Assembly: GCA_021324365.1 (NCBI GenBank)
Contig: JAJPJE010000042.1
Span: 62,001-126,000, forward strand
Reading direction: 5' to 3'
Length of the DNA stretch: 64,000 nt
Origin: Terriglobia bacterium
GTDB lineage: Bacteria; Acidobacteriota; Terriglobia; Terriglobales; Acidobacteriaceae
Shown here: piece by piece, positions 1-64,000 of the stretch
How positions within the stretch are numbered: the stretch's first letter is position 1
Layout: each line of letters begins with the position of its first letter
Notes under the pieces: model-generated
What the model saw: only the letters and a program-made list of their open reading frames with translations
Told to the model about the DNA's origin: nothing
Databases searched by the model: none
Made by a program: the position numbers and the translations under genes

Positions 1-185
1 CGGAAGAACGAAAGATCAGATTCGCCACGGATCTCAGGGAGTGATAAGACAGTGGCTATGAAGCGTGCAGTCACATAGCTCTGGCAACTTGTACCCTCAG
101 AAGCTAAAGCCATTTGAACTGGTGTTAGCGGTGCGCCTGAAGGCGCGCCCCTTCAAAACGTAAGGACCTCCACGACGGTGTCGGC

Positions 186-956
186 TTAGAAACCCATGAT
201 GTTGTAGCCGCAGTCGACATAAATCGTGTCGCCGGTGATGCCGCGGCTCATGTCCGAAGCCAGGAAGAGCCCAGTCGAACCGACCTCATCCTGCTCGACG
301 TTGCGACGCAATGGTGCACGATCGGCGTGCGCTTTCAGCATGTCTCCAAGGTTTCCGATGCCGCGCGCAGCCAGAGTTTTAATGGGACCGGCGGAGATGG
401 CATTCACGCGAATGTTCTGCTTGCCGAGATCCGCGGCAAGGTAACGCACCGCAGCTTCCAGAGCAGCCTTCGCCACGCCCATTACATTGTAGTTCGGCAC
501 AACCTTTTCCGCGCCGTAATACGTCAGGGTCATGATGCTGCCACCTAAGCTCATGAGCGGAGCAGCCGCGCGTGATACTGCCACCAGCGAATAGCAGCTG
601 ACGTCAAGAGCAATGCGGAATCCCTCACGCGTGGTCTGGACGAACTCGCCGCGCAATTCGTTGGCCGGAGCAAAAGCAACGCTATGCACAACGGTATGCA
701 GGGTTCCGTATTTTTCTCTAAGTTGCGTAAAGAGATGGTCGATCTCTTCGTCACGCGAGACGTCGCACTGGAAACTCTCAGCGCCCGGCAACTCGGCGAT
801 CAGGTCAGCAGCTTCCTGAGCCAGCCGCTCGTTCTGGTAGGTGATCGCCATGCGCATGCCCGCGCCGTGCAACTGTTTGGCAATAGCCCAGGCAATACTG
901 CGCTTGTTGGCAACGCCGAAAACGACGGCGGCTTTTCCATCGAGACCTAATACCAT
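186..956 (-). CDS. fabI: Enoyl-[acyl-carrier-protein] reductase (NADH), FabI
   Basis: Catalyses the last reduction of each fatty acid elongation cycle (trans-2-enoyl-ACP to acyl-ACP) in the cytoplasm. The 256-residue protein has the FabI nucleotide-binding start (Gly14, Ser20-Ile21) and the catalytic Tyr156-x6-Lys163 pair at the same numbering as E. coli FabI, plus Tyr146/147. The position matching E. coli Gly93 is Ala94, as in many non-enteric FabI proteins. The reading frame extends upstream to a GTG at 977, but an AGGAGG lies about 8 bases before the ATG at 956, so I chose the ATG; the extra seven residues would be the translated ribosome binding site. It stands downstream of an MFS gene on the same strand with a 163-base gap, so co-transcription is uncertain. 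Confidence 0.95.
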   Translation of the reverse strand: MVLGLDGKAAVVFGVANKRSIAWAIAKQLHGAGMRMAITYQNERLAQEAADLIAELPGAESFQCDVSRDEEIDHLFTQLREKYGTLHTVVHSVAFAPANELRGEFVQTTREGFRIALDVSCYSLVAVSRAAAPLMSLGGSIMTLTYYGAEKVVPNYNVMGVAKAALEAAVRYLAADLGKQNIRVNAISAGPIKTLAARGIGNLGDMLKAHADRAPLRRNVEQDEVGSTGLFLASDMSRGITGDTIYVDCGYNIMGF

Positions 957-1119
957 CTGAATGCTTCGCCTCCTCACAGGGAAACAAACAGAATACGGTT
1001 AGAAGTTAGAACTTGGAAGCAAGAAGTGAGTCTTTGCGCGTTGTTCAGTTGTCACTCCCCAACTCGGAGGAGCCGAGCAACTGATTACTATGCGATGCGC
1101 CTCGCGCTATTCGGAAGAA
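957..1119. other. Intergenic region between MFS gene and fabI
   Basis: Holds the AGGAGG ribosome binding site of fabI near its left end, a stuttering low-complexity stretch of GTTAGAAGTTAGAA type around 1000-1015, and a short stem CTCGG/CCGAG with a 5-base loop around 1062-1077. No T-run follows the stem on the minus strand, so it is not called a terminator. No convincing promoter was seen. Confidence 0.4.
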
Positions 1120-2388
1120 TCAATCTCCAGCCGCTTCATTAAGCGCGAGTTCGTCCGCGTTTATTTTTCTGGTCTCGCCCGATGCAAACGAACTCAAGCA
1201 TGCCAGCAAATACATTCCAGCAATAATCGCAAACGCGTACGTCAAACCGATCCGATGAGCAATCAGTCCGACGAGCAGTCCGAAGACAAGCTGCAGTCCG
1301 GTGCCAGCGAAGTAGATGCAGTTCTGCACTCGTCCCATGAAATGCTTTGGAACCGCTCGCATCAGGTTTGTCGAGAGCGCGATGCCGCTCACGCCGCGTG
1401 CGGAACCGCCTGCAGCATACAACGAGACTGCCAGAACCAACAGCGGTGAGAACGGCGACAGGAAGAACGCAGCCGTCAGAACCGCGAACGAAATCACGAG
1501 CGCGCGGCGGGCACTCAATCGACCAATCAGGCGCGGTGCGTAGAACGCGCTCAGCGAGGCGCCAACTGCCCATCCGGCGTTCAGCCAGCCGTAGCCAACC
1601 GCTCCCGCATGGAGAATGCGATCGCTCAGGGGAGCAGTTACAACACCCCCGATCAGCATGGCGCCGATAAAAAAGGCCCACGCGACCCCAAGTAAGGTCA
1701 GCGAGCGGTCACAACGCAGAAAATCGAATCCTTCGCGCATTTCGCGGATGTACCGGGTAACGCCCGAAGCCGCACTGGGCTCCGACTGCTCCTGAGCAGC
1801 GGGCATTACGATGTGGCGTCCCTTGCGCACGAAGAGATAGCAACTTAATGACACCAGATAGGTGCTGAAATCGATCAGGAGCACGCCGCCTAGTCCAATG
1901 TGGTTATAGACGAATCCAACCAGCGCGCCCGCCATAAGCCACCCGCCCTGAATTCCTGCCATCAGAAAGCTGTTGGAGTGCACGAACTCTGACTCCGGTG
2001 TCAGCTCCTGGATCAGCGCTGTGATGGTGGGCCAGAAGACCCAGAATCCGAGCGCGACCAGGACGTTCATCAGGTAGAGCTGCCATATGTGAACGCGATG
2101 CACGAAGGCCAGGATCGCGACCGTCAGGATGATGATCCCGCGCAATGCATCGAGCACCATCACGAGGCGGCGACGATCACCTCGGTCGATGAGCACCCCG
2201 GTGAAGGGCAACAGCAGCATCGCTGGCAAGGTTTGCAGGACCATCAGCCAGCCGAGCGACAGTTCGCTGTGCGTCGCCTGCAGGATGTACCAGGTCACCG
2301 CAGCACTGTTCATCCCGCTGCCGAGCATGGAGATGACATTGGCAGTGAAGACGAAACGCAGTCCGCGATGGCGAAGAATGTCCCGCAT
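1120..2388 (-). CDS. MFS transporter (EntS/MFS_3-type exporter)
   Basis: A 422-residue polytopic inner-membrane protein of the major facilitator superfamily. About twelve hydrophobic helices can be read. The loop between helices 2 and 3 carries the MFS signature as G-V-L-I-D-R-G-D-R-R-R at about residues 63-73. The N-terminal pattern (short soluble start, then a helix with SMLGSGM) resembles the EntS/MFS_3 branch, which exports siderophores or drugs by proton antiport. The substrate cannot be told from sequence. The ATG at 2388 is the first start in frame. It is divergent from the exported protein at 2556 and upstream of fabI on the same strand. Confidence 0.85.
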   Translation of the reverse strand: MRDILRHRGLRFVFTANVISMLGSGMNSAAVTWYILQATHSELSLGWLMVLQTLPAMLLLPFTGVLIDRGDRRRLVMVLDALRGIIILTVAILAFVHRVHIWQLYLMNVLVALGFWVFWPTITALIQELTPESEFVHSNSFLMAGIQGGWLMAGALVGFVYNHIGLGGVLLIDFSTYLVSLSCYLFVRKGRHIVMPAAQEQSEPSAASGVTRYIREMREGFDFLRCDRSLTLLGVAWAFFIGAMLIGGVVTAPLSDRILHAGAVGYGWLNAGWAVGASLSAFYAPRLIGRLSARRALVISFAVLTAAFFLSPFSPLLVLAVSLYAAGGSARGVSGIALSTNLMRAVPKHFMGRVQNCIYFAGTGLQLVFGLLVGLIAHRIGLTYAFAIIAGMYLLACLSSFASGETRKINADELALNEAAGD

Positions 2389-2507
2389 GAAAGTTAGATC
2401 CCAGAGTATCGGCTGCGGCTGCGGTTTTCCAATGACATAGCAGTTGCTGCGTAAGTTGCACCAGTACCAGTACTTCGGTCATTAGGACTGGGGATGGTGG
2501 TTGCGCA

Positions 2508-2513
2508 TATAAT
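2508..2513 (+). promoter_or_regulatory. Candidate -10 element (TATAAT)
   Basis: A perfect TATAAT lies 43 bases before the preferred start of the exported protein at 2556. No good -35 box stands 16-18 bases upstream (the best is TTAGGA at 2482 with a 20-base spacer), so the assignment is tentative. Confidence 0.3.
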
Positions 2514-2555
2514 CTGCCGATCTTGTTTTGGGGAAGAGGGAGACCTCTGCGCATT

Positions 2556-3197
2556 TTGACTCACAATTCGGGCAAGATCGTTTGCGCGCTTTTATTTGCG
2601 GGAGCGGCAATTGCTGGCGATAAAGCGGTGGTGCAGCCCGCTGTGGGACACATCACCCATAAACCCGCCGGGGAAGTGTTTTATAACGGCAAGCGCATAC
2701 GATTTGAAATCCAGGCGCCGGGAGCAACCCAGCGCAAATTGGTCGTTGGTCCCTGGCAGATGGGCCCCAAAATCGCAGCAGGAAAGCCTTCCGACCATCG
2801 CCCCAACCTTTATTTCGTTTCACCCGGGAAGCAGGAGCATGTTGAAGGCTGGGAAGCATACGATCACAACGAGATCATCAGCGGCATTCCGAAAGATCAG
2901 CCCACGAACTGGGACGTCTATCTCGCCATTGTCATTGATCCGGCGGTGCATAAGGACTTCCAGAACGAGAGCGAACTGCTGATGGAAGCGCAACAGTCGT
3001 TTCGTCCCAATGATCTGTTCGAATTCGAAGATATTCCGGGCAGAGGTTTCTTGAAAAACTTCCTCCGTATTGATTCTGTACGACAACTCAACCGGTTCAA
3101 ACATAAAAACGGCCAACTGCCCCGGTTGATTATCGTGCCTTCCGGCTTTGTCGTGCGCGCAACTGCCATCGATCCGAATCCTGCCGGAAATCCCTAA
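2556..3197 (+). CDS. Hypothetical exported protein
   Basis: Not recognised. From the TTG at 2556 the protein is 213 residues and begins with a signal-peptide-like segment (Lys near the start, hydrophobic I-V-C-A-L-L-F-A-G-A-A-I-A, then Gly-Asp). The mature part is soluble, rich in Pro, Asn and charged residues, and without repeats or Cys pairs. The open frame also starts at a TTG at 2523, which would add 11 residues in front of the signal peptide. A purine-rich AGAGGGAGA before 2556 favours the shorter form. It is divergent from the MFS gene and precedes another secreted protein on the same strand. Function unknown; envelope or periplasmic location inferred from the signal peptide only. Confidence 0.6.
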   Translation: MTHNSGKIVCALLFAGAAIAGDKAVVQPAVGHITHKPAGEVFYNGKRIRFEIQAPGATQRKLVVGPWQMGPKIAAGKPSDHRPNLYFVSPGKQEHVEGWEAYDHNEIISGIPKDQPTNWDVYLAIVIDPAVHKDFQNESELLMEAQQSFRPNDLFEFEDIPGRGFLKNFLRIDSVRQLNRFKHKNGQLPRLIIVPSGFVVRATAIDPNPAGNP

Positions 3198-3292
3198 CTC
3201 ACAGCCGAAATCCACGCTGAAATGTGATCGTGCTCCTTGCAGGTGCGCGTCTCTTCGCTCTAACATGCCGCCGTACTAATGGAGGCGTTGCC

Positions 3293-4357
3293 ATGCAATC
3301 CTGGCGAGACGTGCTTTTCTTGCTTGTTTTGGCGCTGGCGAGCAGCGTTGTATTCGGACAAACCAAGATCTCCATTCCGGCCGGAACCCCGGAGGACAAA
3401 TCGCTCAACGACATTGGAAACGAAAGCGACCCGCAGAAGAAGATTTCGATGCTGGAAGAGTTTGTAAAAACGTACAGCGGTAACCCCGCCGCGGTGGCAT
3501 ATGGAAACTGGCAATTGGCGCAGCAGTACGCAGCAACAGACCCCGCAAAAGCTATGTCGTATAACGATCAAGCTCTCGCGGCGATGCCCGACGTCATCGA
3601 CATCATTCAGTCGCAGGTGGATCTTGCTCAAAAGACAAAAGACTCGGGAAAAGTGCTCGATTATGCCGTTCGCGGGGCGAAGGTCATCAACGGCTTGCCG
3701 GCGAATGAGAAGGAAAGCGCGCAACCCGTTTACCAGTTTCTCGATGCCTCGGCGTACAACGCAGTAGTTAGCGAGCCGGACGCGAAGAAGCGGTTCGCCG
3801 GGATTGAGACCTATTCTGCTGCATTCGCTGGAAGCCCGAACGCCAAGCAAGCCAACGTCGTTGCCGTCGCCTCGCTCAGCGAGATGAACGATATTACGAA
3901 ACTCGCCGACTTTGGGGAGAAGGCGCTGAGTGCAGATCCGGACAACGTGTCGTTGCTGACAGTGATGGCGAATGCTTACGTCGAGGATGCGAAGCCCACT
4001 TATCTTTCCAAAGCCAGCAGCTACGCCCGAAAGGCGATCGATCTTTCAAAGAGTGACACCAGTCCAAATGGCAGGATCACAGAAGGTTTCGCACATGAGA
4101 TCGTTGGCTACTCGCTGCTAAGGGAAGAAAAGACCGCGCAGGCCATTCCCGAACTGAAGACAGCAGCAACGATGCTCAAATCCGATCCGGCCAAGTATTC
4201 GCTCACTCTATACAGGCTTGGTTATGCCTATGCAAAGGGCAATCAGATGGCCCAGGCAAGGGAGATTTTGACTGAAGCGTCGGGCATCGAAGGGCCATTC
4301 CAGCAAGCGTCGAAAGAGTTGCTGAACAAAGTCAGCAAATCGAGAGCGGCGAAATAA
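3293..4357 (+). CDS. Exported tetratricopeptide-repeat-like protein
   Basis: A 354-residue protein with a clear signal peptide (M-Q-S-W-R-D, then a Leu/Ala-rich helix ending SSVVFG-Q). The rest is almost wholly alpha-helical, with TPR-like pairs. Typical signatures are A-x-A-Y-G-N-W-Q-L-A-Q-Q-Y near residue 72 and the late repeat Y-R-L-G-Y-A-Y-A-K-G-N. TPR arrays hold protein partners, so a periplasmic scaffold role is likely, but the partner is unknown. The frame begins at a GTG at 3224, but GGAGG at 3281-3285 places the start at the ATG at 3293, which also gives the proper signal peptide. Confidence 0.75.
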   Translation: MQSWRDVLFLLVLALASSVVFGQTKISIPAGTPEDKSLNDIGNESDPQKKISMLEEFVKTYSGNPAAVAYGNWQLAQQYAATDPAKAMSYNDQALAAMPDVIDIIQSQVDLAQKTKDSGKVLDYAVRGAKVINGLPANEKESAQPVYQFLDASAYNAVVSEPDAKKRFAGIETYSAAFAGSPNAKQANVVAVASLSEMNDITKLADFGEKALSADPDNVSLLTVMANAYVEDAKPTYLSKASSYARKAIDLSKSDTSPNGRITEGFAHEIVGYSLLREEKTAQAIPELKTAATMLKSDPAKYSLTLYRLGYAYAKGNQMAQAREILTEASGIEGPFQQASKELLNKVSKSRAAK

Positions 4358-4434
4358 CGGGCGAAGGCAATCGGTCTGCAACTCTACCAGTTGTCGCACT
4401 AGTTATTTATAGGATTGGTTGATGCGAGGCTTCT

Positions 4435-4728
4435 ATGGCAAAAGGTTATTGGGTTAGCTTGTATCGTTCCGTGTCCAACCCCGCTGCTCTTGCCGAGTAC
4501 GCCAAAGAGGCTGGGCCGGTTATTGAAGCCGGAGGCGGCCGTTTCCTGGCGCGTGGTGCAGCCGTGAAAGCATACGAAGCAGGCGTAATTGAACGGTCGG
4601 TACTCATTGAGTTCGACTCAGTGGAGAAGGCTATTGCTACGTACGAGAGCGCTCCCTACCAGTCTGCGATGAAACACCTGAAAGGCGCATGCGTTCGGGA
4701 TGTCCGGTTTCTCGAAGGCGCACAATGA
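4435..4728 (+). CDS. DUF1330 domain protein
   Basis: A 97-residue protein of the DUF1330 family, a small ferredoxin-like (dimeric alpha-beta barrel) fold. Family traits visible are the N-terminal K-G-Y-W-V strand, Y-A-x-x-A-G-P-V-I-E-A-G-G-G-R-F-L near residue 22, and the late E-F-D-S-V-E-K-A-I-A-x-Y-x-S-x-x-Y segment. Length is normal for the family. The biochemical role is not established for the family. It stands alone, 77 bases after the TPR gene. Confidence 0.85.
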   Translation: MAKGYWVSLYRSVSNPAALAEYAKEAGPVIEAGGGRFLARGAAVKAYEAGVIERSVLIEFDSVEKAIATYESAPYQSAMKHLKGACVRDVRFLEGAQ

Positions 4729-4926
4729 TGGCGAGGCTGCGATTCAAAACGAAGGGTACCTGAGTTTGCGTCAGACCTCAGTACTCACATGCCATTTGAC
4801 GTATTGGTGTTCAAAAGCAGTTGCTTCGTCCTGCTCGGGCCCAAGCACAACTGATGCCAGCAGCCCTCGTACAAGTGCAACCCGCCCTTCTACAAACGCA
4901 ACACAACATTTATTGAGAATCCTTTT

Positions 4927-5871
4927 ATGCTGATGCGTTTCCTGCAGGCTCTATCTTTGTCTGCGCTCACGCTGCTGCTATACGCCTGCGGTGGGGTGAC
5001 AGGCGTTATGGGGAATAGTTCCGCGAACAGCAGTAGCAACAACTCCAATGTTCCGCAGGTGCAGCACGTAGTGGTGGTAGTGCTAGAAAATACGAATTAT
5101 TCGGACGTAGTTGGTAGCGCTGTCATGCCTTACTTCAACACCCTGGTGAGCAAGGGAGCCTTGGCGGAACAGTACTATGCGAATGCGCATCCTTCGATAC
5201 CGAATTACTTCATTATGACAACGGGGCAACCAGTAACGAGTGATGACAGCTACAACCAGACAGTGAGCACGGACAACGCTGTTCGAGAACTTATAGCGGC
5301 GGGAAAGAGCTGGAAGGCTTACGTGGAATCGATCCCTTCACAGGGCTTTCTCGGGGGCGATCAGTTTCCGTACATGCGGAATCACGATCCTTTTTCGTTC
5401 TTCAGCGACGTGCAGCAATCGGCGGGACAGACCGCAAACCTGGTCCCATCCACGCAGCTCGCTGCAGATGTTTCCGCTGGTACGCTGCCAAACTACTCGT
5501 TTATTGTTCCAAACGCCCTGGACGACGCGCACAGCTGTTCCGACGGTACACAGAATTGTCCGCAATCTCAACGGTTGCAAAAAGCCGACCAGTGGCTACA
5601 AGCCAATATTGGGCCTTTGCTGGCGAATTCGGCGTTTCAACAGAGCGGATTACTCATCATCACCTTCGACGAATCGGCAGATGACATGACGAATGGCGGC
5701 GGAAGAGTCGCTACTGTTCTACTGGGCACCCACGTGCGCCCCGGCTATGTCGGCAACACCACGCAATACGATCATCGCAGTCTGCTCTCGCTCACCATGA
5801 GAGCGTTGGGTGTGCCTACGATTCCGAACGGCGCCAGTTCGGCTCCGCAGATGACCGAGTTCTTTCAGTAG
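4927..5871 (+). CDS. Lipid-anchored phosphoesterase (acid phosphatase/phospholipase C family)
   Basis: A 314-residue secreted hydrolase of the phosphoesterase superfamily (PF04185 type: acid phosphatases and phospholipase C-like enzymes). A lipobox L-L-Y-A-C near residue 21 suggests acylation and membrane anchoring, followed by a Ser/Asn-rich linker. The catalytic domain shows V-V-V-L-E-N-T-N-Y-S-D, H-P-S-I-P-N-Y-F (likely nucleophile region), D-D-A-H-S-C-S-D and I-T-F-D-E-S, the usual metal-binding blocks. A likely substrate is a phosphomonoester or phospholipid, which sequence cannot separate. A second ATG at 4933 is an equally possible start. Confidence 0.8.
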   Translation: MLMRFLQALSLSALTLLLYACGGVTGVMGNSSANSSSNNSNVPQVQHVVVVVLENTNYSDVVGSAVMPYFNTLVSKGALAEQYYANAHPSIPNYFIMTTGQPVTSDDSYNQTVSTDNAVRELIAAGKSWKAYVESIPSQGFLGGDQFPYMRNHDPFSFFSDVQQSAGQTANLVPSTQLAADVSAGTLPNYSFIVPNALDDAHSCSDGTQNCPQSQRLQKADQWLQANIGPLLANSAFQQSGLLIITFDESADDMTNGGGRVATVLLGTHVRPGYVGNTTQYDHRSLLSLTMRALGVPTIPNGASSAPQMTEFFQ

Positions 5872-5909
5872 GCTGATAGCCAGAAGAAACGTTAGTGGCT
5901 TACGCGCTG

Positions 5910-6467
5910 TTACCGCTTGACCAGTTCATCGGACAGCAGGCGTGCTTTGTAGGCGAGATTATAGGCACGCTCGAAATCTTTTTCGTCGAGCGCCATGCGC
6001 GATTGCTGCACATAACTCTTGATGTGCTGCACCGTAGCCTGTTCATCACTGCTCAGCGATCGGTTCAAGCTTTTCAGATTGTTCTCGGTAGCATCAAGCA
6101 ATTGGGTGGTGTTGATCTGCTGGTGCAGCGCTTCCTGCGGCGAATTGGTCGCGGTGAGTTGTGTTTCTTCCGCCGGACGTTGCGGCTGAGCAGCCGGTGC
6201 GGCGACCGGCGGTGGAGTAGGTTTTCGGGCGACGTGACGACGTTTCTTCGGCGGAGTGGTCTCGACGGGTATGGTCTCCGGCGCCGGACGGCCTGGTTCG
6301 GGAGTCGCGGTTGGAGGTGGGAGCGGTTCGGGAAGGGGCAAAATGATTGTCGGAACCTGGGCCTGCGGCGGCGGCAAGACGGGTTTCTTCTTCTTGCAGG
6401 CAGAAAGCCCGCCCAGCGCAAGAAGGAGAAGAAGTGACGCGATGGCACGCCGCGAGACCACGCTCAA
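5910..6467 (-). CDS. Proline-rich lipoprotein
   Basis: A 185-residue protein with a lipoprotein signal (hydrophobic stretch, then lipobox L-S-A-C at about residues 21-24), a Lys cluster right after the Cys, a Pro/Ala-rich extended linker (roughly residues 30-100) and a helical C-terminal domain with charged coiled-coil character (about 110-185). Such layouts suit a periplasmic spacer with a helical head. No named family recognised. It is the last gene of a minus-strand series regulator-kinase-lipoprotein (gap of 33 bases to the kinase), so it may share their transcript. Confidence 0.7.
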   Translation of the reverse strand: MSVVSRRAIASLLLLLALGGLSACKKKKPVLPPPQAQVPTIILPLPEPLPPPTATPEPGRPAPETIPVETTPPKKRRHVARKPTPPPVAAPAAQPQRPAEETQLTATNSPQEALHQQINTTQLLDATENNLKSLNRSLSSDEQATVQHIKSYVQQSRMALDEKDFERAYNLAYKARLLSDELVKR

Positions 6468-6500
6468 TTAGTAGTCCTTTGCAGGAGTAAGTTCAACTTT

Positions 6501-8411
6501 CTAACCCTGTCCCTCGGCAGATCTGGCGCTGGTTGCAAGATTCGGCGGGACGATCTCGGCCATCCCCGACACCGGGAGGCGAAGGAAGAACGTGGTACCG
6601 TTTCCGTTACGCGATTCGAAATCGATGGATCCGTTATGTAATTGCATTACGCGATACGTCATAGCGAGGCCAATACCACTACCACCCTTCTTGGTGGTGA
6701 AATACAAGTTGAATATTTTATCTCGAACCTCGGTCGGCACGCCTTGTCCCTGGTCCTGAATTCGAATTTCAACCTCGTCCGCGTTGCGGGACGCAACGAT
6801 CTTTAACTCGCCTCCCTCGGGCATCGCTTGAACTCCGTTAATGACTACGTTCAACAGAGCCTGCTTGATGAGATCGGAATCGACGCGCACCGGCAATTGC
6901 TCGGAGGCGATTTGGCGTACGATGCGCACCCCATGCTGCGACGCATCCGGAATAGCCAGCAAAACAACATCCTCAAGTGTACGCCGTAGGTCGGTTTCCA
7001 TCAGGCGCAGTTCAACAGGGCGAGTGAAGTCAACGAGCGTCTGGACGACGCGATCAAGACGCTTGATCTCGCTACTGATGACATCGAGATGGCGGCTGGA
7101 ATCCGGTTCAAGCGTTGGCAGCTTCTCGCGCAGCACTTCCAGGTGCAGCACGATGGCATTAATCGGATTCTTGACTTCATGGGCGACACCGGATGTCAGG
7201 CGTCCGATGGCAGCCAGGCGCCTCGAAAGTTCGATCTCGTCTTCGATGCGGCGTACGGACTCCGTGTCGCGCATCGTCAGCAGTGCCCCGATACGTTCAC
7301 CGCGCTCTTCAATGAAATCGAGGGAAACCTGGATACGGCGGCCGCTGTCAGTTTCCACCTCGAACTGGTCCATGGGCTCGTGGTACTCAATGCAGTGCAG
7401 GACGAGTTGTCCGAGGCGCGACGATTTCGAGAAGATCTCGTCGATACGATGGCCGAGAATATCGCCGCGGGGCTGTCCCACAAAACGCTCTGCCGAAGCG
7501 CTGACCAGCACGACCCGCATGTCGCGCGTGAAAAGCATCAGGCCGTCTTCCAGGTTGGCCATGATCTGGTCCAGATTCTCCTTCAGTGCGGAGAAGACCT
7601 CCTTCACATCACGCATCTGTCGACCGAGGCGGTCAATTTTCGTGGTGACAACTCCGTACTCATCGGTACGTTGCTGCTCCGGTGTGGCTTCGGCGGGTTC
7701 GTCCATTTCTCCGGCAGTCATGCGGTCGAGCCGCGCTCCGATGGCTTGCAAGGGGCGAAGTGCCAGGTTGGATAGTGAAGCAGCCAGCAAAAACGAAATC
7801 GGAATCGCGATAGCCGCCAGCGTGAAGGCGCGGTTCAGCAACGTCTGGAGTTCGCTCTTCAGGAAAACCGTGGAGACGCCGACACGAATTTGTCCGAAGG
7901 GCTGGCCCCCACGTTCGAGTGGAAGGTGCACATCGTAAACGCGCGGGCGTCCGTATACGACGCCGAGCTGTCGCCAGAATCCGCCATAGCGCACCGTGAG
8001 GAAATCAACTCGGCCCTTGGAGATTTTGCCCTGGAAGTCGGGGTCGGAATGTACGACGGCAACGCCGTGGAGATCAACAATCGAAACATCATAAATGGTC
8101 GGCGAATAGCCGACAACGGATTGCAGCAGTGATTTGAGGCCAGGGTCGGACTGAAGGCTTTCAACGATCAGCCTGTCGGGATCATCAATAACAGGAGGCA
8201 ATAACTGCGCAGCCTGGCTCGGCTCTCGTAATGCACTGCTCGCGAAAAGATAAACCTGGTGGGCGATGAAATCACCGTCCTGGTACGCCTCCGTCATCCC
8301 TTGTCTTAGGACCTGCGCGACGTAGACGTAGGAGAGCACTGACACAAGGGCCAGCACCATGCCGCTGATGGCAAGAACGAGCTTGGTTTTCAGCTGAAAC
8401 TTTGGCTGCAT
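6501..8411 (-). CDS. Membrane sensor histidine kinase (NtrB/AtoS-like)
   Basis: A 636-residue inner-membrane kinase. Segments in order: transmembrane helix about 10-32; periplasmic sensor about 33-190 (possibly a double-Cache/PAS-like fold); second helix about 195-217; HAMP-like linker; PAS domain about 275-385; DHp with phospho-acceptor His411 in V-A-H-E-V-K-N-P; HATPase with N box (N521-N525), D553-x-G-x-G and G-S-G-I-G-L-A near 577-583. It probably phosphorylates the NtrC-type regulator encoded just upstream (89-base gap). The signal is unknown. The ATG at 8411 is taken as the start because it directly precedes the first transmembrane helix. Confidence 0.92.
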   Translation of the reverse strand: MQPKFQLKTKLVLAISGMVLALVSVLSYVYVAQVLRQGMTEAYQDGDFIAHQVYLFASSALREPSQAAQLLPPVIDDPDRLIVESLQSDPGLKSLLQSVVGYSPTIYDVSIVDLHGVAVVHSDPDFQGKISKGRVDFLTVRYGGFWRQLGVVYGRPRVYDVHLPLERGGQPFGQIRVGVSTVFLKSELQTLLNRAFTLAAIAIPISFLLAASLSNLALRPLQAIGARLDRMTAGEMDEPAEATPEQQRTDEYGVVTTKIDRLGRQMRDVKEVFSALKENLDQIMANLEDGLMLFTRDMRVVLVSASAERFVGQPRGDILGHRIDEIFSKSSRLGQLVLHCIEYHEPMDQFEVETDSGRRIQVSLDFIEERGERIGALLTMRDTESVRRIEDEIELSRRLAAIGRLTSGVAHEVKNPINAIVLHLEVLREKLPTLEPDSSRHLDVISSEIKRLDRVVQTLVDFTRPVELRLMETDLRRTLEDVVLLAIPDASQHGVRIVRQIASEQLPVRVDSDLIKQALLNVVINGVQAMPEGGELKIVASRNADEVEIRIQDQGQGVPTEVRDKIFNLYFTTKKGGSGIGLAMTYRVMQLHNGSIDFESRNGNGTTFFLRLPVSGMAEIVPPNLATSARSAEGQG

Positions 8412-8500
8412 GAACCGCTTCGGAAGGACGCGGTACCATCATACGCGAGTTCCATGTTGACGACTGCGAATGTAGTCAGCCGTGCCCTTCGCCCCTGAAA

Positions 8501-9892
8501 CTAGGTAGCCTCACCACCGAATCCCGACTGTGGACCGTACTCTTTCAGCTTGTTGTGTAGCGTTTTCAAGCTGATCCCCAAAATCTCCGCGGCGCGAGTC
8601 TTGTTGTTATTGGTTGACTCCAAGGTTTTTAGGATCAACAGTTTTTCCGCTTCGCCAACCGTAGTCCCCACCCCCAAACGAACCGCATTTGCCTCCACTA
8701 CCGGTGGACGCGGCATTACTTGCCCAAAACCCGGAGGCAGATGTTTTGTTTCGATCATCGAGCCTTCGCAGACAATAATCGCACGCTCCAGCACATTACG
8801 CAGTTCGCGCACATTTCCCGGCCAGGAATAATTGCTGAAAATGTTCATGACAGCTTCGCTGATCATGGAAACATTACGGCCGTGCCGCGCATTGATGTCC
8901 GCCATCAGCGATTTGACGAGATCACCGAGATCCTCCTTGTGGTCGCGGAGCGGAGGAATCTGAATGTTGAAAACGTTCAGGCGATAGTAAAGATCGCCGC
9001 GGAGTTCCCCCCTCGCAACCGCTTCCTCCGGCACCTTATTGGTAGCGGCGACGACGCGGACATCGACGGACGTCTCCACCTTGCTACCGAGCCTGCGCAG
9101 TTTGCGATCTTCGAGAACGCGCAGCAACTTTGCCTGCGTGGCGACCGGCATTTCACCGATTTCATCAAGCAGCAGAGTGCCACCCTCGGCAAGTTCGAAG
9201 CAGCCGACGCGACGTTCCAGCGCTCCGGTAAAAGCGCCCTTCTCGTGGCCGAAAATCTCACTCTCGATCAATGTCTCGGGGATGGCGGCACAATTAATCG
9301 CTACGAAAGGGCGTCCCTTACGCGTGCTGAACTCGTGGATCGTGCGCGCGACCAGTTCCTTGCCGGTACCGCTCTCACCGGTGATAAGGACCGAGGCGGT
9401 GCTGGGCGATACCATTTCGATGAGCCGGAAGATTTCCTGCATTTTCTTCGAAGAGCCCACCATCGGCCCGAGATATCCGCTATCGCGAAGCTTGCGACGG
9501 GTGATCTCGAGTTCCATTTCGGTGCCGCGCTGCCGCGTGGCGTTCTGAAGAATGGTGCGAAGACGGGTGGTGTTGACGGGTTTCTCGACGAAGTCATACG
9601 CTCCGATCTTCATCGCCTGCACTGCGGAGTCGATGCTTCCCTGTGCCGTCATGACTACAACGGCAATCGACTGAGGCTGTTCGGCCACCTGTTGCAACAG
9701 TTCCATGCCGTCCATGCGCGGCATTTTCAGATCGGTCACAATCACGGCCGGCGAGAATGAGGTGATCTTCTCGAGAGCTTCGACGCCATCGCAGGCAGTG
9801 TCAGTACGGTAGCCCCAAGCGGAAACGAGCTCGGCCATGCCGGAGCGCTCATTTTCTTCGTCTTCAACAATCAGGATCTTCTCTTGCGCCAT
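8501..9892 (-). CDS. NtrC-family sigma-54-dependent response regulator
   Basis: A 463-residue activator. The receiver domain (about 1-120) has acidic pocket E10/D11 and phospho-acceptor D54. The AAA+ domain has Walker A G-E-S-G-T-G-K-E at 172-179, the sigma-54 contact loop G-A-F-T-G-A at 219-224 and Walker B L-L-L-D-E-I-G-E at 240-247. A Fis-type helix-turn-helix lies at the C terminus (K-T-R-A-A-E-I-L-G-I-S-L-K-T-L). The family drives open-complex formation at -24/-12 promoters. It is the first gene of the unit with the kinase at 6501-8411 and is divergent from the OmpA-like gene at 10320. The target promoter was not found. Confidence 0.95.
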   Translation of the reverse strand: MAQEKILIVEDEENERSGMAELVSAWGYRTDTACDGVEALEKITSFSPAVIVTDLKMPRMDGMELLQQVAEQPQSIAVVVMTAQGSIDSAVQAMKIGAYDFVEKPVNTTRLRTILQNATRQRGTEMELEITRRKLRDSGYLGPMVGSSKKMQEIFRLIEMVSPSTASVLITGESGTGKELVARTIHEFSTRKGRPFVAINCAAIPETLIESEIFGHEKGAFTGALERRVGCFELAEGGTLLLDEIGEMPVATQAKLLRVLEDRKLRRLGSKVETSVDVRVVAATNKVPEEAVARGELRGDLYYRLNVFNIQIPPLRDHKEDLGDLVKSLMADINARHGRNVSMISEAVMNIFSNYSWPGNVRELRNVLERAIIVCEGSMIETKHLPPGFGQVMPRPPVVEANAVRLGVGTTVGEAEKLLILKTLESTNNNKTRAAEILGISLKTLHNKLKEYGPQSGFGGEAT

Positions 9893-10150
9893 TGAGTTCT
9901 ATTGTCATTGTTCTCCGGGTGTATCGCAACCAGGAAGGAAGCGGCATCCGCCGTAACGAGCAGACTGGTTGCCCAAGTTGCATCAATCATTTTGGAGACG
10001 GAGAAAATCCCTTGATTGGGCGCGGGCTGTCAGCGCCTCACGATAATATCGGACTGGAGCAGCACAAGATTTTTTCGAGTATCCAAGTGGGAATTTTTCA
10101 GGTTGAAAAGGGAGAATTCGCGCGTAGAATGCGAAACGCCTTGCCGACAA

Positions 10151-10170
10151 TCCAATTTGGGACCGGTAAA
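10151..10170 (+). promoter_or_regulatory. Possible operator, copy 1 (CCAATTTGGGA motif)
   Basis: The sequence TCCAATTTGGGACCGGTAAA contains an 11-mer CCAATTTGGGA that is identical at 15115-15125; both are followed by a CCG and TAAA. The copy sits just upstream of the candidate promoter of the OmpA-like gene. A regulator site is inferred from the repetition and partial dyad symmetry (CCAA-T-TTGG) only. Confidence 0.3.
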
Positions 10171-10183
10171 CGCTGAAAAATCA

Positions 10184-10213
10184 TTCACTTGGCGGTCATC
10201 TTTGCGTTACAAT
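10184..10213 (+). promoter_or_regulatory. Candidate sigma-70 promoter of the OmpA-like gene
   Basis: TTCACT (10184-10189), an 18-base spacer and TACAAT (10208-10213). This would give a 5' leader of about 100 bases to the ATG at 10320. Each hexamer departs from consensus, so confidence is low. Confidence 0.35.
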
Positions 10214-10319
10214 CGCGACGGTATTTTACGGAACCAATCCCAGGTTTCGTCATTTTCAAAAAGCTAAGCAGTAGTGAATGCAGTTTGTCCTATTGGTTTT
10301 GAATTTCCGGAGGATTTAC

Positions 10320-11888
10320 ATGTCACTACGAAAGAAAACTTTCGGCTTGTTACTGCCGGCGCTGGCCATGGTCTTGGTTTTATTTGCGTCCTCCGCTGCG
10401 ATCGGACAAGAAAACACGCCCAAAGTCGATGTCTTTACTGGGTATTCGTGGTATTCGCCTGGTGGCTCAGTAGCCGGGCTAAAGCTGAACGACAACACTA
10501 AGGGCGGAATCGGCAGCTTCGCCTACAATTTTTCCAAGTACTTCGCTGGGGAAGTTTCGGGGTCCGGACACTCCGATAACAACAATAGCTCCTATTTTGT
10601 TGGAGCAGGACCGCGAATCACCCTGCGCAATCCGCAGTTCCAGCCGTTCCTGCACGCCCTGGTTGGAATGCAGCATCTCAAGTTCGATCCATTGAACGAC
10701 AGTAACATCGGTGCCGCGATCAAGGCTGGCGGTGGATTTGACATGCCACTCTGGAAGCACGTCGGCATTCGCTTAATAGAGGCCGATTACGTTTACGCGC
10801 ACCAAAACTTCTATCCAGTGTCGAGAACAAATCTGTCAGGCGCTGAACTGTCGAGCGGTTTGATGTGGTACTTCGGCGGAGCACCGCCGCTTCCACCCAT
10901 GGCAGCTTCGTGCAGCATTCAGCCGACCTCGGTCTTAGCGGGTGAGCCGGTTACTGCGAATGCGAATGTCACGAATATTCCTCCGAAGCACACGGTCACC
11001 TATGACTGGAAGACAACGGGTGGCAAGCTGACTCCGAAGGATGCGGCGGCCACGATTGACACCACGGGTCTTGCACCCGGCCAGTACACCGTAACGGCGA
11101 CTGCTACGGACAATAAGGCGAAGAAAGGCTCGACCCCCGCGACTTGCAACGCGCAGTTCACGATCAATGAGCCTCCGAAGCATCCGCCGACGATTAGCTG
11201 CTCAGCCAATCCGGCGACAGTGAAATCGGGTGAGCCTGCGACCATTACCTCCACCAGCGAGAATCCGGACAATCGTCCTCTGACTTACAGCTATACCGCG
11301 AGCGCGGGTACGATCTCCGGCACCGGCACAACCGCCACCCTCGATACGGCGGGTGCACCGGCGGGACCGATTACCGTCAATTGCAATGTCAGCGACGATC
11401 GCGGGCTGACGGCGAACTCCTCCACCAGCGTTAACGTGGAAGTACCGCCGCCACCGCCGCAGGCGTCTAAGATCGGCGAGTGCGACTTCCCGAATAAGGC
11501 GAAGCCGTGGCGCGTCGACAACACCTGCAAGGCCGTACTGGATGATGTTGCTCTGCAACTGCAGCGCGATCCGAACTCCACGCTGGCCATCGTCGGACAA
11601 CAAGCGCCTGACGAGAAGGGCAAGACTCTGGCAGCCGAACGCGCTGTCAACGCCAAAGACTATCTGACCAGTGGCGAGGCCAAGCAGTCGATTGATGCGT
11701 CGCGCATCAAGGCTTACCAGGGCACAGCGGGTACTCAGAAAGCCGAGTACTATCTGGTTCCGCAGGGGGCGACCTTCAATGTGGAAGGTGCAACGCCGGT
11801 TGACGAGTCACAGGTTAAGGCTCGCGGCCGTGCGCCAGCACCCAAGAAGAGAGCTGCCCCGAAGAAGAAAGCCGCTCCGGCGCAGTAA
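10320..11888 (+). CDS. OmpA-family outer-membrane protein with Ig-like repeats
   Basis: A 522-residue envelope protein. It has a signal peptide (residues about 1-27, ending A-A-I-G-Q) and an N-terminal 8-strand barrel-like domain (about 30-190, with alternating hydrophobic strands and aromatic ends). At least two Ig/PKD-like repeats of about 85-100 residues follow; each starts with Cys, ends T-C-N-A or N-C-N-V and has P-G-Q-Y-T-V-T-A-type strands. A C-terminal OmpA-like segment follows (about 395-490) and then a Lys/Ala/Pro-rich basic tail. The OmpA segment suggests peptidoglycan contact, and the basic tail is unusual. The frame extends upstream, but GGAGG at 10309-10313 sets the ATG at 10320. 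A strong terminator follows. Confidence 0.85.
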   Translation: MSLRKKTFGLLLPALAMVLVLFASSAAIGQENTPKVDVFTGYSWYSPGGSVAGLKLNDNTKGGIGSFAYNFSKYFAGEVSGSGHSDNNNSSYFVGAGPRITLRNPQFQPFLHALVGMQHLKFDPLNDSNIGAAIKAGGGFDMPLWKHVGIRLIEADYVYAHQNFYPVSRTNLSGAELSSGLMWYFGGAPPLPPMAASCSIQPTSVLAGEPVTANANVTNIPPKHTVTYDWKTTGGKLTPKDAAATIDTTGLAPGQYTVTATATDNKAKKGSTPATCNAQFTINEPPKHPPTISCSANPATVKSGEPATITSTSENPDNRPLTYSYTASAGTISGTGTTATLDTAGAPAGPITVNCNVSDDRGLTANSSTSVNVEVPPPPPQASKIGECDFPNKAKPWRVDNTCKAVLDDVALQLQRDPNSTLAIVGQQAPDEKGKTLAAERAVNAKDYLTSGEAKQSIDASRIKAYQGTAGTQKAEYYLVPQGATFNVEGATPVDESQVKARGRAPAPKKRAAPKKKAAPAQ

Positions 11889-11909
11889 CGTTATCAACCA
11901 GTTAGCCTT

Positions 11910-11947
11910 AGGCCGATCGGCCATGACCGATCGGCCTTTGTTTTTTT
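11910..11947 (+). terminator. Rho-independent terminator after OmpA-like gene
   Basis: Perfect 11-bp stem AGGCCGATCGG / CCGATCGGCCT with loop CCATGA, followed by TTTGTTTTTTT, 21 bases after the stop codon. Confidence 0.95.
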
Positions 11948-12062
11948 GGTTCCGTCCGGGCAGAATCTCTGGCCGTGGGTTTAAAGTGCATCTGAAGGGA
12001 TATACCCGGACCGCTGCTTTCCCCGGCAGCTGCTTGAGGGAACCCTGGGAGGATTGATACAC

Positions 12063-14093
12063 GTGTTAAGGGGCAAACTGGAACGTTGGCTACGGATCTT
12101 CGTAGTGATTCTGGGAGTAGCGGCGCTGGCACAGGCGGCTACCGCTCAACAACAATGGATACCGCTGGGGCCGGATGGTGGGGACGCCCGCAGCTTGACG
12201 CATGATCCCGCGAATCCGGATCGCATCTTTCTGGGAACCAGTTCAGGGTGGTTGTATCTCTCAACCGATGGAGGCGCTTCGTGGTCGCGATTTGCCCATC
12301 TCGGAAATGGTGATTACGTTCTCGACCACGTCCAAATCGACCCGAGCAACTCGAATATCATGTACGTCGCGGCTTGGAGCGCCGAGCGCGTAGGCGGCGA
12401 CCTCTTTAAAACGACTGACGGCGGTCGCACATGGAACGCGCTGCCAGGAATGCATGACAAATCGATTCGAGCCATGGCGCTGGCGCCGTCGGATCCAAAA
12501 GTACTTGTAACCGGCGCTCTTGATGGCGTTTTCCGCAGCACCGATGGCGGAAAGTCGTGGCGGCAGATTTCTCCTCCGAATCATGCTGAGATCAAGAACA
12601 TCGAATCGATCGCCATCGATCCACAGAATCCAGACGTGATTTATGCGGGTACGTGGCATCTGCCGTGGAAGACGCCGGATGGCGGCAAGACATGGCAGCA
12701 CATTAAGAACGGTGTAATCGACGACTCTGATGTGTTCTCGATCATAGTCGATCCTAAGGCTCCTTCCGTTGTTTACGCCAGCGCTTGCTCTGGTATCTAC
12801 AAGAGCGAAAATGGTGGCGACCTGTTCAAGAAAGCACAGGGCATTCCTTTCTCGGCACGCCGCACTCGCGTACTCCACCAGGATCCAGTCAACAGCAACG
12901 TCGTTTATGCTGGCACAACTGAAGGCTTGTGGCGTACGAGCGATTCCGGCAAGTCATGGAAGCAGATCACTGGTCCGGAAGTGGTCGTAAACGATGTGCT
13001 GATTGACCCGCGCAATGATTCGAAGATCATGATTGCGACCGATCGCATGGGCGTTCTGGTCAGCAAGAACAACGGCTCTACCTTCGAAGCCACGAACCGC
13101 GGATTTTCGCACAGGCGGGTCAGCGCACTGGTCGCAGACCGCTCCGATCCTTCTACGTTGTACGTGGGACTGATCAACAACCAGGAGTTCGGTGGCGTCT
13201 TCGTTTCTCACGACAGCGGACGTAACTGGGAGCCGATGAGCAACGGACTGCACGGGCGCGATATTTTCTGGCTCGAGCAGCCAGAAGCCGGAGCGCTGGT
13301 TGCGGGTACCAATCGTGGCATCTTCCGCCTCGCAAAGGGTGAGCACGAATGGCAGCCGATTAACACTGCACTTGAAGAGAAGATGGTTCGCGTGAAGGTT
13401 ACTCCAAAGCCCGGCGCGCACGTGAAGAGAGCGTCGGTAACTTACGTTGAGAGGCAGGAGTTCGTTAAGTCTGAAATTGTTGGCCGAGTTTCGCAATTGA
13501 AGCTGGAAGGCAAGCACTGGTATGCGGCAACGGCAAGTGGCCTGTATCGCAGCATCGACAAGGGCCGCAGCTGGACTGGCGGTTCGGTGCTTGGCTATAA
13601 GGATTTCATTGCGGTAGATGCGTTGGACAGCAACGTGATCGCTACGGATCTCAATCACGTCGTAATCTCGACTGATTCGGGCAACACCTGGAATTCCGTG
13701 AAGGTTCCGCAGTTCACCGGTGCCATCACGCGAGTTGCGGTGCAGCCGGGACAGTTCTGGATCCTGACGCGAATCGGCGCATTCCGTAGCAAGAACAATG
13801 GCGCAACGTGGGAGCACGTGATGGTTGGTACGCCTGCTTCCAACATGACCTACCTCGCTTATGACCGCAGTAGTGATGAACTTCTGGCGGTTGGCAATCC
13901 ACGCACGATGGTCTTCACCAGCAACGATGGCGGAAACACGTGGAAGCAGGGTCCACAATCGATGTGGCCGGTTCACAACGTCGCCGTGGTTCACGGCAAG
14001 TTGTATGGACTGACCGATTTCGACGGCGTGATTGCAGAAGCCGGTTCCAACGGCGGCGAGCGCAGCGTAAACGCCGGCGGCGGCATGAACTAG
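12063..14093 (+). CDS. Exported BNR/YCF48-like beta-propeller protein
   Basis: A 676-residue secreted protein with signal peptide (hydrophobic I-F-V-V-I-L-G-V-A-A-L-A, cleavage near A-T-A-Q). The mature part is built of many copies of the BNR/sortilin-type motif S-x-D-x-G-x-S/T-W (for example S-T-D-G-G-A-S-W-S, T-D-G-G-R-T-W, S-D-S-G-K-S-W, S-N-D-G-G-N-T-W), spaced about 45-60 residues apart, which folds as one or two beta-propellers. Such proteins bind glycans or proteins; no catalytic residues of sialidases can be assigned. A TTG at 12054 opens the frame but overlaps the GGAGGA at 12048-12053, so the GTG at 12063 is the better start. Confidence 0.85.
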   Translation: MLRGKLERWLRIFVVILGVAALAQAATAQQQWIPLGPDGGDARSLTHDPANPDRIFLGTSSGWLYLSTDGGASWSRFAHLGNGDYVLDHVQIDPSNSNIMYVAAWSAERVGGDLFKTTDGGRTWNALPGMHDKSIRAMALAPSDPKVLVTGALDGVFRSTDGGKSWRQISPPNHAEIKNIESIAIDPQNPDVIYAGTWHLPWKTPDGGKTWQHIKNGVIDDSDVFSIIVDPKAPSVVYASACSGIYKSENGGDLFKKAQGIPFSARRTRVLHQDPVNSNVVYAGTTEGLWRTSDSGKSWKQITGPEVVVNDVLIDPRNDSKIMIATDRMGVLVSKNNGSTFEATNRGFSHRRVSALVADRSDPSTLYVGLINNQEFGGVFVSHDSGRNWEPMSNGLHGRDIFWLEQPEAGALVAGTNRGIFRLAKGEHEWQPINTALEEKMVRVKVTPKPGAHVKRASVTYVERQEFVKSEIVGRVSQLKLEGKHWYAATASGLYRSIDKGRSWTGGSVLGYKDFIAVDALDSNVIATDLNHVVISTDSGNTWNSVKVPQFTGAITRVAVQPGQFWILTRIGAFRSKNNGATWEHVMVGTPASNMTYLAYDRSSDELLAVGNPRTMVFTSNDGGNTWKQGPQSMWPVHNVAVVHGKLYGLTDFDGVIAEAGSNGGERSVNAGGGMN

Positions 14094-14111
14094 TAAGTTG
14101 TTCTACTGATA

Positions 14112-14139
14112 GCGGGGGCTTGCGAGCCCCCGCTTTTAT
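14112..14139 (+). terminator. Rho-independent terminator after BNR protein gene
   Basis: 9-bp perfect stem GCGGGGGCT / AGCCCCCGC with tetraloop TGCG, then TTTTATT, beginning 18 bases after the stop codon. Confidence 0.93.
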
Positions 14140-14310
14140 TGCTCGATACAATCTTTGGCTTCAGGGTGCCAATTCCCCGGGTGCTGCTGAAAACCGTCTA
14201 CTCTGAAAAAACTACATGAATACCGACTGGCAAGGACCGTAAGTTATTGAGATCCAGAGTCTCTGGATGGAAATCAAGTTGCGATGTACAACCACGGGAG
14301 GGCCAACGCA

Positions 14311-15042
14311 ATGAAAAGCAGAAGATATCTACTAATCGCGGCAATCGTTGTAACGATGCTCTGGTACGGGTGCAACAAAGCTCCGAACAACGACGCTGCC
14401 AGCTCAAACGATAGCAATGCTCCGTTTTCGACAGATTCGAAGGCGGCGAATAATTCGGACGCGAGCCAATCCGATGCAGGCGAAAAGAAAGGCTTTCTAA
14501 GCAGCCTCAGTTCGAAACCGGAAGAGCAGAGAGTAACGATTCCGGAGGGAACCGTTATTGCCGTTCGACTGCAGAATGCAGTTTCCAGCGCCAGCAATCA
14601 TGCGGGCGATGAGTTCACCGCTGTCCTGGATGAACCAATTGTGGTGAATGGCAGGACCATCGCGGGCACTGGATCGGAGGTTCGCGGGCGTGTAACTGAA
14701 GCGAAATCGTCCGGCAGAATTCACGATCCCGGCTACATCGGACTGACCCTGGCTACAATTACTGTGCACGGCAAAGCGATTCCGGTAGAGACATCGAGCT
14801 TGATTGCGAAAGGTTCATCGCATGAGAAACGGAATCTCGCTTTGATTGGCGGCGGCGCGGGCGCCGGGGCGTTGATTGGTGCACTTGCGGGCGGCGGTAA
14901 AGGCGCTCTGATCGGCGGAGCGGCTGGCGCTGGCGCGGGAACCGCGGGAGCATATGCCACGGGCAAGAAAGATGTTGGTTTCAGCGCAGAACACAGACTG
15001 AACTTCCGGCTAAAACAGGCTGTAACCATCAAGACCGCATAG
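14311..15042 (+). CDS. Glycine-zipper lipoprotein
   Basis: A 243-residue protein. The signal ends in lipobox L-W-Y-G-C (Cys near residue 21). A Ser/Asn/Asp-rich linker follows to about residue 65, then a beta-rich domain (about 80-175, with V-T-I-P-E-G-T-V-I-A-V-R-L). Near residue 180 begins a glycine-zipper segment of about 40 residues made of G-G-G-A-G-A-G-A-L-I-G-A-like repeats, which can insert in or pack against membranes. The family is common in Acidobacteria without a defined role. The frame starts at 14284, but GGGAGG at 14296-14301 selects the ATG at 14311. A terminator follows. Confidence 0.8.
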   Translation: MKSRRYLLIAAIVVTMLWYGCNKAPNNDAASSNDSNAPFSTDSKAANNSDASQSDAGEKKGFLSSLSSKPEEQRVTIPEGTVIAVRLQNAVSSASNHAGDEFTAVLDEPIVVNGRTIAGTGSEVRGRVTEAKSSGRIHDPGYIGLTLATITVHGKAIPVETSSLIAKGSSHEKRNLALIGGGAGAGALIGALAGGGKGALIGGAAGAGAGTAGAYATGKKDVGFSAEHRLNFRLKQAVTIKTA

Positions 15043-15068
15043 TTGTTTGTATCAGCGAAACAGACAAT

Positions 15069-15097
15069 GGCAGGGCTATGGGGGCTCTGCCTTTTTT
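15069..15097 (+). terminator. Rho-independent terminator after glycine-zipper lipoprotein gene
   Basis: Stem GGCAGGGC / GCTCTGCC (8 bp with one G-T wobble), 7-base loop, then a run of six T. Confidence 0.9.
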
Positions 15098-15112
15098 CAT
15101 TTAAGAAACAGT

Positions 15113-15125
15113 TCCCAATTTGGGA
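15113..15125 (+). promoter_or_regulatory. Palindromic operator candidate, copy 2 (TCCCAATTTGGGA)
   Basis: Perfect 6-1-6 inverted repeat TCCCAA-T-TTGGGA, sharing the 11-mer CCAATTTGGGA and the downstream CCG-TAAA with the site at 10151-10170. It lies about 200 bases before the start of the PAS kinase gene and directly after the preceding terminator, so it belongs to the kinase promoter region. Confidence 0.4.
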
Positions 15126-15324
15126 TCCGTAAATGACGGCTGCATCGCGAAAAAACGGGAGAAAAACAGCCTAGTGTGGTAGGTCACACTCTGTTCATTT
15201 AACCTCCCATTTTTGGCGCGCCTTCCAATATCTGCTGCAGTAGCCAGAAAGCTGACGATACGCAGATTTCCAGTTTTGGAACAAAGTTATCGGATTCCAT
15301 GAAAATGCTTAGATTTTGTTAACA

Positions 15325-16416
15325 ATGCTGTTTATGCGAAAGGGCAGCGCCACTGCCGTCATACCGGGCATTCAAGTCGAGCACCTGCACGAAATTCTTG
15401 CCATCGCTCTGGAGCACTCGCCGCACGCCATTATGTTGGAGCGTGGTGGCATTGTGGTCCATGCGAACCAGGCATTCGCCAATTTGGTGAATGCGTCCAA
15501 TGCGGATGATCTGATAGGGCGCGAGTTTAGTGCGGTAGCGTGCAGTCATTCGTGCAAAAACAGCGGTCCCGAATGTAACGAGAAAACCGGAAAGTATTAC
15601 CAGCACAAGTGTGTAGAGCTTAAGCTAGCAAGTGAAAAAATGCGGATCCACCTCGCCTTTGATGTCAGTGAGCGTCGCCGGATGGAAAAGGAGCTCGCCG
15701 ATACCAGAAAACTGCAGTCGTTTGGGTTTCTTGTCAGTGGGATCGCACATGACTTCAACAACGTCTTAACTGCGATCACTCTGCACGCCGGTTTACTGAC
15801 ATCTCAACTAGAGAAGAACACGTGGTCATGGCGACAAGCGGATAGCATTCAAAGCGCTGCAGAACGAGGAACGGCCCTTGCGGGGCAGTTGCTGTCGTAT
15901 CTTCGCGAGCAGTCTCCCGATCCGGAAGAAGTGAATGTCGATCGTTCGTTGCGGCAGATGGTCTCGATTCTGCGACCGCTGGTTGGCGAGCATATCGAAT
16001 TTTCCGTTAATCCACATTGCGGAAAAACTACCGTCATCATGGTACCGAGCCAGCTACAGCAAATCGTGATGAACCTGGTCATCAATGCACGCGACGCTTT
16101 GCAGGATGGCGGACGGATCCTGCTAGAAAGCCAAAACTGCCTGCTGCAGGAGTCTAATCCGTACTCGCTCGCGGCAGGCGAGTACGCTCAGTTGACGGTC
16201 GCGGATGACGGCCATGGCATGGATGAACCTACCAAGGCGCGAATCTTTGAACCGTTTTTTTCCACCAAGAAACCCGGCAAAGGAACCGGTCTTGGCCTGT
16301 TTACGGTGCAGAACATCGTGAGAAAGAGTGGCGGTTCGCTATCTGTTACCAGCGAACCTGGGCTTGGGACCCGATTTGAAATTCTCCTGCCGAAGGCTCC
16401 CGCCATTCGCTCCTAA
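15325..16416 (+). CDS. Soluble PAS-domain histidine kinase with Cys-rich segment
   Basis: About 363 residues, no transmembrane helix, so probably cytoplasmic. A PAS domain (about 25-118) contains four Cys at 73, 77, 84 and 96 (spaced C-x3-C-x6-C-x11-C). The DHp follows with His142 in I-A-H-D-F-N-N-V-L-T (HisKA type close to NtrB/hybrid kinases), then HATPase with M-N-L-V-I-N-A-R-D-A, D-D-G-H-G-M and G-T-G-L-G-L-F-T-V. The Cys cluster could bind a metal or iron-sulfur cluster or sense redox state; this is inference. TTG 15316, ATG 15325 and ATG 15334 are all possible starts, and none has a clear ribosome binding site. The NtrC-type gene 190 bases downstream is the probable partner. Confidence 0.88.
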   Translation: MLFMRKGSATAVIPGIQVEHLHEILAIALEHSPHAIMLERGGIVVHANQAFANLVNASNADDLIGREFSAVACSHSCKNSGPECNEKTGKYYQHKCVELKLASEKMRIHLAFDVSERRRMEKELADTRKLQSFGFLVSGIAHDFNNVLTAITLHAGLLTSQLEKNTWSWRQADSIQSAAERGTALAGQLLSYLREQSPDPEEVNVDRSLRQMVSILRPLVGEHIEFSVNPHCGKTTVIMVPSQLQQIVMNLVINARDALQDGGRILLESQNCLLQESNPYSLAAGEYAQLTVADDGHGMDEPTKARIFEPFFSTKKPGKGTGLGLFTVQNIVRKSGGSLSVTSEPGLGTRFEILLPKAPAIRS

Positions 16417-16469
16417 ACTTTGCGCAAGCAGCGTTTCATGCGGTTTCCGATTGTGGCATACGTCACAGC

Positions 16470-16480
16470 GGGAAATTCCC
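16470..16480. promoter_or_regulatory. Palindrome GGGAAATTCCC before second NtrC gene
   Basis: Perfect 5-1-5 dyad about 125 bases before the start of the NtrC-type gene, inside a 189-base gap. A candidate -10 TACAAT stands at 16517-16522 without a good -35. Possible regulator site; no further support. Confidence 0.25.
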
Positions 16481-16605
16481 ATTTTGATGTAACCTGCCCA
16501 CCGAAGGACATCCGCTTACAATTTCTTAGTGCAAAACGTTAGTTAATGGTGACAAAACGCGGATTTGCAAAAGCGAGCGGTACGAGGTCCGGGAGGGGCA
16601 CCGTG

Positions 16606-18009
16606 ATGCAGAGTTCACAGACAACAATGAGAATCCGCGAAGTATCCGGCATCAATGTACTGAATGTACTCATCATCGACGACGAAGCTGCGGTTCGGGA
16701 AAGCTGCCGCGAAGCAGCCGAGTTGCTCGGATTCCGCGTGTTCGCAGTCGACGCAGCCGAGCAAGCATACAAGATCCTCGAATCGCAGAGTATCGACATC
16801 ATCTTGCTGGACCTGCGGCTCCCCGGAGCAAGCGGCCTGGAAGCGCTGCGCGAAGTAAAGGCGCGGCGTCCCGAATCGGTAGTGGCAATCATCACCGGGT
16901 ATGCGACGGTGCCGTCGGCTGTGCAAGCGATGAAACAGGGTGCTTTCGACTACATTACTAAGCCATTCAACTTGGATGAGCTCCGAAACCTGCTGGAGCG
17001 CGCAACCGTGGAGTTGAAAAATACCGCGCAGAGACGAGCTTTGCGCGAGACCCTGCGTTCCAAACAGGGCTTCTCATCGCTGGTGGGCAAGTCGCCGGAA
17101 ATGGAGCGCCTTTACCGGATCATTTCGAAAGCAGCACAGAGCACCCACCCTGTGCTAATTGTCGGAGAGAGCGGCACCGGGAAAGAGTTGGTAGCGCGCT
17201 GCATTCATTTCACCGGACCGAATCGCGACAAGCCATTCATCCCGGTGGATTGCGGTTCGCTGGTGCCGACTTTAATCGAAAGCGAACTGTTCGGATACAT
17301 GAAAGGCGCGTTCACGGGCGCCACTCGGAATAAGGATGGACTGCTATCAATCGCTAATGGCGGGACAGTCTTTCTCGATGAAATCGGGGAGTTGCCAATC
17401 GATCTGCAATCAAAGCTGCTGCGAGCAATCCAGGAGAGGGAGATTCGTCCGGTGGGGAGCACAAAGGCGATTCCCATAGACGTCCGCATACTGGCTGCTA
17501 CGAATCGAGACCTGGAAGCGGCGGTCGCCGAAGGTGATTTTCGGAGAGATCTTTACTTCCGATTGAATGTGCTGGCGCTCAAGATTCCTCCGCTGCGGGA
17601 TCGCAAGCAGGACATTCCTCATCTCGTCGAACACTTTCTGGAAAGGCTGTCGCGCACCAACGGCGCGCGCCGTTCCTTGAGCGAGGACGCACTACAGGCA
17701 TTGCTCGAATACGAGTGGCCGGGCAATGTGCGCGAATTGGAAAACTGTATTGAAAGGGCGTGGGCAATGAGTTCGAACTCAAACCTGAATATGACAGATT
17801 TGCCGACCTATATTCGCAATGCTTTGGCACCAGCGAAGACCGGGAGCTCCGAAGGACCGAAGATTATTCCGCTGGCTGACCTGGAAAAAGCGGCAATACT
17901 TGGAGCTATTGAGCAATTAAGAGGAGATAAGCTGCTCGCTGCCAAGATGCTGGGTATCGGTAAGACAACTCTGTATCGCAAGCTGAAGGAATACGCTTCC
18001 CAGTTTTGA
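16606..18009 (+). CDS. NtrC-family sigma-54-dependent response regulator (second)
   Basis: A 467-residue protein from the ATG at 16606, preceded by GGGAGGGG. The receiver has D25/D26 and phospho-acceptor D69. The AAA+ part has Walker A at 187-194, G-A-F-T-G-A at 234-239, V-F-L-D-E-I-G-E Walker B and the R-finger block D-F-R-R-D-L-Y-F-R-L. The C-terminal Fis-like helix-turn-helix (L-L-A-A-K-M-L-G-I-G-K-T-T-L-Y) sits at the very end. All residues needed for phosphorylation, ATP hydrolysis and sigma-54 contact are present. Likely partner: the soluble PAS kinase upstream. It is followed after 80 bases by a degenerate signalling protein on the same strand. The frame begins at 16546, but the extra 20 residues have no ribosome binding site. 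Confidence 0.95.
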   Translation: MQSSQTTMRIREVSGINVLNVLIIDDEAAVRESCREAAELLGFRVFAVDAAEQAYKILESQSIDIILLDLRLPGASGLEALREVKARRPESVVAIITGYATVPSAVQAMKQGAFDYITKPFNLDELRNLLERATVELKNTAQRRALRETLRSKQGFSSLVGKSPEMERLYRIISKAAQSTHPVLIVGESGTGKELVARCIHFTGPNRDKPFIPVDCGSLVPTLIESELFGYMKGAFTGATRNKDGLLSIANGGTVFLDEIGELPIDLQSKLLRAIQEREIRPVGSTKAIPIDVRILAATNRDLEAAVAEGDFRRDLYFRLNVLALKIPPLRDRKQDIPHLVEHFLERLSRTNGARRSLSEDALQALLEYEWPGNVRELENCIERAWAMSSNSNLNMTDLPTYIRNALAPAKTGSSEGPKIIPLADLEKAAILGAIEQLRGDKLLAAKMLGIGKTTLYRKLKEYASQF

Positions 18010-18089
18010 ACCCTAGTTCGCAGGGCAGCGTTCCGTTTCGGCTCTGCAGCTAATCTTCAGAGTGGTAAGTTGTTGATTCCTAGCCCTGA

Positions 18090-18617
18090 ATGGGTGGAGA
18101 GACGATTGCACCTATGCAGGGCATGATACTGATCGTTACACCTTCTACGAGCGGTCCACAATGTGCAGAGCTGATCGGCAAAGCTCTGAACCAACCAGCC
18201 AAACTTGTCACTAGCCTGCGTCAGGCGATTGCATCTATCCGAAACGAAGAGTACCGCGTTGTGGTCATGGATGAAGATCTGTTCGAAACCAGCCCGACGA
18301 CGGCCGCCGGCATCACGGAACTTTCAGAAGGAGCGGTCATGGTTTTTCTAAATTTCGGAATCGCAAGTTCCGACCGCGTGGTTCGCGAGGTGAAAGCCGC
18401 CATATGCCGCCGTGAGCGCGACGAAGCAACTGCACGGCATAGTGCTGCTCTGCAATTACAGGGTGAGCTGGGAAACGATCTCACCGGAATTCTGGTGAGT
18501 GCTCAAGCTGCGCTGAAGGTGCCTGATCTGCCGCCGGCTGTCCAGGAGCGATTGTCGAAGCTCTACGAGATAGCTCGAAAGCTGCAACTGCGGCTGCAAA
18601 CCGGGAGCTCAGTGTGA
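18090..18617 (+). CDS. Degenerate receiver/H-box signalling protein
   Basis: A 175-residue protein of no named family. Residues about 12-110 look like a receiver fold (M-I-L-I-V-T-P first strand, V-V-V-M-D-E-D third strand, V-M-V-F-L-N fourth strand), but the acidic pair after strand 1 is missing. Residues about 125-170 resemble a DHp helix hairpin: L-Q-G-E-L-G-N-D-L-T-G-I-L matches the usual A-H-E-I-x-N-P-L-T-G-I-L with the phospho-acceptor His replaced by Gly. It may therefore be a non-catalytic binding partner or phosphatase-like modulator of the neighbouring kinase and regulator. Start uncertain: ATG 18090 or ATG 18114. Confidence 0.65.
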   Translation: MGGETIAPMQGMILIVTPSTSGPQCAELIGKALNQPAKLVTSLRQAIASIRNEEYRVVVMDEDLFETSPTTAAGITELSEGAVMVFLNFGIASSDRVVREVKAAICRRERDEATARHSAALQLQGELGNDLTGILVSAQAALKVPDLPPAVQERLSKLYEIARKLQLRLQTGSSV

Positions 18618-18646
18618 GCCAGCAGTACAGTTACCCCTTTGGGAAC

Positions 18647-18686
18647 TGCCGAGTTTATCGCGAGTGAGTTGCCGACGAACTCGGCA
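18647..18686 (+). terminator. Stem-loop, possible terminator before the glycan cluster
   Basis: Perfect 9-bp stem TGCCGAGTT / AACTCGGCA with a 22-base loop, followed by CTTAAATTTCTTG. The T-run is broken and the loop is long, so it could equally be a leader structure. It separates the signalling genes from the methyltransferase gene. Confidence 0.4.
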
Positions 18687-18830
18687 CTTAAATTTCTTGT
18701 TCCCGGACTCGATTGCTTAAACGGGGGCTCCCGCGCAATTCTTTGAATCCAAGCTGGTTGCAAGAGGAAAGTAGGCATCCCAAGTAGGTGAGCCATCTTC
18801 TAACCCAGCACACAGGACGACATTTCCCCT

Positions 18831-19664
18831 GTGATAAAGCTGATGGCACCTCAACTGCAGCACGCAAATGAATCTGAGATTTCGCTTTCCAAAACTTGCC
18901 GAACTCCGGTGTTAGATCGTGGGCTTTTGGCACGTCGAATTGAGCAACTCGGAGAGTGGTTCCACAATCTTGACCTGCACGGCGTAAAGACGGCGCCAAA
19001 TCATTTCCTTGGGGATTTCCCCGCCATCAAGTGGCGACACATTGCGCCAGAAGTCCCTGACGATCTCAGCGGGGCCCGCGTTCTGGATATTGGATGCAAT
19101 GGTGGTTTTTACTGCATTCAAATGAAGCAGCGCGGGGCTGAGCGAGTCCTTGGCATCGATGTTGACGACCGTTACCTGAACCAAGCCCGGTTTGCAGCCG
19201 AACAGCTCAGCCTCGACATTGAATTCCAGAAACTCTCGGTTTACGAGGTGGATAGGATCCCCGGTCAGTTCGATTTCGTCCTGTTCATGGGAGTGTTCTA
19301 CCACCTCCGTTATCCGCTATACGCCCTGGACAAGATCATTCAGAAGGTGAGCGGGCGGCTCATTTTCCAGACGATGATCCGCGGTTCAGAAACGCCGCGT
19401 GAATGGGAGAGCAATTACCACTTCTGGAACAAGGAAATTTTCAAGCAGCAGGATTTTCCCTGCATGTATTTCATCGAGAAACAGTACGCGAACGACCCGA
19501 CGAACTGGTGGCTCCCCAATGCGAGTGCAGCGGAAGCCATGCTGCGCAGCTCTGGCATGGAAGTAGTTTCCCATCCAGAGAACGAAACGTGGATTTGCAC
19601 TCCTAAACACGTCAGCCGTGACGGTCGCTACATTCTGGACATGGAACTCGATGGAACTTTGTAA
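18831..19664 (+). CDS. SAM-dependent methyltransferase (CmoB/DUF1698-like)
   Basis: A 277-residue class I methyltransferase. The SAM motif V-L-D-I-G-C-N-G-G-F-Y lies at 84-94 and an acidic Asp in G-I-D-V-D-D at about 110. A conserved F-M-G-V-F-Y-H-L-R-Y-P-L block (about 154-165) and a C-terminal W-W-L-P-N block are typical of the CmoB-like branch found in glycan loci rather than of tRNA-modifying CmoB itself. It probably methylates a sugar hydroxyl or carboxyl group of the glycan built by the next genes; this is inferred from context. It starts with GTG at 18831 (ATG at 18843 also possible). First gene of the cluster, 33 bases before the next. Confidence 0.85.
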   Translation: MIKLMAPQLQHANESEISLSKTCRTPVLDRGLLARRIEQLGEWFHNLDLHGVKTAPNHFLGDFPAIKWRHIAPEVPDDLSGARVLDIGCNGGFYCIQMKQRGAERVLGIDVDDRYLNQARFAAEQLSLDIEFQKLSVYEVDRIPGQFDFVLFMGVFYHLRYPLYALDKIIQKVSGRLIFQTMIRGSETPREWESNYHFWNKEIFKQQDFPCMYFIEKQYANDPTNWWLPNASAAEAMLRSSGMEVVSHPENETWICTPKHVSRDGRYILDMELDGTL

Positions 19665-19697
19665 GGCAAGAAGCGAAAAAGGGGAGCAAGGGAAAGC

Positions 19698-20636
19698 ATG
19701 ATCGAAGCAGTGATGCTCTGGAATGAACCCAACAACCTTTCTCACTGGGACTTCAAGATTGATCCGGAGTGGAAGAAATTTGCGGAAATGACGATAGCGG
19801 GAGCGAAAGCGGTGCGGCGGGTCAATCCAGAGCTGCCCATCGTGCTCGGAGGAATCTCTCCAATAGATCCCAATTTCATGCAACTGATGGGTTCGCATGG
19901 AGTTCTCGACCATGTCGACATCGTTGCTGTGCATGGATTTCCTCTCGATTGGAATCATTGGGGCATTCACGAATGGCCTCAGAAAATTGCGGAGATCCGG
20001 TCGGTAACGAAAAAGCCGATCTGGGTGTCGGAGGCCGGCGCGTCGTCCTTCGGGGCAGAGGAAGTGCAGGTATTCGGAATGCAGCGAACGGCTGAACTGC
20101 TGCTGCCGATCGTCGACCGCATTCATTGGTACAGCCTCTTTGACCTTCCGGCGACCTGGACCGCAACCACAAGGCACAAGGAATCCGAAGGCAGCGCCTA
20201 CTACCGGCACTACTACATGGGGTTGATCCGCGAAGACATGACACCGAAGCAGGCAGCTTCGCACTTTCCGGAAGGGCTGGGGATTTGCCAGTGGTTCCAT
20301 TTTGAAGATCCGCGGCTGGATGCCGGAGTGGAATGGCTACAACAGCTCGGAGTGCGATATTTGAGGACTGGAGTGAGTTGGGCAGACTGGTTCCGGCCCC
20401 ACTCCGAGACGTGGTTCGATCGCCAGATGTCGGCGCTCAGTCCATTCGAAACCACGCTGACCCTTTGTTTCACTCCAGAGCATCTTGGTGTGGAACGGCA
20501 TTATACGAGTCCGCCGAGAAACAGTGACGACTTTGCAGAGTTCGTGCACTGGGCTGTATCGCGTTATGCGCCCGCGAACATCCTGTCGGGTGCAGAAGGC
20601 GCTCAAGACCGAACCCAAGTGGGAGCAAGAAATTAA
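19698..20636 (+). CDS. Clan-A glycoside hydrolase-like protein, apparently permuted
   Basis: A 312-residue protein with the clan-A (TIM barrel) catalytic acid W-N-E-P-N-N at Glu10 and a nucleophile candidate Glu112 in W-V-S-E-A-G. Families GH39 and GH5 have this pair at strands 4 and 7. Here strand 4 is at the very N terminus, and the part after residue 193 (F-H-F-E-D, L-G-V-R-Y-L-R-T-G-V-S-W-A-D-W, T-L-T-L-C-F-T-P) looks like strands 1-3 of the same barrel. The order is therefore beta4-8 then beta1-3. No signal peptide, so it acts in the cytoplasm. AAGGGGAG upstream supports the ATG. The stop overlaps the next start (TAATG). Confidence 0.75.
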   Translation: MIEAVMLWNEPNNLSHWDFKIDPEWKKFAEMTIAGAKAVRRVNPELPIVLGGISPIDPNFMQLMGSHGVLDHVDIVAVHGFPLDWNHWGIHEWPQKIAEIRSVTKKPIWVSEAGASSFGAEEVQVFGMQRTAELLLPIVDRIHWYSLFDLPATWTATTRHKESEGSAYYRHYYMGLIREDMTPKQAASHFPEGLGICQWFHFEDPRLDAGVEWLQQLGVRYLRTGVSWADWFRPHSETWFDRQMSALSPFETTLTLCFTPEHLGVERHYTSPPRNSDDFAEFVHWAVSRYAPANILSGAEGAQDRTQVGARN

Positions 20637-21754
20637 TGGCAAAAAGGATTCTGATTACGGGCGGCGCGGGATTCGTCGGGTCTCATCTCGCGGACGCCCT
20701 GTTGAGTGCCGGCCATGAGGTACGCATTTTCGATAATTTGACTCCGCAGGTCCACTCGGACGGCATGCCTGATTATTTGCCGGGAGAGATTCACTTCATG
20801 GAGGGTGACCTGCGGGACGGCGACCAGGTACGTGAAGCCGTGCGAAATGTCGATGTGATCTTCCATCTAGGCGCAGCGGTAGGAGTTGGCCAGTCCATGT
20901 ACGAGATTTCTCACTACATGGGGGCGAACACGCAGGGCACCGCCAACCTTCTGCAGGCTATTCTCGACACCGACTGCAAGCTTGAGAAGCTGATTGTTGC
21001 TTCCTCGATGTCGATTTACGGAGAAGGCAAATACCTTTGCGTGCAGTGCGGTACGGTAGCGCCAAGGGAACGCAACACCAGGCAGTTGAAAGAAAGACAG
21101 TGGGAGGCCCTATGTCCGACCTGTGGCCGCGAACTGACACCGATCCCGACGACTGAGTCGAAACCTCTGCAATGCAGTTCGTTTTACGCGCTATCCAAGA
21201 AAGATCAGGAAGAAATGGTTCTGCTATTTGGCAGAACCTACGATCTTCCGGTGGTCGCACTACGATATTTCAACATTTACGGCGTGCGCCAGTCGCTTTC
21301 GAATCCGTATACGGGAGTTGCGGCGATTTTTGCTTCGCGGCTGCTGAATGGCCGTCCTCCGCTGATTTTTGAAGATGGCATGCAGATGCGGGATTTCGTA
21401 AGCGTGAAGGACGTGGTGCAGGCAAACCTTCTGGCGATGGAAACGCCTCAAGCGAACGCTATAGCGCTGAATATCGGTTCGGGCGAGCCGATTTCTGTTC
21501 GTGAAGTGGCAAGCATGCTGGGTGCCGCCCTAGGGATTCAAATGCAGCCCGAGATTACAGGTAAGTACCGTGCGGGAGACATACGTCATTGCTTCGCCGA
21601 TATCTCGGCGGCGAATAGCCTGCTCGGATATCAGCCGAAGATTCGTTTTGCTGATGGCGTGCAGGAGTACGCCGACTGGTTACGTGAGCAGCATGCTGAG
21701 GACCATGCGGCGGAGATGGTGCAGAAGCTGCACGAATATCGGCTGACGGCTTAA
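20636..21754 (+). CDS. NAD-dependent sugar epimerase/dehydratase with zinc-ribbon insert
   Basis: A 372-residue extended SDR. It has G-G-A-G-F-V-G at 9-15, Ser124, and catalytic Tyr184-x3-Lys188 (Y-A-L-S-K), consistent with a UDP-sugar 4-epimerase or related enzyme. An insert at about 132-172 carries two C-x2-C pairs (Cys135/138 and Cys160/163), a zinc-ribbon-like module placed directly after the strand bearing the catalytic Ser and just before Tyr184. Ordinary GalE lacks this. The start overlaps the preceding stop by one base, which points to translational coupling. The probable substrate is a nucleotide sugar for the transferases downstream. Confidence 0.88.
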   Translation: MAKRILITGGAGFVGSHLADALLSAGHEVRIFDNLTPQVHSDGMPDYLPGEIHFMEGDLRDGDQVREAVRNVDVIFHLGAAVGVGQSMYEISHYMGANTQGTANLLQAILDTDCKLEKLIVASSMSIYGEGKYLCVQCGTVAPRERNTRQLKERQWEALCPTCGRELTPIPTTESKPLQCSSFYALSKKDQEEMVLLFGRTYDLPVVALRYFNIYGVRQSLSNPYTGVAAIFASRLLNGRPPLIFEDGMQMRDFVSVKDVVQANLLAMETPQANAIALNIGSGEPISVREVASMLGAALGIQMQPEITGKYRAGDIRHCFADISAANSLLGYQPKIRFADGVQEYADWLREQHAEDHAAEMVQKLHEYRLTA

Positions 21755-21775
21755 TCCATAGAGATTGGGAATCCG

Positions 21776-22879
21776 ATGAAGACTCTTACAGAACGGCGAA
21801 ATGTCTTGATATTCGGTGGAGCCGGATTCATCGGGTCCAACTGGGCCCACTGGCTATTACGAAATACCGACGCGAATGTGCACGTCTTCGACAATCTTTC
21901 GCGTTGCGGGGTGAGATACAACCTGGAGATGCTGCGGAAACAGGAAGGTGCCTCGCGCAGGTTGCAGGTAACCATCGCCGACGTGCGGGATGCCGCAGCA
22001 GTGGCCAAAGCGGTGCGTCCCGCAAATGAGATTTACCATTTTGCAGCGCAGGTGGCGGTCACGACGTCCTTGGCGAATCCGCGACTCGATTACGAAGTTA
22101 ACCTCGGAGGCACGTTCAATCTTCTCGAAGCTGTGCGGCAGGCAGGAAATCATCCGTTCTTGCTATTTACCTCAACGAACAAAGTTTATGGCGAATTGCC
22201 GATGCACGATTTGGCCGCAGCCCCGACGCGCTACATGTTCAAGCACATCCGCGGAGTATGCGAAGATCAGCCGCTCGATTTTCACTCTCCCTATGGGTGC
22301 TCGAAGGGCTCGGCCGACCAGTACGTGCACGACTATGCACGGATGTTCGACATTCCCGCAGTGGTGTTTCGTATGTCGTGCATCGCGGGTCCCAGACAGT
22401 TTGGAAATGAGGATCAAGGCTGGGTCGCACATTTTCTGTATTCGGCCATTCAACAGATACCCCTTGTCATTTACGGTGACGGACGACAGGTGCGAGATGT
22501 GCTGTGCGTGGATGATCTAGTTCGCGCATTCGAGGCCGTTCGCAAAAACGTGCATAAAACCGGTGGGCAGATTTACAACGTCGGCGGCGGGTTGGAGAAC
22601 ACTACGTCACTGCTGGAATTGATGAACGCAATCGAGAATCTGACGGGCCAACCAGTGCAGTACGTGCTAGACGAAAGGCGTCCAGGAGACCAGTTGGTGT
22701 ATGTGACCGATTACTCAAAGCTACGGCGGGATACAGGCTGGACGCCGAAGCTGAATGTGCGCGAAACGCTGAAGCGAATCGAGCACTGGTGGAAGGAAAA
22801 CCAGGAAGTGCTTGCACCGACCGAAGTTCGCGAACCAGTAGCTGGGACGGCCCTGCAGAACTTACCGGGGGCAGCATGA
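21776..22879 (+). CDS. NAD-dependent sugar epimerase (CDP-paratose 2-epimerase-like)
   Basis: A 367-residue extended SDR with G-G-A-G-F-I-G at 14-20, S-T-N-K-V-Y-G at about 133-139 and Tyr173-x3-Lys177 (Y-G-C-S-K). The blocks V-R-Y-N-L-E-M-L, L-D-F-H-S-P-Y-G-C-S-K and G-P-R-Q-F-G-N-E-D-Q-G-W-V-A-H are characteristic of the CDP-tyvelose/paratose 2-epimerase (RfbE) branch. Exact specificity is not readable. It sits 21 bases after the other epimerase gene and overlaps the radical SAM gene (ATGA). The two epimerases together suggest an unusual sugar is made here. Confidence 0.88.
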   Translation: MKTLTERRNVLIFGGAGFIGSNWAHWLLRNTDANVHVFDNLSRCGVRYNLEMLRKQEGASRRLQVTIADVRDAAAVAKAVRPANEIYHFAAQVAVTTSLANPRLDYEVNLGGTFNLLEAVRQAGNHPFLLFTSTNKVYGELPMHDLAAAPTRYMFKHIRGVCEDQPLDFHSPYGCSKGSADQYVHDYARMFDIPAVVFRMSCIAGPRQFGNEDQGWVAHFLYSAIQQIPLVIYGDGRQVRDVLCVDDLVRAFEAVRKNVHKTGGQIYNVGGGLENTTSLLELMNAIENLTGQPVQYVLDERRPGDQLVYVTDYSKLRRDTGWTPKLNVRETLKRIEHWWKENQEVLAPTEVREPVAGTALQNLPGAA

Positions 22880-24162
22880 AGTATGCATTAGTCAACCCGA
22901 ACTGGGATTTTAAGGGTTCTACATACTTCGGTTGCCCGGACCCGCACTATCCCCTTGAGTTGCTGTTTGCGTTCGACAAAATCGAAGAAGCAGGCCACGA
23001 AGCGCTCCTGGTTGACGCGCAAAACGAAGCCTTGAACGCCACAGAAACGAAGCGGCGCGTCGAGTCTTTCGATCCGGACTTCCTCGTGATTCCGACAGCG
23101 CCGTCATACCTCTTCTGGCGATGCCCCCCGCCGGAGGTTCGTGTTCCCAAGCAGTGGTTCGCAGGGATCGGCGGTAAGGCGGTGAAGGTCGCGATTGGCC
23201 CGCACACATCCGCAACCCCCGCCGCGGCACTGCGAAAAATCGGCTGCGACATAGGAATGCGCGGCGAGCCTGACCAGACGCTGCCGATGCTCGCGAGCAA
23301 ACCATGGAAGGAAATCGAAGGTTGCTGCTGGCGCGATGCGGACGGGTTTCACCTGAGCCCTTCGCTGGGAGTAACGGACATGAAGTCCCTGCAGGCGCTC
23401 GATTTCAGCAACTACAACGTCGAGCGGCATCTGCATCGACATCATGTATTTCACGGCGAGGGGCACGGCGCAGAGTTGGAGTTCGCTCGAGGTTGTCCGT
23501 GGGCATGCACCTTCTGCAACAAAACACTATTTCGCGACAAATTCCGCGAGCGTGAAGTCAGTGAGGTGCTGAAGGAAGTCGATCGCGTGATTGCGCGCGG
23601 CGTCGACTATATCTACTTCATCGATGAAATTTTCGGCGTTGGCAAGAACGTATTGAAGTTACTGGAAGGAATTGCTGACCGAAAAGTTAACATCGGCTTT
23701 CAGACACGCATTGATCTCTGGAATGAAGAAAGCCTTGATCTACTCGGGCGTGCGCGATGTATTTCACTAGAGTGCGGCATTGAATCGATTACAGAGGAGG
23801 GCCGCGACGAACTGAATAAGAAGTGCCGCATTGGCACCGATCGCATAACCGAGCTGCTGATCCATGCCAAAAAAAGAATTCCATGGGTGCAGGCAAACCT
23901 GATCCTGACCGATCACGACAACAAGGCCGATATCAAACGTTGGCAGGACAACCTGAAGTCTTGTGGGGTATGGGTTAGTGAACCGGTGCCGATGTTCCCA
24001 TTTCCTGGAACGCCGCTGTACGTGCAGCTTTTTGGACAGCCGGATGACGATGCCTGGGAGCGCGCGCATCACTACTACACCGCTACCTTTTCTGACAAAG
24101 GCTTCAGCGATATCCAGGAGCAGCAACCAGCTGCCATCGAGGATCTGGAATGCACGTGTTAG
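22876..24162 (+). CDS. B12-binding-domain radical SAM enzyme
   Basis: A 428-residue protein. The N-terminal 150 residues are a cobalamin-binding-like Rossmann domain without the His of D-x-H-x-x-G, as in many B12-radical SAM enzymes. The radical SAM core begins at about 200 with the cluster motif C207-x3-C211-x2-C214 (R-G-C-P-W-A-C-T-F-C-N-K). Next come Y-I-Y-F-I-D-E-I-F-G (second strand) and S-L-E-C-G-I-E-S. Members methylate unactivated carbons or rearrange substrates; in a sugar cluster the substrate may be a nucleotide sugar or glycan. The frame begins at 22789, but the ATG at 22876 overlaps the previous stop (ATGA) and starts the fold correctly. Confidence 0.9.
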   Translation: MKYALVNPNWDFKGSTYFGCPDPHYPLELLFAFDKIEEAGHEALLVDAQNEALNATETKRRVESFDPDFLVIPTAPSYLFWRCPPPEVRVPKQWFAGIGGKAVKVAIGPHTSATPAAALRKIGCDIGMRGEPDQTLPMLASKPWKEIEGCCWRDADGFHLSPSLGVTDMKSLQALDFSNYNVERHLHRHHVFHGEGHGAELEFARGCPWACTFCNKTLFRDKFREREVSEVLKEVDRVIARGVDYIYFIDEIFGVGKNVLKLLEGIADRKVNIGFQTRIDLWNEESLDLLGRARCISLECGIESITEEGRDELNKKCRIGTDRITELLIHAKKRIPWVQANLILTDHDNKADIKRWQDNLKSCGVWVSEPVPMFPFPGTPLYVQLFGQPDDDAWERAHHYYTATFSDKGFSDIQEQQPAAIEDLECTC

Positions 24163-25256
24163 TCACCGCTGACACGGTTGGCGGGGTCTGGACTTACACA
24201 AAAGAATTAGTGACTGGTCTGGCACAGCGTGGCGTTCGTGTCACCTTGGTGAGCTTTGGAGAAATTCCTAAGCCCGGCGAGATCGAATGGCTGGTCTCGA
24301 TGAGGTCGATCGACTTTTATCCGACGGCTTTCCGCCTGGAGTGGATGCAGGATGCAGAGCGCGATTTGCGGCTCTCTTCCGAATACCTGTTGCGGATCGT
24401 TTCGGAATCCAAGCCTGACCTTTTGCACCTGAGCCAGTATGCCTACGGTGCGCTCGCAGTGGATATACCGAAGCTGGTCATTGCGCACAGCGATGTCGTC
24501 AGCTGGTGGGTAGCGGTCCACGGCCGTGAGCCAGAGAGGAGTGCCTGGATTGATTCCTACCGTGACACGGTCGAGCGCGGTTTATCGGAAGCCGATACTG
24601 TTGTCGCCCCCAGTCGCTGGATGATGAATGCACTGCAAGCGCATTATGGAAAGCTGAAGGTCACCCGAGTGATTTATAACGGCCGCAATCCCGTGCTCTT
24701 TAATCCGCATTGCAGTAAAGAAGAACTGGTGTTGGGCGCTGGCCGCGTCTGGGACCCAGGGAAGCAGGTGCGGATGCTGGAAGCCGTCAACTCGCCTTGG
24801 CCGATTGTGGTTGCAGGGCCGAATGAAAGTCCGGATCAAGCCGCCGGACAGCATGCGTCCGCAACCAAGTATGGTGGGATTGATATCCGCGGAACACAAA
24901 CAGCCGTGCAGCTTCAACAATTGTATGCACGTGCTTCCATGTTTGTAGGGACCTCGCGATATGAGCCTTTCGGGTTGGCACCCTTGGAAGCTGCTTTCTC
25001 ACGCTGCGTTCTGGTCTTGAATGACATTCCGAGTTTTCGCGAGATATGGGGGGAGAGTGCATGCTATTTCCGCGCCAATGACGCGACCGAACTCGAGCGG
25101 ACGTTGATTAGCTTGGCTGAAGACCGGCAACTACGTCTTACGTACTCAAATCTCGCGTATCGGCGCGCAAAGAGCTTCTATACCGCGAATCGCATGGTCG
25201 ACCAGTACATGCAGCTTTACTCGACGCTGATTACGGAGAAGGTGGCGGCGGCGTGA
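24150..25256 (+). CDS. Glycosyltransferase family 4 protein
   Basis: A 368-residue GT-B enzyme. N-terminal V-L-V-T-A-D-T-V-G-G-V-W-T-Y resembles the acceptor-side loop G-G-V of GT4. The C-terminal half has E-P-F-G-L-A-P-L-E-A-A (about 270-280), the donor-binding E-x7-E motif of the family. It transfers a sugar from a nucleotide donor to the growing glycan, at the cytoplasmic face. The start overlaps the radical SAM stop by 13 bases and the end overlaps the next gene (GTGA), so translation is coupled. Confidence 0.9.
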   Translation: MHVLVTADTVGGVWTYTKELVTGLAQRGVRVTLVSFGEIPKPGEIEWLVSMRSIDFYPTAFRLEWMQDAERDLRLSSEYLLRIVSESKPDLLHLSQYAYGALAVDIPKLVIAHSDVVSWWVAVHGREPERSAWIDSYRDTVERGLSEADTVVAPSRWMMNALQAHYGKLKVTRVIYNGRNPVLFNPHCSKEELVLGAGRVWDPGKQVRMLEAVNSPWPIVVAGPNESPDQAAGQHASATKYGGIDIRGTQTAVQLQQLYARASMFVGTSRYEPFGLAPLEAAFSRCVLVLNDIPSFREIWGESACYFRANDATELERTLISLAEDRQLRLTYSNLAYRRAKSFYTANRMVDQYMQLYSTLITEKVAAA

Positions 25257-26374
25257 ACAAGCTCAACATTCACATTTTCGCGCATTCCTGGATTTCCGAT
25301 TGGAATCACGGCAACGCTCATTTCCTGCGTGGACTGGCCCAGGCCCTGATCGATCAAGGGCATAAGGTCCAGTGCTATGAGCCTCTAGGGTCGTGGTCGC
25401 TCACGAATCTTGTCCATGAAGAAGGGCAGCGTGCCGCTCAGGCCATCGATCAGTTCCGCCGGGTGTACTCGGAATTGAATGTGCAGTTCTACAACACCGA
25501 CGTCAGTTTCGAAACATTTGTCTCCAAGCGTTTGCGGGACGCAGACTTGGTGCTGGTTCACGAATGGAATGAACCGCAGGTAGTGAACTCGATTCTTGGG
25601 CTGAAGGATCAGTTGCGATTCCTGGCGCTATTTCACGACACTCATCATCGTGCATACACGAATCCGCGAGAGATCCTGCGGCTTCGGCTCGACTTGTTTG
25701 ACGGAGTCCTCGCGTTCGGGGAAGCAATTCGCAAGATCTATACCGATGGTTTTGGGATCGAGAGGGCGTGGACGTTTCACGAAGCAGCTGATGTAGAGAG
25801 GTTCAGGCCGCTGCCGTCGGACAAAGACCTGCAACTGGTCTGGGTAGGCAACTGGGGAGACGATGAGCGTACGCGAGAGTTGAATGAATTCCTGATCGGT
25901 CCAGCAGCGCGGCTGGTCGCATCGGGAGGCCGGGTAGCGGTTCATGGGGTCCGCTACCCGTCTGAAGGGTTGCAACTACTAAAGGCGGCGGGAGTGGAAT
26001 TTCGTGGGTACCTCGCGAATCTGGAGGCGCCGCGCGTCTATGCCTCGAGCGAGCTTAGCGTCCATGTGCCGCGCCGGCAATACGCGAATGGCCTGAGTGG
26101 CGTTCCGACGATTCGCGTTTTTGAAACCCTCGCTTGCGGAATTCCGCTGATTTGTTCGCCATGGGAGGATGCCGAAAAACTTTTTCGCCCGGGAGAGGAT
26201 TACGTTTGCGTTCCGGATGGCGAGGGCGTCTTCGCCGAAAGTCAGCATCTACTAAGAGATAGGGCCGCACGCGAGCAGCTTGCAGCGAATGGGCTGGAGA
26301 GAATCCGCCAGCGACACACTTGCCGCCATCGAGCAGAGCAGTTGATGGAAATTGTCGAGGAGCTCCAGGGATGA
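25253..26374 (+). CDS. Glycosyltransferase (CgeB-like/GT1-type), paralogue A
   Basis: A 373-residue GT-B-like protein. The N terminus H-I-F-A-H-S-W-I-S-D-W-N-H-G-N-A-H matches the start of the next two proteins. The C-terminal region R-V-F-E-T-L-A-C-G-I-P-L-I-C-S (about 290-305) is the Glyco_trans_1_2/CgeB-type donor-site block, followed by E-D-Y-V. GTG start at 25253 overlapping the previous TGA; ATGA overlap with the next gene. Acceptor and sugar unknown. Confidence 0.85.
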   Translation: MNKLNIHIFAHSWISDWNHGNAHFLRGLAQALIDQGHKVQCYEPLGSWSLTNLVHEEGQRAAQAIDQFRRVYSELNVQFYNTDVSFETFVSKRLRDADLVLVHEWNEPQVVNSILGLKDQLRFLALFHDTHHRAYTNPREILRLRLDLFDGVLAFGEAIRKIYTDGFGIERAWTFHEAADVERFRPLPSDKDLQLVWVGNWGDDERTRELNEFLIGPAARLVASGGRVAVHGVRYPSEGLQLLKAAGVEFRGYLANLEAPRVYASSELSVHVPRRQYANGLSGVPTIRVFETLACGIPLICSPWEDAEKLFRPGEDYVCVPDGEGVFAESQHLLRDRAAREQLAANGLERIRQRHTCRHRAEQLMEIVEELQG

Positions 26375-27477
26375 GGATATTCGTATTCGGGTCGAGCCTG
26401 ACGTCGTCATATTGGAATGGTGCAGCGACTTACTATCGGGGCATTTACAAATATCTACATAAGCTCGGACACCAGATCACGTTTGCTGAACCGGATATCT
26501 ACGATCGTCAGAACAACCGGGATTCCGGGGACATCGATTACGCGAATGTCATCGTCTATCAAACCCCGAGGGATCTCCACAATTTACTCGCTCGCGCCGG
26601 TATGTGCGATCTGGTAATCAAGCACAGCGGCGTCGGTGCGGATGACGAAGTATTGGAACGGCGGGTGCTCGACTGTGCTTCGTCGCAAACACGTGTGGCC
26701 TTTTGGGACGTAGATGCACCGGCCACGCTTTCGCGGGTGGAACAGAATCCGACGGATCTGTTCCGAGCGCTTATCCCACAGTACGACTTCATCTTTACCT
26801 ACGGTGGTGGTTCCCCGGTGATTGAGCATTATCGCAACTTAGGTGCAGCGAATTGCTATCCCGTATACAACGCGCTCGATCCGGAATGTCACTTCCCGGT
26901 TCCGTCGGATCCAGAACTTCAGTGCGACCTGGCGTTTGTTGGACATCGCCTGCCCGATCGAGAACGGCGCGTAGAGGAGTTCTTCTTTCGTGCGGCTGAA
27001 CTGGCTCCGGAAATGTCGTTTGTGCTCGGCGGTGAAGGCTGGGGCGGAAAGCATCTTCCAAAGAACGTGCGCTGGATCGGGCATGTCGGAACTGACCGGC
27101 ACAACCTTGTGAATTGTTCAGCCCGCATGGTGCTGAACCTGAATCGCGAGTCGATGGCCAAGGTGGGATTTTCTCCACCCACACGCGTGTTCGAGGCCGC
27201 CGGCGCAGGTGCATGCCTGATCACGGATGAATGGCCCGGCATCAGCATGTTCTTCGAGCCTTGGTATGAGATTCTCGTTGCTTCATCGGCAGACAGCATT
27301 GTGCACTGGTTGCGAAGCGTGAGCCGTGAGCGTGCGGAGGAGATCGGCCATGCAATGCGGGAGCGCGCGTTAGCCGAGCACACCTATGAACAACGAGTCA
27401 GGCAGTTAGAGGCGGTCCTGACCGGCAAAGAATCCTCAGGGCACCAGTCGCACGCGGCGCCGCTGACAGCAGCGTAG
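26371..27477 (+). CDS. Glycosyltransferase (CgeB-like), paralogue B
   Basis: 368 residues from the ATG at 26371 (ATGA overlap with the previous stop; the frame itself opens at 26320). It starts R-I-F-V-F-G-S-S-L-T-S-S-Y-W-N-G-A and carries R-V-F-E-A-A-G-A-G-A-C-L-I-T-D-E-W-P-G near residue 270, the CgeB-type block. It is clearly related to the genes before and after it. The W-D-V-D-A-P-A-T segment in the middle is shared in altered form (Y-D-I-D-T-P-I-T) with paralogue C, suggesting a conserved catalytic or acceptor loop. Confidence 0.85.
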   Translation: MRIFVFGSSLTSSYWNGAATYYRGIYKYLHKLGHQITFAEPDIYDRQNNRDSGDIDYANVIVYQTPRDLHNLLARAGMCDLVIKHSGVGADDEVLERRVLDCASSQTRVAFWDVDAPATLSRVEQNPTDLFRALIPQYDFIFTYGGGSPVIEHYRNLGAANCYPVYNALDPECHFPVPSDPELQCDLAFVGHRLPDRERRVEEFFFRAAELAPEMSFVLGGEGWGGKHLPKNVRWIGHVGTDRHNLVNCSARMVLNLNRESMAKVGFSPPTRVFEAAGAGACLITDEWPGISMFFEPWYEILVASSADSIVHWLRSVSRERAEEIGHAMRERALAEHTYEQRVRQLEAVLTGKESSGHQSHAAPLTAA

Positions 27478-27488
27478 GAGAAGGCGCG

Positions 27489-28607
27489 ATGAAAATCGTG
27501 ATCTTCGGATTGTCGATCACATCTTCGTGGGGGAATGGTCACGCGACTACATTTCGTGCGCTTTCAAAAGGGTTGCACGCCCGCGGTCACCGAATTGTCT
27601 TCTACGAGCGCGATCTGGAGTGGTATGCCTCCAACCGTGACCTGCCCGAACCGCCGTTCTGTTGTGTTCGCCTATTCGACTCATGGAAGGCCATCAGAAG
27701 CGAAGTTCGGCGAGAACTCGCCGACGCAGACGTTGCGGTAGTTGGGTCGTACTTCCCCGACGGACTTGCCGCAATCGACGAGTTGCTGGACACCAAGGTT
27801 CCCGTAAAGGCTTTCTACGACATTGATACCCCAATAACAGTTGCACAATTGTGCGAGAAACAGGGAAGTGAGTACCTGCGGCCCGATCAAATACCCGGGT
27901 TCGATGTTTATCTCAGCTTTACAGGCGGACCAATGCTGCAAGAACTTGAGACCAGGTTTGGCGCTCGCAAGGCGGTGCCGCTCTATTGCTCGTTTGATCC
28001 CAGGGAGTATCGGCGCTTCGCGGTGAATAAGAGATTCGCTTGCGATCTGAGTTACATGGGAACCTATGCTCCCGATCGCCAGCCGAAATTGGAGACGTAC
28101 CTTTGCGATGTGGCGAGGCGGTTGCCAGAGAGGAAGTTTATCGTGGCTGGCTCACAATATCCAAAGACGATACGGTGGCCGGCAAATGTGAGGCGCATTA
28201 CACATTTAAACCCCAGATGGCACGCTCGGCTTTATTCGTCCTCGCGATTAACTCTGAACGTGACCCGGCGCGATATGGTACGTGCCGGATATTCTCCATC
28301 TGTGAGGCTATTTGAAGCGGCAGCTTGCGGAAGCACACTCGCTTCGGATGAGTGGCCCGGCTTAGAAACATTCTTTCTGCCCGGCCGCGAAATTCTTTTA
28401 CCTACCTCGGCCGATGATGTTGCCCGCTATCTGACAGACATGGACGATGCGGAGATGCGCAAAATCGGAAAGAATGCGCAGGAACGGGTGCTTGCCGAAC
28501 ACACGAGCGATACTCGGGCGAGGCAATTCGAGGAATATGTTAACAGGGCAGGAGAAACTGGAGAGTTGAATTCCCACTCGAGCATGCTCTCGCCCATTTC
28601 AGCTTAG
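27489..28607 (+). CDS. Glycosyltransferase (CgeB-like), paralogue C
   Basis: A 372-residue relative of paralogue B. It starts K-I-V-I-F-G-L-S-I-T-S-S-W-G-N-G-H-A; Y-D-I-D-T-P-I-T lies near residue 118 and R-L-F-E-A-A-A-C-G-S-T-L-A-S-D-E-W-P-G near residue 275. GGAGAAGG before the ATG gives the ribosome binding site. It ends the first transcription block; 191 bases follow before the next glycosyltransferase. Sequential action with paralogues A and B on one chain is inferred from their tandem arrangement. Confidence 0.85.
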   Translation: MKIVIFGLSITSSWGNGHATTFRALSKGLHARGHRIVFYERDLEWYASNRDLPEPPFCCVRLFDSWKAIRSEVRRELADADVAVVGSYFPDGLAAIDELLDTKVPVKAFYDIDTPITVAQLCEKQGSEYLRPDQIPGFDVYLSFTGGPMLQELETRFGARKAVPLYCSFDPREYRRFAVNKRFACDLSYMGTYAPDRQPKLETYLCDVARRLPERKFIVAGSQYPKTIRWPANVRRITHLNPRWHARLYSSSRLTLNVTRRDMVRAGYSPSVRLFEAAACGSTLASDEWPGLETFFLPGREILLPTSADDVARYLTDMDDAEMRKIGKNAQERVLAEHTSDTRARQFEEYVNRAGETGELNSHSSMLSPISA

Positions 28608-28798
28608 CGATTCATCCCGAGCCCGACGCACTGGAACGCGCGAGGTGGGACGAGAGCTCCGTCTTTAGCCTGCAAGCGACTCTGCCAACCAACGGTTGCG
28701 GACAAGCATCATAAAAAATACTACTCGTTGTCGTTGATTGCAGCTCGTTCACTCTAGCTCATTTTTCCGATTAGTCCGTTCTCGACTACAGGAGTTTC
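28608..28798. other. Intergenic region inside the glycan cluster
   Basis: The only gap above 40 bases in the cluster. It holds an AT-rich patch near 28710-28725 (ATAAAAAATACTAC) with TTGCGG at 28696 that could be a weak promoter, and AGGAG at 28789-28793 as the ribosome binding site of the next gene. No terminator was seen. Confidence 0.35.
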
Positions 28799-29869
28799 AT
28801 GAGAGTTGCACTTATAGTTCCACCCTTCATTTCTGTTCCTCCGCAGCGGTATGGCGGCACCGAATTGTTTGCATCGCATCTCGCAGAGGGATTAGCAAAT
28901 GCCGGAGTCGACGTCGTACTTTACACGAATGGAGAGTCGACATTACCAGTGGAGAGGAAGTGGCTGTATCCGAGGGGACAGTGGCCGCTGGAAGGTGAGA
29001 TCTTCGAAAACTTAACAGATATCAATCATGCGGCTTGGGCGGTGCGGGATGCGGCGGAATCGTGCGACCTCATACACGTAAGTAATGCCCCGGCTCTGGT
29101 CCATTCGCGATTTTTGGATACGCCATTCGTCTACACGATCCATCATCCGCACCAGAAAGGATTGAGTGACTTCTACACCCATTATCCAGATATTCATTAT
29201 GTGGCGATCAGCGACTTTCAGCGGAAGCAGGAGCGCATGCCGAAGCTCCGTACGATCCATCACGGCATTGATATGACGCTCTACGAGGCCCCCCGGGAAA
29301 AACGGACCCACCTCAGTTTCTTAGGCAGGATCGCACCCGTAAAAGGTACGCACGTGGCAATCCAAGTCGCTAAAAAAGCGGGTATCCCGTTGAAAATCGC
29401 AGGTGAGATCCAGCCGATGTTCCAGGAATATTATGAAACACTGGTTAAGCCGCACGTAGATGGCAAGTTCATCGAGTATGTGGGAGAAGCAGACCTGGCT
29501 GCGAAGAACGAGCTACTTGGTAAGTCTCTGGGTTTCCTTTTCCCTATCCAATGGGACGAACCCTTCGGACTGGTGATGATAGAAGCGATGGCATGCGGCG
29601 CACCGGTGCTTGCTTTTCCGCACGGCTCAGTCCCCGAAGTGGTGAAGGACGGTGTTTCCGGATACGTGTGTAACTCGGTGGAGCAGATGGCAATGCGCGC
29701 CAGGTTGTGCGACAAATTCAACCCGGCCGAAGTGCGCTCCTATGTTGTCTTGAACTTTTCAGTCGATAAGATGGTGAAGCAGTACATAAACTTGTACTCC
29801 GAGATTCTGGAGACCACGCTAGCTACAACCGACACGCTAGCAACTGGCGAAGCTACAGCCGCGGCATGA
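28799..29869 (+). CDS. Glycosyltransferase family 4 protein (second)
   Basis: A 356-residue GT4 enzyme. N-terminal P-P-F-I-S-V-P-P-Q-R-Y-G-G-T-E; middle F-L-G-R-I-A-P-V-K-G-T-H (about 176-187) typical of GT4 donor-domain starts; C-terminal D-E-P-F-G-L-V-M-I-E-A-M-A-C-G-A-P-V with the E-x7-E motif near 257-265. It starts with ATG after AGGAG and overlaps the debranching enzyme gene by four bases (ATGA), so the two are translated together. It may act on a glucan-like chain in view of its partner. Confidence 0.92.
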   Translation: MRVALIVPPFISVPPQRYGGTELFASHLAEGLANAGVDVVLYTNGESTLPVERKWLYPRGQWPLEGEIFENLTDINHAAWAVRDAAESCDLIHVSNAPALVHSRFLDTPFVYTIHHPHQKGLSDFYTHYPDIHYVAISDFQRKQERMPKLRTIHHGIDMTLYEAPREKRTHLSFLGRIAPVKGTHVAIQVAKKAGIPLKIAGEIQPMFQEYYETLVKPHVDGKFIEYVGEADLAAKNELLGKSLGFLFPIQWDEPFGLVMIEAMACGAPVLAFPHGSVPEVVKDGVSGYVCNSVEQMAMRARLCDKFNPAEVRSYVVLNFSVDKMVKQYINLYSEILETTLATTDTLATGEATAAA

Positions 29870-32073
29870 GCACGATCTCGATACCAGAACAGCTGGTTCC
29901 GATCCCATCCCCGTACTCGGAACCAAAGCTCGAATTTCGCACACTCGGTTCGCGTCGGACTGATAACCTCACCCTGATCGCGGGGCGAACATTTTTATCG
30001 ACCAGAATTCTGGGAGATATAACCCCGCCTGGCGCACCCGATATTGGTCTCTTTCATGATGACACCCGGTTCTTAAGCCTGATGGAAATGCGCATCGGCG
30101 GTGAAGTGCCGGTTCTGCTGTCATCGCACTCGGAGAACCTGTTCTTATCGCAGATCGAATTAACAACCAGCAACATCCATTTGCGCGACACTTTTGATCT
30201 GCCCGAAAACACGATTCATATTCATCGCGAGCAGGTGCTCAACAAGGGAGTCCTGCTGGAACGAATTACCTTCGAGAACTTCAACTTGCAGACGGTGAAA
30301 TTTCAGGTCGAGATCCAGTATGACGCGGATTTTGTCGATGTGTTCGAAGTGCGCGGAATGCATCGAGCACAGCACGGCCAGTATTATCAGGCAGTCGCAA
30401 ACGAGAACAGTATGACATTCTTCTATCGCGGGCTGGATGACTTAATGCGGCGCACCGTGATTACCTGGTCTCCCGCTCCCGCTCGCGTCGAGAATCAAAC
30501 TGCCATCTGGGAACTCGAACTGCCGTCCATGCGGCGAACCGAATTCAGCGTGACTGTGACGCCAAGCGTCGACAATGAGAAAGTGTCCAGGCCGCACCGT
30601 GAGTTTAATGCGATTGTCGCCGAGCGGCGAGAATCTGTTTTGTCATGGCGCAAGCATTCGACGAGCTTCGAGAGCAGCAACAGCGTGTTCACTCAGACGA
30701 TGAATACTGCTGCCAGTGACTTTCATGCGTTGCAGATTCCGGAAAAGCACGGCCAGGTGATTGCGGCCGGTATCCCGTGGTTCGCGACCATGTTCGGCCG
30801 CGATTCCATCATTGCCGCCTACCAGTCCTTGTCGCTGAATCCGCGGCTTGCGAAGGAAACTCTCCGCACTTTGGCTGCCTACCAGGGAACCGAACAGAAC
30901 GACTGGAAGGATGAAGAACCTGGCAAAATCTTGCATGAGTACCGCCAAGGCGAAATGACCACTTCCGGCGAGATGCCGTTCGGTCCTTACTATGGGACGA
31001 TCGATGCTACGCCGCTGTTTCTGATTCTGCTGTCGGAAACTTACAACTGGACAGCAGACGAGAAACTAGTTCGGGAGTTGTTGCCGGCAGCCTACAAGGC
31101 GCTTGACTGGATTGATCACTATGGCGATCTGGATGGCGATGGGCTGGTGGAATATTTACGCAGGTCGAAGCGGGGACTGACGAACCAGGGGTGGAAGGAC
31201 TCCTGGGACGCCAATGTTTTTCGTGATGGCAGCACCGCGCAGCCCCCGATCGCGCTCGTCGAAGTTCAAGGCTATGTTTATGACGCGAAGTACCGCATGG
31301 CTTCGCTGCTGCGTGCCTTTGGCGATTCAAAGCGTGGGGAGCAGTGCCGCAGGGAAGCTGCTGAGATGGCCAAACGCCTCGAAAAGGCCTTCTGGATGCC
31401 GCAACGCGGGTTTTATGCAATGGGACTCGACAAAGACAAGTCGCAGCTGGAGGTGATTTCATCGAATCCCGGACACCTGCTGTTTTCGCGCGCCATCAGC
31501 CGAGAACGTGCACGTGCGGTCGTGAACCGATTGATGAATCCGGACATGTTTTCCGGGTGGGGATTGCGCACACTCTCGAATGAAGAGAAGGTATTTAATC
31601 CGTTGAGCTATCACCGAGGATCAGTATGGCCACACGATAACTCGCTCATCGTGCACGGCATGGCTCTTTACGAATTTCGTGATCAGGTGATCAGAGTCTT
31701 TACGACGCTATTTGAGGCAGCACTCAGTTTCCGAGATTACCGCCTGCCTGAGCTTTTCTGCGGCGTGCAGCGTTCCGAGAATTGCGTTCCAGTGCACTAC
31801 CCTGTGTCGTGTTCGCCGCAGGCCTGGGCCTCCGGATCGTTATTCCTGATGTTGATCTCACTTCTCGGAATAAGACCAAGCGCACCGAAGAAAGAGCTGA
31901 ACGTCATCAATCCGCAACTGCCAGAGTGGCTGGATCAACTGAATGTGCGCAATCTACAAGTCGGAAACAGCCGCGTGGGGCTGGACTTCACGCGGCGAGG
32001 CGAGCGGACATTCTGCAATGTTGTCGATATCGAAGGCGACAAGCTATTGGTGAATGTAATCACCAAGAAGTAA
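29866..32073 (+). CDS. Amylo-alpha-1,6-glucosidase (glycogen-debranching-type)
   Basis: A 735-residue cytoplasmic enzyme with no signal peptide. The N-terminal beta-sandwich domain (about 20-240; the GDE_N_bis type) has the F-H-D-D-T-R-F-L block near 63. The C-terminal (alpha/alpha)6 barrel (about 265-720) carries G-I-P-W-F-A-T-M-F-G-R-D-S-I-I-A near 302-317, the G-W-K-D-S-W-D block near 445 and Y-H-R-G-S-V-W-P-H-D-N near 585. Related enzymes release alpha-1,6-linked glucose or act on other alpha-glucosides such as sucrose-like or glucosylglycerate compounds. It ends the cluster. Confidence 0.88.
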   Translation: MSTISIPEQLVPIPSPYSEPKLEFRTLGSRRTDNLTLIAGRTFLSTRILGDITPPGAPDIGLFHDDTRFLSLMEMRIGGEVPVLLSSHSENLFLSQIELTTSNIHLRDTFDLPENTIHIHREQVLNKGVLLERITFENFNLQTVKFQVEIQYDADFVDVFEVRGMHRAQHGQYYQAVANENSMTFFYRGLDDLMRRTVITWSPAPARVENQTAIWELELPSMRRTEFSVTVTPSVDNEKVSRPHREFNAIVAERRESVLSWRKHSTSFESSNSVFTQTMNTAASDFHALQIPEKHGQVIAAGIPWFATMFGRDSIIAAYQSLSLNPRLAKETLRTLAAYQGTEQNDWKDEEPGKILHEYRQGEMTTSGEMPFGPYYGTIDATPLFLILLSETYNWTADEKLVRELLPAAYKALDWIDHYGDLDGDGLVEYLRRSKRGLTNQGWKDSWDANVFRDGSTAQPPIALVEVQGYVYDAKYRMASLLRAFGDSKRGEQCRREAAEMAKRLEKAFWMPQRGFYAMGLDKDKSQLEVISSNPGHLLFSRAISRERARAVVNRLMNPDMFSGWGLRTLSNEEKVFNPLSYHRGSVWPHDNSLIVHGMALYEFRDQVIRVFTTLFEAALSFRDYRLPELFCGVQRSENCVPVHYPVSCSPQAWASGSLFLMLISLLGIRPSAPKKELNVINPQLPEWLDQLNVRNLQVGNSRVGLDFTRRGERTFCNVVDIEGDKLLVNVITKK

Positions 32074-32167
32074 TTCCAATCGGGAATCAAAGCTGCCTTG
32101 CCGCTGTTCGGCAGCGAGGAGGTGATACACTACGAATCAGGATCTACTTTCAGCAAGGGGTGATGGC

Positions 32168-32437
32168 ATGGCGCAAGTGAAGATCACAATCAGGAAGAAT
32201 GGGCCTTATCGAGTGGAAGACCCGGAGGGCTTGATTGAACTGGTCGATGCTGATGGCAACAAATACGATCTGACCGGCAAACCCGCGTACTCGCTGTGCC
32301 GCTGTGGTGCGTCTGTAAACAAGCCCTTTTGCGACGGAACGCATTCGAAGGTTGGTTTCCAGGCGGCGGAAGCAGCAGTGAGGAACGAAAGCAGCGGTTC
32401 GCTCCCGGCGGGTCCGGGAACCCCAGCGAAGGGCTGA
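32168..32437 (+). CDS. CDGSH-type iron-sulfur protein
   Basis: An 89-residue protein with the [2Fe-2S] CDGSH motif C44-x-C46-x8-C55-D-G-T-H59, ligands three Cys and one His. The N-terminal 40 residues form the usual short beta start (K-I-T-I-R-K-N-G-P-Y-R-V). Length fits bacterial single-motif members. Redox or cluster-transfer role by family. AAGGGGTG upstream acts as ribosome binding site. It stands between the glycan cluster (94-base gap holding a 6-bp stem GCTGCC/GGCAGC) and the convergent VWA gene. Confidence 0.92.
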   Translation: MAQVKITIRKNGPYRVEDPEGLIELVDADGNKYDLTGKPAYSLCRCGASVNKPFCDGTHSKVGFQAAEAAVRNESSGSLPAGPGTPAKG

Positions 32438-32497
32438 GAGTTCTTTCTCACCGCGAAGAGTAGAAAATGATCGATCCGCTGAGGAGAGACACACGCC

Positions 32498-33736
32498 TCA
32501 ATGTATGGTTTTCGTTTTCCTCGACATATAGTCCATCAACAGGTACTGACCTAACGTATATGGCGTCGTGAAATACGCTTTGCCGCGGCACATCTCCGTA
32601 ACCTTCTGCACAAACTGCACCAGTCCATAATCTGATGCCAGCATGAACGTGTTGATCATCACACCGGCGCGCTTGCATTTAGACACTTCCTCGAGGGTTT
32701 GCGAAACCACCAGAGGGTCAAGGCCGAAGGCGTTTTTGTAGATCCGGCCATCTTCCAGTGTCAGTGCCGAAGGTTTCCCGTCGGTGATCATCACGATCTG
32801 CTTCATGTCCTTGCGCTGCCGCTGCAGGATGCGCTGCGCCAGTCGCAGGCCCTCACGCGTGTTGGTGTAGTAGGGACCGACTTTCACACGCGCCAATTGT
32901 GACAGCGGAATCTCTTCGGCCGAATCATGAAAGAGAATCAAAGACAACGAATCACCGGGATATTGCGTGCGGATCAGATGCGAAAGCGCCATCGCGACTT
33001 TCTTCGCCGGCGTGAAGCGGTCTTCTCCATACAGGATCATCGAATGCGAGCAGTCCAACATGAGCACTGTCGCACACGACGACTGGTATTCGCACTGATG
33101 CACCTGCAGATCCTTGTAGTCGATGTTCAGCGGAAGCGTAAGGCCTTCGCGCTGAATGGCACTCGAGAGGGTCGCAGTGATGTCGAGGTTCAGCGTATCG
33201 CCAAATTCGTAGGTCTTGGAAGCGCCGCTGGCTTCGATACCCGTGGCTAGGTCTCGCGTATCATGCCGTCCAAAACTAGATTTTCCCAGCGATCCGAGCA
33301 GATCCCGCAAAGTGCGATAGCCGAGAAAGTCGAGGCTCTTATCCGTAATTTCGAACTTTGCATGGGTCTGATTCTCTCCGACCTGGCCCCCGACGCTCGA
33401 TTGCTGCGAAGGGTCGTGCGGTCCATCGATGGAGATGTAGTCTTCCTGCTGCATGCGTTCGATCAGTTGCTCAATCAGTTGGTCGAGTGTGCCGTCCATC
33501 TGCATTTGCTGCACCTGTTCGCGCATTTCTTCCAGGAGGTCGCTATTCATGAGTGCCTGTTCAATTGCCTGGTGCAACTCGTCCATCGACTGCTGACCGT
33601 CCTGCAGTTCGTAAAAGCCGTAGGAATTCTGAAATCCGCTTTGCAGAAGATAATCCGACAACGCCGCGAGCAGATCTTCCATGCTCGTTTCCGACGCCGG
33701 ATCAGGTACGTATTTGGAATATTTGACGCGCTTCAT
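32498..33736 (-). CDS. VWA-domain protein, partner of AAA+ ATPase
   Basis: A 412-residue cytoplasmic protein. The N-terminal acidic helical part (about 1-130) is rich in Gln and Glu. The VWA domain (about 220-400) has an intact MIDAS start L-D228-C-S230-H-S232 and the later T-D-G-K-P-S-A. With the AAA+ gene just upstream (9-base gap) it forms a BchI/BchD- or MoxR/VWA-type pair, in which the VWA protein brings a substrate to the ring ATPase for metal insertion or remodelling. No chlorophyll or cobalt genes are near, so substrate unknown. Confidence 0.85.
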
Positions 33737-33745
33737 GCAGGTGCC

Positions 33746-35242
33746 CTAGTTGAACGGCCTCCGATTGCGGAAAGGTGGTTCATCATCACGCTCGCGCACT
33801 CGTTGCTCGGTGCGCTTAGGCGGACGCTCTCCCGCGCTGAAGACGCGTTCTTCGCTGCGGCCGATCCGTTTGTGCGCATACAGACCTTCGAGAATGAATT
33901 CCGCAGCGGAAACCTGCAATTCGGGTGCATCCTTTGAACCGACGCCAAGCGCCCCGATTCGTTCCATGAGGCCCTGAATCCCGCCAAGAGTAGGCATCAG
34001 GTCAGTTGCCGCTGCTGAATCCTGCAGCTGAATATTTCCGCCGAGATCAAACCACTGCACCACCTGTTGCAGATTTACGCCCTGATAGGTGGTATCGAAC
34101 GTACTCGCAATCGCAGTGCGAATAATCTCGCGGACAACTGTGTCTGCACCCTTTACTTCACCCTCGTATTCCAACTCCAGTTTGCCGGTTACCGCAGGAA
34201 TCGCAGCATATACGTCACCGATGCGCGGAACCACGACTTGTTCTTTGTTGTGGATGGCGCGGCGTTCGGCGTTCGAGATCACGTTTTCCATCACACTGAT
34301 AGGCAAGCGTTGACTCACGCCCGAGCGCTTGTCGACACGCTTGTCTTCACGCGCGACGAAAGCGATGCGTTCGACTACCTCCTGGACGAAGTTCGGTACG
34401 CGCAGTTCGTAACCATCACGCTGAACCCACGCCTCCTGTGCGGTGATCGCAATGCCTTCGTCCACCGTAGCGGGATAATGGGTACGAATTTCCGATCCGA
34501 TGCGGTCTTTAAGCGGGGTGACGATCTTGCCGCGCGCGGTATAGTCCTCGGGATTTGCGCTGAAGACGAGCGCTACATCCAGCGGCAACCGAACCGGATA
34601 TCCCTTAATCTGCACGTCGCCTTCCTGCATGATGTTGAACAGGCCTACCTGGATTTTTCCGGCCAAATCAGGCAATTCATTGATGGCGAAAATTCCGCGA
34701 TTCGCGCGAGGCAGCAGACCGTAATGCATGGTGAACTCGCTGCCGAGTTCGTGGCCGCCGCGGGCAGCCTTGATTGGATCGATATCGCCAATCAGATCGG
34801 CAATGGTTACATCTGGCGTTGCCAGCTTTTCCACGTAACGCTCTTCCGGAGCCAGCCAGGAAATCCTGGTGGCGTCGCCGCATTGTTCCAGCCGATCGCG
34901 GCACTCGCGACAAAGAGGCGCATATGGATTATCGTGAATTTCGCAACCGGCTATATAGGGAAGCACGGGATCGAGTAGTGTAGTCAGTGCCCTAAGTATG
35001 CGACTCTTCGCCTGTCCGCGAAGGCCCAGCAAAATGAAGTTGTGTCGCGAGAGCACAGCATTGATGATCTGCGGAACTACGGTGTCTTCGTAGCCCACAA
35101 TGCCCGGGAACACAGATTCCCCTCCGTCACGAAGTCGCGCTATCAAATTTTCGCGCAATTCGTCCTTCACGCGACGGGTACGGAGACGCGATTCAGAATA
35201 GGGGCTTCGGCGCAATTCACCGAGGGTCTGGGGAAGATTCAT
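33746..35242 (-). CDS. AAA+ ATPase of the magnesium-chelatase/MoxR class
   Basis: A 498-residue ATPase. Walker A G73-L-R-G-Q-A-K-S80; an insert with Cys100, 111, 114 and 121 (C-x10-C-x2-C-x6-C), perhaps a zinc knuckle; Walker B-like segment I-F-A-I-N-E-L at 184-190 with Asn in place of the usual Asp; arginine-rich sensor parts later; a disordered charged C-terminal tail from about 465. The frame opens at 35419, but those 59 residues are low quality and a GAGGT before the ATG at 35242 fits better. It is divergent from the SDR gene. It forms an operon with the VWA gene. Confidence 0.85.
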   Translation of the reverse strand: MNLPQTLGELRRSPYSESRLRTRRVKDELRENLIARLRDGGESVFPGIVGYEDTVVPQIINAVLSRHNFILLGLRGQAKSRILRALTTLLDPVLPYIAGCEIHDNPYAPLCRECRDRLEQCGDATRISWLAPEERYVEKLATPDVTIADLIGDIDPIKAARGGHELGSEFTMHYGLLPRANRGIFAINELPDLAGKIQVGLFNIMQEGDVQIKGYPVRLPLDVALVFSANPEDYTARGKIVTPLKDRIGSEIRTHYPATVDEGIAITAQEAWVQRDGYELRVPNFVQEVVERIAFVAREDKRVDKRSGVSQRLPISVMENVISNAERRAIHNKEQVVVPRIGDVYAAIPAVTGKLELEYEGEVKGADTVVREIIRTAIASTFDTTYQGVNLQQVVQWFDLGGNIQLQDSAAATDLMPTLGGIQGLMERIGALGVGSKDAPELQVSAAEFILEGLYAHKRIGRSEERVFSAGERPPKRTEQRVRERDDEPPFRNRRPFN

Positions 35243-35387
35243 AATGGCCGGGACCTCACTCCACAAATGATTGCTGGCGATTATACGGCGACGTGAGCTT
35301 TGTGACTTGTCGCAAGTGTCCGCCGGTTGTATTGGATGCGCAGAACCACAGAAGTTGAGGCAAAATCTTGCGGTCACGAAGGTTTGC

Positions 35388-35416
35388 TTGACGTAGCGAA
35401 GCCCAGCATTTAAAAG
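35388..35416 (+). promoter_or_regulatory. Promoter of the SDR gene, probably leaderless
   Basis: TTGACG (35388-35393), exactly 17 bases, then TAAAAG (35411-35416). The ATG of the SDR gene is at 35424, where transcription would begin. There is no ribosome binding site between. It sits in the divergent gap with the AAA+ gene. Confidence 0.5.
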
Positions 35417-35423
35417 CACCTAC

Positions 35424-36215
35424 ATGCGATTGGACGGTAAAGTAGCGGTGATTACCGGCGCTTCCATGGGAATTGGCGAGGCGATGGCCAAGCTATTTGT
35501 TGAGGAAGGCGCCCGGGTAGTACTGAGTTCGCGCGATGAGAAGCGGATTGAAGAAGCACGCACTCGCGTCGGCAGGCCCGAGAAAACGCTGGGTATCTTC
35601 TGTGATGTGCGAAATCGCGAGGACCTGGATCGCCTGCTCAGTCTTACGTTGCACAACTTCGGTCGCATCGATATATGGGTCAATAATGCAGGATTTGGCC
35701 TGCGTGACACCATAGCCGCAGTGCCGATGCGCGAATGCCGGAACATGTTTGAGACAAACTTGTTCGGTGCCATTGAGGGTATTCAGGTAGCCGCTCCAGT
35801 GATGGTAAAGCAGGGAAGTGGCACTATCGTCAACGTTTCCAGTGTCGCTGGGCATGTCCCCGTGCCGGGCATGGGGGCCTACTGCGCGACGAAATTCGCA
35901 CTCAACGCGATTGGCAAAGCCGCGCGAATGGAGTTGGCGAGCAGCGGTGTGAGGGTGATGACGGTTTGTCCCGGCTACATCGAAACCAATTTTGCCCGCA
36001 ACGTGGTGCGTGGATCGCAGGCCGGAAAATTCGATCCCGGAGCGCGCACCGGTGCTACTGCAGAGCAGGTGGCGCGGGCCACGCTCAATGGCTATCTGAA
36101 AGGAAAGCGCGAAGTGGTCGTGCCCTGGTTCTACAGCATCGCGATCAAGTTCTACCAGCTAATACCGGGCGTAGTCGAAAACTATATGAGCAAGCGACTG
36201 GCGACCGGTAAATAG
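35424..36215 (+). CDS. Short-chain dehydrogenase/reductase
   Basis: A 263-residue classical SDR. Cofactor motif T-G-A-S-M-G-I-G near residues 11-18; N-N-A-G near 88; Ser near 138 in N-V-S-S-V; catalytic Y-C-A-T-K near 153-157. An Arg after strand 2 (S-S-R-D) suggests NADP(H). Substrate unknown. Convergent with pepA (22-base gap). The upstream promoter suggests a leaderless transcript. Confidence 0.9.
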   Translation: MRLDGKVAVITGASMGIGEAMAKLFVEEGARVVLSSRDEKRIEEARTRVGRPEKTLGIFCDVRNREDLDRLLSLTLHNFGRIDIWVNNAGFGLRDTIAAVPMRECRNMFETNLFGAIEGIQVAAPVMVKQGSGTIVNVSSVAGHVPVPGMGAYCATKFALNAIGKAARMELASSGVRVMTVCPGYIETNFARNVVRGSQAGKFDPGARTGATAEQVARATLNGYLKGKREVVVPWFYSIAIKFYQLIPGVVENYMSKRLATGK

Positions 36216-36237
36216 AGCTGGCAAAAATTCTTGAGCG

Positions 36238-37797
36238 CTACAGCCCTGCTCCCGAGTTTGCCCGGTTCTGTGCAGCCTGCGTTCCCGTTGCCGACCCCGA
36301 AGCGCCATTTGCGACTTCCCGAGCGAGTTCGATCAAGGATCGTACCGCGATACCTGACGGACCTTTGGCAATCCATGGTTTGTTGTCTTCCATCCACGCC
36401 GTGCCGGCAATATCGAGATGCAGCCATGGCGTGTCTTCGACAAACTCTTTCAAGAACATTGCCGCCGTGATCGCTCCGCCCCAGCGGCCGCCGGTATTCA
36501 TAATGTCGGCGATGTTGGAGCGAATCATTTCCTGGTATTCCGGGTCCAGCGGCATGCGCCACATCTTTTCACCGGAGCGCTTCAGTGCCTGGTGGAATTG
36601 TTCGAACCACGCGTCATCATTGGCAAAAACGCCCGCATTCGCATAGCCGAGTGCAACCACAATCGCACCGGTAAGAGTCGCCGCATCCACCAGGTGAGTA
36701 GCGCCGAGTTGTCGCGCGTAATGAAGACCATCGGCAAGCACCAGACGGCCCTCCGCATCCGTATTGATGATTTCGATAGACTTGCCCGACATTGCGATCT
36801 GCACGTCGCCCGGCTTTTGCGCTTTGCCAGAAGGCATATTCTCGGTGGCCAGCACGATAGCGATTACCTTGATTTTGGGCTTCAGCAGCGCGATCGCTCG
36901 CATCACACCAAGCATTGTCGCGCCGCCGGCCATGTCGTACTTCATTTTTTCCATGCCGTCGCTTGGCTTGATGGAAATGCCGCCGCTGTCGAAGGTGATA
37001 CCTTTGCCTACCAGTCCGAGCACCGGCTTTGGCGGCGCGCCCTGTGGTTCATAGGTTAGTACGATGAGAGCCGGAGGCTCGTCGGAACCCTGCGCTACGC
37101 TCCAGAAGGCGCCCATCTTCATCGATTTGATCTTCTCCGCGCCGTACACCTCGCACTTCAATCCCACTTCCTCTGCCATCTTCTGTGCACGGTCTGCCAG
37201 GATCGTAGGCGTCATGCGATTGCTCGGTTCGTTCACGAGCGTTCGGGTGAAGTTCTGAGATTCGCCAATAACCCGGCCTTCCTTCACCGCGCTGTCCAAA
37301 ATGCCTTTGTCGCCAGACGCGACGATGACCGTGATTTCCTCCACGCGCTGATCTTTGCGGTCGCTCTTATAAACGTCTGGATCGAAGTTGCCGACGAAAG
37401 CGCCTTCTATCACGGCACGCACGGCACCGCCGGCGCCGCCCGAAGTTTCGGGTACGGCAAAAGCGAAACTCTTGATGCTCTTAGGTTTCAGGAAACGGAG
37501 AGCGGTGCCGGCTGCCTTGCGCAGTTCAACAGTGCTGAAAGACTCAACCTTACCTGCACCAACCAGGAGCAGCCTTTTCGCCGCGAGGCCCTGAGGACGA
37601 TGCAGCAATGTGGTTTCTCCAACTCTCCCTGTCACTTCGCAGCCGGCAAGCAGGTCCTTTGCTGCTGCCTGGACGCTTTGGTCCGAAGAAAGCACCTGCG
37701 GATTGGGCTTGTCTTTTTCGCCCGCATCGACCACAACAACAGCTAAAAGTTCGGTTGCTACTTGTGCTGCGTTTCCCTGGACTAAAATGGTATTCAT
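36238..37797 (-). CDS. pepA: Leucyl aminopeptidase (M17 family)
   Basis: A 519-residue cytosolic exopeptidase from the ATG at 37797 (GGGGTGG upstream; the frame opens at 37845). The M17 C-terminal catalytic domain has G-K-G-I-T-F-D-S-G-G (metal Lys and Asp), the Y-D-M-A-G-G block and the family signature N-T-D-A-E-G-R-L. It removes N-terminal residues with two metal ions, usually as a hexamer. Some PepA proteins also bind DNA, which cannot be judged here. The C-terminal tail after about residue 495 is Ala/Gly/Ser/Thr rich and looks disordered. Confidence 0.95.
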   Translation of the reverse strand: MNTILVQGNAAQVATELLAVVVVDAGEKDKPNPQVLSSDQSVQAAAKDLLAGCEVTGRVGETTLLHRPQGLAAKRLLLVGAGKVESFSTVELRKAAGTALRFLKPKSIKSFAFAVPETSGGAGGAVRAVIEGAFVGNFDPDVYKSDRKDQRVEEITVIVASGDKGILDSAVKEGRVIGESQNFTRTLVNEPSNRMTPTILADRAQKMAEEVGLKCEVYGAEKIKSMKMGAFWSVAQGSDEPPALIVLTYEPQGAPPKPVLGLVGKGITFDSGGISIKPSDGMEKMKYDMAGGATMLGVMRAIALLKPKIKVIAIVLATENMPSGKAQKPGDVQIAMSGKSIEIINTDAEGRLVLADGLHYARQLGATHLVDAATLTGAIVVALGYANAGVFANDDAWFEQFHQALKRSGEKMWRMPLDPEYQEMIRSNIADIMNTGGRWGGAITAAMFLKEFVEDTPWLHLDIAGTAWMEDNKPWIAKGPSGIAVRSLIELAREVANGASGSATGTQAAQNRANSGAGL

Positions 37798-37870
37798 TTC
37801 CACCCCAGAATCAATTTGCAATTTTGTAGTTTTGTCTGGCTCCATTTACCGCCAAGCTCTTCCACTCACA

Positions 37871-38398
37871 CTATGCTCGTCTGCTGCGCTGAATCGCCTC
37901 TCTCGCCTCTTTGTCGGCCGTACGGCGGCGTTCGGTTTCACGCTTATCCCACAGCTGTTTGCCTTTTGCCAGAGCGATTTCAACCTTTACGCGTCCGTTC
38001 TTGAAATAGAGCCGCAAAGGAATCAAGGTCAGACCCTTTTGCTGCGTCTTGCCGATCAGTTTCCTGATTTCATCCTTATGAACCAGCAGTTTGCGTGTCC
38101 GCAGAGCTTCGTGGTTGAAGATATTGCCGTGCTCATAAGGGCTGATATGGGCATTCAGCAGCCATAATTCGTTATTCTTTACGATCCCGTAGGAGTCCTT
38201 CAGATTCGCCCGCCCTGCCCGAACCGATTTCACTTCGGTGCCGGTGAGCGCAATGCCAGCCTCCAATTTCTCCAGCAAAAAGTAGTTGTGAGATGCAGCC
38301 CGATTGACGGCGGCGTCCTTCTCACCCGCAGCCGTAGCCTGGCGTTTTGGCGCTTTTTCCCTTTCCGGACGGGTCTGATGGGTAGCTTGGCGGGGCAT
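37871..38398 (-). CDS. smpB: SsrA-binding protein SmpB
   Basis: A 175-residue tmRNA-binding protein for ribosome rescue. Core N-R[23 protein letters not shown] starts near residue 33, followed by the K-x-R-x-G-x-x-N-L-K-D-S-Y block and a basic tail [10 protein letters not shown] that enters the mRNA channel. An N-terminal basic extension of about 30 residues precedes the core. The ATG at 38398 is preferred over 38422. No ssrA gene was seen in the window. It is 73 bases upstream of pepA on the same strand. Confidence 0.95.
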
Positions 38399-38703
38399 AA
38401 GGCGTTGCCACGAGAATCCCAAAACTTCAATGCTAACACAGGGTTAACCCGGCCCTGATAGCAGCTGGGCTGTCGGATTCTTGCCAGCTCTCGATGTATA
38501 ATCGCGACTTCGTAATGGCGGAACACCGGCCTTTCTTTTCGCTTTTACGATGCAAGCCCAGCGCTGCACTTCGTTCTAAATTTGCGTCGCAGCGGAAGAT
38601 GAGCCGCAGGTGTGGCCGACTTATCGAATGCAGTCGAGCCTCTGCGTTTAGTCCAATCCGGATGAGGTACCGAGTGGGAATTTTTGGTCGACCAGCAAAA
38701 CCG
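38399..38703. other. 305-base divergent region between smpB and the secretin gene
   Basis: It contains a perfect TATAAT at 38497-38502 with poor -35 candidates, which would leave a leader of about 195 bases before the secretin ATG, and a 13-mer AGTGGGAATTTTT at 38673-38685 that also occurs at 10086-10098. The frame of the secretin stays open through most of it, but the encoded residues are Arg/Cys-rich and do not look like protein. Confidence 0.45.
38497..38502 (+). promoter_or_regulatory. Candidate -10 (TATAAT) of the secretin gene
   Basis: Consensus -10 hexamer in the divergent gap. No matching -35 at 16-18 bases, so activator-dependent or misassigned. Confidence 0.3.
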
Positions 38704-41034
38704 ATGAACCGCCTGATGCGCATGGCGGGAGCCTTCTCCGTCCTGGCTTTGATCTTTTCTTTACCGGCATTGGCCGACCAGGCCAGCAAAGCATATAAAG
38801 CTGGCGTGGACGCGGAAGCGCGACAAGACTACGTACACGCTTACGAAGAATATAAGCATGCTTACGACCTGAAGCCGAAAGAGATTCGTTACAAGGCTGC
38901 GTTTACGCGCATTCGTTTCTATGCCTCCTCGGAACTGGTCCGCCAGGGTCAACTCCTCCGCAAACAGGGGAAGCTGCAGGACGCGCTGGTCATGTTCCAG
39001 CGCGCGAATGCTATAGACCCGAGCAACTTTGCGGCCGAGCAGGAGATGAACCGGACCCAACATGAGATCGAAACGCAAGGGCAGCCGAAGCCGACAGCAC
39101 AAAACGATCGGTCTGTGATCAGCCGCCTGGCCGCGCAAGCCGGCGAACCGGCAGAACTGAAGCAGATCTCGAATACGCCTATCACGATGCGAATGACCGA
39201 GGACAGTAAGGTCGTTTATACAACGATAGGTAAGCTCGCGGGCATTAACGTTCTTTTTGACCCCGATTACACGTCGCGAAGGATCGCGGTCGATCTGAAC
39301 AACGTCAGTCTGGATCAGGCGCTGGAAATCGTCGCACTGGAGTCAAAGACATTTTATCGCCCAGTGACTGAAAACACTGTCTTTGTTGCCGCGGATACCC
39401 CGGGTAAGAGAAAAGAACTTGAGCAGAGCGTAGTAAAGACTTTCTATCTTCAGAACGTTTCGAGCCCTAACGACCTGCAGGATTCGGTCAATGCCGTTCG
39501 CCAGATCACGAATATCAACAGCATTATTCAAATTCAATCTCAGAACGCGATCGTGGTTCGTGGCACTCCGGATCAGGTTGCTCTGGCGGAACGAATTCTG
39601 CAGGATATCGACAAGTCGAAGCCTGAAGTCGTTGTCGAAGTTGTCGTAATGCAGGTGAATCGAGACAAGGTCCGGACCCTGGGTTTTCAACCTCCACAAA
39701 ACGCCAGTGTCGCTTTGCAGTCCAATAGCAGCACGGCAAACAACAACAACAATAACAATAACAACAACAACAATAACAACAACAACTTGGGCACGGGTAC
39801 GGGAAACACGGGTTCGCTTACCATCAATCAACTCGCAAACTTGAATGCGACCGATTTTGTAGTGAATATTCCATCAGCCACGGCAAACTTTCTGTTCTCC
39901 GACAACAACACCAAGATTCTGCAGAATCCGCAGATTCGCGCCGTCGACAATCAGAAAGCGACTCTTAAGATCGGTGAACGTGTGCCGGTGGCGACTGGAT
40001 CATTCCAGCCTGGAATTGGCGGCGTGGGCATCAACCCACTGGTCAACACGCAGTTTCAGTATCTCGATGTCGGCGTGAATATGGACATCACACCGCGCAT
40101 ACACAATAACGGCGACGTCACCCTCAAAGTTGTCCTGGAGATTTCTTCCGTAACCGGAAACACGAACATTGGCGGCATTCAGCAGCCGATCATCGGCCAG
40201 CGCCGAGTGGAGCACGAAATCCGTCTAAAGGAAGGCGAAGTCAGCCTGATGGGGGGCATGCTGGAAGATCAGCAGATCAACAACCTGAACGGCTGGCCAT
40301 TCCTGTCGAAGATTCCGGGGCTGCGCTACCTGTTCTCTTCCGTGGATACGGAAACGCATACAACCGAAACGGTGTTCGCACTGATTCCTCGTGTTGTTCG
40401 CATGCAGGACATTCGCGAAGAGAACCTGGCGCCAATCTCCGTAGGCACCGCAGGCAACGTCGATTTGCGGCGCGTATCTGCGGTTTCTCCAATGGTGCAG
40501 CCTACTCCATCAGGTCCGGCAACAGCGGCGCCGAATCCGGCGGCAGCTCCCGGTGGAGGCGCGCCGGCACCGAATACATCAGCTCCCAATACACCGCAGG
40601 CGAGCCTGTCATCGGGCACGGGCATCATGAGCTTCGAACCTGCGACCATCAATCAACAGGTGGGGTCGACTTTCATGGTGAATCTCAGCCTCGGTGGCGC
40701 GGCGAATGTTTTTTCCGTTCCCGTAGAGCTTTCTTACGATCACAACATGCTGCAGTTGCTGAACGTGTCAAACGGTGGGGCGCTGGGGAAAGACGGTCAG
40801 CCGGTAACACTCGTACATCGTGAAGACCCAAACAATGGAAATCTGCAGATCACAGCGACCCGCCCGCCCGGCTCTGGAGGAGTGGCCGGACAGGGGCCGG
40901 TGTTTACCCTAACTTTTGCCGCTAAGGCTCCCGGAAGCTCCGAGCTGGTGATTACAAAGGGCACCGCACGCGATCCGGGAATGCAACTGATTCCGCTCGC
41001 GGGCAGCCAGGCCATGGTGACGATTTCCAAATAG
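38704..41034 (+). CDS. Secretin (PilQ/GspD-like) with C-terminal cohesin domain
   Basis: A 776-residue outer-membrane pore. Signal peptide (residues about 1-22, ending S-L-P-A-L-A-D); TPR-like helices about 25-130; N0/STN domain about 165-225; N1 secretin_N domain about 235-305; secretin beta-barrel about 310-570, including the V-P-V-A-T-G and E-V-S-L-M-G-G-M-L blocks. A 16-Asn run at 346-361 interrupts the barrel start. After a Pro/Ala-rich linker (about 597-638) comes a cohesin-like domain (about 640-776). The start is chosen at the ATG 38704 because it gives a signal peptide (ATG 38719 also possible). Two pseudopilin genes follow. Confidence 0.88.
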   Translation: MNRLMRMAGAFSVLALIFSLPALADQASKAYKAGVDAEARQDYVHAYEEYKHAYDLKPKEIRYKAAFTRIRFYASSELVRQGQLLRKQGKLQDALVMFQRANAIDPSNFAAEQEMNRTQHEIETQGQPKPTAQNDRSVISRLAAQAGEPAELKQISNTPITMRMTEDSKVVYTTIGKLAGINVLFDPDYTSRRIAVDLNNVSLDQALEIVALESKTFYRPVTENTVFVAADTPGKRKELEQSVVKTFYLQNVSSPNDLQDSVNAVRQITNINSIIQIQSQNAIVVRGTPDQVALAERILQDIDKSKPEVVVEVVVMQVNRDKVRTLGFQPPQNASVALQSNSSTANNNNNNNNNNNNNNNNLGTGTGNTGSLTINQLANLNATDFVVNIPSATANFLFSDNNTKILQNPQIRAVDNQKATLKIGERVPVATGSFQPGIGGVGINPLVNTQFQYLDVGVNMDITPRIHNNGDVTLKVVLEISSVTGNTNIGGIQQPIIGQRRVEHEIRLKEGEVSLMGGMLEDQQINNLNGWPFLSKIPGLRYLFSSVDTETHTTETVFALIPRVVRMQDIREENLAPISVGTAGNVDLRRVSAVSPMVQPTPSGPATAAPNPAAAPGGGAPAPNTSAPNTPQASLSSGTGIMSFEPATINQQVGSTFMVNLSLGGAANVFSVPVELSYDHNMLQLLNVSNGGALGKDGQPVTLVHREDPNNGNLQITATRPPGSGGVAGQGPVFTLTFAAKAPGSSELVITKGTARDPGMQLIPLAGSQAMVTISK
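39739..39786 (+). repeat. (AAC/AAT)16 trinucleotide repeat coding poly-Asn
   Basis: Sixteen Asn codons in a row, AAC with three AAT interruptions, inside the secretin gene. Such tracts can change length by slippage; each unit change keeps the frame. Confidence 0.98.
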
Positions 41035-41066
41035 CGGGTAGAAAGCTCTCCCGCACGCACGGACTT

Positions 41067-41095
41067 CCGGAGAAGAACACTGTGAACTTCTCCGG
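41067..41095 (+). other. Stem-loop between secretin and pseudopilin genes
   Basis: Perfect 9-bp stem CCGGAGAAG / CTTCTCCGG with an 11-base loop. No T-run follows (TACAATAAAAGC comes next), so it is more likely an mRNA-processing or stability element, or partial attenuator, than a terminator. The TACAAT at 41096-41101 could be a -10 for the pseudopilin genes. Confidence 0.6.
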
Positions 41096-41127
41096 TACAA
41101 TAAAAGCATCTTCTTAGTGGGTTTGTT

Positions 41128-41598
41128 TTGTTACTTTCTGTAAAAAGATCGCGTCGCGACGAGCGCGGAATGACGCTAATCGAGCTCATTGTCGCGATTA
41201 CCATCATGATGGTTCTGACCACAGCCGTGCTCCCAGTTGCAAGGCTTACCATCCGCCGCGAAAGAGAGAAGGAACTTCGCCGCGACTTGTGGGAAATGCG
41301 CGACGCCATCGATCGCTACAAAGATGCTGCCGATCGTGGTCTATTCCAGATTAAGCTCGGGACCGAGGGGTATCCGCCGGATTTGGACACCCTCGTTAAG
41401 GGAGTCGATATTGGCGGAAAGAAGGTTCGTTTTCTTCGCCGTATTCCGATCGATCCGATGACCGGCAAGACCGAGTGGGGGCTGCGTTCTATGCAAGACG
41501 ACCCACAGAGCACTTCCTGGGGCGGTCAGAACGTGTTTGATGTTTATACCCAGTCGCAGGACACTGCGCTGGATGGAACGAAGTATTCTGAATGGTAG
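41128..41598 (+). CDS. Type II secretion/type IV pilus pseudopilin (GspG-like)
   Basis: A 156-residue prepilin-like protein. The short basic leader ends R-G and is cut before M-T-L-I-E-L (the prepilin peptidase motif, with Glu5). A hydrophobic helix of about 20 residues follows, then a soluble domain with I-P-I-D-P-M-T-G-K-T-E-W-G, close to GspG. TTG start at 41128; no strong ribosome binding site, so the start is approximate. It overlaps the next pseudopilin gene by seven bases. Confidence 0.88.
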   Translation: MLLSVKRSRRDERGMTLIELIVAITIMMVLTTAVLPVARLTIRREREKELRRDLWEMRDAIDRYKDAADRGLFQIKLGTEGYPPDLDTLVKGVDIGGKKVRFLRRIPIDPMTGKTEWGLRSMQDDPQSTSWGGQNVFDVYTQSQDTALDGTKYSEW

Positions 41599-42011
41599 AT
41601 CGCTGCAAATTTCGCCGCTCGCGCCTGAAATCAGCCGGGTTCACTCTGATCGAATTAATGATCGTCATCAGCATGATCCTGATCCTGATTTCGATCGCAA
41701 TCCCGCTATACAATCAGTCGATCACGCGCGCACGGGAAGCGGTGCTTCGGCAGAACTTATTTACGCTCCGATCTGTTATTGATCAGTATTCGATGGACAA
41801 GCAGAAGGCACCTCAGTCGCTGGACGATCTGGTGCAGGCCGGTTATCTGAAGCAGATCCCGAACGATCCGATGACGAACTCGAAGGACACTTGGGAAACC
41901 GTGCAGGAAGACGTTCTCACCAGCGTGGATCAGACCCAACCCGGGATCACTGATGTGCATTCCGGATCGAGCGCGATTGGCAGTGATGGGACTGCTTACA
42001 ACACTTGGTAA
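41592..42011 (+). CDS. Type II secretion/type IV pilus pseudopilin (GspG-like), second
   Basis: 139 residues; leader K-S-A-G cut before F-T-L-I-E-L, hydrophobic helix M-I-V-I-S-M-I-L-I-L-I-S-I-A, soluble part with Y-L-K-Q-I-P-N-D-P-M-T-N-S and a C-terminal T-A-Y-N-T-W. The preceding protein ends similarly (G-T-K-Y-S-E-W), so the two probably arose by duplication and form a heteromeric pseudopilus with the secretin as exit pore. ATG inside the end of the previous gene. Confidence 0.9.
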   Translation: MVDRCKFRRSRLKSAGFTLIELMIVISMILILISIAIPLYNQSITRAREAVLRQNLFTLRSVIDQYSMDKQKAPQSLDDLVQAGYLKQIPNDPMTNSKDTWETVQEDVLTSVDQTQPGITDVHSGSSAIGSDGTAYNTW

Positions 42012-42050
42012 GGCCCCTAGCAATTATTCAGAGGGGTACGCTAAACAGTC

Positions 42051-42070
42051 GGCGCAGCTAAAGCTGCGCC
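42051..42070. terminator. Stem-loop between convergent genes
   Basis: Perfect 9-bp stem GGCGCAGCT / AGCTGCGCC with a 2-base loop, centrally placed between the pseudopilin gene (plus) and the gene at 42106 (minus). No T-run on either strand; probable bidirectional end or barrier. Confidence 0.55.
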
Positions 42071-42105
42071 CGTTGTAAAAAAGCTCGCGGCGAGTTTCCC
42101 GGTCC

Positions 42106-42555
42106 TTACGCTACATGCGCCTTCTTCTGCACTGATTCCTCATATCCGCGAGTAGCGAAGTAAAGCGCCTGGTCGAAGAAGTTGTCGAGCATCCGCGCGA
42201 ATTCCCGCTCACCATAAAGTTCGAGGATGCGGTCCGCAAACCGCTCGCGTTGAAGCAAAGCCCAAAGTTCTTCTTTGGACAATAGAAGCGCCCAGATCAA
42301 CTGGCTGAGCGGTATGCCTTGCTGTGCGCGCCGGTTCCCCAGTTCTTTATAACGCAGTTCGATGTCGCTGGACGTTTTAGTAAGCAGCCACTCGCTCAAA
42401 TTCTCATAAACCTGCAGCCCCAATTCAGCAAGATCCACCTCCGGTATGTTGCGGTATCCCTTGGTCCGTTCCGAAGTTCTTAGCTTTTTAGCCAGGCTGA
42501 GCGATAGCTCTCTGGAGTGAGTTTCAACGATCTGAAACAATCGATTTCCAACCAT
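42106..42555 (-). CDS. RsbRD N-terminal-domain-like sensor protein
   Basis: A 149-residue all-helical protein. H-S-R-E-L-S, Y-R-N-I-P-E-V-D-L, L-S-E-W-L, E-L-R-Y-K-E-L-G-N-R-R and G-I-P-L-S-Q-L-I-W-A-L match the RsbRD_N sensory domain, which in stressosome proteins is joined to a STAS domain; here it is alone. It may be a stand-alone sensor or act in trans. The ATG at 42555 is chosen with GGAGG about 10 bases upstream (frame opens at 42585). Neighbours (pseudopilins, secA) give no clear functional hint. Confidence 0.7.
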   Translation of the reverse strand: MVGNRLFQIVETHSRELSLSLAKKLRTSERTKGYRNIPEVDLAELGLQVYENLSEWLLTKTSSDIELRYKELGNRRAQQGIPLSQLIWALLLSKEELWALLQRERFADRILELYGEREFARMLDNFFDQALYFATRGYEESVQKKAHVA

Positions 42556-42663
42556 CTTTTCTTGGCCTCCCCACCTTAGCCGCACAACAGTTGAACTTAT
42601 CTCGTTTTACGATTCATTATGCCTTCATTATGAAATGAGCCTTGAGTTAGTTTCAACCAAAAT

Positions 42664-42691
42664 AGAAAAGGGCACCCCACGGAGGCACCCT
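42664..42691 (-). terminator. Terminator after secA
   Basis: On the minus strand: AGGGTGCC, 7-base loop, GGTGCCCT (8 bp with two wobble pairs), then TTTTC, about 70 bases after the secA stop. Confidence 0.6.
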
Positions 42692-42759
42692 ATAATAGAC
42701 CCGAATGCCTTAGGCGAGTTTCGGATTACGATTCGTTCTATCGATTGTTTATATTAGTT

Positions 42760-45708
42760 TTACTTACCGCAGCATTTCTTGTACTTCTTGCCTGAACCGC
42801 ACGGGCAGAGGTCATTTCGTCCCACTTTTGCGGCGCCTCGCACCACCTGCTGGACCTGGGTGGCTTCGCTTGCACCGGCCATTTGGGCCTGCTGCAGTTC
42901 ACGTTTCTTCTTGCGCAGGAATTCCTGCTCGATTTCGTCCACATTAGTGGATGCGTGACGAGCGCGGCGGCCATCAGCACCGGCAACAGCCGTGGCATGA
43001 GCCGCTCCGTCGCCGTTTCCGTCATGACTCGGGACCGGAGCAGCAACCGCCTGCTGCTGAGGCGCACCGATCACCTGCATGAGGTACAGGTACCTGACGG
43101 TTTCCTCCTGGAAGCGCTTCATCATTTCTTCGAACATGTCGAAGGATTCGCGCTTGTACTCCACCAGGGGATCGTGCTGGCCGTATCCCCGAAGCCCGAT
43201 ACCCTCACGGAGGTGGTCCATGTTGAGCAGGTGATCTTTCCAATGCTGGTCAATCACACTCAGCATGATCATGCGTTCGTGGTAGCGCATCGCGTCCGCA
43301 CCGATCAGCTTTTCCTTCGCGTCATAACGTTCTCGCAACTTGTCGAAGATGCCGTCGCCGAGTTCCTGCCTGTTCAGGGTGTCCGGCTTCAATCCCTCGG
43401 CCACAATGTCGACCCCGAATCGCGTGAAGATTGCTTCACGGAGTCCTTTGGTGTTCCAGTCTTCAGGATGGACGTCTTTCGAAGCATACTGGTCCAGCAA
43501 GCCAGCGAGAATATCGGCAACGTAATCCTCGAGGATCAGATCCTTCTGATCGACACCTTCAAGTAGCTGGCGACGCAAGCCATAAACGGCCTCGCGCTGC
43601 TTATTCATCACATCGTCATATTCGAGCAGGTGTTTGCGGGCTTCAAAGTTCTGCGCTTCGACGGTCTTCTGCGCTGCCTCAATTCTCCGCGAGATCATCT
43701 TCGACTCGATCGGCACGCCCTCTTCCATCCCCAGTCGCTGCAGGAGAGTGCTCACCCACTCCTTGGCGAAGATGCGCATAAGGTCGTCTTCAAGGGACAG
43801 ATAAAAACGAGACGAGCCCGGATCGCCCTGGCGGCCTGAACGCCCGCGTAACTGGTTATCGATGCGCCGGGACTCGTGACGTTCAGTGCCGAGAATGTGC
43901 AGTCCGCCTGCATTCACGACCTCATCGTGCTCGCGATCCGTTTCGGATTTGTACCTGGCGAAGGTCTCTTCCCAGTTCTGCGTCGGAACCTCGAACTCAT
44001 TTCCCTGGTAATACCAGACAGTCACGCCTTCGCGATCTCGCGTCTCGATTTCGCCGCCAGCCTCCTGCACGGCACGAGCGATGCCTTTCTTCACCAATTC
44101 CTGTTTAGCCATGAACTCGGCATTACCGCCGAGCAGAATGTCAGTCCCGCGGCCAGCCATGTTGGTGGCGATAGTGACTTGGCCCTTCCGTCCGGCCTGA
44201 GCCACGATCTCGGCTTCACGCTCGTGGTACTTAGCATTCAGCACCACGTGCTTGATGCCTTTTTTCTTTAGGAGATCGGAAAGGCGTTCCGACTTTTCGA
44301 TCGAAGTGGTACCTACCAGAATCGGCTGGCCGTTCGCATTCAGTTTTTGGATTTCATCGGCGGCTGCAAAATACTTCTCCTTCTCAGTGCGGTAGACGAG
44401 GTCCGCATTTTCGATGCGCAGCATGGGCCGGTTTGTCGGGATAACAACAACTTCTAACTTGTAGATCTTGTCAAACTCGGGAGCTTCTGTTTCTGCCGTA
44501 CCGGTCATGCCAGCGAGTTTCTTGTACATGCGGAAATAATTCTGGAATGTAACCGTGGCGAGCGTCTGATTTTCACGCTCGACCTTGACGTTTTCCTTAG
44601 CCTCTACAGCCTGGTGCAGGCCATCAGACCAGCGCCGACCCGGCATCAGTCGCCCGGTGAACTCGTCCACGATGATGACTTCGCCATCTTTCACCACGTA
44701 CTCGACGTCACGGTGATAGAGAGCGTGCGCCTTGATCGCAGTTTCGACGTGGTGCTTAAGATCCCAGTTTTCCTGGTCGGCAATGTTATTGATACCGAGC
44801 AGTCGCTCGACTTTTTCCCAGCCCTCATCGCTGACCGTGATCGTACGGTGTTTCTCATCGACAACGTAGTCGCCGGTGAGGATTTTTGGCTCACCTGGCG
44901 CCGTATCTTTTTCCTCTCCCTGTTCGAGGCTGGGGATGATCTTGTTTACCCGCTGGTACTTATCGGTAGATTCCTCGCTTGCTCCGCTGATGATCAGCGG
45001 AGTCCGCGCTTCGTCAATCAGGATAGAGTCGACTTCGTCGACGATACTGTAGTTATGGCCTCGCTGGACGCAATCCGCGAGGTCGAACTTCATGTTGTCG
45101 CGGAGGTAGTCGAAACCGAATTCGTTATTCGTTCCGTAAGTGACGTCGGCGCCGTAAGCGTCGCGACGCTCTTGGTCGTCGAGATCGTGAACAATAACCC
45201 CTACCGTCAGGCCAAGGAAGGTGTAGATCTTGCCCATCCACTCCGAGTCACGTTTGGCCAGGTAATCGTTGACCGTAACTACGTGCACGCCACGGCCCGG
45301 CAGGGCATTCAGGTAAACCGGAAGGGTAGCGACCAGGGTCTTACCTTCACCAGTTTTCATTTCAGCTATCTTGCCCTGGTGGAGCACCATACCGCCGATC
45401 AACTGTACGTCGAAATGCCGCATGTTCAGAATGCGGCGACCGGTTTCGCGAACGACAGCAAAAGCTTCGGGAAGAATTTCGTCGAGAACCTCGTTCTCAA
45501 CGCGGCGGCGCTCGTCATCGTCTTCCAGGCCCTTGGTGCGTTCCTGGATTCGCGCCCGGAATTCGTCTGTTTTGGCGCGCAGTTCGGCGTCTGTGAGTCG
45601 CTGCATCTGAGGCTCCAGTGCGCCAATCTGCTGCACAATCGGCCTCATGCGCTTGATTTCGCGATCGTTCTTTGTGCCGAAAACCTTGCCTAATAGCGTA
45701 TTGATCAA
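42760..45708 (-). CDS. secA: Preprotein translocase ATPase SecA
   Basis: A 982-residue motor that drives Sec-dependent export. Walker A G-E-G-K-T at 120-124; [11 protein letters not shown] Walker B region; the preprotein cross-linking domain after about residue 230; [20 protein letters not shown] near 630; Ala/Gly-rich linker about 880-960 and the C-terminal zinc finger C968-x-C970-x8-C979-C980, which binds SecB or ribosomes. The start is a TTG at 45708 with AGGA seven bases ahead; no ATG lies before the conserved N terminus. Confidence 0.97.
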
Positions 45709-45937
45709 AGTAGAGTCCTGCCGCCCAAGTTGACACGCCGCGACCGTCGCTGGCGACCTGCTCCGTCGGACCGGAGCCTGGGCAGACTTCAGTTAAGTCT
45801 AACAAATTTATTGGATGCCCTTCCGAAACTCAGGACTCTACGACTTGGCTGGAACCCGTCGGGGCTTCGAGCGAGATCATTGGGTCGACCACGGTATGTT
45901 CCCGTTGTGGATACCACTGTGTCATTAATGATCGAGC

Positions 45938-45963
45938 CTGGTCCTTCCCAAGGGAAGGACCAG
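45938..45963 (-). terminator. Perfect stem-loop after YciF-like gene
   Basis: A 12-bp perfect stem CTGGTCCTTCCC / GGGAAGGACCAG with a 2-base loop, 25-50 bases after the stop of the YciF-like gene. There is no T-run, so termination efficiency is doubtful, but the position suits a transcript end. An additional short dyad AGACTT/AAGTCT is at 45784-45800. Confidence 0.55.
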
Positions 45964-45987
45964 ACTATCCGACTCGATTCTGGGGAC

Positions 45988-46548
45988 TTACGCAGCTCTC
46001 CGGTTTCGCCCCCGGCTCGACCTGCTCGGGCGATGCTCCTCCGCGCTTTGCCTTTCTTTCCGTTCCATCCCCATGTTTGCGGGTTTAAGTTTCTTGCCGA
46101 ACGACTCCATTTTCTTCAGTGTTTGCTGCTCTTCCTTCAAATTCTGGTTCAGTAGTTTCACTGCCTTCTTATGGCCCATCATTTCAGCCAAACGGATCAA
46201 GCCCTCATAGGCACTGATCTCGTAGCGTTCGACCTTCGTCGCGGCGCCCACGTTGAAGATATCCAGCAGATCCTCTGACGGGTCCTCCTCTTTGAAGCTG
46301 TCGTGCTCTTCAATCAACCCCATCAGGCCTTTGCATTCGGTTTCTTCGGCTTCGGCATCGATGGACTCAAATACCTGCTGCAATCGTTCGACCTGTTTCT
46401 CGGTCTGCTGCAGGTGAGATTGAAAAGCCTTTTGCAGGTCGGGACGGCTACTCTCTTCGGCTTGCTCGCCCAGTGCCTGAACGAGCTTCTGTTCGGCATC
46501 AAGCATGTCTTGTAACTCGTGGACAAAAAACTCGTGCGCAGTCTGCAT
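45988..46548 (-). CDS. YciF/DUF892 ferritin-like protein
   Basis: A 186-residue four-helix protein of the YciE/YciF (DUF892) family, linked to stress conditions in enterics. It starts F-F-V-H-E-L-Q-D-M-L-D-A-E-Q-K-L, with Glu and His residues of a possible di-iron site (E11, E18; later H-D-S-F and Y-E-I-S-A-Y-E). The last 25 residues are Arg/Ser-rich and disordered, an extension beyond the family core. Divergent from the acyl ligase gene at 46676. Confidence 0.9.
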   Translation of the reverse strand: MQTAHEFFVHELQDMLDAEQKLVQALGEQAEESSRPDLQKAFQSHLQQTEKQVERLQQVFESIDAEAEETECKGLMGLIEEHDSFKEEDPSEDLLDIFNVGAATKVERYEISAYEGLIRLAEMMGHKKAVKLLNQNLKEEQQTLKKMESFGKKLKPANMGMERKERQSAEEHRPSRSSRGRNRRAA

Positions 46549-46675
46549 GAAACCACCTCCTGGTCGGTTACTTCGATGCGTTCATCGAAGCTGGCGCTGA
46601 CTGGTTCGGTTCAAAAGCGAACGGAATCGGGTTATGGGCGATTGACAGGCTTTCAGGTATCATTTTGCGAACTCG

Positions 46676-49429
46676 ATGCCCAACTTCTATACGCGGTTTC
46701 TGCAGGCTGTTCAGCAGTTTCCGAACCACGTCGCTTTCCAGATGCAACGGGAAAATGGCGAGCTCGAAAGCTACAGCTTCACAGATACGCGTCGCATGGC
46801 CGACTCTGTCGCGGCCTGGATGGAGTTGTCCGGCATCGCCCGTGGCGCGCGCTGCGCTATTCTCGCGAGTAATAGTCCTCGATGGGTTGCGGTTTATCTC
46901 GGGATTATCGCCTCCGGACGCGTTGCCGTCCCTTTCGACACCGCGTTCAACAGCGACCAGGTAGCCAAACTGCTGAAGGATTCCGGTTCCGAGTTGCTGG
47001 TTGCTGATGCGGGGCACCTTTCAACTTCGAAAGCCGCGTTGCAGAAGCGTGCTTGTCGCCTCGTGCTTCTGGATAAATCGAAGGATTCTCCCGAACTTGC
47101 GACGCTCGATTCGGTCCTCACCAGTGCGCGAAACTATACCTTTGCAGTAGTGGAAGTCAGCTCAAACGAAACCGCTTGCATCCTGTACACGTCCGGCACC
47201 ACCAGCGACCCGAAAGGAGTGATGCTCAGTCACTCCAACATTCAGGCGGAAGCCGAGGGAGCCTTTAACGTCTTTAACGATATCGGTCCGACCGACGCTC
47301 TTCTCGGCATCCTGCCGCTGTTTCACGCTCTCTCCCAGATGGCTAGCCTGCTGCTGCCCGGTATTAAGGGCGCCCGCGTCATCTTCCTGGAATCGCTTAA
47401 CACCAGTGAATTGATGCGTGCTCTGCGGGAACGCGGAATCACTATCTTCGTTTGTGTGCCGCAGTTCTTTTACCTGATTCATAGCCGCATTTTTAAGGAA
47501 GTGGCCGCACGCGGGCGGGTGGTCGAGTCAATTTTTCACGGCATGCTCTCGCTGAACCGGTTCACGCGCCGCTTGGGGCTGAACCTTGGCCCGCTGCTAT
47601 TTAAGAAGGTTCACCAGTTGCTCGGTTCGCGTATCCGCCTGCTCATCACAGGCGGCTCGCGGCTCGATCCCAAGATCGGTGCTGACTTTGAAGCTCTCGG
47701 CTTCACCATGCTGAACGCTTATGGGCTCACTGAAACCAGCGGTGCTGCCACCGTCACGCGACCCGGGCAAAACGTCATAGGCTCGGTGGGCAAGCCGCTG
47801 CCAGGCAATGAAGTCCGCATTCACAGACCTGAACCGGACCCCGAAACCGGTTATCACGTCGGCGAGATCGAAGTTCGCGGGGGGATCGTGATGAAGGGGT
47901 ACTACAACCGGCCGGACGCGACCGCTGCGGTAATGGATGATGGTTGGCTGCTTACTGGTGATCTCGGTCGCATCGACGAACGGGGGAATGTCTTTATTAC
48001 TGGGCGCGCGAAGGACATTATCGTGCTCGCCTCAGGAAAGAATATCTATCCTGAGGAAGTCGAAGCGCACTACCAGCGCAGCCCCTTTATCAAGGAAATT
48101 GCGGTGATTGGACTGGAGGCGCAGCCGGGCGAACCCCAGTCCGAACGCCTGCACGGCGTGGTGGTTCCAAACTTCGAGGTGCTGCGCGAGCGCAAGATCG
48201 TCAATGCGAAAGAGATGATTCGCTTCGAGATCGAGGGGCTTTCTTCGCAGCTTCCCGCCACCAAGCGCATTCTCAGCTATGACATCTGGCAGGACGACCT
48301 GCCCCGGACCACCACCCGTAAAGTAAAGCGAAACGAAGTGGAGAAGCGGGTACGTGCGGCGATGCACGGCGGCGCTGCCGATCCTTCCCAGACCACTGGC
48401 GAGCTGACCGAGGCTGACAAAGAATGGATGGGGATCCCGGATGTGCAACGCGCTCTGCTGGTCATGCGCGATGCTTCCAATAACAAGAACGATCGAATCC
48501 TTCCAACTGACAATCTCGAACTGGATCTGGGCCTCGATTCCATGGAGCGCGTGGAACTTCTTGTTGCGCTCGAGCGCGAACTGAATGCGCACGTGCCCGA
48601 CTCAATTGTCGCCGAGGTCTACACCGTTCGCGAGCTCGTGGATGCGGGGCGCGCACGAATCGGTGTGGCGACCAGCCGCGACAAAGATGTGGCCGCGTGG
48701 GGAACCGTCTTGCAGACTGATCCTACCGACCCTGACGTACTGGCGATTACAAAGGCGCGGACGCTGCCCCTGCTGTTTTGGTACTGCTTCGGAAAATTTG
48801 TGCTCGTTTTTTGCCGAGTCGCATTCCGGTTGCAGGTCACAGGGATGGAAAAGCTACCACGCTACGGTCCGTACATCATTGCACCGAATCACCAGACCTA
48901 TCTGGACGCGCCCATCTTGATGAGTCTGCTTCCCTGGAGCATCTTCCGAAGGCAATTCTCTGTTGGTACAAGCGAGATTTTCGGAACCGGACTGGTCCGC
49001 CGCATTGCAAGCTCGTTCAACCTGGTGCCGGTTGATGCCGACGCGAATATGGTTCCTGCAATGAAAGCTACTGCGTACGGCCTGCGGCACGGAAAGATTC
49101 TTGTGATTTTCCCGGAGGGTGAGCGTTCGATTGATGGCCCTCCGAAAAAATTCAAGAAAGGCGCAGCAATTCTCGGCGTCAACCTCAACCTGCCAATCTA
49201 TCCGGTTGCTCTCGACGGCTTCTACGAAGCTTGGCCCCGCGGCAAGCGCTTCCAGGGGTTTACTTGCGCGAAGTTCGCTGTAGGAGACCCAATTTATCCG
49301 CCTAAAGATGCCACCTCTCCCGAGCAAGCTTATGAGCAGATGAATACCGAGCTGAAAGACCGCGTGATGGAGATGTGGATGCAAATCCACGAAGCCAAGC
49401 CCGAATCGGCGAATGCTACGGCAGACTAG
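46676..49429 (+). CDS. Acyl ligase-ACP-acyltransferase trifunctional protein
   Basis: A 917-residue fusion. (1) AMP-forming acyl ligase, about 1-570: L-Y-T-S-G-T-T-S-D-P-K-G, N-A-Y-G-L-T-E-T-S-G, T-G-D-L-G-R-I-D, catalytic Lys near K-V-K-R. (2) Acyl carrier domain, about 585-665, phosphopantetheine Ser622 in G-L-D-S-M-E. (3) PlsC acyltransferase, about 715-900: H739-x4-D744 (N-H-Q-T-Y-L-D) and F812-P-E-G-E-R-S. The layout implies activation of a fatty acid, loading onto the built-in carrier, then transfer to a lysophospholipid: the Aas idea but with its own carrier. Two hydrophobic stretches near 697-712 suggest membrane contact. Confidence 0.92.
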   Translation: MPNFYTRFLQAVQQFPNHVAFQMQRENGELESYSFTDTRRMADSVAAWMELSGIARGARCAILASNSPRWVAVYLGIIASGRVAVPFDTAFNSDQVAKLLKDSGSELLVADAGHLSTSKAALQKRACRLVLLDKSKDSPELATLDSVLTSARNYTFAVVEVSSNETACILYTSGTTSDPKGVMLSHSNIQAEAEGAFNVFNDIGPTDALLGILPLFHALSQMASLLLPGIKGARVIFLESLNTSELMRALRERGITIFVCVPQFFYLIHSRIFKEVAARGRVVESIFHGMLSLNRFTRRLGLNLGPLLFKKVHQLLGSRIRLLITGGSRLDPKIGADFEALGFTMLNAYGLTETSGAATVTRPGQNVIGSVGKPLPGNEVRIHRPEPDPETGYHVGEIEVRGGIVMKGYYNRPDATAAVMDDGWLLTGDLGRIDERGNVFITGRAKDIIVLASGKNIYPEEVEAHYQRSPFIKEIAVIGLEAQPGEPQSERLHGVVVPNFEVLRERKIVNAKEMIRFEIEGLSSQLPATKRILSYDIWQDDLPRTTTRKVKRNEVEKRVRAAMHGGAADPSQTTGELTEADKEWMGIPDVQRALLVMRDASNNKNDRILPTDNLELDLGLDSMERVELLVALERELNAHVPDSIVAEVYTVRELVDAGRARIGVATSRDKDVAAWGTVLQTDPTDPDVLAITKARTLPLLFWYCFGKFVLVFCRVAFRLQVTGMEKLPRYGPYIIAPNHQTYLDAPILMSLLPWSIFRRQFSVGTSEIFGTGLVRRIASSFNLVPVDADANMVPAMKATAYGLRHGKILVIFPEGERSIDGPPKKFKKGAAILGVNLNLPIYPVALDGFYEAWPRGKRFQGFTCAKFAVGDPIYPPKDATSPEQAYEQMNTELKDRVMEMWMQIHEAKPESANATAD

Positions 49430-49511
49430 TCTGTATACGTTGGTGCCACCGATGGTTCTCTCTCAAAATCCCTCTGCCTCCTTCGCGTCCTCTGCGGTTT
49501 AATCAGTTGCG
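49430..49511. other. Intergenic stretch with common CTCTGCGG-type phrase
   Basis: Contains CCTCCTTCGCGTCCTCTGCG with two near-repeats of CTNCTTCGCGTC / CCTCTGCGGT type. Such phrases recur in intergenic DNA of several phyla in my memory; nothing else seen. Confidence 0.3.
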
Positions 49512-50117
49512 ATGGAAGATTTTGGATTCACCCGCGCCGAACTCAGGCGGCTACGCGCGTTTCGCACGCCTTTGCTGATCCAGCATTTCTTGGAATCTCT
49601 TCCCTACCATCATGCGGATACCGCCTGGTCTCCTCGGCGGGTAATGGAAGAAGGTACCGCGCATTGTCTCGAAGGAGCCATCTTTGCGGCCGCTGCATTG
49701 CGGGTAAATGGATACAAACCCCTGCTCCTGGATTTTGAGGCTGTTCAGGATAGCGATCATGTCATCGCAATCTATCGTATGAACGAGGGCTGGGGCGCCA
49801 TCGCGAAGTCAAATTTCGCGCTCATTCGCTTTCGGGATCCCGTCTATCGCTCCCTGCGTGAACTGGCAATGAGCTATTTCGATGGATACCACAATCTGCG
49901 CGGAGAGCGAACCCTGCGTGCCTTCTCTCGCCCAGTGAACCTGAGACGCTTTGATCGTTTGAATTGGATGACGACTGCAGAGCCAGTCTGGTTTATTCCT
50001 GAGTACCTGTGCGAAATCCCCCATACCCCGTTACTCACTCCCGCACAGGAACACTCGCTCACCCGGCTTGACCCCCGAGTATTCCGTGCTGGTCTGATCG
50101 GGTATCAGCCGCATTAG
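49512..50117 (+). CDS. Transglutaminase-like/papain-fold hypothetical protein
   Basis: A 201-residue cytoplasmic protein. E-G-T-A-H-C52-L-E-G-A-I-F-A-A-A-A-L and D-S-D-H83-V-I-A-I-Y fit the Cys and His of a transglutaminase/papain-like fold. The third residue may be Asn102 or Asp109 but is uncertain. Family not named. Possibly a peptidase or amidase. It follows the acyl ligase gene by 82 bases on the same strand; no functional link evident. Confidence 0.6.
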   Translation: MEDFGFTRAELRRLRAFRTPLLIQHFLESLPYHHADTAWSPRRVMEEGTAHCLEGAIFAAAALRVNGYKPLLLDFEAVQDSDHVIAIYRMNEGWGAIAKSNFALIRFRDPVYRSLRELAMSYFDGYHNLRGERTLRAFSRPVNLRRFDRLNWMTTAEPVWFIPEYLCEIPHTPLLTPAQEHSLTRLDPRVFRAGLIGYQPH

Positions 50118-50198
50118 TGAACTTGGCTGCGAATCGCGACCGCGTTCGAACTCACGGAAGTCCCTAAGGACAAAGTGCGAGCGCAGTTTCACGCGGGC

Positions 50199-50735
50199 TC
50201 ACGGCAGATTTGCCGCCTCTTTCACGGCACTTTGGAAGTCGGCCAGCAACTGCATGCGAGGAGGATCCAGTCCGCCGATTGCCATTCCTCGCCAGAGCGG
50301 GGCAGTGTTGGTGCCAAGTTTGGCGTCGTAAACCTCAAGGATGTCTTCCGGCGGGCCAAGGTCCGCCATAGCATCGCCGCCAGAGCCAACCGAGGCGGGT
50401 CCGATACCGCGGTCAGGACCTGAGTTGCCTCCCAGGTTGCCGCCCATTTTTGCGGTGCTCCCACCTTTGCGAACGCGCAGTATGAGATCGGCCTGGTTGC
50501 GCTGAATGGTCTCGGTGTAGTAGCCCCATTTGCGTAGAGCTTCACGGACGTCGTTGACAGCTTGTACATCGCCGGGAGGCAGCTGCGGCGACGTCTGGTC
50601 CGGGCCTTCATATGTCGTGATGTAAACATATTTGGCATTAACGACCAGCTTCGGGAGAGTCTTTTTCTTTTTAGCAAAGGCGGCGCCGGAGATAAGAGCA
50701 ACGAGAGTGAGATAACAGAGGAGACGACGGAGCAT
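50199..50735 (-). CDS. Small exported protein of unknown function
   Basis: 178 residues from the ATG at 50735 (GGAGG six bases upstream; the longer open frame overlaps argS and is not credible). Signal peptide R-R-L-L-C-Y-L-T-L-V-A-L-I-S-G-A-A-F-A followed by four Lys. The mature part holds a small alpha-beta domain (Y-V-Y-I-T-T-Y-E, V-R-E-A-L-R-K-W-G, D-L-I-L-R-V-R) and a Gly-rich loop about 105-130. No family recognised; the fold resembles small periplasmic DUF4136-type proteins. Confidence 0.65.
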   Translation of the reverse strand: MLRRLLCYLTLVALISGAAFAKKKKTLPKLVVNAKYVYITTYEGPDQTSPQLPPGDVQAVNDVREALRKWGYYTETIQRNQADLILRVRKGGSTAKMGGNLGGNSGPDRGIGPASVGSGGDAMADLGPPEDILEVYDAKLGTNTAPLWRGMAIGGLDPPRMQLLADFQSAVKEAANLP

Positions 50736-50803
50736 GGATGGCCTCCCGAGCCAATATAACTCGGAATCGGATCGAGAGTTGCGACCACTTATCTTGTAGC
50801 AGC

Positions 50804-52756
50804 TTACATTACCGGCGGCACGCTGATCCCCATGACTGCAAGCAAGCTGATCAGTTCGCGCCTTGCGATTGCAGCCGTCGCCAGCAGGAAATGCTTCCGG
50901 GCGGGGTCGGCTTCGGTGAGAATGTGATGCCGATGGTAAAAATTGTTGAAAAGCTGCGCCAGTTGAAATGCGTGCTTGGCCGCGTAGGCCGGCTCGGTGG
51001 TGGTGATACATTGCTCGAGGACGGTGGAAGTCTTTGATGCAGCAAGCCAGACTTCCCAGATTTCATTTCCTGTTTCGCCTTCAAGGTACTTGCCGAAATC
51101 GGCGGCTTCGGCCAGCACCTGCTCCGGCGTGAGGCCTGCTTTACGGAAAATGTTCGTGGCTCGAACAACCGCATATTGTGCGTAGGGACCGGTCTCTCCC
51201 TCGAAGCTCAATGCTTCCTTGAAATCGAAGGCGATGACGGAAGTCTTCGTGAACTTCAGCATGAAATAGCGAAGGGCGCCGACGCCAATTTGTGTGGCAA
51301 TTGCGGCGCGTTCGTCATCGGGCAGTTCCGGATGGCGGATATCGACTTCTTTCTGAGCGCTCGAAATGAGACGGTCGATCAGATCGTCGGCTTTGACACC
51401 AAAGCCGCGACGCCCGGACACTTCAATGTAGGGCTTGCCCATCTCATCTTCGGAAAGTGGATAACCCATTTCGCTGGCACAGCGAGGAGTGAGCGCGACC
51501 ATCTCATAAGAAAAGTGCGTGTAATGATCGGCGGCATTGGTGTATCCGAGCGCCCGAAGCGCTTCAACCACCGTGTTCTGCGCCTCTGCCTGGCGAGTAT
51601 CAATGACGTTGTAGATGGCGCTGACGTCGCCAAAGTGGGGATGCTTGGGCTCGCCTTTCATAGCCGAGATCCAGCATTGCACCCCCGTCGGGTAACGATA
51701 GAACTTGCAATAACCGAAGTCGCGGCCGAGCAATCCGAACTTCCACAGGTGATAGGCGATGTCCTTACCGACGTAGCCGACAGTTCCGTTGGAGCGCACG
51801 ATAACCTTTGTGTCGTCGTCCGTCAGTTCGTCAGGCTTTTTATTCAGCGCCGAAGGACGTTTCATTACCCAGCAGCCGGAATTCTTGCCCCCGCTTTCCA
51901 GATAGAGAACGCCCTTTTCTTTCATTTGTCTGAAGGCAAGATCCCAGAAATGGAGGTGCAGAATTTCGCTCTCTCGCGGAAGGAAGTCGTATTCGATCGA
52001 GAGCCGATCCATGGTTTCAAGGTGACGGCGAAGCACCGCAGTGGAGATCAGATCCGCAATCTGAGCGATTTCGTTGTTACCTTCCTCGATCGCGTGCAGA
52101 GTCTCAGCTCGCTTGTCGAGATTCTTCTTGTCTTCTTCGTACCAGGAAGAAGCCGCAGCATACACATCCCAACAAATGTAGTCGAAACGCGGTTGCTGGA
52201 TCAGAGCTTCAATGTCCGCCTTCGTTTTCTTTTCCAATTCTCGGAAGCCAACAACTACGTCCGCGACCTGCACGCCGGTGTTGTCAATGTAGTTCTGAAC
52301 ATCGACGGGGTAGCCGCTGCAGCGCAACAGGCGAACGAACGTGTCTCCGAGGATGGCATTGCGCAGATGTCCGATATGCGCCGCCTTGTTGGGATTGATG
52401 GAACTATGCTCCACCAGAATTTTGCGTCGATCAGCGGCGAGCGAGGGGAATTCGCTTTTGATCAGCGCTAGGGCGGCTTCAGCACGACAAAGCCGAGCGT
52501 TGATATAACCTGCACCAGCGACTTCCAATCGTTCGAAGCCCGGTATCTTGCCGATTCCGGCAACCAGTTCCTCGGCGATCTTGCGAGGAGCCTTCCGGAG
52601 CCGCTTCGCCAGTTCGAACGAGAGCGGCAGGGCATACTCGCCGAATTCCACCTTAGGTGGTTGTTCAATGACGACGGTGGGCAGGTCGAGTCCATACTGC
52701 TCCTGAAGGAACTTGCGAACGCGGTCGATAAGAAGGCGCTGAAAATAGAGGTACAA
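50804..52756 (-). CDS. argS: Arginyl-tRNA synthetase
   Basis: A 650-residue class I synthetase. N-terminal ArgS add-on domain about 1-105; Rossmann domain with H-I-G-H at 127-130; anticodon-binding helical domain from about residue 510. The usual K-M-S-K-S motif is degenerate, as in most ArgS enzymes (S-G-R-R-G-F-G-V-K-A-D-D near 440). The start is a TTG at 52756; no ATG is nearby in frame. Divergent from larC. Confidence 0.95.
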   Translation of the reverse strand: MYLYFQRLLIDRVRKFLQEQYGLDLPTVVIEQPPKVEFGEYALPLSFELAKRLRKAPRKIAEELVAGIGKIPGFERLEVAGAGYINARLCRAEAALALIKSEFPSLAADRRKILVEHSSINPNKAAHIGHLRNAILGDTFVRLLRCSGYPVDVQNYIDNTGVQVADVVVGFRELEKKTKADIEALIQQPRFDYICWDVYAAASSWYEEDKKNLDKRAETLHAIEEGNNEIAQIADLISTAVLRRHLETMDRLSIEYDFLPRESEILHLHFWDLAFRQMKEKGVLYLESGGKNSGCWVMKRPSALNKKPDELTDDDTKVIVRSNGTVGYVGKDIAYHLWKFGLLGRDFGYCKFYRYPTGVQCWISAMKGEPKHPHFGDVSAIYNVIDTRQAEAQNTVVEALRALGYTNAADHYTHFSYEMVALTPRCASEMGYPLSEDEMGKPYIEVSGRRGFGVKADDLIDRLISSAQKEVDIRHPELPDDERAAIATQIGVGALRYFMLKFTKTSVIAFDFKEALSFEGETGPYAQYAVVRATNIFRKAGLTPEQVLAEAADFGKYLEGETGNEIWEVWLAASKTSTVLEQCITTTEPAYAAKHAFQLAQLFNNFYHRHHILTEADPARKHFLLATAAIARRELISLLAVMGISVPPVM

Positions 52757-52916
52757 GCGGCAGAAATCCCCGTAAGCTGCTGAATAAACAAGCGATTATA
52801 GCAGAGTAGAAATGGCGTTCCGGTTTGACGCACTAAGGGCGCTTACCTATGATGGAGCTTTGAAGTGACGGTGAAGCGCTGACTGTGCAGCCTTCCTCTT
52901 CGAAGATTCCAAGTCC

Positions 52917-54251
52917 ATGCGAATCGCTTACCTCGACTGTTTCAGTGGCATCAGTGGCGACATGTTTATGGGCGCTCTGCTCGATGCCGGGGTGTCTCAG
53001 AAGCTGCTTGAGGACGCAGTGGCTGCCCTGAACGTCGGTGCCAGGCTCGAAATCTCCAAAATCAAAAAGGGCGGGCTGGCAGCTACCAAGGCTGATGTCT
53101 GGGTGGCGGGCGAAAAGGATCAACCCCTGGAACAGTACTGGGCAGAGCACGGGCAAGTCCCCGGCCATGCTCGCGGGCATCATGGTCATGATCATGTCCG
53201 TAGCCGTGATCATGACCACGAGCACGATATCGCTGAACAGGAATGTTCGCATCATGTGAGCCATCACCATGAGCATGTCCACGGCCGCGGGCTCAAAGAG
53301 ATTCGGCAGATCATCAGTTCCGCGACGATCAGCGCTGCAGCTAAAAAAACGGCCGTTGCGATTTTCGAGAATCTGGGTGCGGCTGAAGCCAAGGTGCACA
53401 ATACAGCTATCGAGAGCATTCATTTTCACGAGGTCGGTGCGGTGGATGCAATGGTCGATATCGTGTGTGCGGCGGTAGGATCCGAAGCACTCGGAGTTGA
53501 CGAGTGGGTTTGTTCGCCGCTGAACGTCGGCGGTGGGACCGTAAAGTGCGCGCATGGGATTCTGCCGGTGCCTCCCCCGGCGGTGGTGGAATTGCTAAAA
53601 GGAATTCCGACGTACTCGTCAGGCATTCAGAAGGAACTGGTTACACCTACGGGCGCGGCGATCGTGAAGACACTTGCAGTGCAGTTCGGATCGTTTCCAG
53701 CCATGAGAGTGAACACATCCGCGTACGGCGCAGGCAGCCGCGATTTGCCCAGCCAGCCAAATGTCCTTCGATTGGTTGTCGGCGAGAGTTCGGCGTCGGC
53801 GGGAGTTACTCCGGAGATTATTTCAGTGATTGAGGCGAATCTCGACGATCTGAACCCGCAGGTGTTCGGTTACGTAATGGATCGGCTGTTCGCGGCGGAT
53901 GCGCTCGATGTTTTCGGTACACCAGTGCAGATGAAGAAGGGCCGTCCTGGAATGGTGCTTACCGTGCTCGCGCGTCCAGAGCAAGCGCCGGAGATGTCGA
54001 AGATCATCTTCTCCGAAACGACAACCCTCGGCGTGCGCATGCGTGACGAACGCCGCCAGGTATTGCAGAGGCGTTCGACAGCCGTGCAGACGCAGTGGGG
54101 CGAGGTGCGCATGAAAATCGCGAACCTGAACGGATCGGTAACGAACTATGCGCCCGAGTATGAAGATTGCCGGCGAATCGCCGAAGAGAAAGGCGTCCCG
54201 CTCAAGAGCGTGATGCAGGAAGCCATACGGCTGTACCTCCAGAATGGATAA
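52917..54251 (+). CDS. larC: Nickel pincer cofactor biosynthesis protein LarC
   Basis: A 444-residue enzyme of the LarC (DUF111) family that inserts nickel into the pincer cofactor of lactate racemase-type enzymes. The N-terminal I-A-Y-L-D-C-F-S-G-I-S-G-D-M is diagnostic. A His/Asp-rich loop at about 82-122 has over a dozen His and probably binds nickel. In some species larC is split and read by frameshift; here it is one intact frame. It overlaps metG by eight bases. No larA, larB or larE appears in the window. Confidence 0.93.
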   Translation: MRIAYLDCFSGISGDMFMGALLDAGVSQKLLEDAVAALNVGARLEISKIKKGGLAATKADVWVAGEKDQPLEQYWAEHGQVPGHARGHHGHDHVRSRDHDHEHDIAEQECSHHVSHHHEHVHGRGLKEIRQIISSATISAAAKKTAVAIFENLGAAEAKVHNTAIESIHFHEVGAVDAMVDIVCAAVGSEALGVDEWVCSPLNVGGGTVKCAHGILPVPPPAVVELLKGIPTYSSGIQKELVTPTGAAIVKTLAVQFGSFPAMRVNTSAYGAGSRDLPSQPNVLRLVVGESSASAGVTPEIISVIEANLDDLNPQVFGYVMDRLFAADALDVFGTPVQMKKGRPGMVLTVLARPEQAPEMSKIIFSETTTLGVRMRDERRQVLQRRSTAVQTQWGEVRMKIANLNGSVTNYAPEYEDCRRIAEEKGVPLKSVMQEAIRLYLQNG

Positions 54252-56262
54252 AAAGTTCTACATCACCACTCCCATCTATTACGTGAACGCGCGACCGCAT
54301 ATCGGGCATGCGTACACCACGATCACCTGCGACACGATTGCTCGACGCCATCGTATGCTGGGCGATGACACATATTTCCTCACCGGCACGGACGAGCACG
54401 GAATCAAGATCGAGCGCGCTGCGACGGCGCAGGGAATTACGCCGAAGCAGTTGGCGGATGATGTTTCGGCTGCGTTCCGCGGTCTGTGGGACCGCATGGG
54501 AATTACCTACGACCAGTTCATACGCACCACGGATGATTGTCACAAACTCGGAGTTCAAGAGTTGTTCCGGGTACTGCAGAAAAACGGCTACATATATAAG
54601 GATTCATACACCGGACAGTATTGCGTTTACGACGAAATGTTCGTGGAGGCTGCGCCAGGAGCCCCATGTCCGGAATGCGGTCGTCCCACTGAGACGATCA
54701 GCGAAGAAAACTACTTCTTCAAGCTCTCGGCCTTTGAAGACAAGTTGCTGAAGCTCTACGCCGAAAACCCGGATTTTATCCGCCCGGAAACGCGTCGCAA
54801 CGAGGTGATTTCGTTTGTGCGTAGCGGCCTGCGCGATCTCTCCATCAGTCGCAGCACGTTTAAATGGGGCATACCGGTTCCTGGTGATCCGAAGCACGTG
54901 ATTTACGTATGGTTGGATGCCCTCAGCAATTACATTACGGCGCTCGGTTATGGCCAGAAAGACCACGCGAAGTTCGATCGCTACTGGCCTGCGGATGTGC
55001 ACATGATCGGCAAAGAGATCGTGCGCTTCCATTGCGTCTACTGGCCGGCGTTTCTGATGGCAGCGGGAATTCCGCTGCCCAAGGGAATTGTCGCGCACGG
55101 GTGGTTACTGTTTGAGCAGAGCAAGATGTCGAAATCGCGCGGGAATATTGTGCGGGCGGAGACGATTCTCGACGTGCTCGGTGCCGATGCATTACGTTAT
55201 TTTCTGCTGCGGGAAGTCGCTTTCGGACAGGACGGATCGTTTTCTTTCGACGCGTTGGTTCAACGGTACAACTCCGATCTGGCTAATGATCTTGGGAATC
55301 TTGCGAGCAGAACTCTAACCATGATCGGGCGGTATTTCGGCGAGCAGGTGCCAGATGGGGCGGCGGGGAAGAATGCCGCGGATGAAGCAGTCGCGGGATT
55401 GGCACGCACAACGATCAGCGACTTCGATACGCACTTCGAGCAGTTTCAGTTCTCTCGTGCGCTGGAATCCGCATGGGCACTCGTAGGCGCGGTAAACAAG
55501 TATCTGGTCGAAAATGAGCCTTGGGTGGTTGCCGAGAAAAACGATGATGCTGCCCGCTCCCGCCTGGGAGCGATTCTCTACACAGCGGCGGAAGCTCTGC
55601 GTTTGGTAACCGCTCTTATCCATCCAGTTATTCCGGATTCGACAGCGAGGATTTGGACGCAACTCGGATTGCATGACATTCGCAAGTGCCGTCCCACGGA
55701 TTTGCAATGGGGACGACTGAAGCCTGGAACGAAGCTGGGCAAAGTAGAACCCGTATTTCCACGCGCCGATAAGAGCGCGATTGAAAGGATGCAACACTTG
55801 GAAGAGAAGGATCGGCCGGGAACGCCGGCCGCGGAACCGAAGCAGGAGCCTGCAGGAACTGGAGCGCAGGCAGGTCAGCCGGCAACACAAGCAGTTGCCT
55901 CGGGCGTTCAGGCCTCAGACAATGACCAGAAGATAGCGATCGACGACTTCCTGAAGATCGATCTACGTGTGGCGCAGATCAAAGTTGCCGAACCTGTTAA
56001 AGGAGCGGACAAACTGCTGCGCCTTGAAGTTGATCTTGGTTACGAGCAGCGGCAGATACTTGCAGGCATCGCCAAGTACTACGATCCGCAATCACTGATC
56101 GGAAGGAAGATCGTAATTGTGGCTAATCTCGCGCCTCGCAAGATGCGCGGACTTGAATCGAATGGCATGTTGCTCGCAGCGTCATTGCCGAGTGATGAGA
56201 ACGGAAAGCCGGTACTGGCCAGTTTTCTGGAAGATGTGCCGCTCGGAGCAAAACTCAAATGA
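54244..56262 (+). CDS. metG: Methionyl-tRNA synthetase with C-terminal tRNA-binding domain
   Basis: A 672-residue class I synthetase. H-I-G-H at 19-22, K-M-S-K-S at 294-298, and one C-x2-C zinc knuckle (C-P-E-C near 139-142). Linker rich in Ala/Gln/Pro about 520-560, then the Trbp111-like tRNA-binding domain from 565, starting I-D-D-F-L-K-I-D-L-R-V-A-Q-I, which gives dimerisation and tRNA affinity. The ATG lies inside the end of larC. Confidence 0.97.
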   Translation: MDKKFYITTPIYYVNARPHIGHAYTTITCDTIARRHRMLGDDTYFLTGTDEHGIKIERAATAQGITPKQLADDVSAAFRGLWDRMGITYDQFIRTTDDCHKLGVQELFRVLQKNGYIYKDSYTGQYCVYDEMFVEAAPGAPCPECGRPTETISEENYFFKLSAFEDKLLKLYAENPDFIRPETRRNEVISFVRSGLRDLSISRSTFKWGIPVPGDPKHVIYVWLDALSNYITALGYGQKDHAKFDRYWPADVHMIGKEIVRFHCVYWPAFLMAAGIPLPKGIVAHGWLLFEQSKMSKSRGNIVRAETILDVLGADALRYFLLREVAFGQDGSFSFDALVQRYNSDLANDLGNLASRTLTMIGRYFGEQVPDGAAGKNAADEAVAGLARTTISDFDTHFEQFQFSRALESAWALVGAVNKYLVENEPWVVAEKNDDAARSRLGAILYTAAEALRLVTALIHPVIPDSTARIWTQLGLHDIRKCRPTDLQWGRLKPGTKLGKVEPVFPRADKSAIERMQHLEEKDRPGTPAAEPKQEPAGTGAQAGQPATQAVASGVQASDNDQKIAIDDFLKIDLRVAQIKVAEPVKGADKLLRLEVDLGYEQRQILAGIAKYYDPQSLIGRKIVIVANLAPRKMRGLESNGMLLAASLPSDENGKPVLASFLEDVPLGAKLK

Positions 56263-56335
56263 CTAGTTAGGGGCTAGTGGTGAGTGGCTGGAACAGACTA
56301 ACCACTAATTACCGACTACTAGCCACGGTCTTTCC
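56263..56335. repeat. Stuttering imperfect inverted repeat between metG and tatD-type gene
   Basis: Built of CTAGTGGT/GAGTGGC units on the left and ACCACTAATTACC/ACTACTAGCCAC on the right; GGCTAGT and ACTAGCC form a perfect 7-bp arm with others inside. A related phrase (GTGGCAGTGGTTAATGGTGAG) follows the polyprenyl synthase gene. Confidence 0.5.
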
Positions 56336-57151
56336 ATGTACATCGATTCCCATTGCCATCTTGAGGGGCCGAAGTTCGCGCAGGATCGCGACGAAGTCAT
56401 TCGTCGCGCGCAGCAGGCCGGTGTGGAAGCTGTGCTGGCGATTGGAAATGGTGACGGTCCCGACGAAGTTGACTGCGCGATCCGCCTGGCGGAATCGAAT
56501 CGATCCAAAGTAAAGGTTTACGCCAGCTTGGGAGTTCATCCGCATGAGGCACGGCTCGTCAAGAACAAGCATTATGACCGGATGCAAGAACTGGCGAGTA
56601 ATCCCAATGTGATTGCATGGGGTGAGATCGGCCTCGATTACTACTATGACCATTCGCCTTGCGACACACAGAAAGAAGTCTTCATACGGCAGATGGAACT
56701 GGCGCGGGTTGCCAAGTTGCCCATCATCATTCATTGCCGTCCGTCGCAAAGCTCCGACGATGCTTGGCAGGACTGCCTTGCGCTGATCCGCGAACACTGG
56801 ATTTCCAGTGGCATAGGTGGCGTGCTTCACTGCTTTACCGGCGAGAAGCACCACGCAACTGCAGCACTCGACATGGGGTTTGTGATCTCCTTTGCGGGGA
56901 ACGTTACCTATCCCAAAGCGCAAAACATTCGCGACGCGGCAGCAATGGTCCCCGCAGATCGATTCTTCATTGAAACCGACTCACCCTACCTGGCTCCGGT
57001 CCCGCATCGAGGAAAACGCAATGAGCCGGCATTTGTAACCGAAACCGCACGCGTAATTGCTCCGTTGCGTGGCTTATCCGGAGAAGACGTCGGGCGGCAG
57101 AGCGCGGAGAATTTTCGGAGGTTTTTCGGCTTGCGAAATACGGTTAGTTAA
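56336..57151 (+). CDS. TatD-family metal-dependent DNase
   Basis: A 271-residue TIM-barrel hydrolase. Metal ligands D4-S-H6-C-H8, Glu in W-G-E-I-G-L-D-Y, His in I-I-H-C-R and L-H-C-F-T-G, and final Asp in E-T-D-S-P-Y-L. The family contains 3'-5' DNA exonucleases and D-tyrosyl-tRNA-related deacylases. In many genomes it follows metG, as here (73-base gap). Confidence 0.93.
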   Translation: MYIDSHCHLEGPKFAQDRDEVIRRAQQAGVEAVLAIGNGDGPDEVDCAIRLAESNRSKVKVYASLGVHPHEARLVKNKHYDRMQELASNPNVIAWGEIGLDYYYDHSPCDTQKEVFIRQMELARVAKLPIIIHCRPSQSSDDAWQDCLALIREHWISSGIGGVLHCFTGEKHHATAALDMGFVISFAGNVTYPKAQNIRDAAAMVPADRFFIETDSPYLAPVPHRGKRNEPAFVTETARVIAPLRGLSGEDVGRQSAENFRRFFGLRNTVS

Positions 57152-57180
57152 AACGGTTCCATAGCGTAAACTAAACGGTT

Positions 57181-57678
57181 ATGCCCGAGAACACCTTCGA
57201 CATCGTCAGTAAAATCGATCTACAGGAAGTGAGCAACGCGATTCAGCAGGCGCTCAAAGAGATCCAGACGCGTTTCGATCTGAAAGGTACCCATTCGGAC
57301 GTAAAACTCGAGGGCAAAGATGCCATCATGCTTGCTTCTTCGGACGATTACAAGCTGAAGGCCGTAAATGACATACTGCAGGGCAAATTGGTCAAGCGTG
57401 GGGTTCCGCTGAAAGGGTTGTCCTACGGCGCAATCGAACCGGCGGCCGGCAGCACCGTGCGCCAGAAGATCACGTTGCAGCAGGGCATTCCTGTGGAGAA
57501 GGCCCGCGATATTGTAAAGACGATCAAGGACTCAAAGAAGAAGGTCCAGGCTTCCATCCAGGGCGATGTGGTGCGCGTGAGCGGCAAAGATCGCGACACG
57601 CTGCAGGAAGTGATCGCGCTACTTCGACAGAGGGATTTCGGAATTGATATGCAGTTCACGAACTATCGTTCGACTTAG
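57181..57678 (+). CDS. yajQ: YajQ-family nucleotide-binding protein
   Basis: A 165-residue protein with the two-ferredoxin-like YajQ fold: F-D-I-V-S-K-I-D-L-Q-E-V-x-N-A start, R-F-D-L-K-G-T near 36, G-I-x-x-E-x-A-R-D-I-V-K-x-I-K near 105 and V-R-V-S-G-K-x-R-D-x-L-Q near 140. Some members bind cyclic di-GMP or GTP. Length is normal. It overlaps the upstream end of the next frame but not its probable start. Confidence 0.95.
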   Translation: MPENTFDIVSKIDLQEVSNAIQQALKEIQTRFDLKGTHSDVKLEGKDAIMLASSDDYKLKAVNDILQGKLVKRGVPLKGLSYGAIEPAAGSTVRQKITLQQGIPVEKARDIVKTIKDSKKKVQASIQGDVVRVSGKDRDTLQEVIALLRQRDFGIDMQFTNYRST

Positions 57679-57715
57679 TGAGGCAACACGCATCGGGGTG
57701 CGGGAAGGCGAGTGT

Positions 57716-58705
57716 TTGGCGACTTCAGCGACAAGTAGCGCTAAAGAAGTTTTTGATCTGCTGCGCGACGATCTTCAGGCGATCGAACGCGAGTTCGGCA
57801 AGGAAACCTTGTCCGATGTTCGCGTGATCACGGAGATAGGGGAGTATCTGCGCGCCGGCGGCGGAAAACGATTGCGCCCAGCCTTACTTCTGCTTTCCGC
57901 GAAGCTGTTCGGCTGCCACGGATCGACACCCATTCGGCTTGGGGTAGTCGTCGAGATTATTCATACCGCCACATTGGTGCACGATGACATCATCGACGAA
58001 GCGGATACGCGCCGTGGACGCGCCGCTGCGAATACCAGGTGGGGCAATTCCAAATGCGTACTGGCGGGTGACTGGTTGTACATGCAATCGTTCAAGATTG
58101 CTGTCCAGGAGCGCAATTTCCGCATTCTCGATGTGCTCACCGATTTAACACAGCAGATGGTCGAAGGCGAACTGCTGCAGATCGAGAAATTGGGCAAGAC
58201 GATCTCCGAAAAAGAGCACCTCGATCTGATCTATCGAAAAACCGCCTGCCTGTTTTCCGTCTGCATGCGACTGGGCGGGATCGTTGGCGGCGCTACGCCC
58301 GAGCAGGAGGAAGCAGTCTCTTCGTACGGGCGCAATCTGGGAATGGCCTTCCAGATAGTAGATGATGTGCTTGATCTCACTGCATCGGAAGATGTACTGG
58401 GTAAGCCGGTGGCAAGCGATCTACGGGAAGGCAAAGCGACACTCGCGGTGATCCATGCACTCGACCGTTGCACGGGCGCTGAACGCAAGCAGATAGAAAA
58501 AGTTCTGCAGGATCGGGCATTCAACGGGGTTACTCACCGGCACGTTCTCGACATATTGGAGCATTACGGGTCGCTTGATGCTGCCATGAGTCAGGCTGCT
58601 GATTATGCGGCTGCTGCGAGGAAAGCTATCTGCATTTTTCCTGACTCCGAATACAAGCGCGCCCTTCTGTGGGCTCCGGATTTCGTCGTAGCAAGAAATT
58701 CGTAG
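57716..58705 (+). CDS. Polyprenyl diphosphate synthase (IspB/octaprenyl type)
   Basis: About 329 residues. Both aspartate-rich motifs are present: D-D-I-I-D (H-D-D-I-I-D-E-A-D-T-R-R-G) and D-D-V-L-D, with G-G-G-K-R-L-R-P for substrate binding. It elongates farnesyl diphosphate with isopentenyl units for quinone tails. Residue size before the first D-D-x-x-D fits long-chain products. Start uncertain: TTG at 57716 has GGAAGG seven bases before; GTG 57698 and TTG 57644 also lie in frame. Confidence 0.92.
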   Translation: MATSATSSAKEVFDLLRDDLQAIEREFGKETLSDVRVITEIGEYLRAGGGKRLRPALLLLSAKLFGCHGSTPIRLGVVVEIIHTATLVHDDIIDEADTRRGRAAANTRWGNSKCVLAGDWLYMQSFKIAVQERNFRILDVLTDLTQQMVEGELLQIEKLGKTISEKEHLDLIYRKTACLFSVCMRLGGIVGGATPEQEEAVSSYGRNLGMAFQIVDDVLDLTASEDVLGKPVASDLREGKATLAVIHALDRCTGAERKQIEKVLQDRAFNGVTHRHVLDILEHYGSLDAAMSQAADYAAAARKAICIFPDSEYKRALLWAPDFVVARNS

Positions 58706-58743
58706 AAACCAGTGAATAAGTGGCAGTGGTTAATGGTGAGTCT

Positions 58744-58778
58744 CCCACCCACGATCCAAATGAAGGATGGAGGGTGGG
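58744..58778. terminator. Stem-loop between convergent genes
   Basis: CCCACCC (58744-58750) pairs with GGGTGGG (58772-58778), and ATCC with GGAT inside, with a 3 x 3 internal loop. It lies between the polyprenyl synthase (plus) and DUF885 (minus) genes. No T-run. Confidence 0.5.
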
Positions 58779-58794
58779 GTCCCCGAACGGTTCT

Positions 58795-60627
58795 TTACGA
58801 GTGCTTTGCCGCGGTCTCTGCAACATTTGTCGGATGGAGCGTCTGCGGAATGAAGTCATCCATCACGGCTTTGCGCAGTAAGTTCGGCGGAAGCAAGCCT
58901 TGAGCAAGGATGAAATCGTGGAACTTCTTCTGATTGAAGTTCGTCCCGAGTTTCTTCTCCGTTTCTTGCCGTAATTCTTCCAGCCGCGTATATCCGTAGA
59001 AGTAGGCTGTGGCTTGTCCCGGCGCCCAGAACATGTAACGCTCGACCTCGGAATTCGCCATCGCCGTCGACGTTACGACATCGTTAGTGAGAATCTTCCG
59101 CGCTTGATCGGGCGTCAGTTTGCCTTCCTGAAGTTCCGGATCGATGAACGCGCGGGCAGCGCGCAGCAGCCTGAAGTCCAGCGAGATGAGCTGGCCATCA
59201 GGGGGCATGTAGGGCAACGTGATAGCTTCGGCATAAAGTCCCCAGCCTTCCACGTTCACGCTATTGAATGCGAACACAGCTCGCGCAGCAGAAATACCGT
59301 GTTCGATCATTGCATCGAACTGTAGCTCATGTCCTGGGCGGCCTTCGTGCGCCTCAAGCGTCCAGGAGGCGGCGGCGTAGGTGAAGTCATCAAACTTCTG
59401 CGTCTCTCCTGCCTTATTGCCTGGGATGGAGAGGGGAAGCACGAATTCGCCAGATTCGCCATGGTTATTCAGCAGGCGCGGCGGATGCATGTTTGGGGCA
59501 GGAGTGGATGCTGCTTCCGCAGCACTTGCCAGACGGATGCGCATCGGGCGGTCCGGCAGAGTCACCAACTGTTGTTTGCGGATTATGTCTTCAATCTCGG
59601 CGATCCGCTTTTCGTAGTTCGGCAGAATCGAGGGACCTGTCCACTGATCCTTCTTCAACTGGCGAATGACATCACGATAGTCGGTTAGGTTCCAACCATG
59701 CTGTTTCGCGACCACTGGCGCCAGTTCTTGCATCTGCTTCTGTAACTGGTCGAAGGAGGCGTGCGCCATTTGGGCGAGTTGCGCCGGTGGGATATCGATA
59801 CCGACCTGTTCCAGCTGAAAAGCATATTCTTCGGGCGGCAAACGGAAATCGGCGCGCGCCTTGGGAAGAACCTCTCTGGTGACGAACTCGTTGTACCCCG
59901 TCATCTGCTCTTTAAGCTTGGCATAGGCCTCTTCATAGCCTTGCAGGTGGTACTTTTCGAAGAGCTTGCCAATGCCATCTATATAAGTGCTGCTGGTAGC
60001 AAGATCCTTCTCGACTTCACCCTTGTACGGACCGATCAGCCCGGGCGTGTTTAGCTTCTCCCGTATCGTAGCTTCTTCGAGGTCCACTGCCGGTTTGAAG
60101 CCCGGCTCCATGCCGGCATACTTCTTCAGGCGAACTACTGCGGCCGGATAGCGGCTCGGCTCCACCTGGTCGTCGAGCAACGCGCGAATCCCAAAAAACA
60201 GGCGGCGGCTGAGATTGCTGTAAGGGATGTCGTATTTGTCGCTAAGTTCAGTCTCTTTAATAGAGTCCTTACCCGCCTTAATAAGGATGTGGAGGTCCTG
60301 CACCACCAGAGGATCTTTCTCCCTGTCAAGCTTGGCTTCCAGTTGTTGTACAGCCGGTGTCAGAGCCCTCCGCGCGCGCTCGTTTGCGCCAGGGCTGAAG
60401 TCGGAGATCTTGTCGTCAAGTCCATCAATACCGATCTGCCCGGCGCCCTCGGGAGAAAGTTCCGCGATTACCTTGAGCAGGATTTGCGCGTTTCCATCGC
60501 TGCGCTTCACCCATTCGGGATTGTTGTGCTTCGTAGCTGGAGTGTTGTGCGATTGGGCTGTCATGGATACAGGTAGAGACCACACGGCGAAAGCAAAGGC
60601 CGCTGCCAACGTTGCTATTTTATTCAT
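58795..60627 (-). CDS. Exported DUF885 protein (putative metallopeptidase)
   Basis: 610 residues from the ATG at 60627 (GGGGA upstream; the frame opens at 60666). Signal peptide N-K-I-A-T-L-A-A-A-F-A-F-A-V-W-S-L. DUF885 helical domain with the zinc-peptidase-like H-E-G-R-P-G-H-E-L-Q-F (about 445) and a later E-G-W-G-L-Y-A-E, resembling an M32/M2-like H-x-x-x-H plus E arrangement. Many Acidobacteria have numerous copies. Probably a periplasmic dipeptidase or carboxypeptidase. Confidence 0.88.
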   Translation of the reverse strand: MNKIATLAAAFAFAVWSLPVSMTAQSHNTPATKHNNPEWVKRSDGNAQILLKVIAELSPEGAGQIGIDGLDDKISDFSPGANERARRALTPAVQQLEAKLDREKDPLVVQDLHILIKAGKDSIKETELSDKYDIPYSNLSRRLFFGIRALLDDQVEPSRYPAAVVRLKKYAGMEPGFKPAVDLEEATIREKLNTPGLIGPYKGEVEKDLATSSTYIDGIGKLFEKYHLQGYEEAYAKLKEQMTGYNEFVTREVLPKARADFRLPPEEYAFQLEQVGIDIPPAQLAQMAHASFDQLQKQMQELAPVVAKQHGWNLTDYRDVIRQLKKDQWTGPSILPNYEKRIAEIEDIIRKQQLVTLPDRPMRIRLASAAEAASTPAPNMHPPRLLNNHGESGEFVLPLSIPGNKAGETQKFDDFTYAAASWTLEAHEGRPGHELQFDAMIEHGISAARAVFAFNSVNVEGWGLYAEAITLPYMPPDGQLISLDFRLLRAARAFIDPELQEGKLTPDQARKILTNDVVTSTAMANSEVERYMFWAPGQATAYFYGYTRLEELRQETEKKLGTNFNQKKFHDFILAQGLLPPNLLRKAVMDDFIPQTLHPTNVAETAAKHS

Positions 60628-60811
60628 ATTTCCCCACAGTGGAGCCGAGATCGACAATTGCAACAAGGATCAGACTACGTCTTATCCTTAATGACGGACG
60701 AGATGCTGGAACGTTAACTCTTCTATTGTATTCAATTCTGACCAGCAGCATGGAATGGTTGACACAGGTGTGCTGCGTTCAGGCTCGCTCTTTCATTGAT
60801 ACACTGAACCC

Positions 60812-61396
60812 ATGGCGGACGAAGTCGAAATCAAGTTCAGGATCAAAGACTTGTCGCAAGTGCAAGAACGTCTGAAGCAGGCGGGATTCCGCGAGGAAAC
60901 CTCACGCACCCACGAGATGAACACGCTCTATGATCGCGATTCAGTGCTGCGGAATCACGGCCAATTGTTGCGCCTGAGGAAGTACGGTGAGAAGTGGACG
61001 TTGACCCACAAGTCGAAAGGGGTAAATGCTCGCCATAAGACACGCCAGGAACTCGAGACAAAGGTGGCCGATGGCGAGCATATGGATCAGATTATCCGCG
61101 CGCTAGGTTACCAGCCAAGCTTCCGTTACGAGAAGTTCCGGAGCGAATGGAGCGACGGGCAAGGACATGTAGTGCTTGACGAAACTCCTATCGGTAATCT
61201 GGGCGAGATCGAAGGAAAGCCCGAGTGGATCGATGAGATAGCGAAGAAGTTGGAGATTTCCGACGATCAGTTCATCACGAAAAGTTACGCCGAACTCTTC
61301 TTCGACTGGAAGCGCGAGACCGGGAGTAACGCGAATGATATGACTTTCGGGGCAATCGGAGCTGAAAGTCCCGCAATTGGAAAGGTAATCGGGTAA
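60812..61396 (+). CDS. CYTH-domain protein (CyaB/class IV adenylate cyclase-like)
   Basis: A 194-residue CYTH tunnel-fold protein. E4-x-E6-x-K8 (E-V-E-I-K-F) at the start, R-L-R (near 53), K-T-R-Q-E-L-E near 76, and D-E-T-P-I-G-x-L-G-E-I-E-G near 124. It binds triphosphates; either a cyclase or a triphosphatase. TACACT at 60800-60805 could be a -10 just before the ATG, giving a leaderless message; no -35 supports it. No ribosome binding site seen. Confidence 0.88.
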   Translation: MADEVEIKFRIKDLSQVQERLKQAGFREETSRTHEMNTLYDRDSVLRNHGQLLRLRKYGEKWTLTHKSKGVNARHKTRQELETKVADGEHMDQIIRALGYQPSFRYEKFRSEWSDGQGHVVLDETPIGNLGEIEGKPEWIDEIAKKLEISDDQFITKSYAELFFDWKRETGSNANDMTFGAIGAESPAIGKVIG

Positions 61397-61484
61397 TCGC
61401 TGAACGGGTAATCTGAAAGAGTCGAAAGACTAATCGACTTGTCCTCCATTTGCACCCACATGAAGGGCGGACTACCATTCCTCC

Positions 61485-63170
61485 ATGCCAGTCGATACCG
61501 AAGTTCTGCATTCTTCCTATACTCCCGTGAAGGCCCCGCGCGGTACCGCGATCTCCTGCAAAAGCTGGCAGCAGGAAGCCGCCATGCGCATGCTTATGAA
61601 CAACCTGGACGAAGAGGTTGCGGAGCGTCCGCAGGACCTTGTCATTTATGGTGGCACAGGAAAAGCGGCGCGCAATTGGGACTGCTATCACGCGATCGTG
61701 CGTTCGCTGAGATCGCTCGATAACGATGAGACGCTGCTGGTTCAGTCAGGCAAGCCTGTCGGCATTTTCAGGACGCATGAATATGCGCCACGCGTATTGA
61801 TCGCAAACTCGAACCTGGTGGGGCACTGGAATAACTGGGAGAAGTTCAACGAACTCGACCGCGCTGGACTTACCATGTACGGTCAAATGACCGCGGGCTC
61901 GTGGATCTATATCGGATCCCAGGGAATTATCCAGGGGACATTTGAAACTTTCGCAGCGGCAGCAAAGAAACACAACCTGGGCAGCTTGGAAGGGAAGTTG
62001 ATCGTCAGCGGAGGCATGGGCGGGATGAGCGGCGCTCAACCGCTTGCCGCCACCATGACCGGAGCGGCTTACCTGGGAATTGAAGTTGATCCGGAGCGGA
62101 TCAAGAAGCGCCTGAAAACCGGCTATTGCGATTTCATGGTGAATACGCTGGATGAGGCTCTTCGTATACTCAAGAACGCGGTTCGCAAAAAGGAGGCGGT
62201 TTCTGTCGGGCTGGTCGGAAATTGCGCAGACGTGATTCCCGAGCTTGCTGAACGTGGCGTTGTACCGGACCTGCTTACGGATCAAACATCGGCTCACGAT
62301 CCTTTAAATGGTTACATTCCTCAAGGTCTGACGGTTGAGCAGGCGGCCGAGTTGCGCGAGCGCGATGCGAAACAATATGTTGAGCATTCCCTTGATTCGA
62401 TTGCGCGCCATGTCGACGGCATGTTGAAATTGCAGAAGATGGGTTCTGTTACTTTCGACTATGGCAATAATATCCGGACCTTCGCGTTTGAGCGCGGCGT
62501 AAGAAATGCCTATGATTTTCCGGGTTTTGTCCCCGCTTACATCCGGCCGCTATTCTGCGAAGGGCGCGGACCGTTCCGCTGGGCCGCGCTTTCGGGAGAA
62601 GCGTCTGACATCGCAGCCACTGACCAACTGGTCCTGCAGATGTTTCCCGAGGATCAGGTCTTGAGTCGTTGGATCGATCTTGCTCGCAAGCGCATTAAAT
62701 TTCAGGGGCTACCGTCACGTATCTGTTGGCTGGGGTATGGCGAACGCGCGGAATTCGGACTCGCGATCAACGAGATGGTGAAGCAGGGCAAGTTGAAGGC
62801 ACCCATCGTCATGGGCCGCGATCATCTGGATACGGGTTCTGTCGCCTCGCCATACAGGGAGACAGAAGCGATGAACGACGGCAGTGACGCGATTGCTGAC
62901 TGGCCGCTGCTGAATGCAATGCTGAATACCGCCAGTGGTGCATCGTGGGTTTCGATTCACAATGGCGGTGGCGTCGGTATCGGATATTCTCAACACGCTG
63001 GACAGGTTACAGTAGCTGACGGAACTGAGCAGATGGCGAAGCGAATCGAGCGCGTGCTCACGAACGATCCCGGGATTGGCGTTGCCCGTCATGTAGACGC
63101 AGGCTACAAAGAAGCAAAAGACTTCGCGGCGAAATCCGGAATCAAAGTGCCGATGGCGAATAATGGTTAG
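61485..63170 (+). CDS. hutU: Urocanate hydratase
   Basis: A 561-residue NAD-dependent enzyme of histidine degradation (urocanate to imidazolonepropionate). Blocks [36 protein letters not shown] and D-Q-T-S-A-H-D-P are those of HutU. Full length. The last eight bases overlap hutI, so translation is coupled. No other hut genes are seen upstream within the window. Confidence 0.97.
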
Positions 63171-64000
63171 TCCTGCACGGGAAAAGAGCCACGGCTCGGC
63201 TCCAGGGAAACGTACCGCCGACTCCCCTTCCATCCTCTTGACGAACATCAGACAGTTGATTTCCTTGCGCGGCCCGGTAAGTCCGCGTCGTGGAAGGGAA
63301 CTCTCTGAACTCGGCATCATCGAAGATGCGGCGGTGTTGTGTGTCGGTGGCAAAATTGTGTCGGTTGGTAGTCGACGTGAAGCTCAACGCGACGCATGGA
63401 TTCAGCGGAACAGGCATAGAATCCGCACAGTCGATTGTCGTGGCGGGGTGGTTTTGCCCGGGTTCGTGGATTCGCACACACATCCAGTCTTTACCGAGGC
63501 TCGCCTGGTTGATTTCGAGAAACGAATTTCGGGCGCAAGCTACGAAGGGATTGCCGAAGCCGGCGGCGGTATTCGATCGAGCCTGAACGGAGTTCGCGAG
63601 AGCAGTCGCAAGGAGTTGAGCGATCATGTGCTTTCGGCGTTGCGGCGAATGTCAGCAAGCGGAACAACAACCGTGGAGGCCAAATCTGGGTATGGCCTGA
63701 GCATGGAATCGGAAATCAAGTCACTAGAAGCGATTCGCGACGCAGCCAGGCAGTGGCCTGGCACAGTCGTCCCGACGCTGCTCGGAGCCCATGTGATCCC
63801 ACCGGAGTTTCGAGACAGGCGTGAGGATTACGTCGCATTAATTTGCGAGAAGATGATCCCGGAAGCCGCCCGCCGGAAACTTGCTGAATATGTAGATGTT
63901 TTTTGCGAGCGCGGTGCATTTGCCGTGCAAGAAACTCAGGGGATTCTTGCTTCAGCCAAACACCACGGGCTGGCAACGCGCGTCCACATCTGCCAACTCA
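63163..64000 (+). CDS. hutI: Imidazolonepropionase (partial, runs off the window)
   Basis: The frame from the ATG at 63163 stays open to the window end (about 279 codons). It encodes the HutI metal site start V-D-S-H-T-H-P-V-F, the diagnostic [20 protein letters not shown] and V-E-A-K-S-G-Y-G-L. It hydrolyses imidazolonepropionate to formiminoglutamate. An N-terminal stretch of about 20 extra basic residues precedes the conserved T-N-I-R-Q-L start; a later start (for example TTG 63238) is possible. The C-terminal end is not in the window. Confidence 0.95.

Follow-up and report, generated by a model that had tools for sequence, protein, structure and literature searches.

A cohesin domain on a GspD-type secretin of Acidobacteriota and its possible role in docking an envelope partner

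Introduction

What does a cohesin do at the end of an outer-membrane secretin? Acidobacteriota are major soil bacteria, and the question is raised by one gene in the 64,000-nt stretch of acidobacterial DNA analysed here (the window), in which a secretin pore and a Pro/Ala linker are followed by a C terminus that the first-pass annotation had called cohesin-like and had proposed to hold a dockerin-like cargo or a pilus tip at the outer membrane. No paper on a secretin with a cohesin was found in searches of the open-licence full-text literature, PMC11557425 and PMC3543383 among it. The architecture is already in public annotation, plasmid records being so labelled (see below).

Results

Domain organization of the window secretin

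The gene and its downstream neighbours comprise the following features (positions within the window; residues in the numbering of the secretin ORF, P0001).

38494..41034, + strand: secretin ORF, GspD-type with a C-terminal cohesin, 846 aa (Pfam Secretin and Cohesin)
38704..38781, + strand: probable start Met71 and signal peptide (sequence; relatives' alignment)
38782..39081, + strand: TPR domain (Pfam TPR_2, E 3.5e-5, below its cut-off; helical model)
39178..39621, + strand: secretin N domains, N0-like and then Secretin_N (sub-cut-off Pfam matches; model)
39739..39786, + strand: run of 16 Asn in a loop, residues 416-431 (low pLDDT)
39892..40401, + strand: secretin pore domain (Pfam Secretin, residues 467-636; Foldseek)
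40423..40611, + strand: Pro/Ala-rich linker, residues 644-706, predicted disordered (pLDDT below 50)
40621..41034, + strand: cohesin domain and stop codon (Pfam, model, fold search, alignments)
41128..41598, + strand: pseudopilin 1, Pil1 (Pfam N_methyl, E 4.3e-8)
41592..42011, + strand: pseudopilin 2, Pil2, GspG-like (Pfam N_methyl, E 2.3e-6; NCBIfam gspG, E 2.1e-10, below cut-off)

Since the secretins of relatives align with the ORF from about residue 70 and Met71 begins a signal peptide, the true start is probably at 38704. The order of domains is then signal peptide, TPR, N domains, 16-Asn loop, pore, Pro/Ala linker and cohesin. The pore was matched by Pfam Secretin with E 3.1e-38 and by solved secretins in Foldseek, and the N domains by Secretin_N (E 1e-5) and weakly by STN, both below cut-off. 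In the full-length model, whose pTM of 0.35 makes only the individual domains meaningful, the TPR and cohesin parts are good, N0 and the pore fair, and the linker disordered; the TPR region is helical with blocks of pLDDT 93-97, and the residues below pLDDT 50 (574-636 in model numbering) are those of the linker. The position of the 16-Asn loop is occupied mostly by Thr in relatives (consensus of alignment A3, described below). An Rfam search of the window gave no match, and promoter and terminator scans of it gave results near chance.

The C-terminal domain is a cohesin

Pfam Cohesin (PF00963) matched residues 717-822 with E 2.9e-9, scoring 37.7 bits (curated cut-off 24.1). The whole domain covers residues 710-846 (40621-41031 plus the stop codon), exactly the segment first annotated. 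Modelled in isolation from 80 sequences, it was predicted with pLDDT 95.3 and pTM 0.87. The best PDB match of this model in Foldseek was the non-cellulosomal cohesin 2xdh (E 2.5e-10) and in VIA-align 2vo8 (Z 18.3, rmsd 1.8 over 127 residues), and cohesins filled all 50 top rows in both searches, so that the structure prediction proposed as a check bore out the cohesin assignment. The single cohesin sequence matched no PDB chain in phmmer; a 30-sequence profile of the domain found cohesin 6kgc_A with E 4.5e-5. The non-cellulosomal cohesins of Archaeoglobus fulgidus (2xdh) and Clostridium perfringens (2vo8, 2jh2), which are among the best structural matches, share the fold, but they are not on secretins and are only about 15-22% identical to the window domain. 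These results show that the domain is a genuine cohesin on a genuine secretin.

Conservation of the cohesin in one secretin type

Among 61 genomes (the window's own and its relatives), a secretin match was found in 60, other secretins being counted too, and a cohesin match in 55 at E<=0.01 and in 52 over the cut-off. Some of the relatives' cohesin matches sit outside secretins (e.g. on C117 of G059), whereas all 29 relatives' secretins that were fetched (L006-L034, among the best-scoring ones) carry the cohesin tail. Genome contigs gave no match to the single domain as a query; with the 30-sequence alignment A1 as a profile, 175 stretches passed, of which the best 80 were kept. All of these best 80 are Acidobacteriota by title, and the scan is therefore uninformative on other phyla. 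A secretin directly precedes the cohesin in 80/80 of these loci, so the pairing is not due to chance. Downstream of the secretin lie Pil1 and Pil2 in 77 of the best 80, the contig stopping about 180-240 bases past the cohesin match in the other three, and SmpB precedes it in 70. One locus (L023) has a small ORF between Pil1 and Pil2 (4408-4785), which we take to resemble four-helix-bundle/23S intervening-sequence proteins. Two further alignments were made, A2 from 79 of the 80 loci and A3 from 69 (shorter ORFs dropped); L085, in which the read-through from the cohesin into Pil1 spans an assembly gap, was left out of both. Across 70 secretins, mean column identity was 0.72 for the cohesin and 0.75 for the pore as compared with 0.32 for the linker.

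In a sample of 247 genomes of the phylum, we found a cohesin (E<=0.001) in 141 and a secretin (E<=1e-25, other secretins again counted) in 204; in the window's family the cohesin was present in 26/26. Of 30 cohesin loci fetched from this sample, 19 were fused to a secretin and 11 were not. Thus, the cohesin is an ordinary, conserved accessory domain of one secretin type. In one genome of the same class (G053), the secretin of the same operon (L143; G053:C38, 9165-11258) stops at a Pro/Ala stub, and a cohesin match was obtained nowhere in that genome. This looks like a loss, and since the operon runs without it, the cohesin is useful but not essential to the machine. Second secretin-cohesin copies occur in G006 (L187) and G031 (L188), with no Pil1/Pil2 beside them.

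The secretin belongs to a type II secretion-like machine

The window's genome encodes three secretins: the one described here (contig C123), a PilQ with an AMIN domain and its own PilMNOP (C14), and a 641-aa protein with no evident gene cluster around it (C25). GspE/PilB-type ATPases with GspF/PilC partners are found in two places, as PilB-T-C on C122 and, on C62, in a cluster of GspF, GspE, PilM-like, PilN-like, 210-aa and 365-aa proteins together with a pseudopilin; the 210-aa protein is GspC/PilP-like by eye only and had no Pfam match. No secretin gene was found at the C62 cluster. In the cohesin-less operon L143, the secretin, Pil1, Pil2, GspF and GspE are encoded together with a PilM-like protein and one resembling the 365-aa protein. 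GspF and GspE adjoin the cohesin-secretin in 12/12 loci from other acidobacterial classes, a set chosen for carrying the cohesin-secretin (15 loci were usable; L187-L189, from the window's family, were left out), and they are closer to the proteins of C62 than to those of C122. Judged from these relatives, the window operon and C62 are most likely parts of one machine.

As pseudopilins lie downstream and GspF/GspE lie beside the secretin in relatives, we regard the window protein as the GspD of a type II secretion-like machine. It has a pore with N domains, and GspE, GspF and pseudopilins are in the genome, split between C123 and C62. With the type II GspD proteins PulD, EpsD and ExeD it shares the N domains, the pore and, in relatives, an operon with GspE, GspF and pseudopilins; unlike them, it has an N-terminal TPR, a C-terminal cohesin and no predicted S-domain, and it scores 149.4 bits with NCBIfam gspD (TIGR02517), below the equivalog cut-off of 351.35. 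We rejected the alternative that it is a type IV pilus PilQ: it has no Pfam match to AMIN, it reaches 112.2 bits with TIGR02515 against a cut-off of 284.35, and the genome's PilQ is the one on C14. A further type II system (Pul/Oxp) with the pseudopilins PulG, OxpG and TklG is described for Geobacter and Pelobacter in PMC3543383; its likeness to the window machine, as an additional type II system with pseudopilins, serves as a lead only.

Relatives on Burkholderiales plasmids

A domain search beyond the phylum found a plasmid secretin of Burkholderia ambifaria, encoded in an operon of a transglycosylase, gspG, gspF, gspE, four unnamed genes, the secretin and three pseudopilins. This protein aligned with the window secretin (E 1e-64) along 753 columns that begin in the TPR and reach into the cohesin, and is about a quarter identical to it. 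Used as a query, it retrieved 26 plasmid records at 1e-20, 8 of them covering at least 80% of the query. All four Burkholderiales plasmid secretins that were scanned have Secretin and Cohesin over cut-off, and the same operon is found in four Burkholderiales plasmid records; domain order and operon are thus as for the window protein (e.g. WP_070257939.1, WP_301260250.1). Three records (Janthinobacterium, Eleftheria) are annotated 'cohesin domain-containing protein', and two of the plasmid secretins examined have been tagged automatically with 'polysaccharide catabolic process', a misleading annotation that probably stems from the cohesin. Very large proteins of FG-GAP, RHS, Ig-like or cytochrome type are encoded near these operons (L227-L231) and could be clients.

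Position of the cohesin relative to the ring

Solved secretin structures place the C-terminal S-domain, together with the pilotin, on the outer face of the ring and not in the channel (PMC6882859, PMC6532946). By homology, the C terminus of the window secretin would be outside the ring and under the outer membrane, at the position of the S-domain, which makes the proposed hold on a pilus tip unlikely. No S-domain is predicted in the window secretin: in the single monomer model, which is of moderate quality (pTM 0.35), the last pore strand is followed by only a four-residue helix before the linker starts.

The window secretin has no lipobox Cys, and none was found by pattern in 107 sequences from its family and near relatives (L005-L117). 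In contrast, a lipobox Cys is present in the Burkholderia secretin (by pattern) and in 12/12 distant acidobacterial secretins (7 by pattern, 5 by eye). TPR pilotins exist, PilF for example, and the combination of lipobox Cys and TPR in these sequences looks like a built-in pilotin. Such secretins may pilot themselves, and the idea that the cohesin is a dock for a pilotin is weakened accordingly. Where the Cys is gone, as in the window's family, the cohesin may take over from pilotin binding, supplement it, or act as an anchor. A protein that looks LolA-like by eye is encoded at 11416-12081 of locus L130 (on C62), adjoining GspF; Lol sorting serves pilotins.

A docking role and its alternatives

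The cohesin probably docks another envelope component, because no cellulosome-type partner was found in the genome (see the last section). We propose that the window protein is the outer-membrane secretin of a small type II secretion-like machine, which would further comprise the two downstream pseudopilins and the GspF-GspE-PilM-PilN-(GspC-like)-pseudopilin cluster of C62. Each subunit of the ring would bear one cohesin, tethered by about 60 disordered residues of Pro/Ala linker, and the cohesins would surround the ring from outside, in the periplasm beneath the outer membrane, at the place of the S-domain in a classical GspD. By docking an envelope protein other than a dockerin at this site, they would help to place, assemble or anchor the ring. 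In this proposal we infer the assignment of C62 to the window secretin, the periplasmic side, the existence of the partner and the docking role; as a whole, we hold it tentatively, at close to an even chance. In its favour, the cohesin is nearly as conserved as the pore while the linker varies freely; the cohesin-less G053 operon and the fact that no partner was found count against it, as the lipobox Cys of distant secretins does against a pilotin dock.

If the docking role is correct, many cohesins that do not belong to cellulosomes would gain a function, and a further way to place a secretin would be shown; in Acidobacteriota, the protein would mark the outer-membrane pore of a secretion machine with dispersed genes. 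The broader version, in which the cohesin is a general docking part of a widespread TPR-secretin-cohesin machine of Acidobacteriota and Burkholderiales, with a conserved non-dockerin envelope partner replacing the S-domain/pilotin pair, would amount to a second, unrelated partnership of cohesins, located in the periplasm; it is conceivable but rather doubtful.

Within the class, the cohesin loop 'RPPG..GVSG.G' and the 'DGQ' motif are strongly kept (R81 in 41/41 sequences, D58 in 39/41, Q60 in 38/41), and the cohesin tails of other acidobacterial classes differ at both. These residues could fit a lineage-specific interface, although structural constraint explains them too. A rival view is that the cohesin has no outside partner and only stabilises the ring, by packing against it or against the TPR/N domains of adjacent subunits. 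Co-occurrence of TPR and cohesin in this secretin type, the optional nature of the cohesin in the L143 lineage and the possibly structural role of some of the conserved residues agree with such packing, whereas a long disordered tether would be odd for a packing domain, and cohesins of known function, as far as we are aware, bind other proteins. We consider it unlikely.

Alternatively, the cohesin may capture periplasmic clients of the machine itself, either the pseudopilins or secreted proteins. The regular presence of Pil1 and Pil2 behind the secretin fits this possibility, but L143 has both pseudopilins without a cohesin, L180-L182 have a cohesin without detectable Pil1/Pil2, and the cohesin is expected outside the ring and the pseudopilus inside it, all of which render it improbable. 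We give a slightly poorer chance to binding of peptidoglycan or another glycan, by which the ring would be tied to the wall. The cohesin fold resembles carbohydrate-binding modules, and a lytic transglycosylase gene is present at the Burkholderia and Paraburkholderia operons, yet we know of no cohesin that binds peptidoglycan.

Dockerins as partners of the secretin cohesin

The cargo proposed in the first-pass annotation would require a dockerin. The Pfam dockerin model (PF00404) had no match at E<=10 in the window's own genome (95.4% complete, 125 contigs), where the single cohesin is that of the secretin and neither a dockerin partner nor a scaffoldin with repeated cohesins, as in cellulosomes, is seen. 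Dockerins were found in 3 of the 61 genomes at E<=0.01 and over the cut-off in 2, as against 52 with a cohesin, and in the window's family in 1/26 genomes of the phylum sample. In that sample as a whole, dockerins occur in 93/247 genomes; 56 genomes have both domains, 85 the cohesin only, 37 the dockerin only and 69 neither, and there is no association between the two (odds ratio 1.23, p 0.51, uncorrected for kinship). Four proteins encoded near the Burkholderiales operons also had no dockerin match. The true cohesin fold, the 56 genomes with both domains and a 625-aa ORF, in a genome of the same class, with a cohesin followed by a dockerin (G059:C117:8336-8887) speak for a dockerin-bearing cargo, but this reading is contradicted for the window's genome unless the dockerin is in the missing 5% or too divergent for PF00404, and we reject it as the general explanation and consider it very improbable here. 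The dockerin-binding face of cohesins is formed by strands 8-3-6-5 (PMC8063739). Three genomes of the phylum sample (G213, G161 and G240) have 7 to 15 cohesin matches, several of them in very large ORFs, which are possible scaffold-like proteins of other Acidobacteriota; G213 and G240 have a few dockerins besides.
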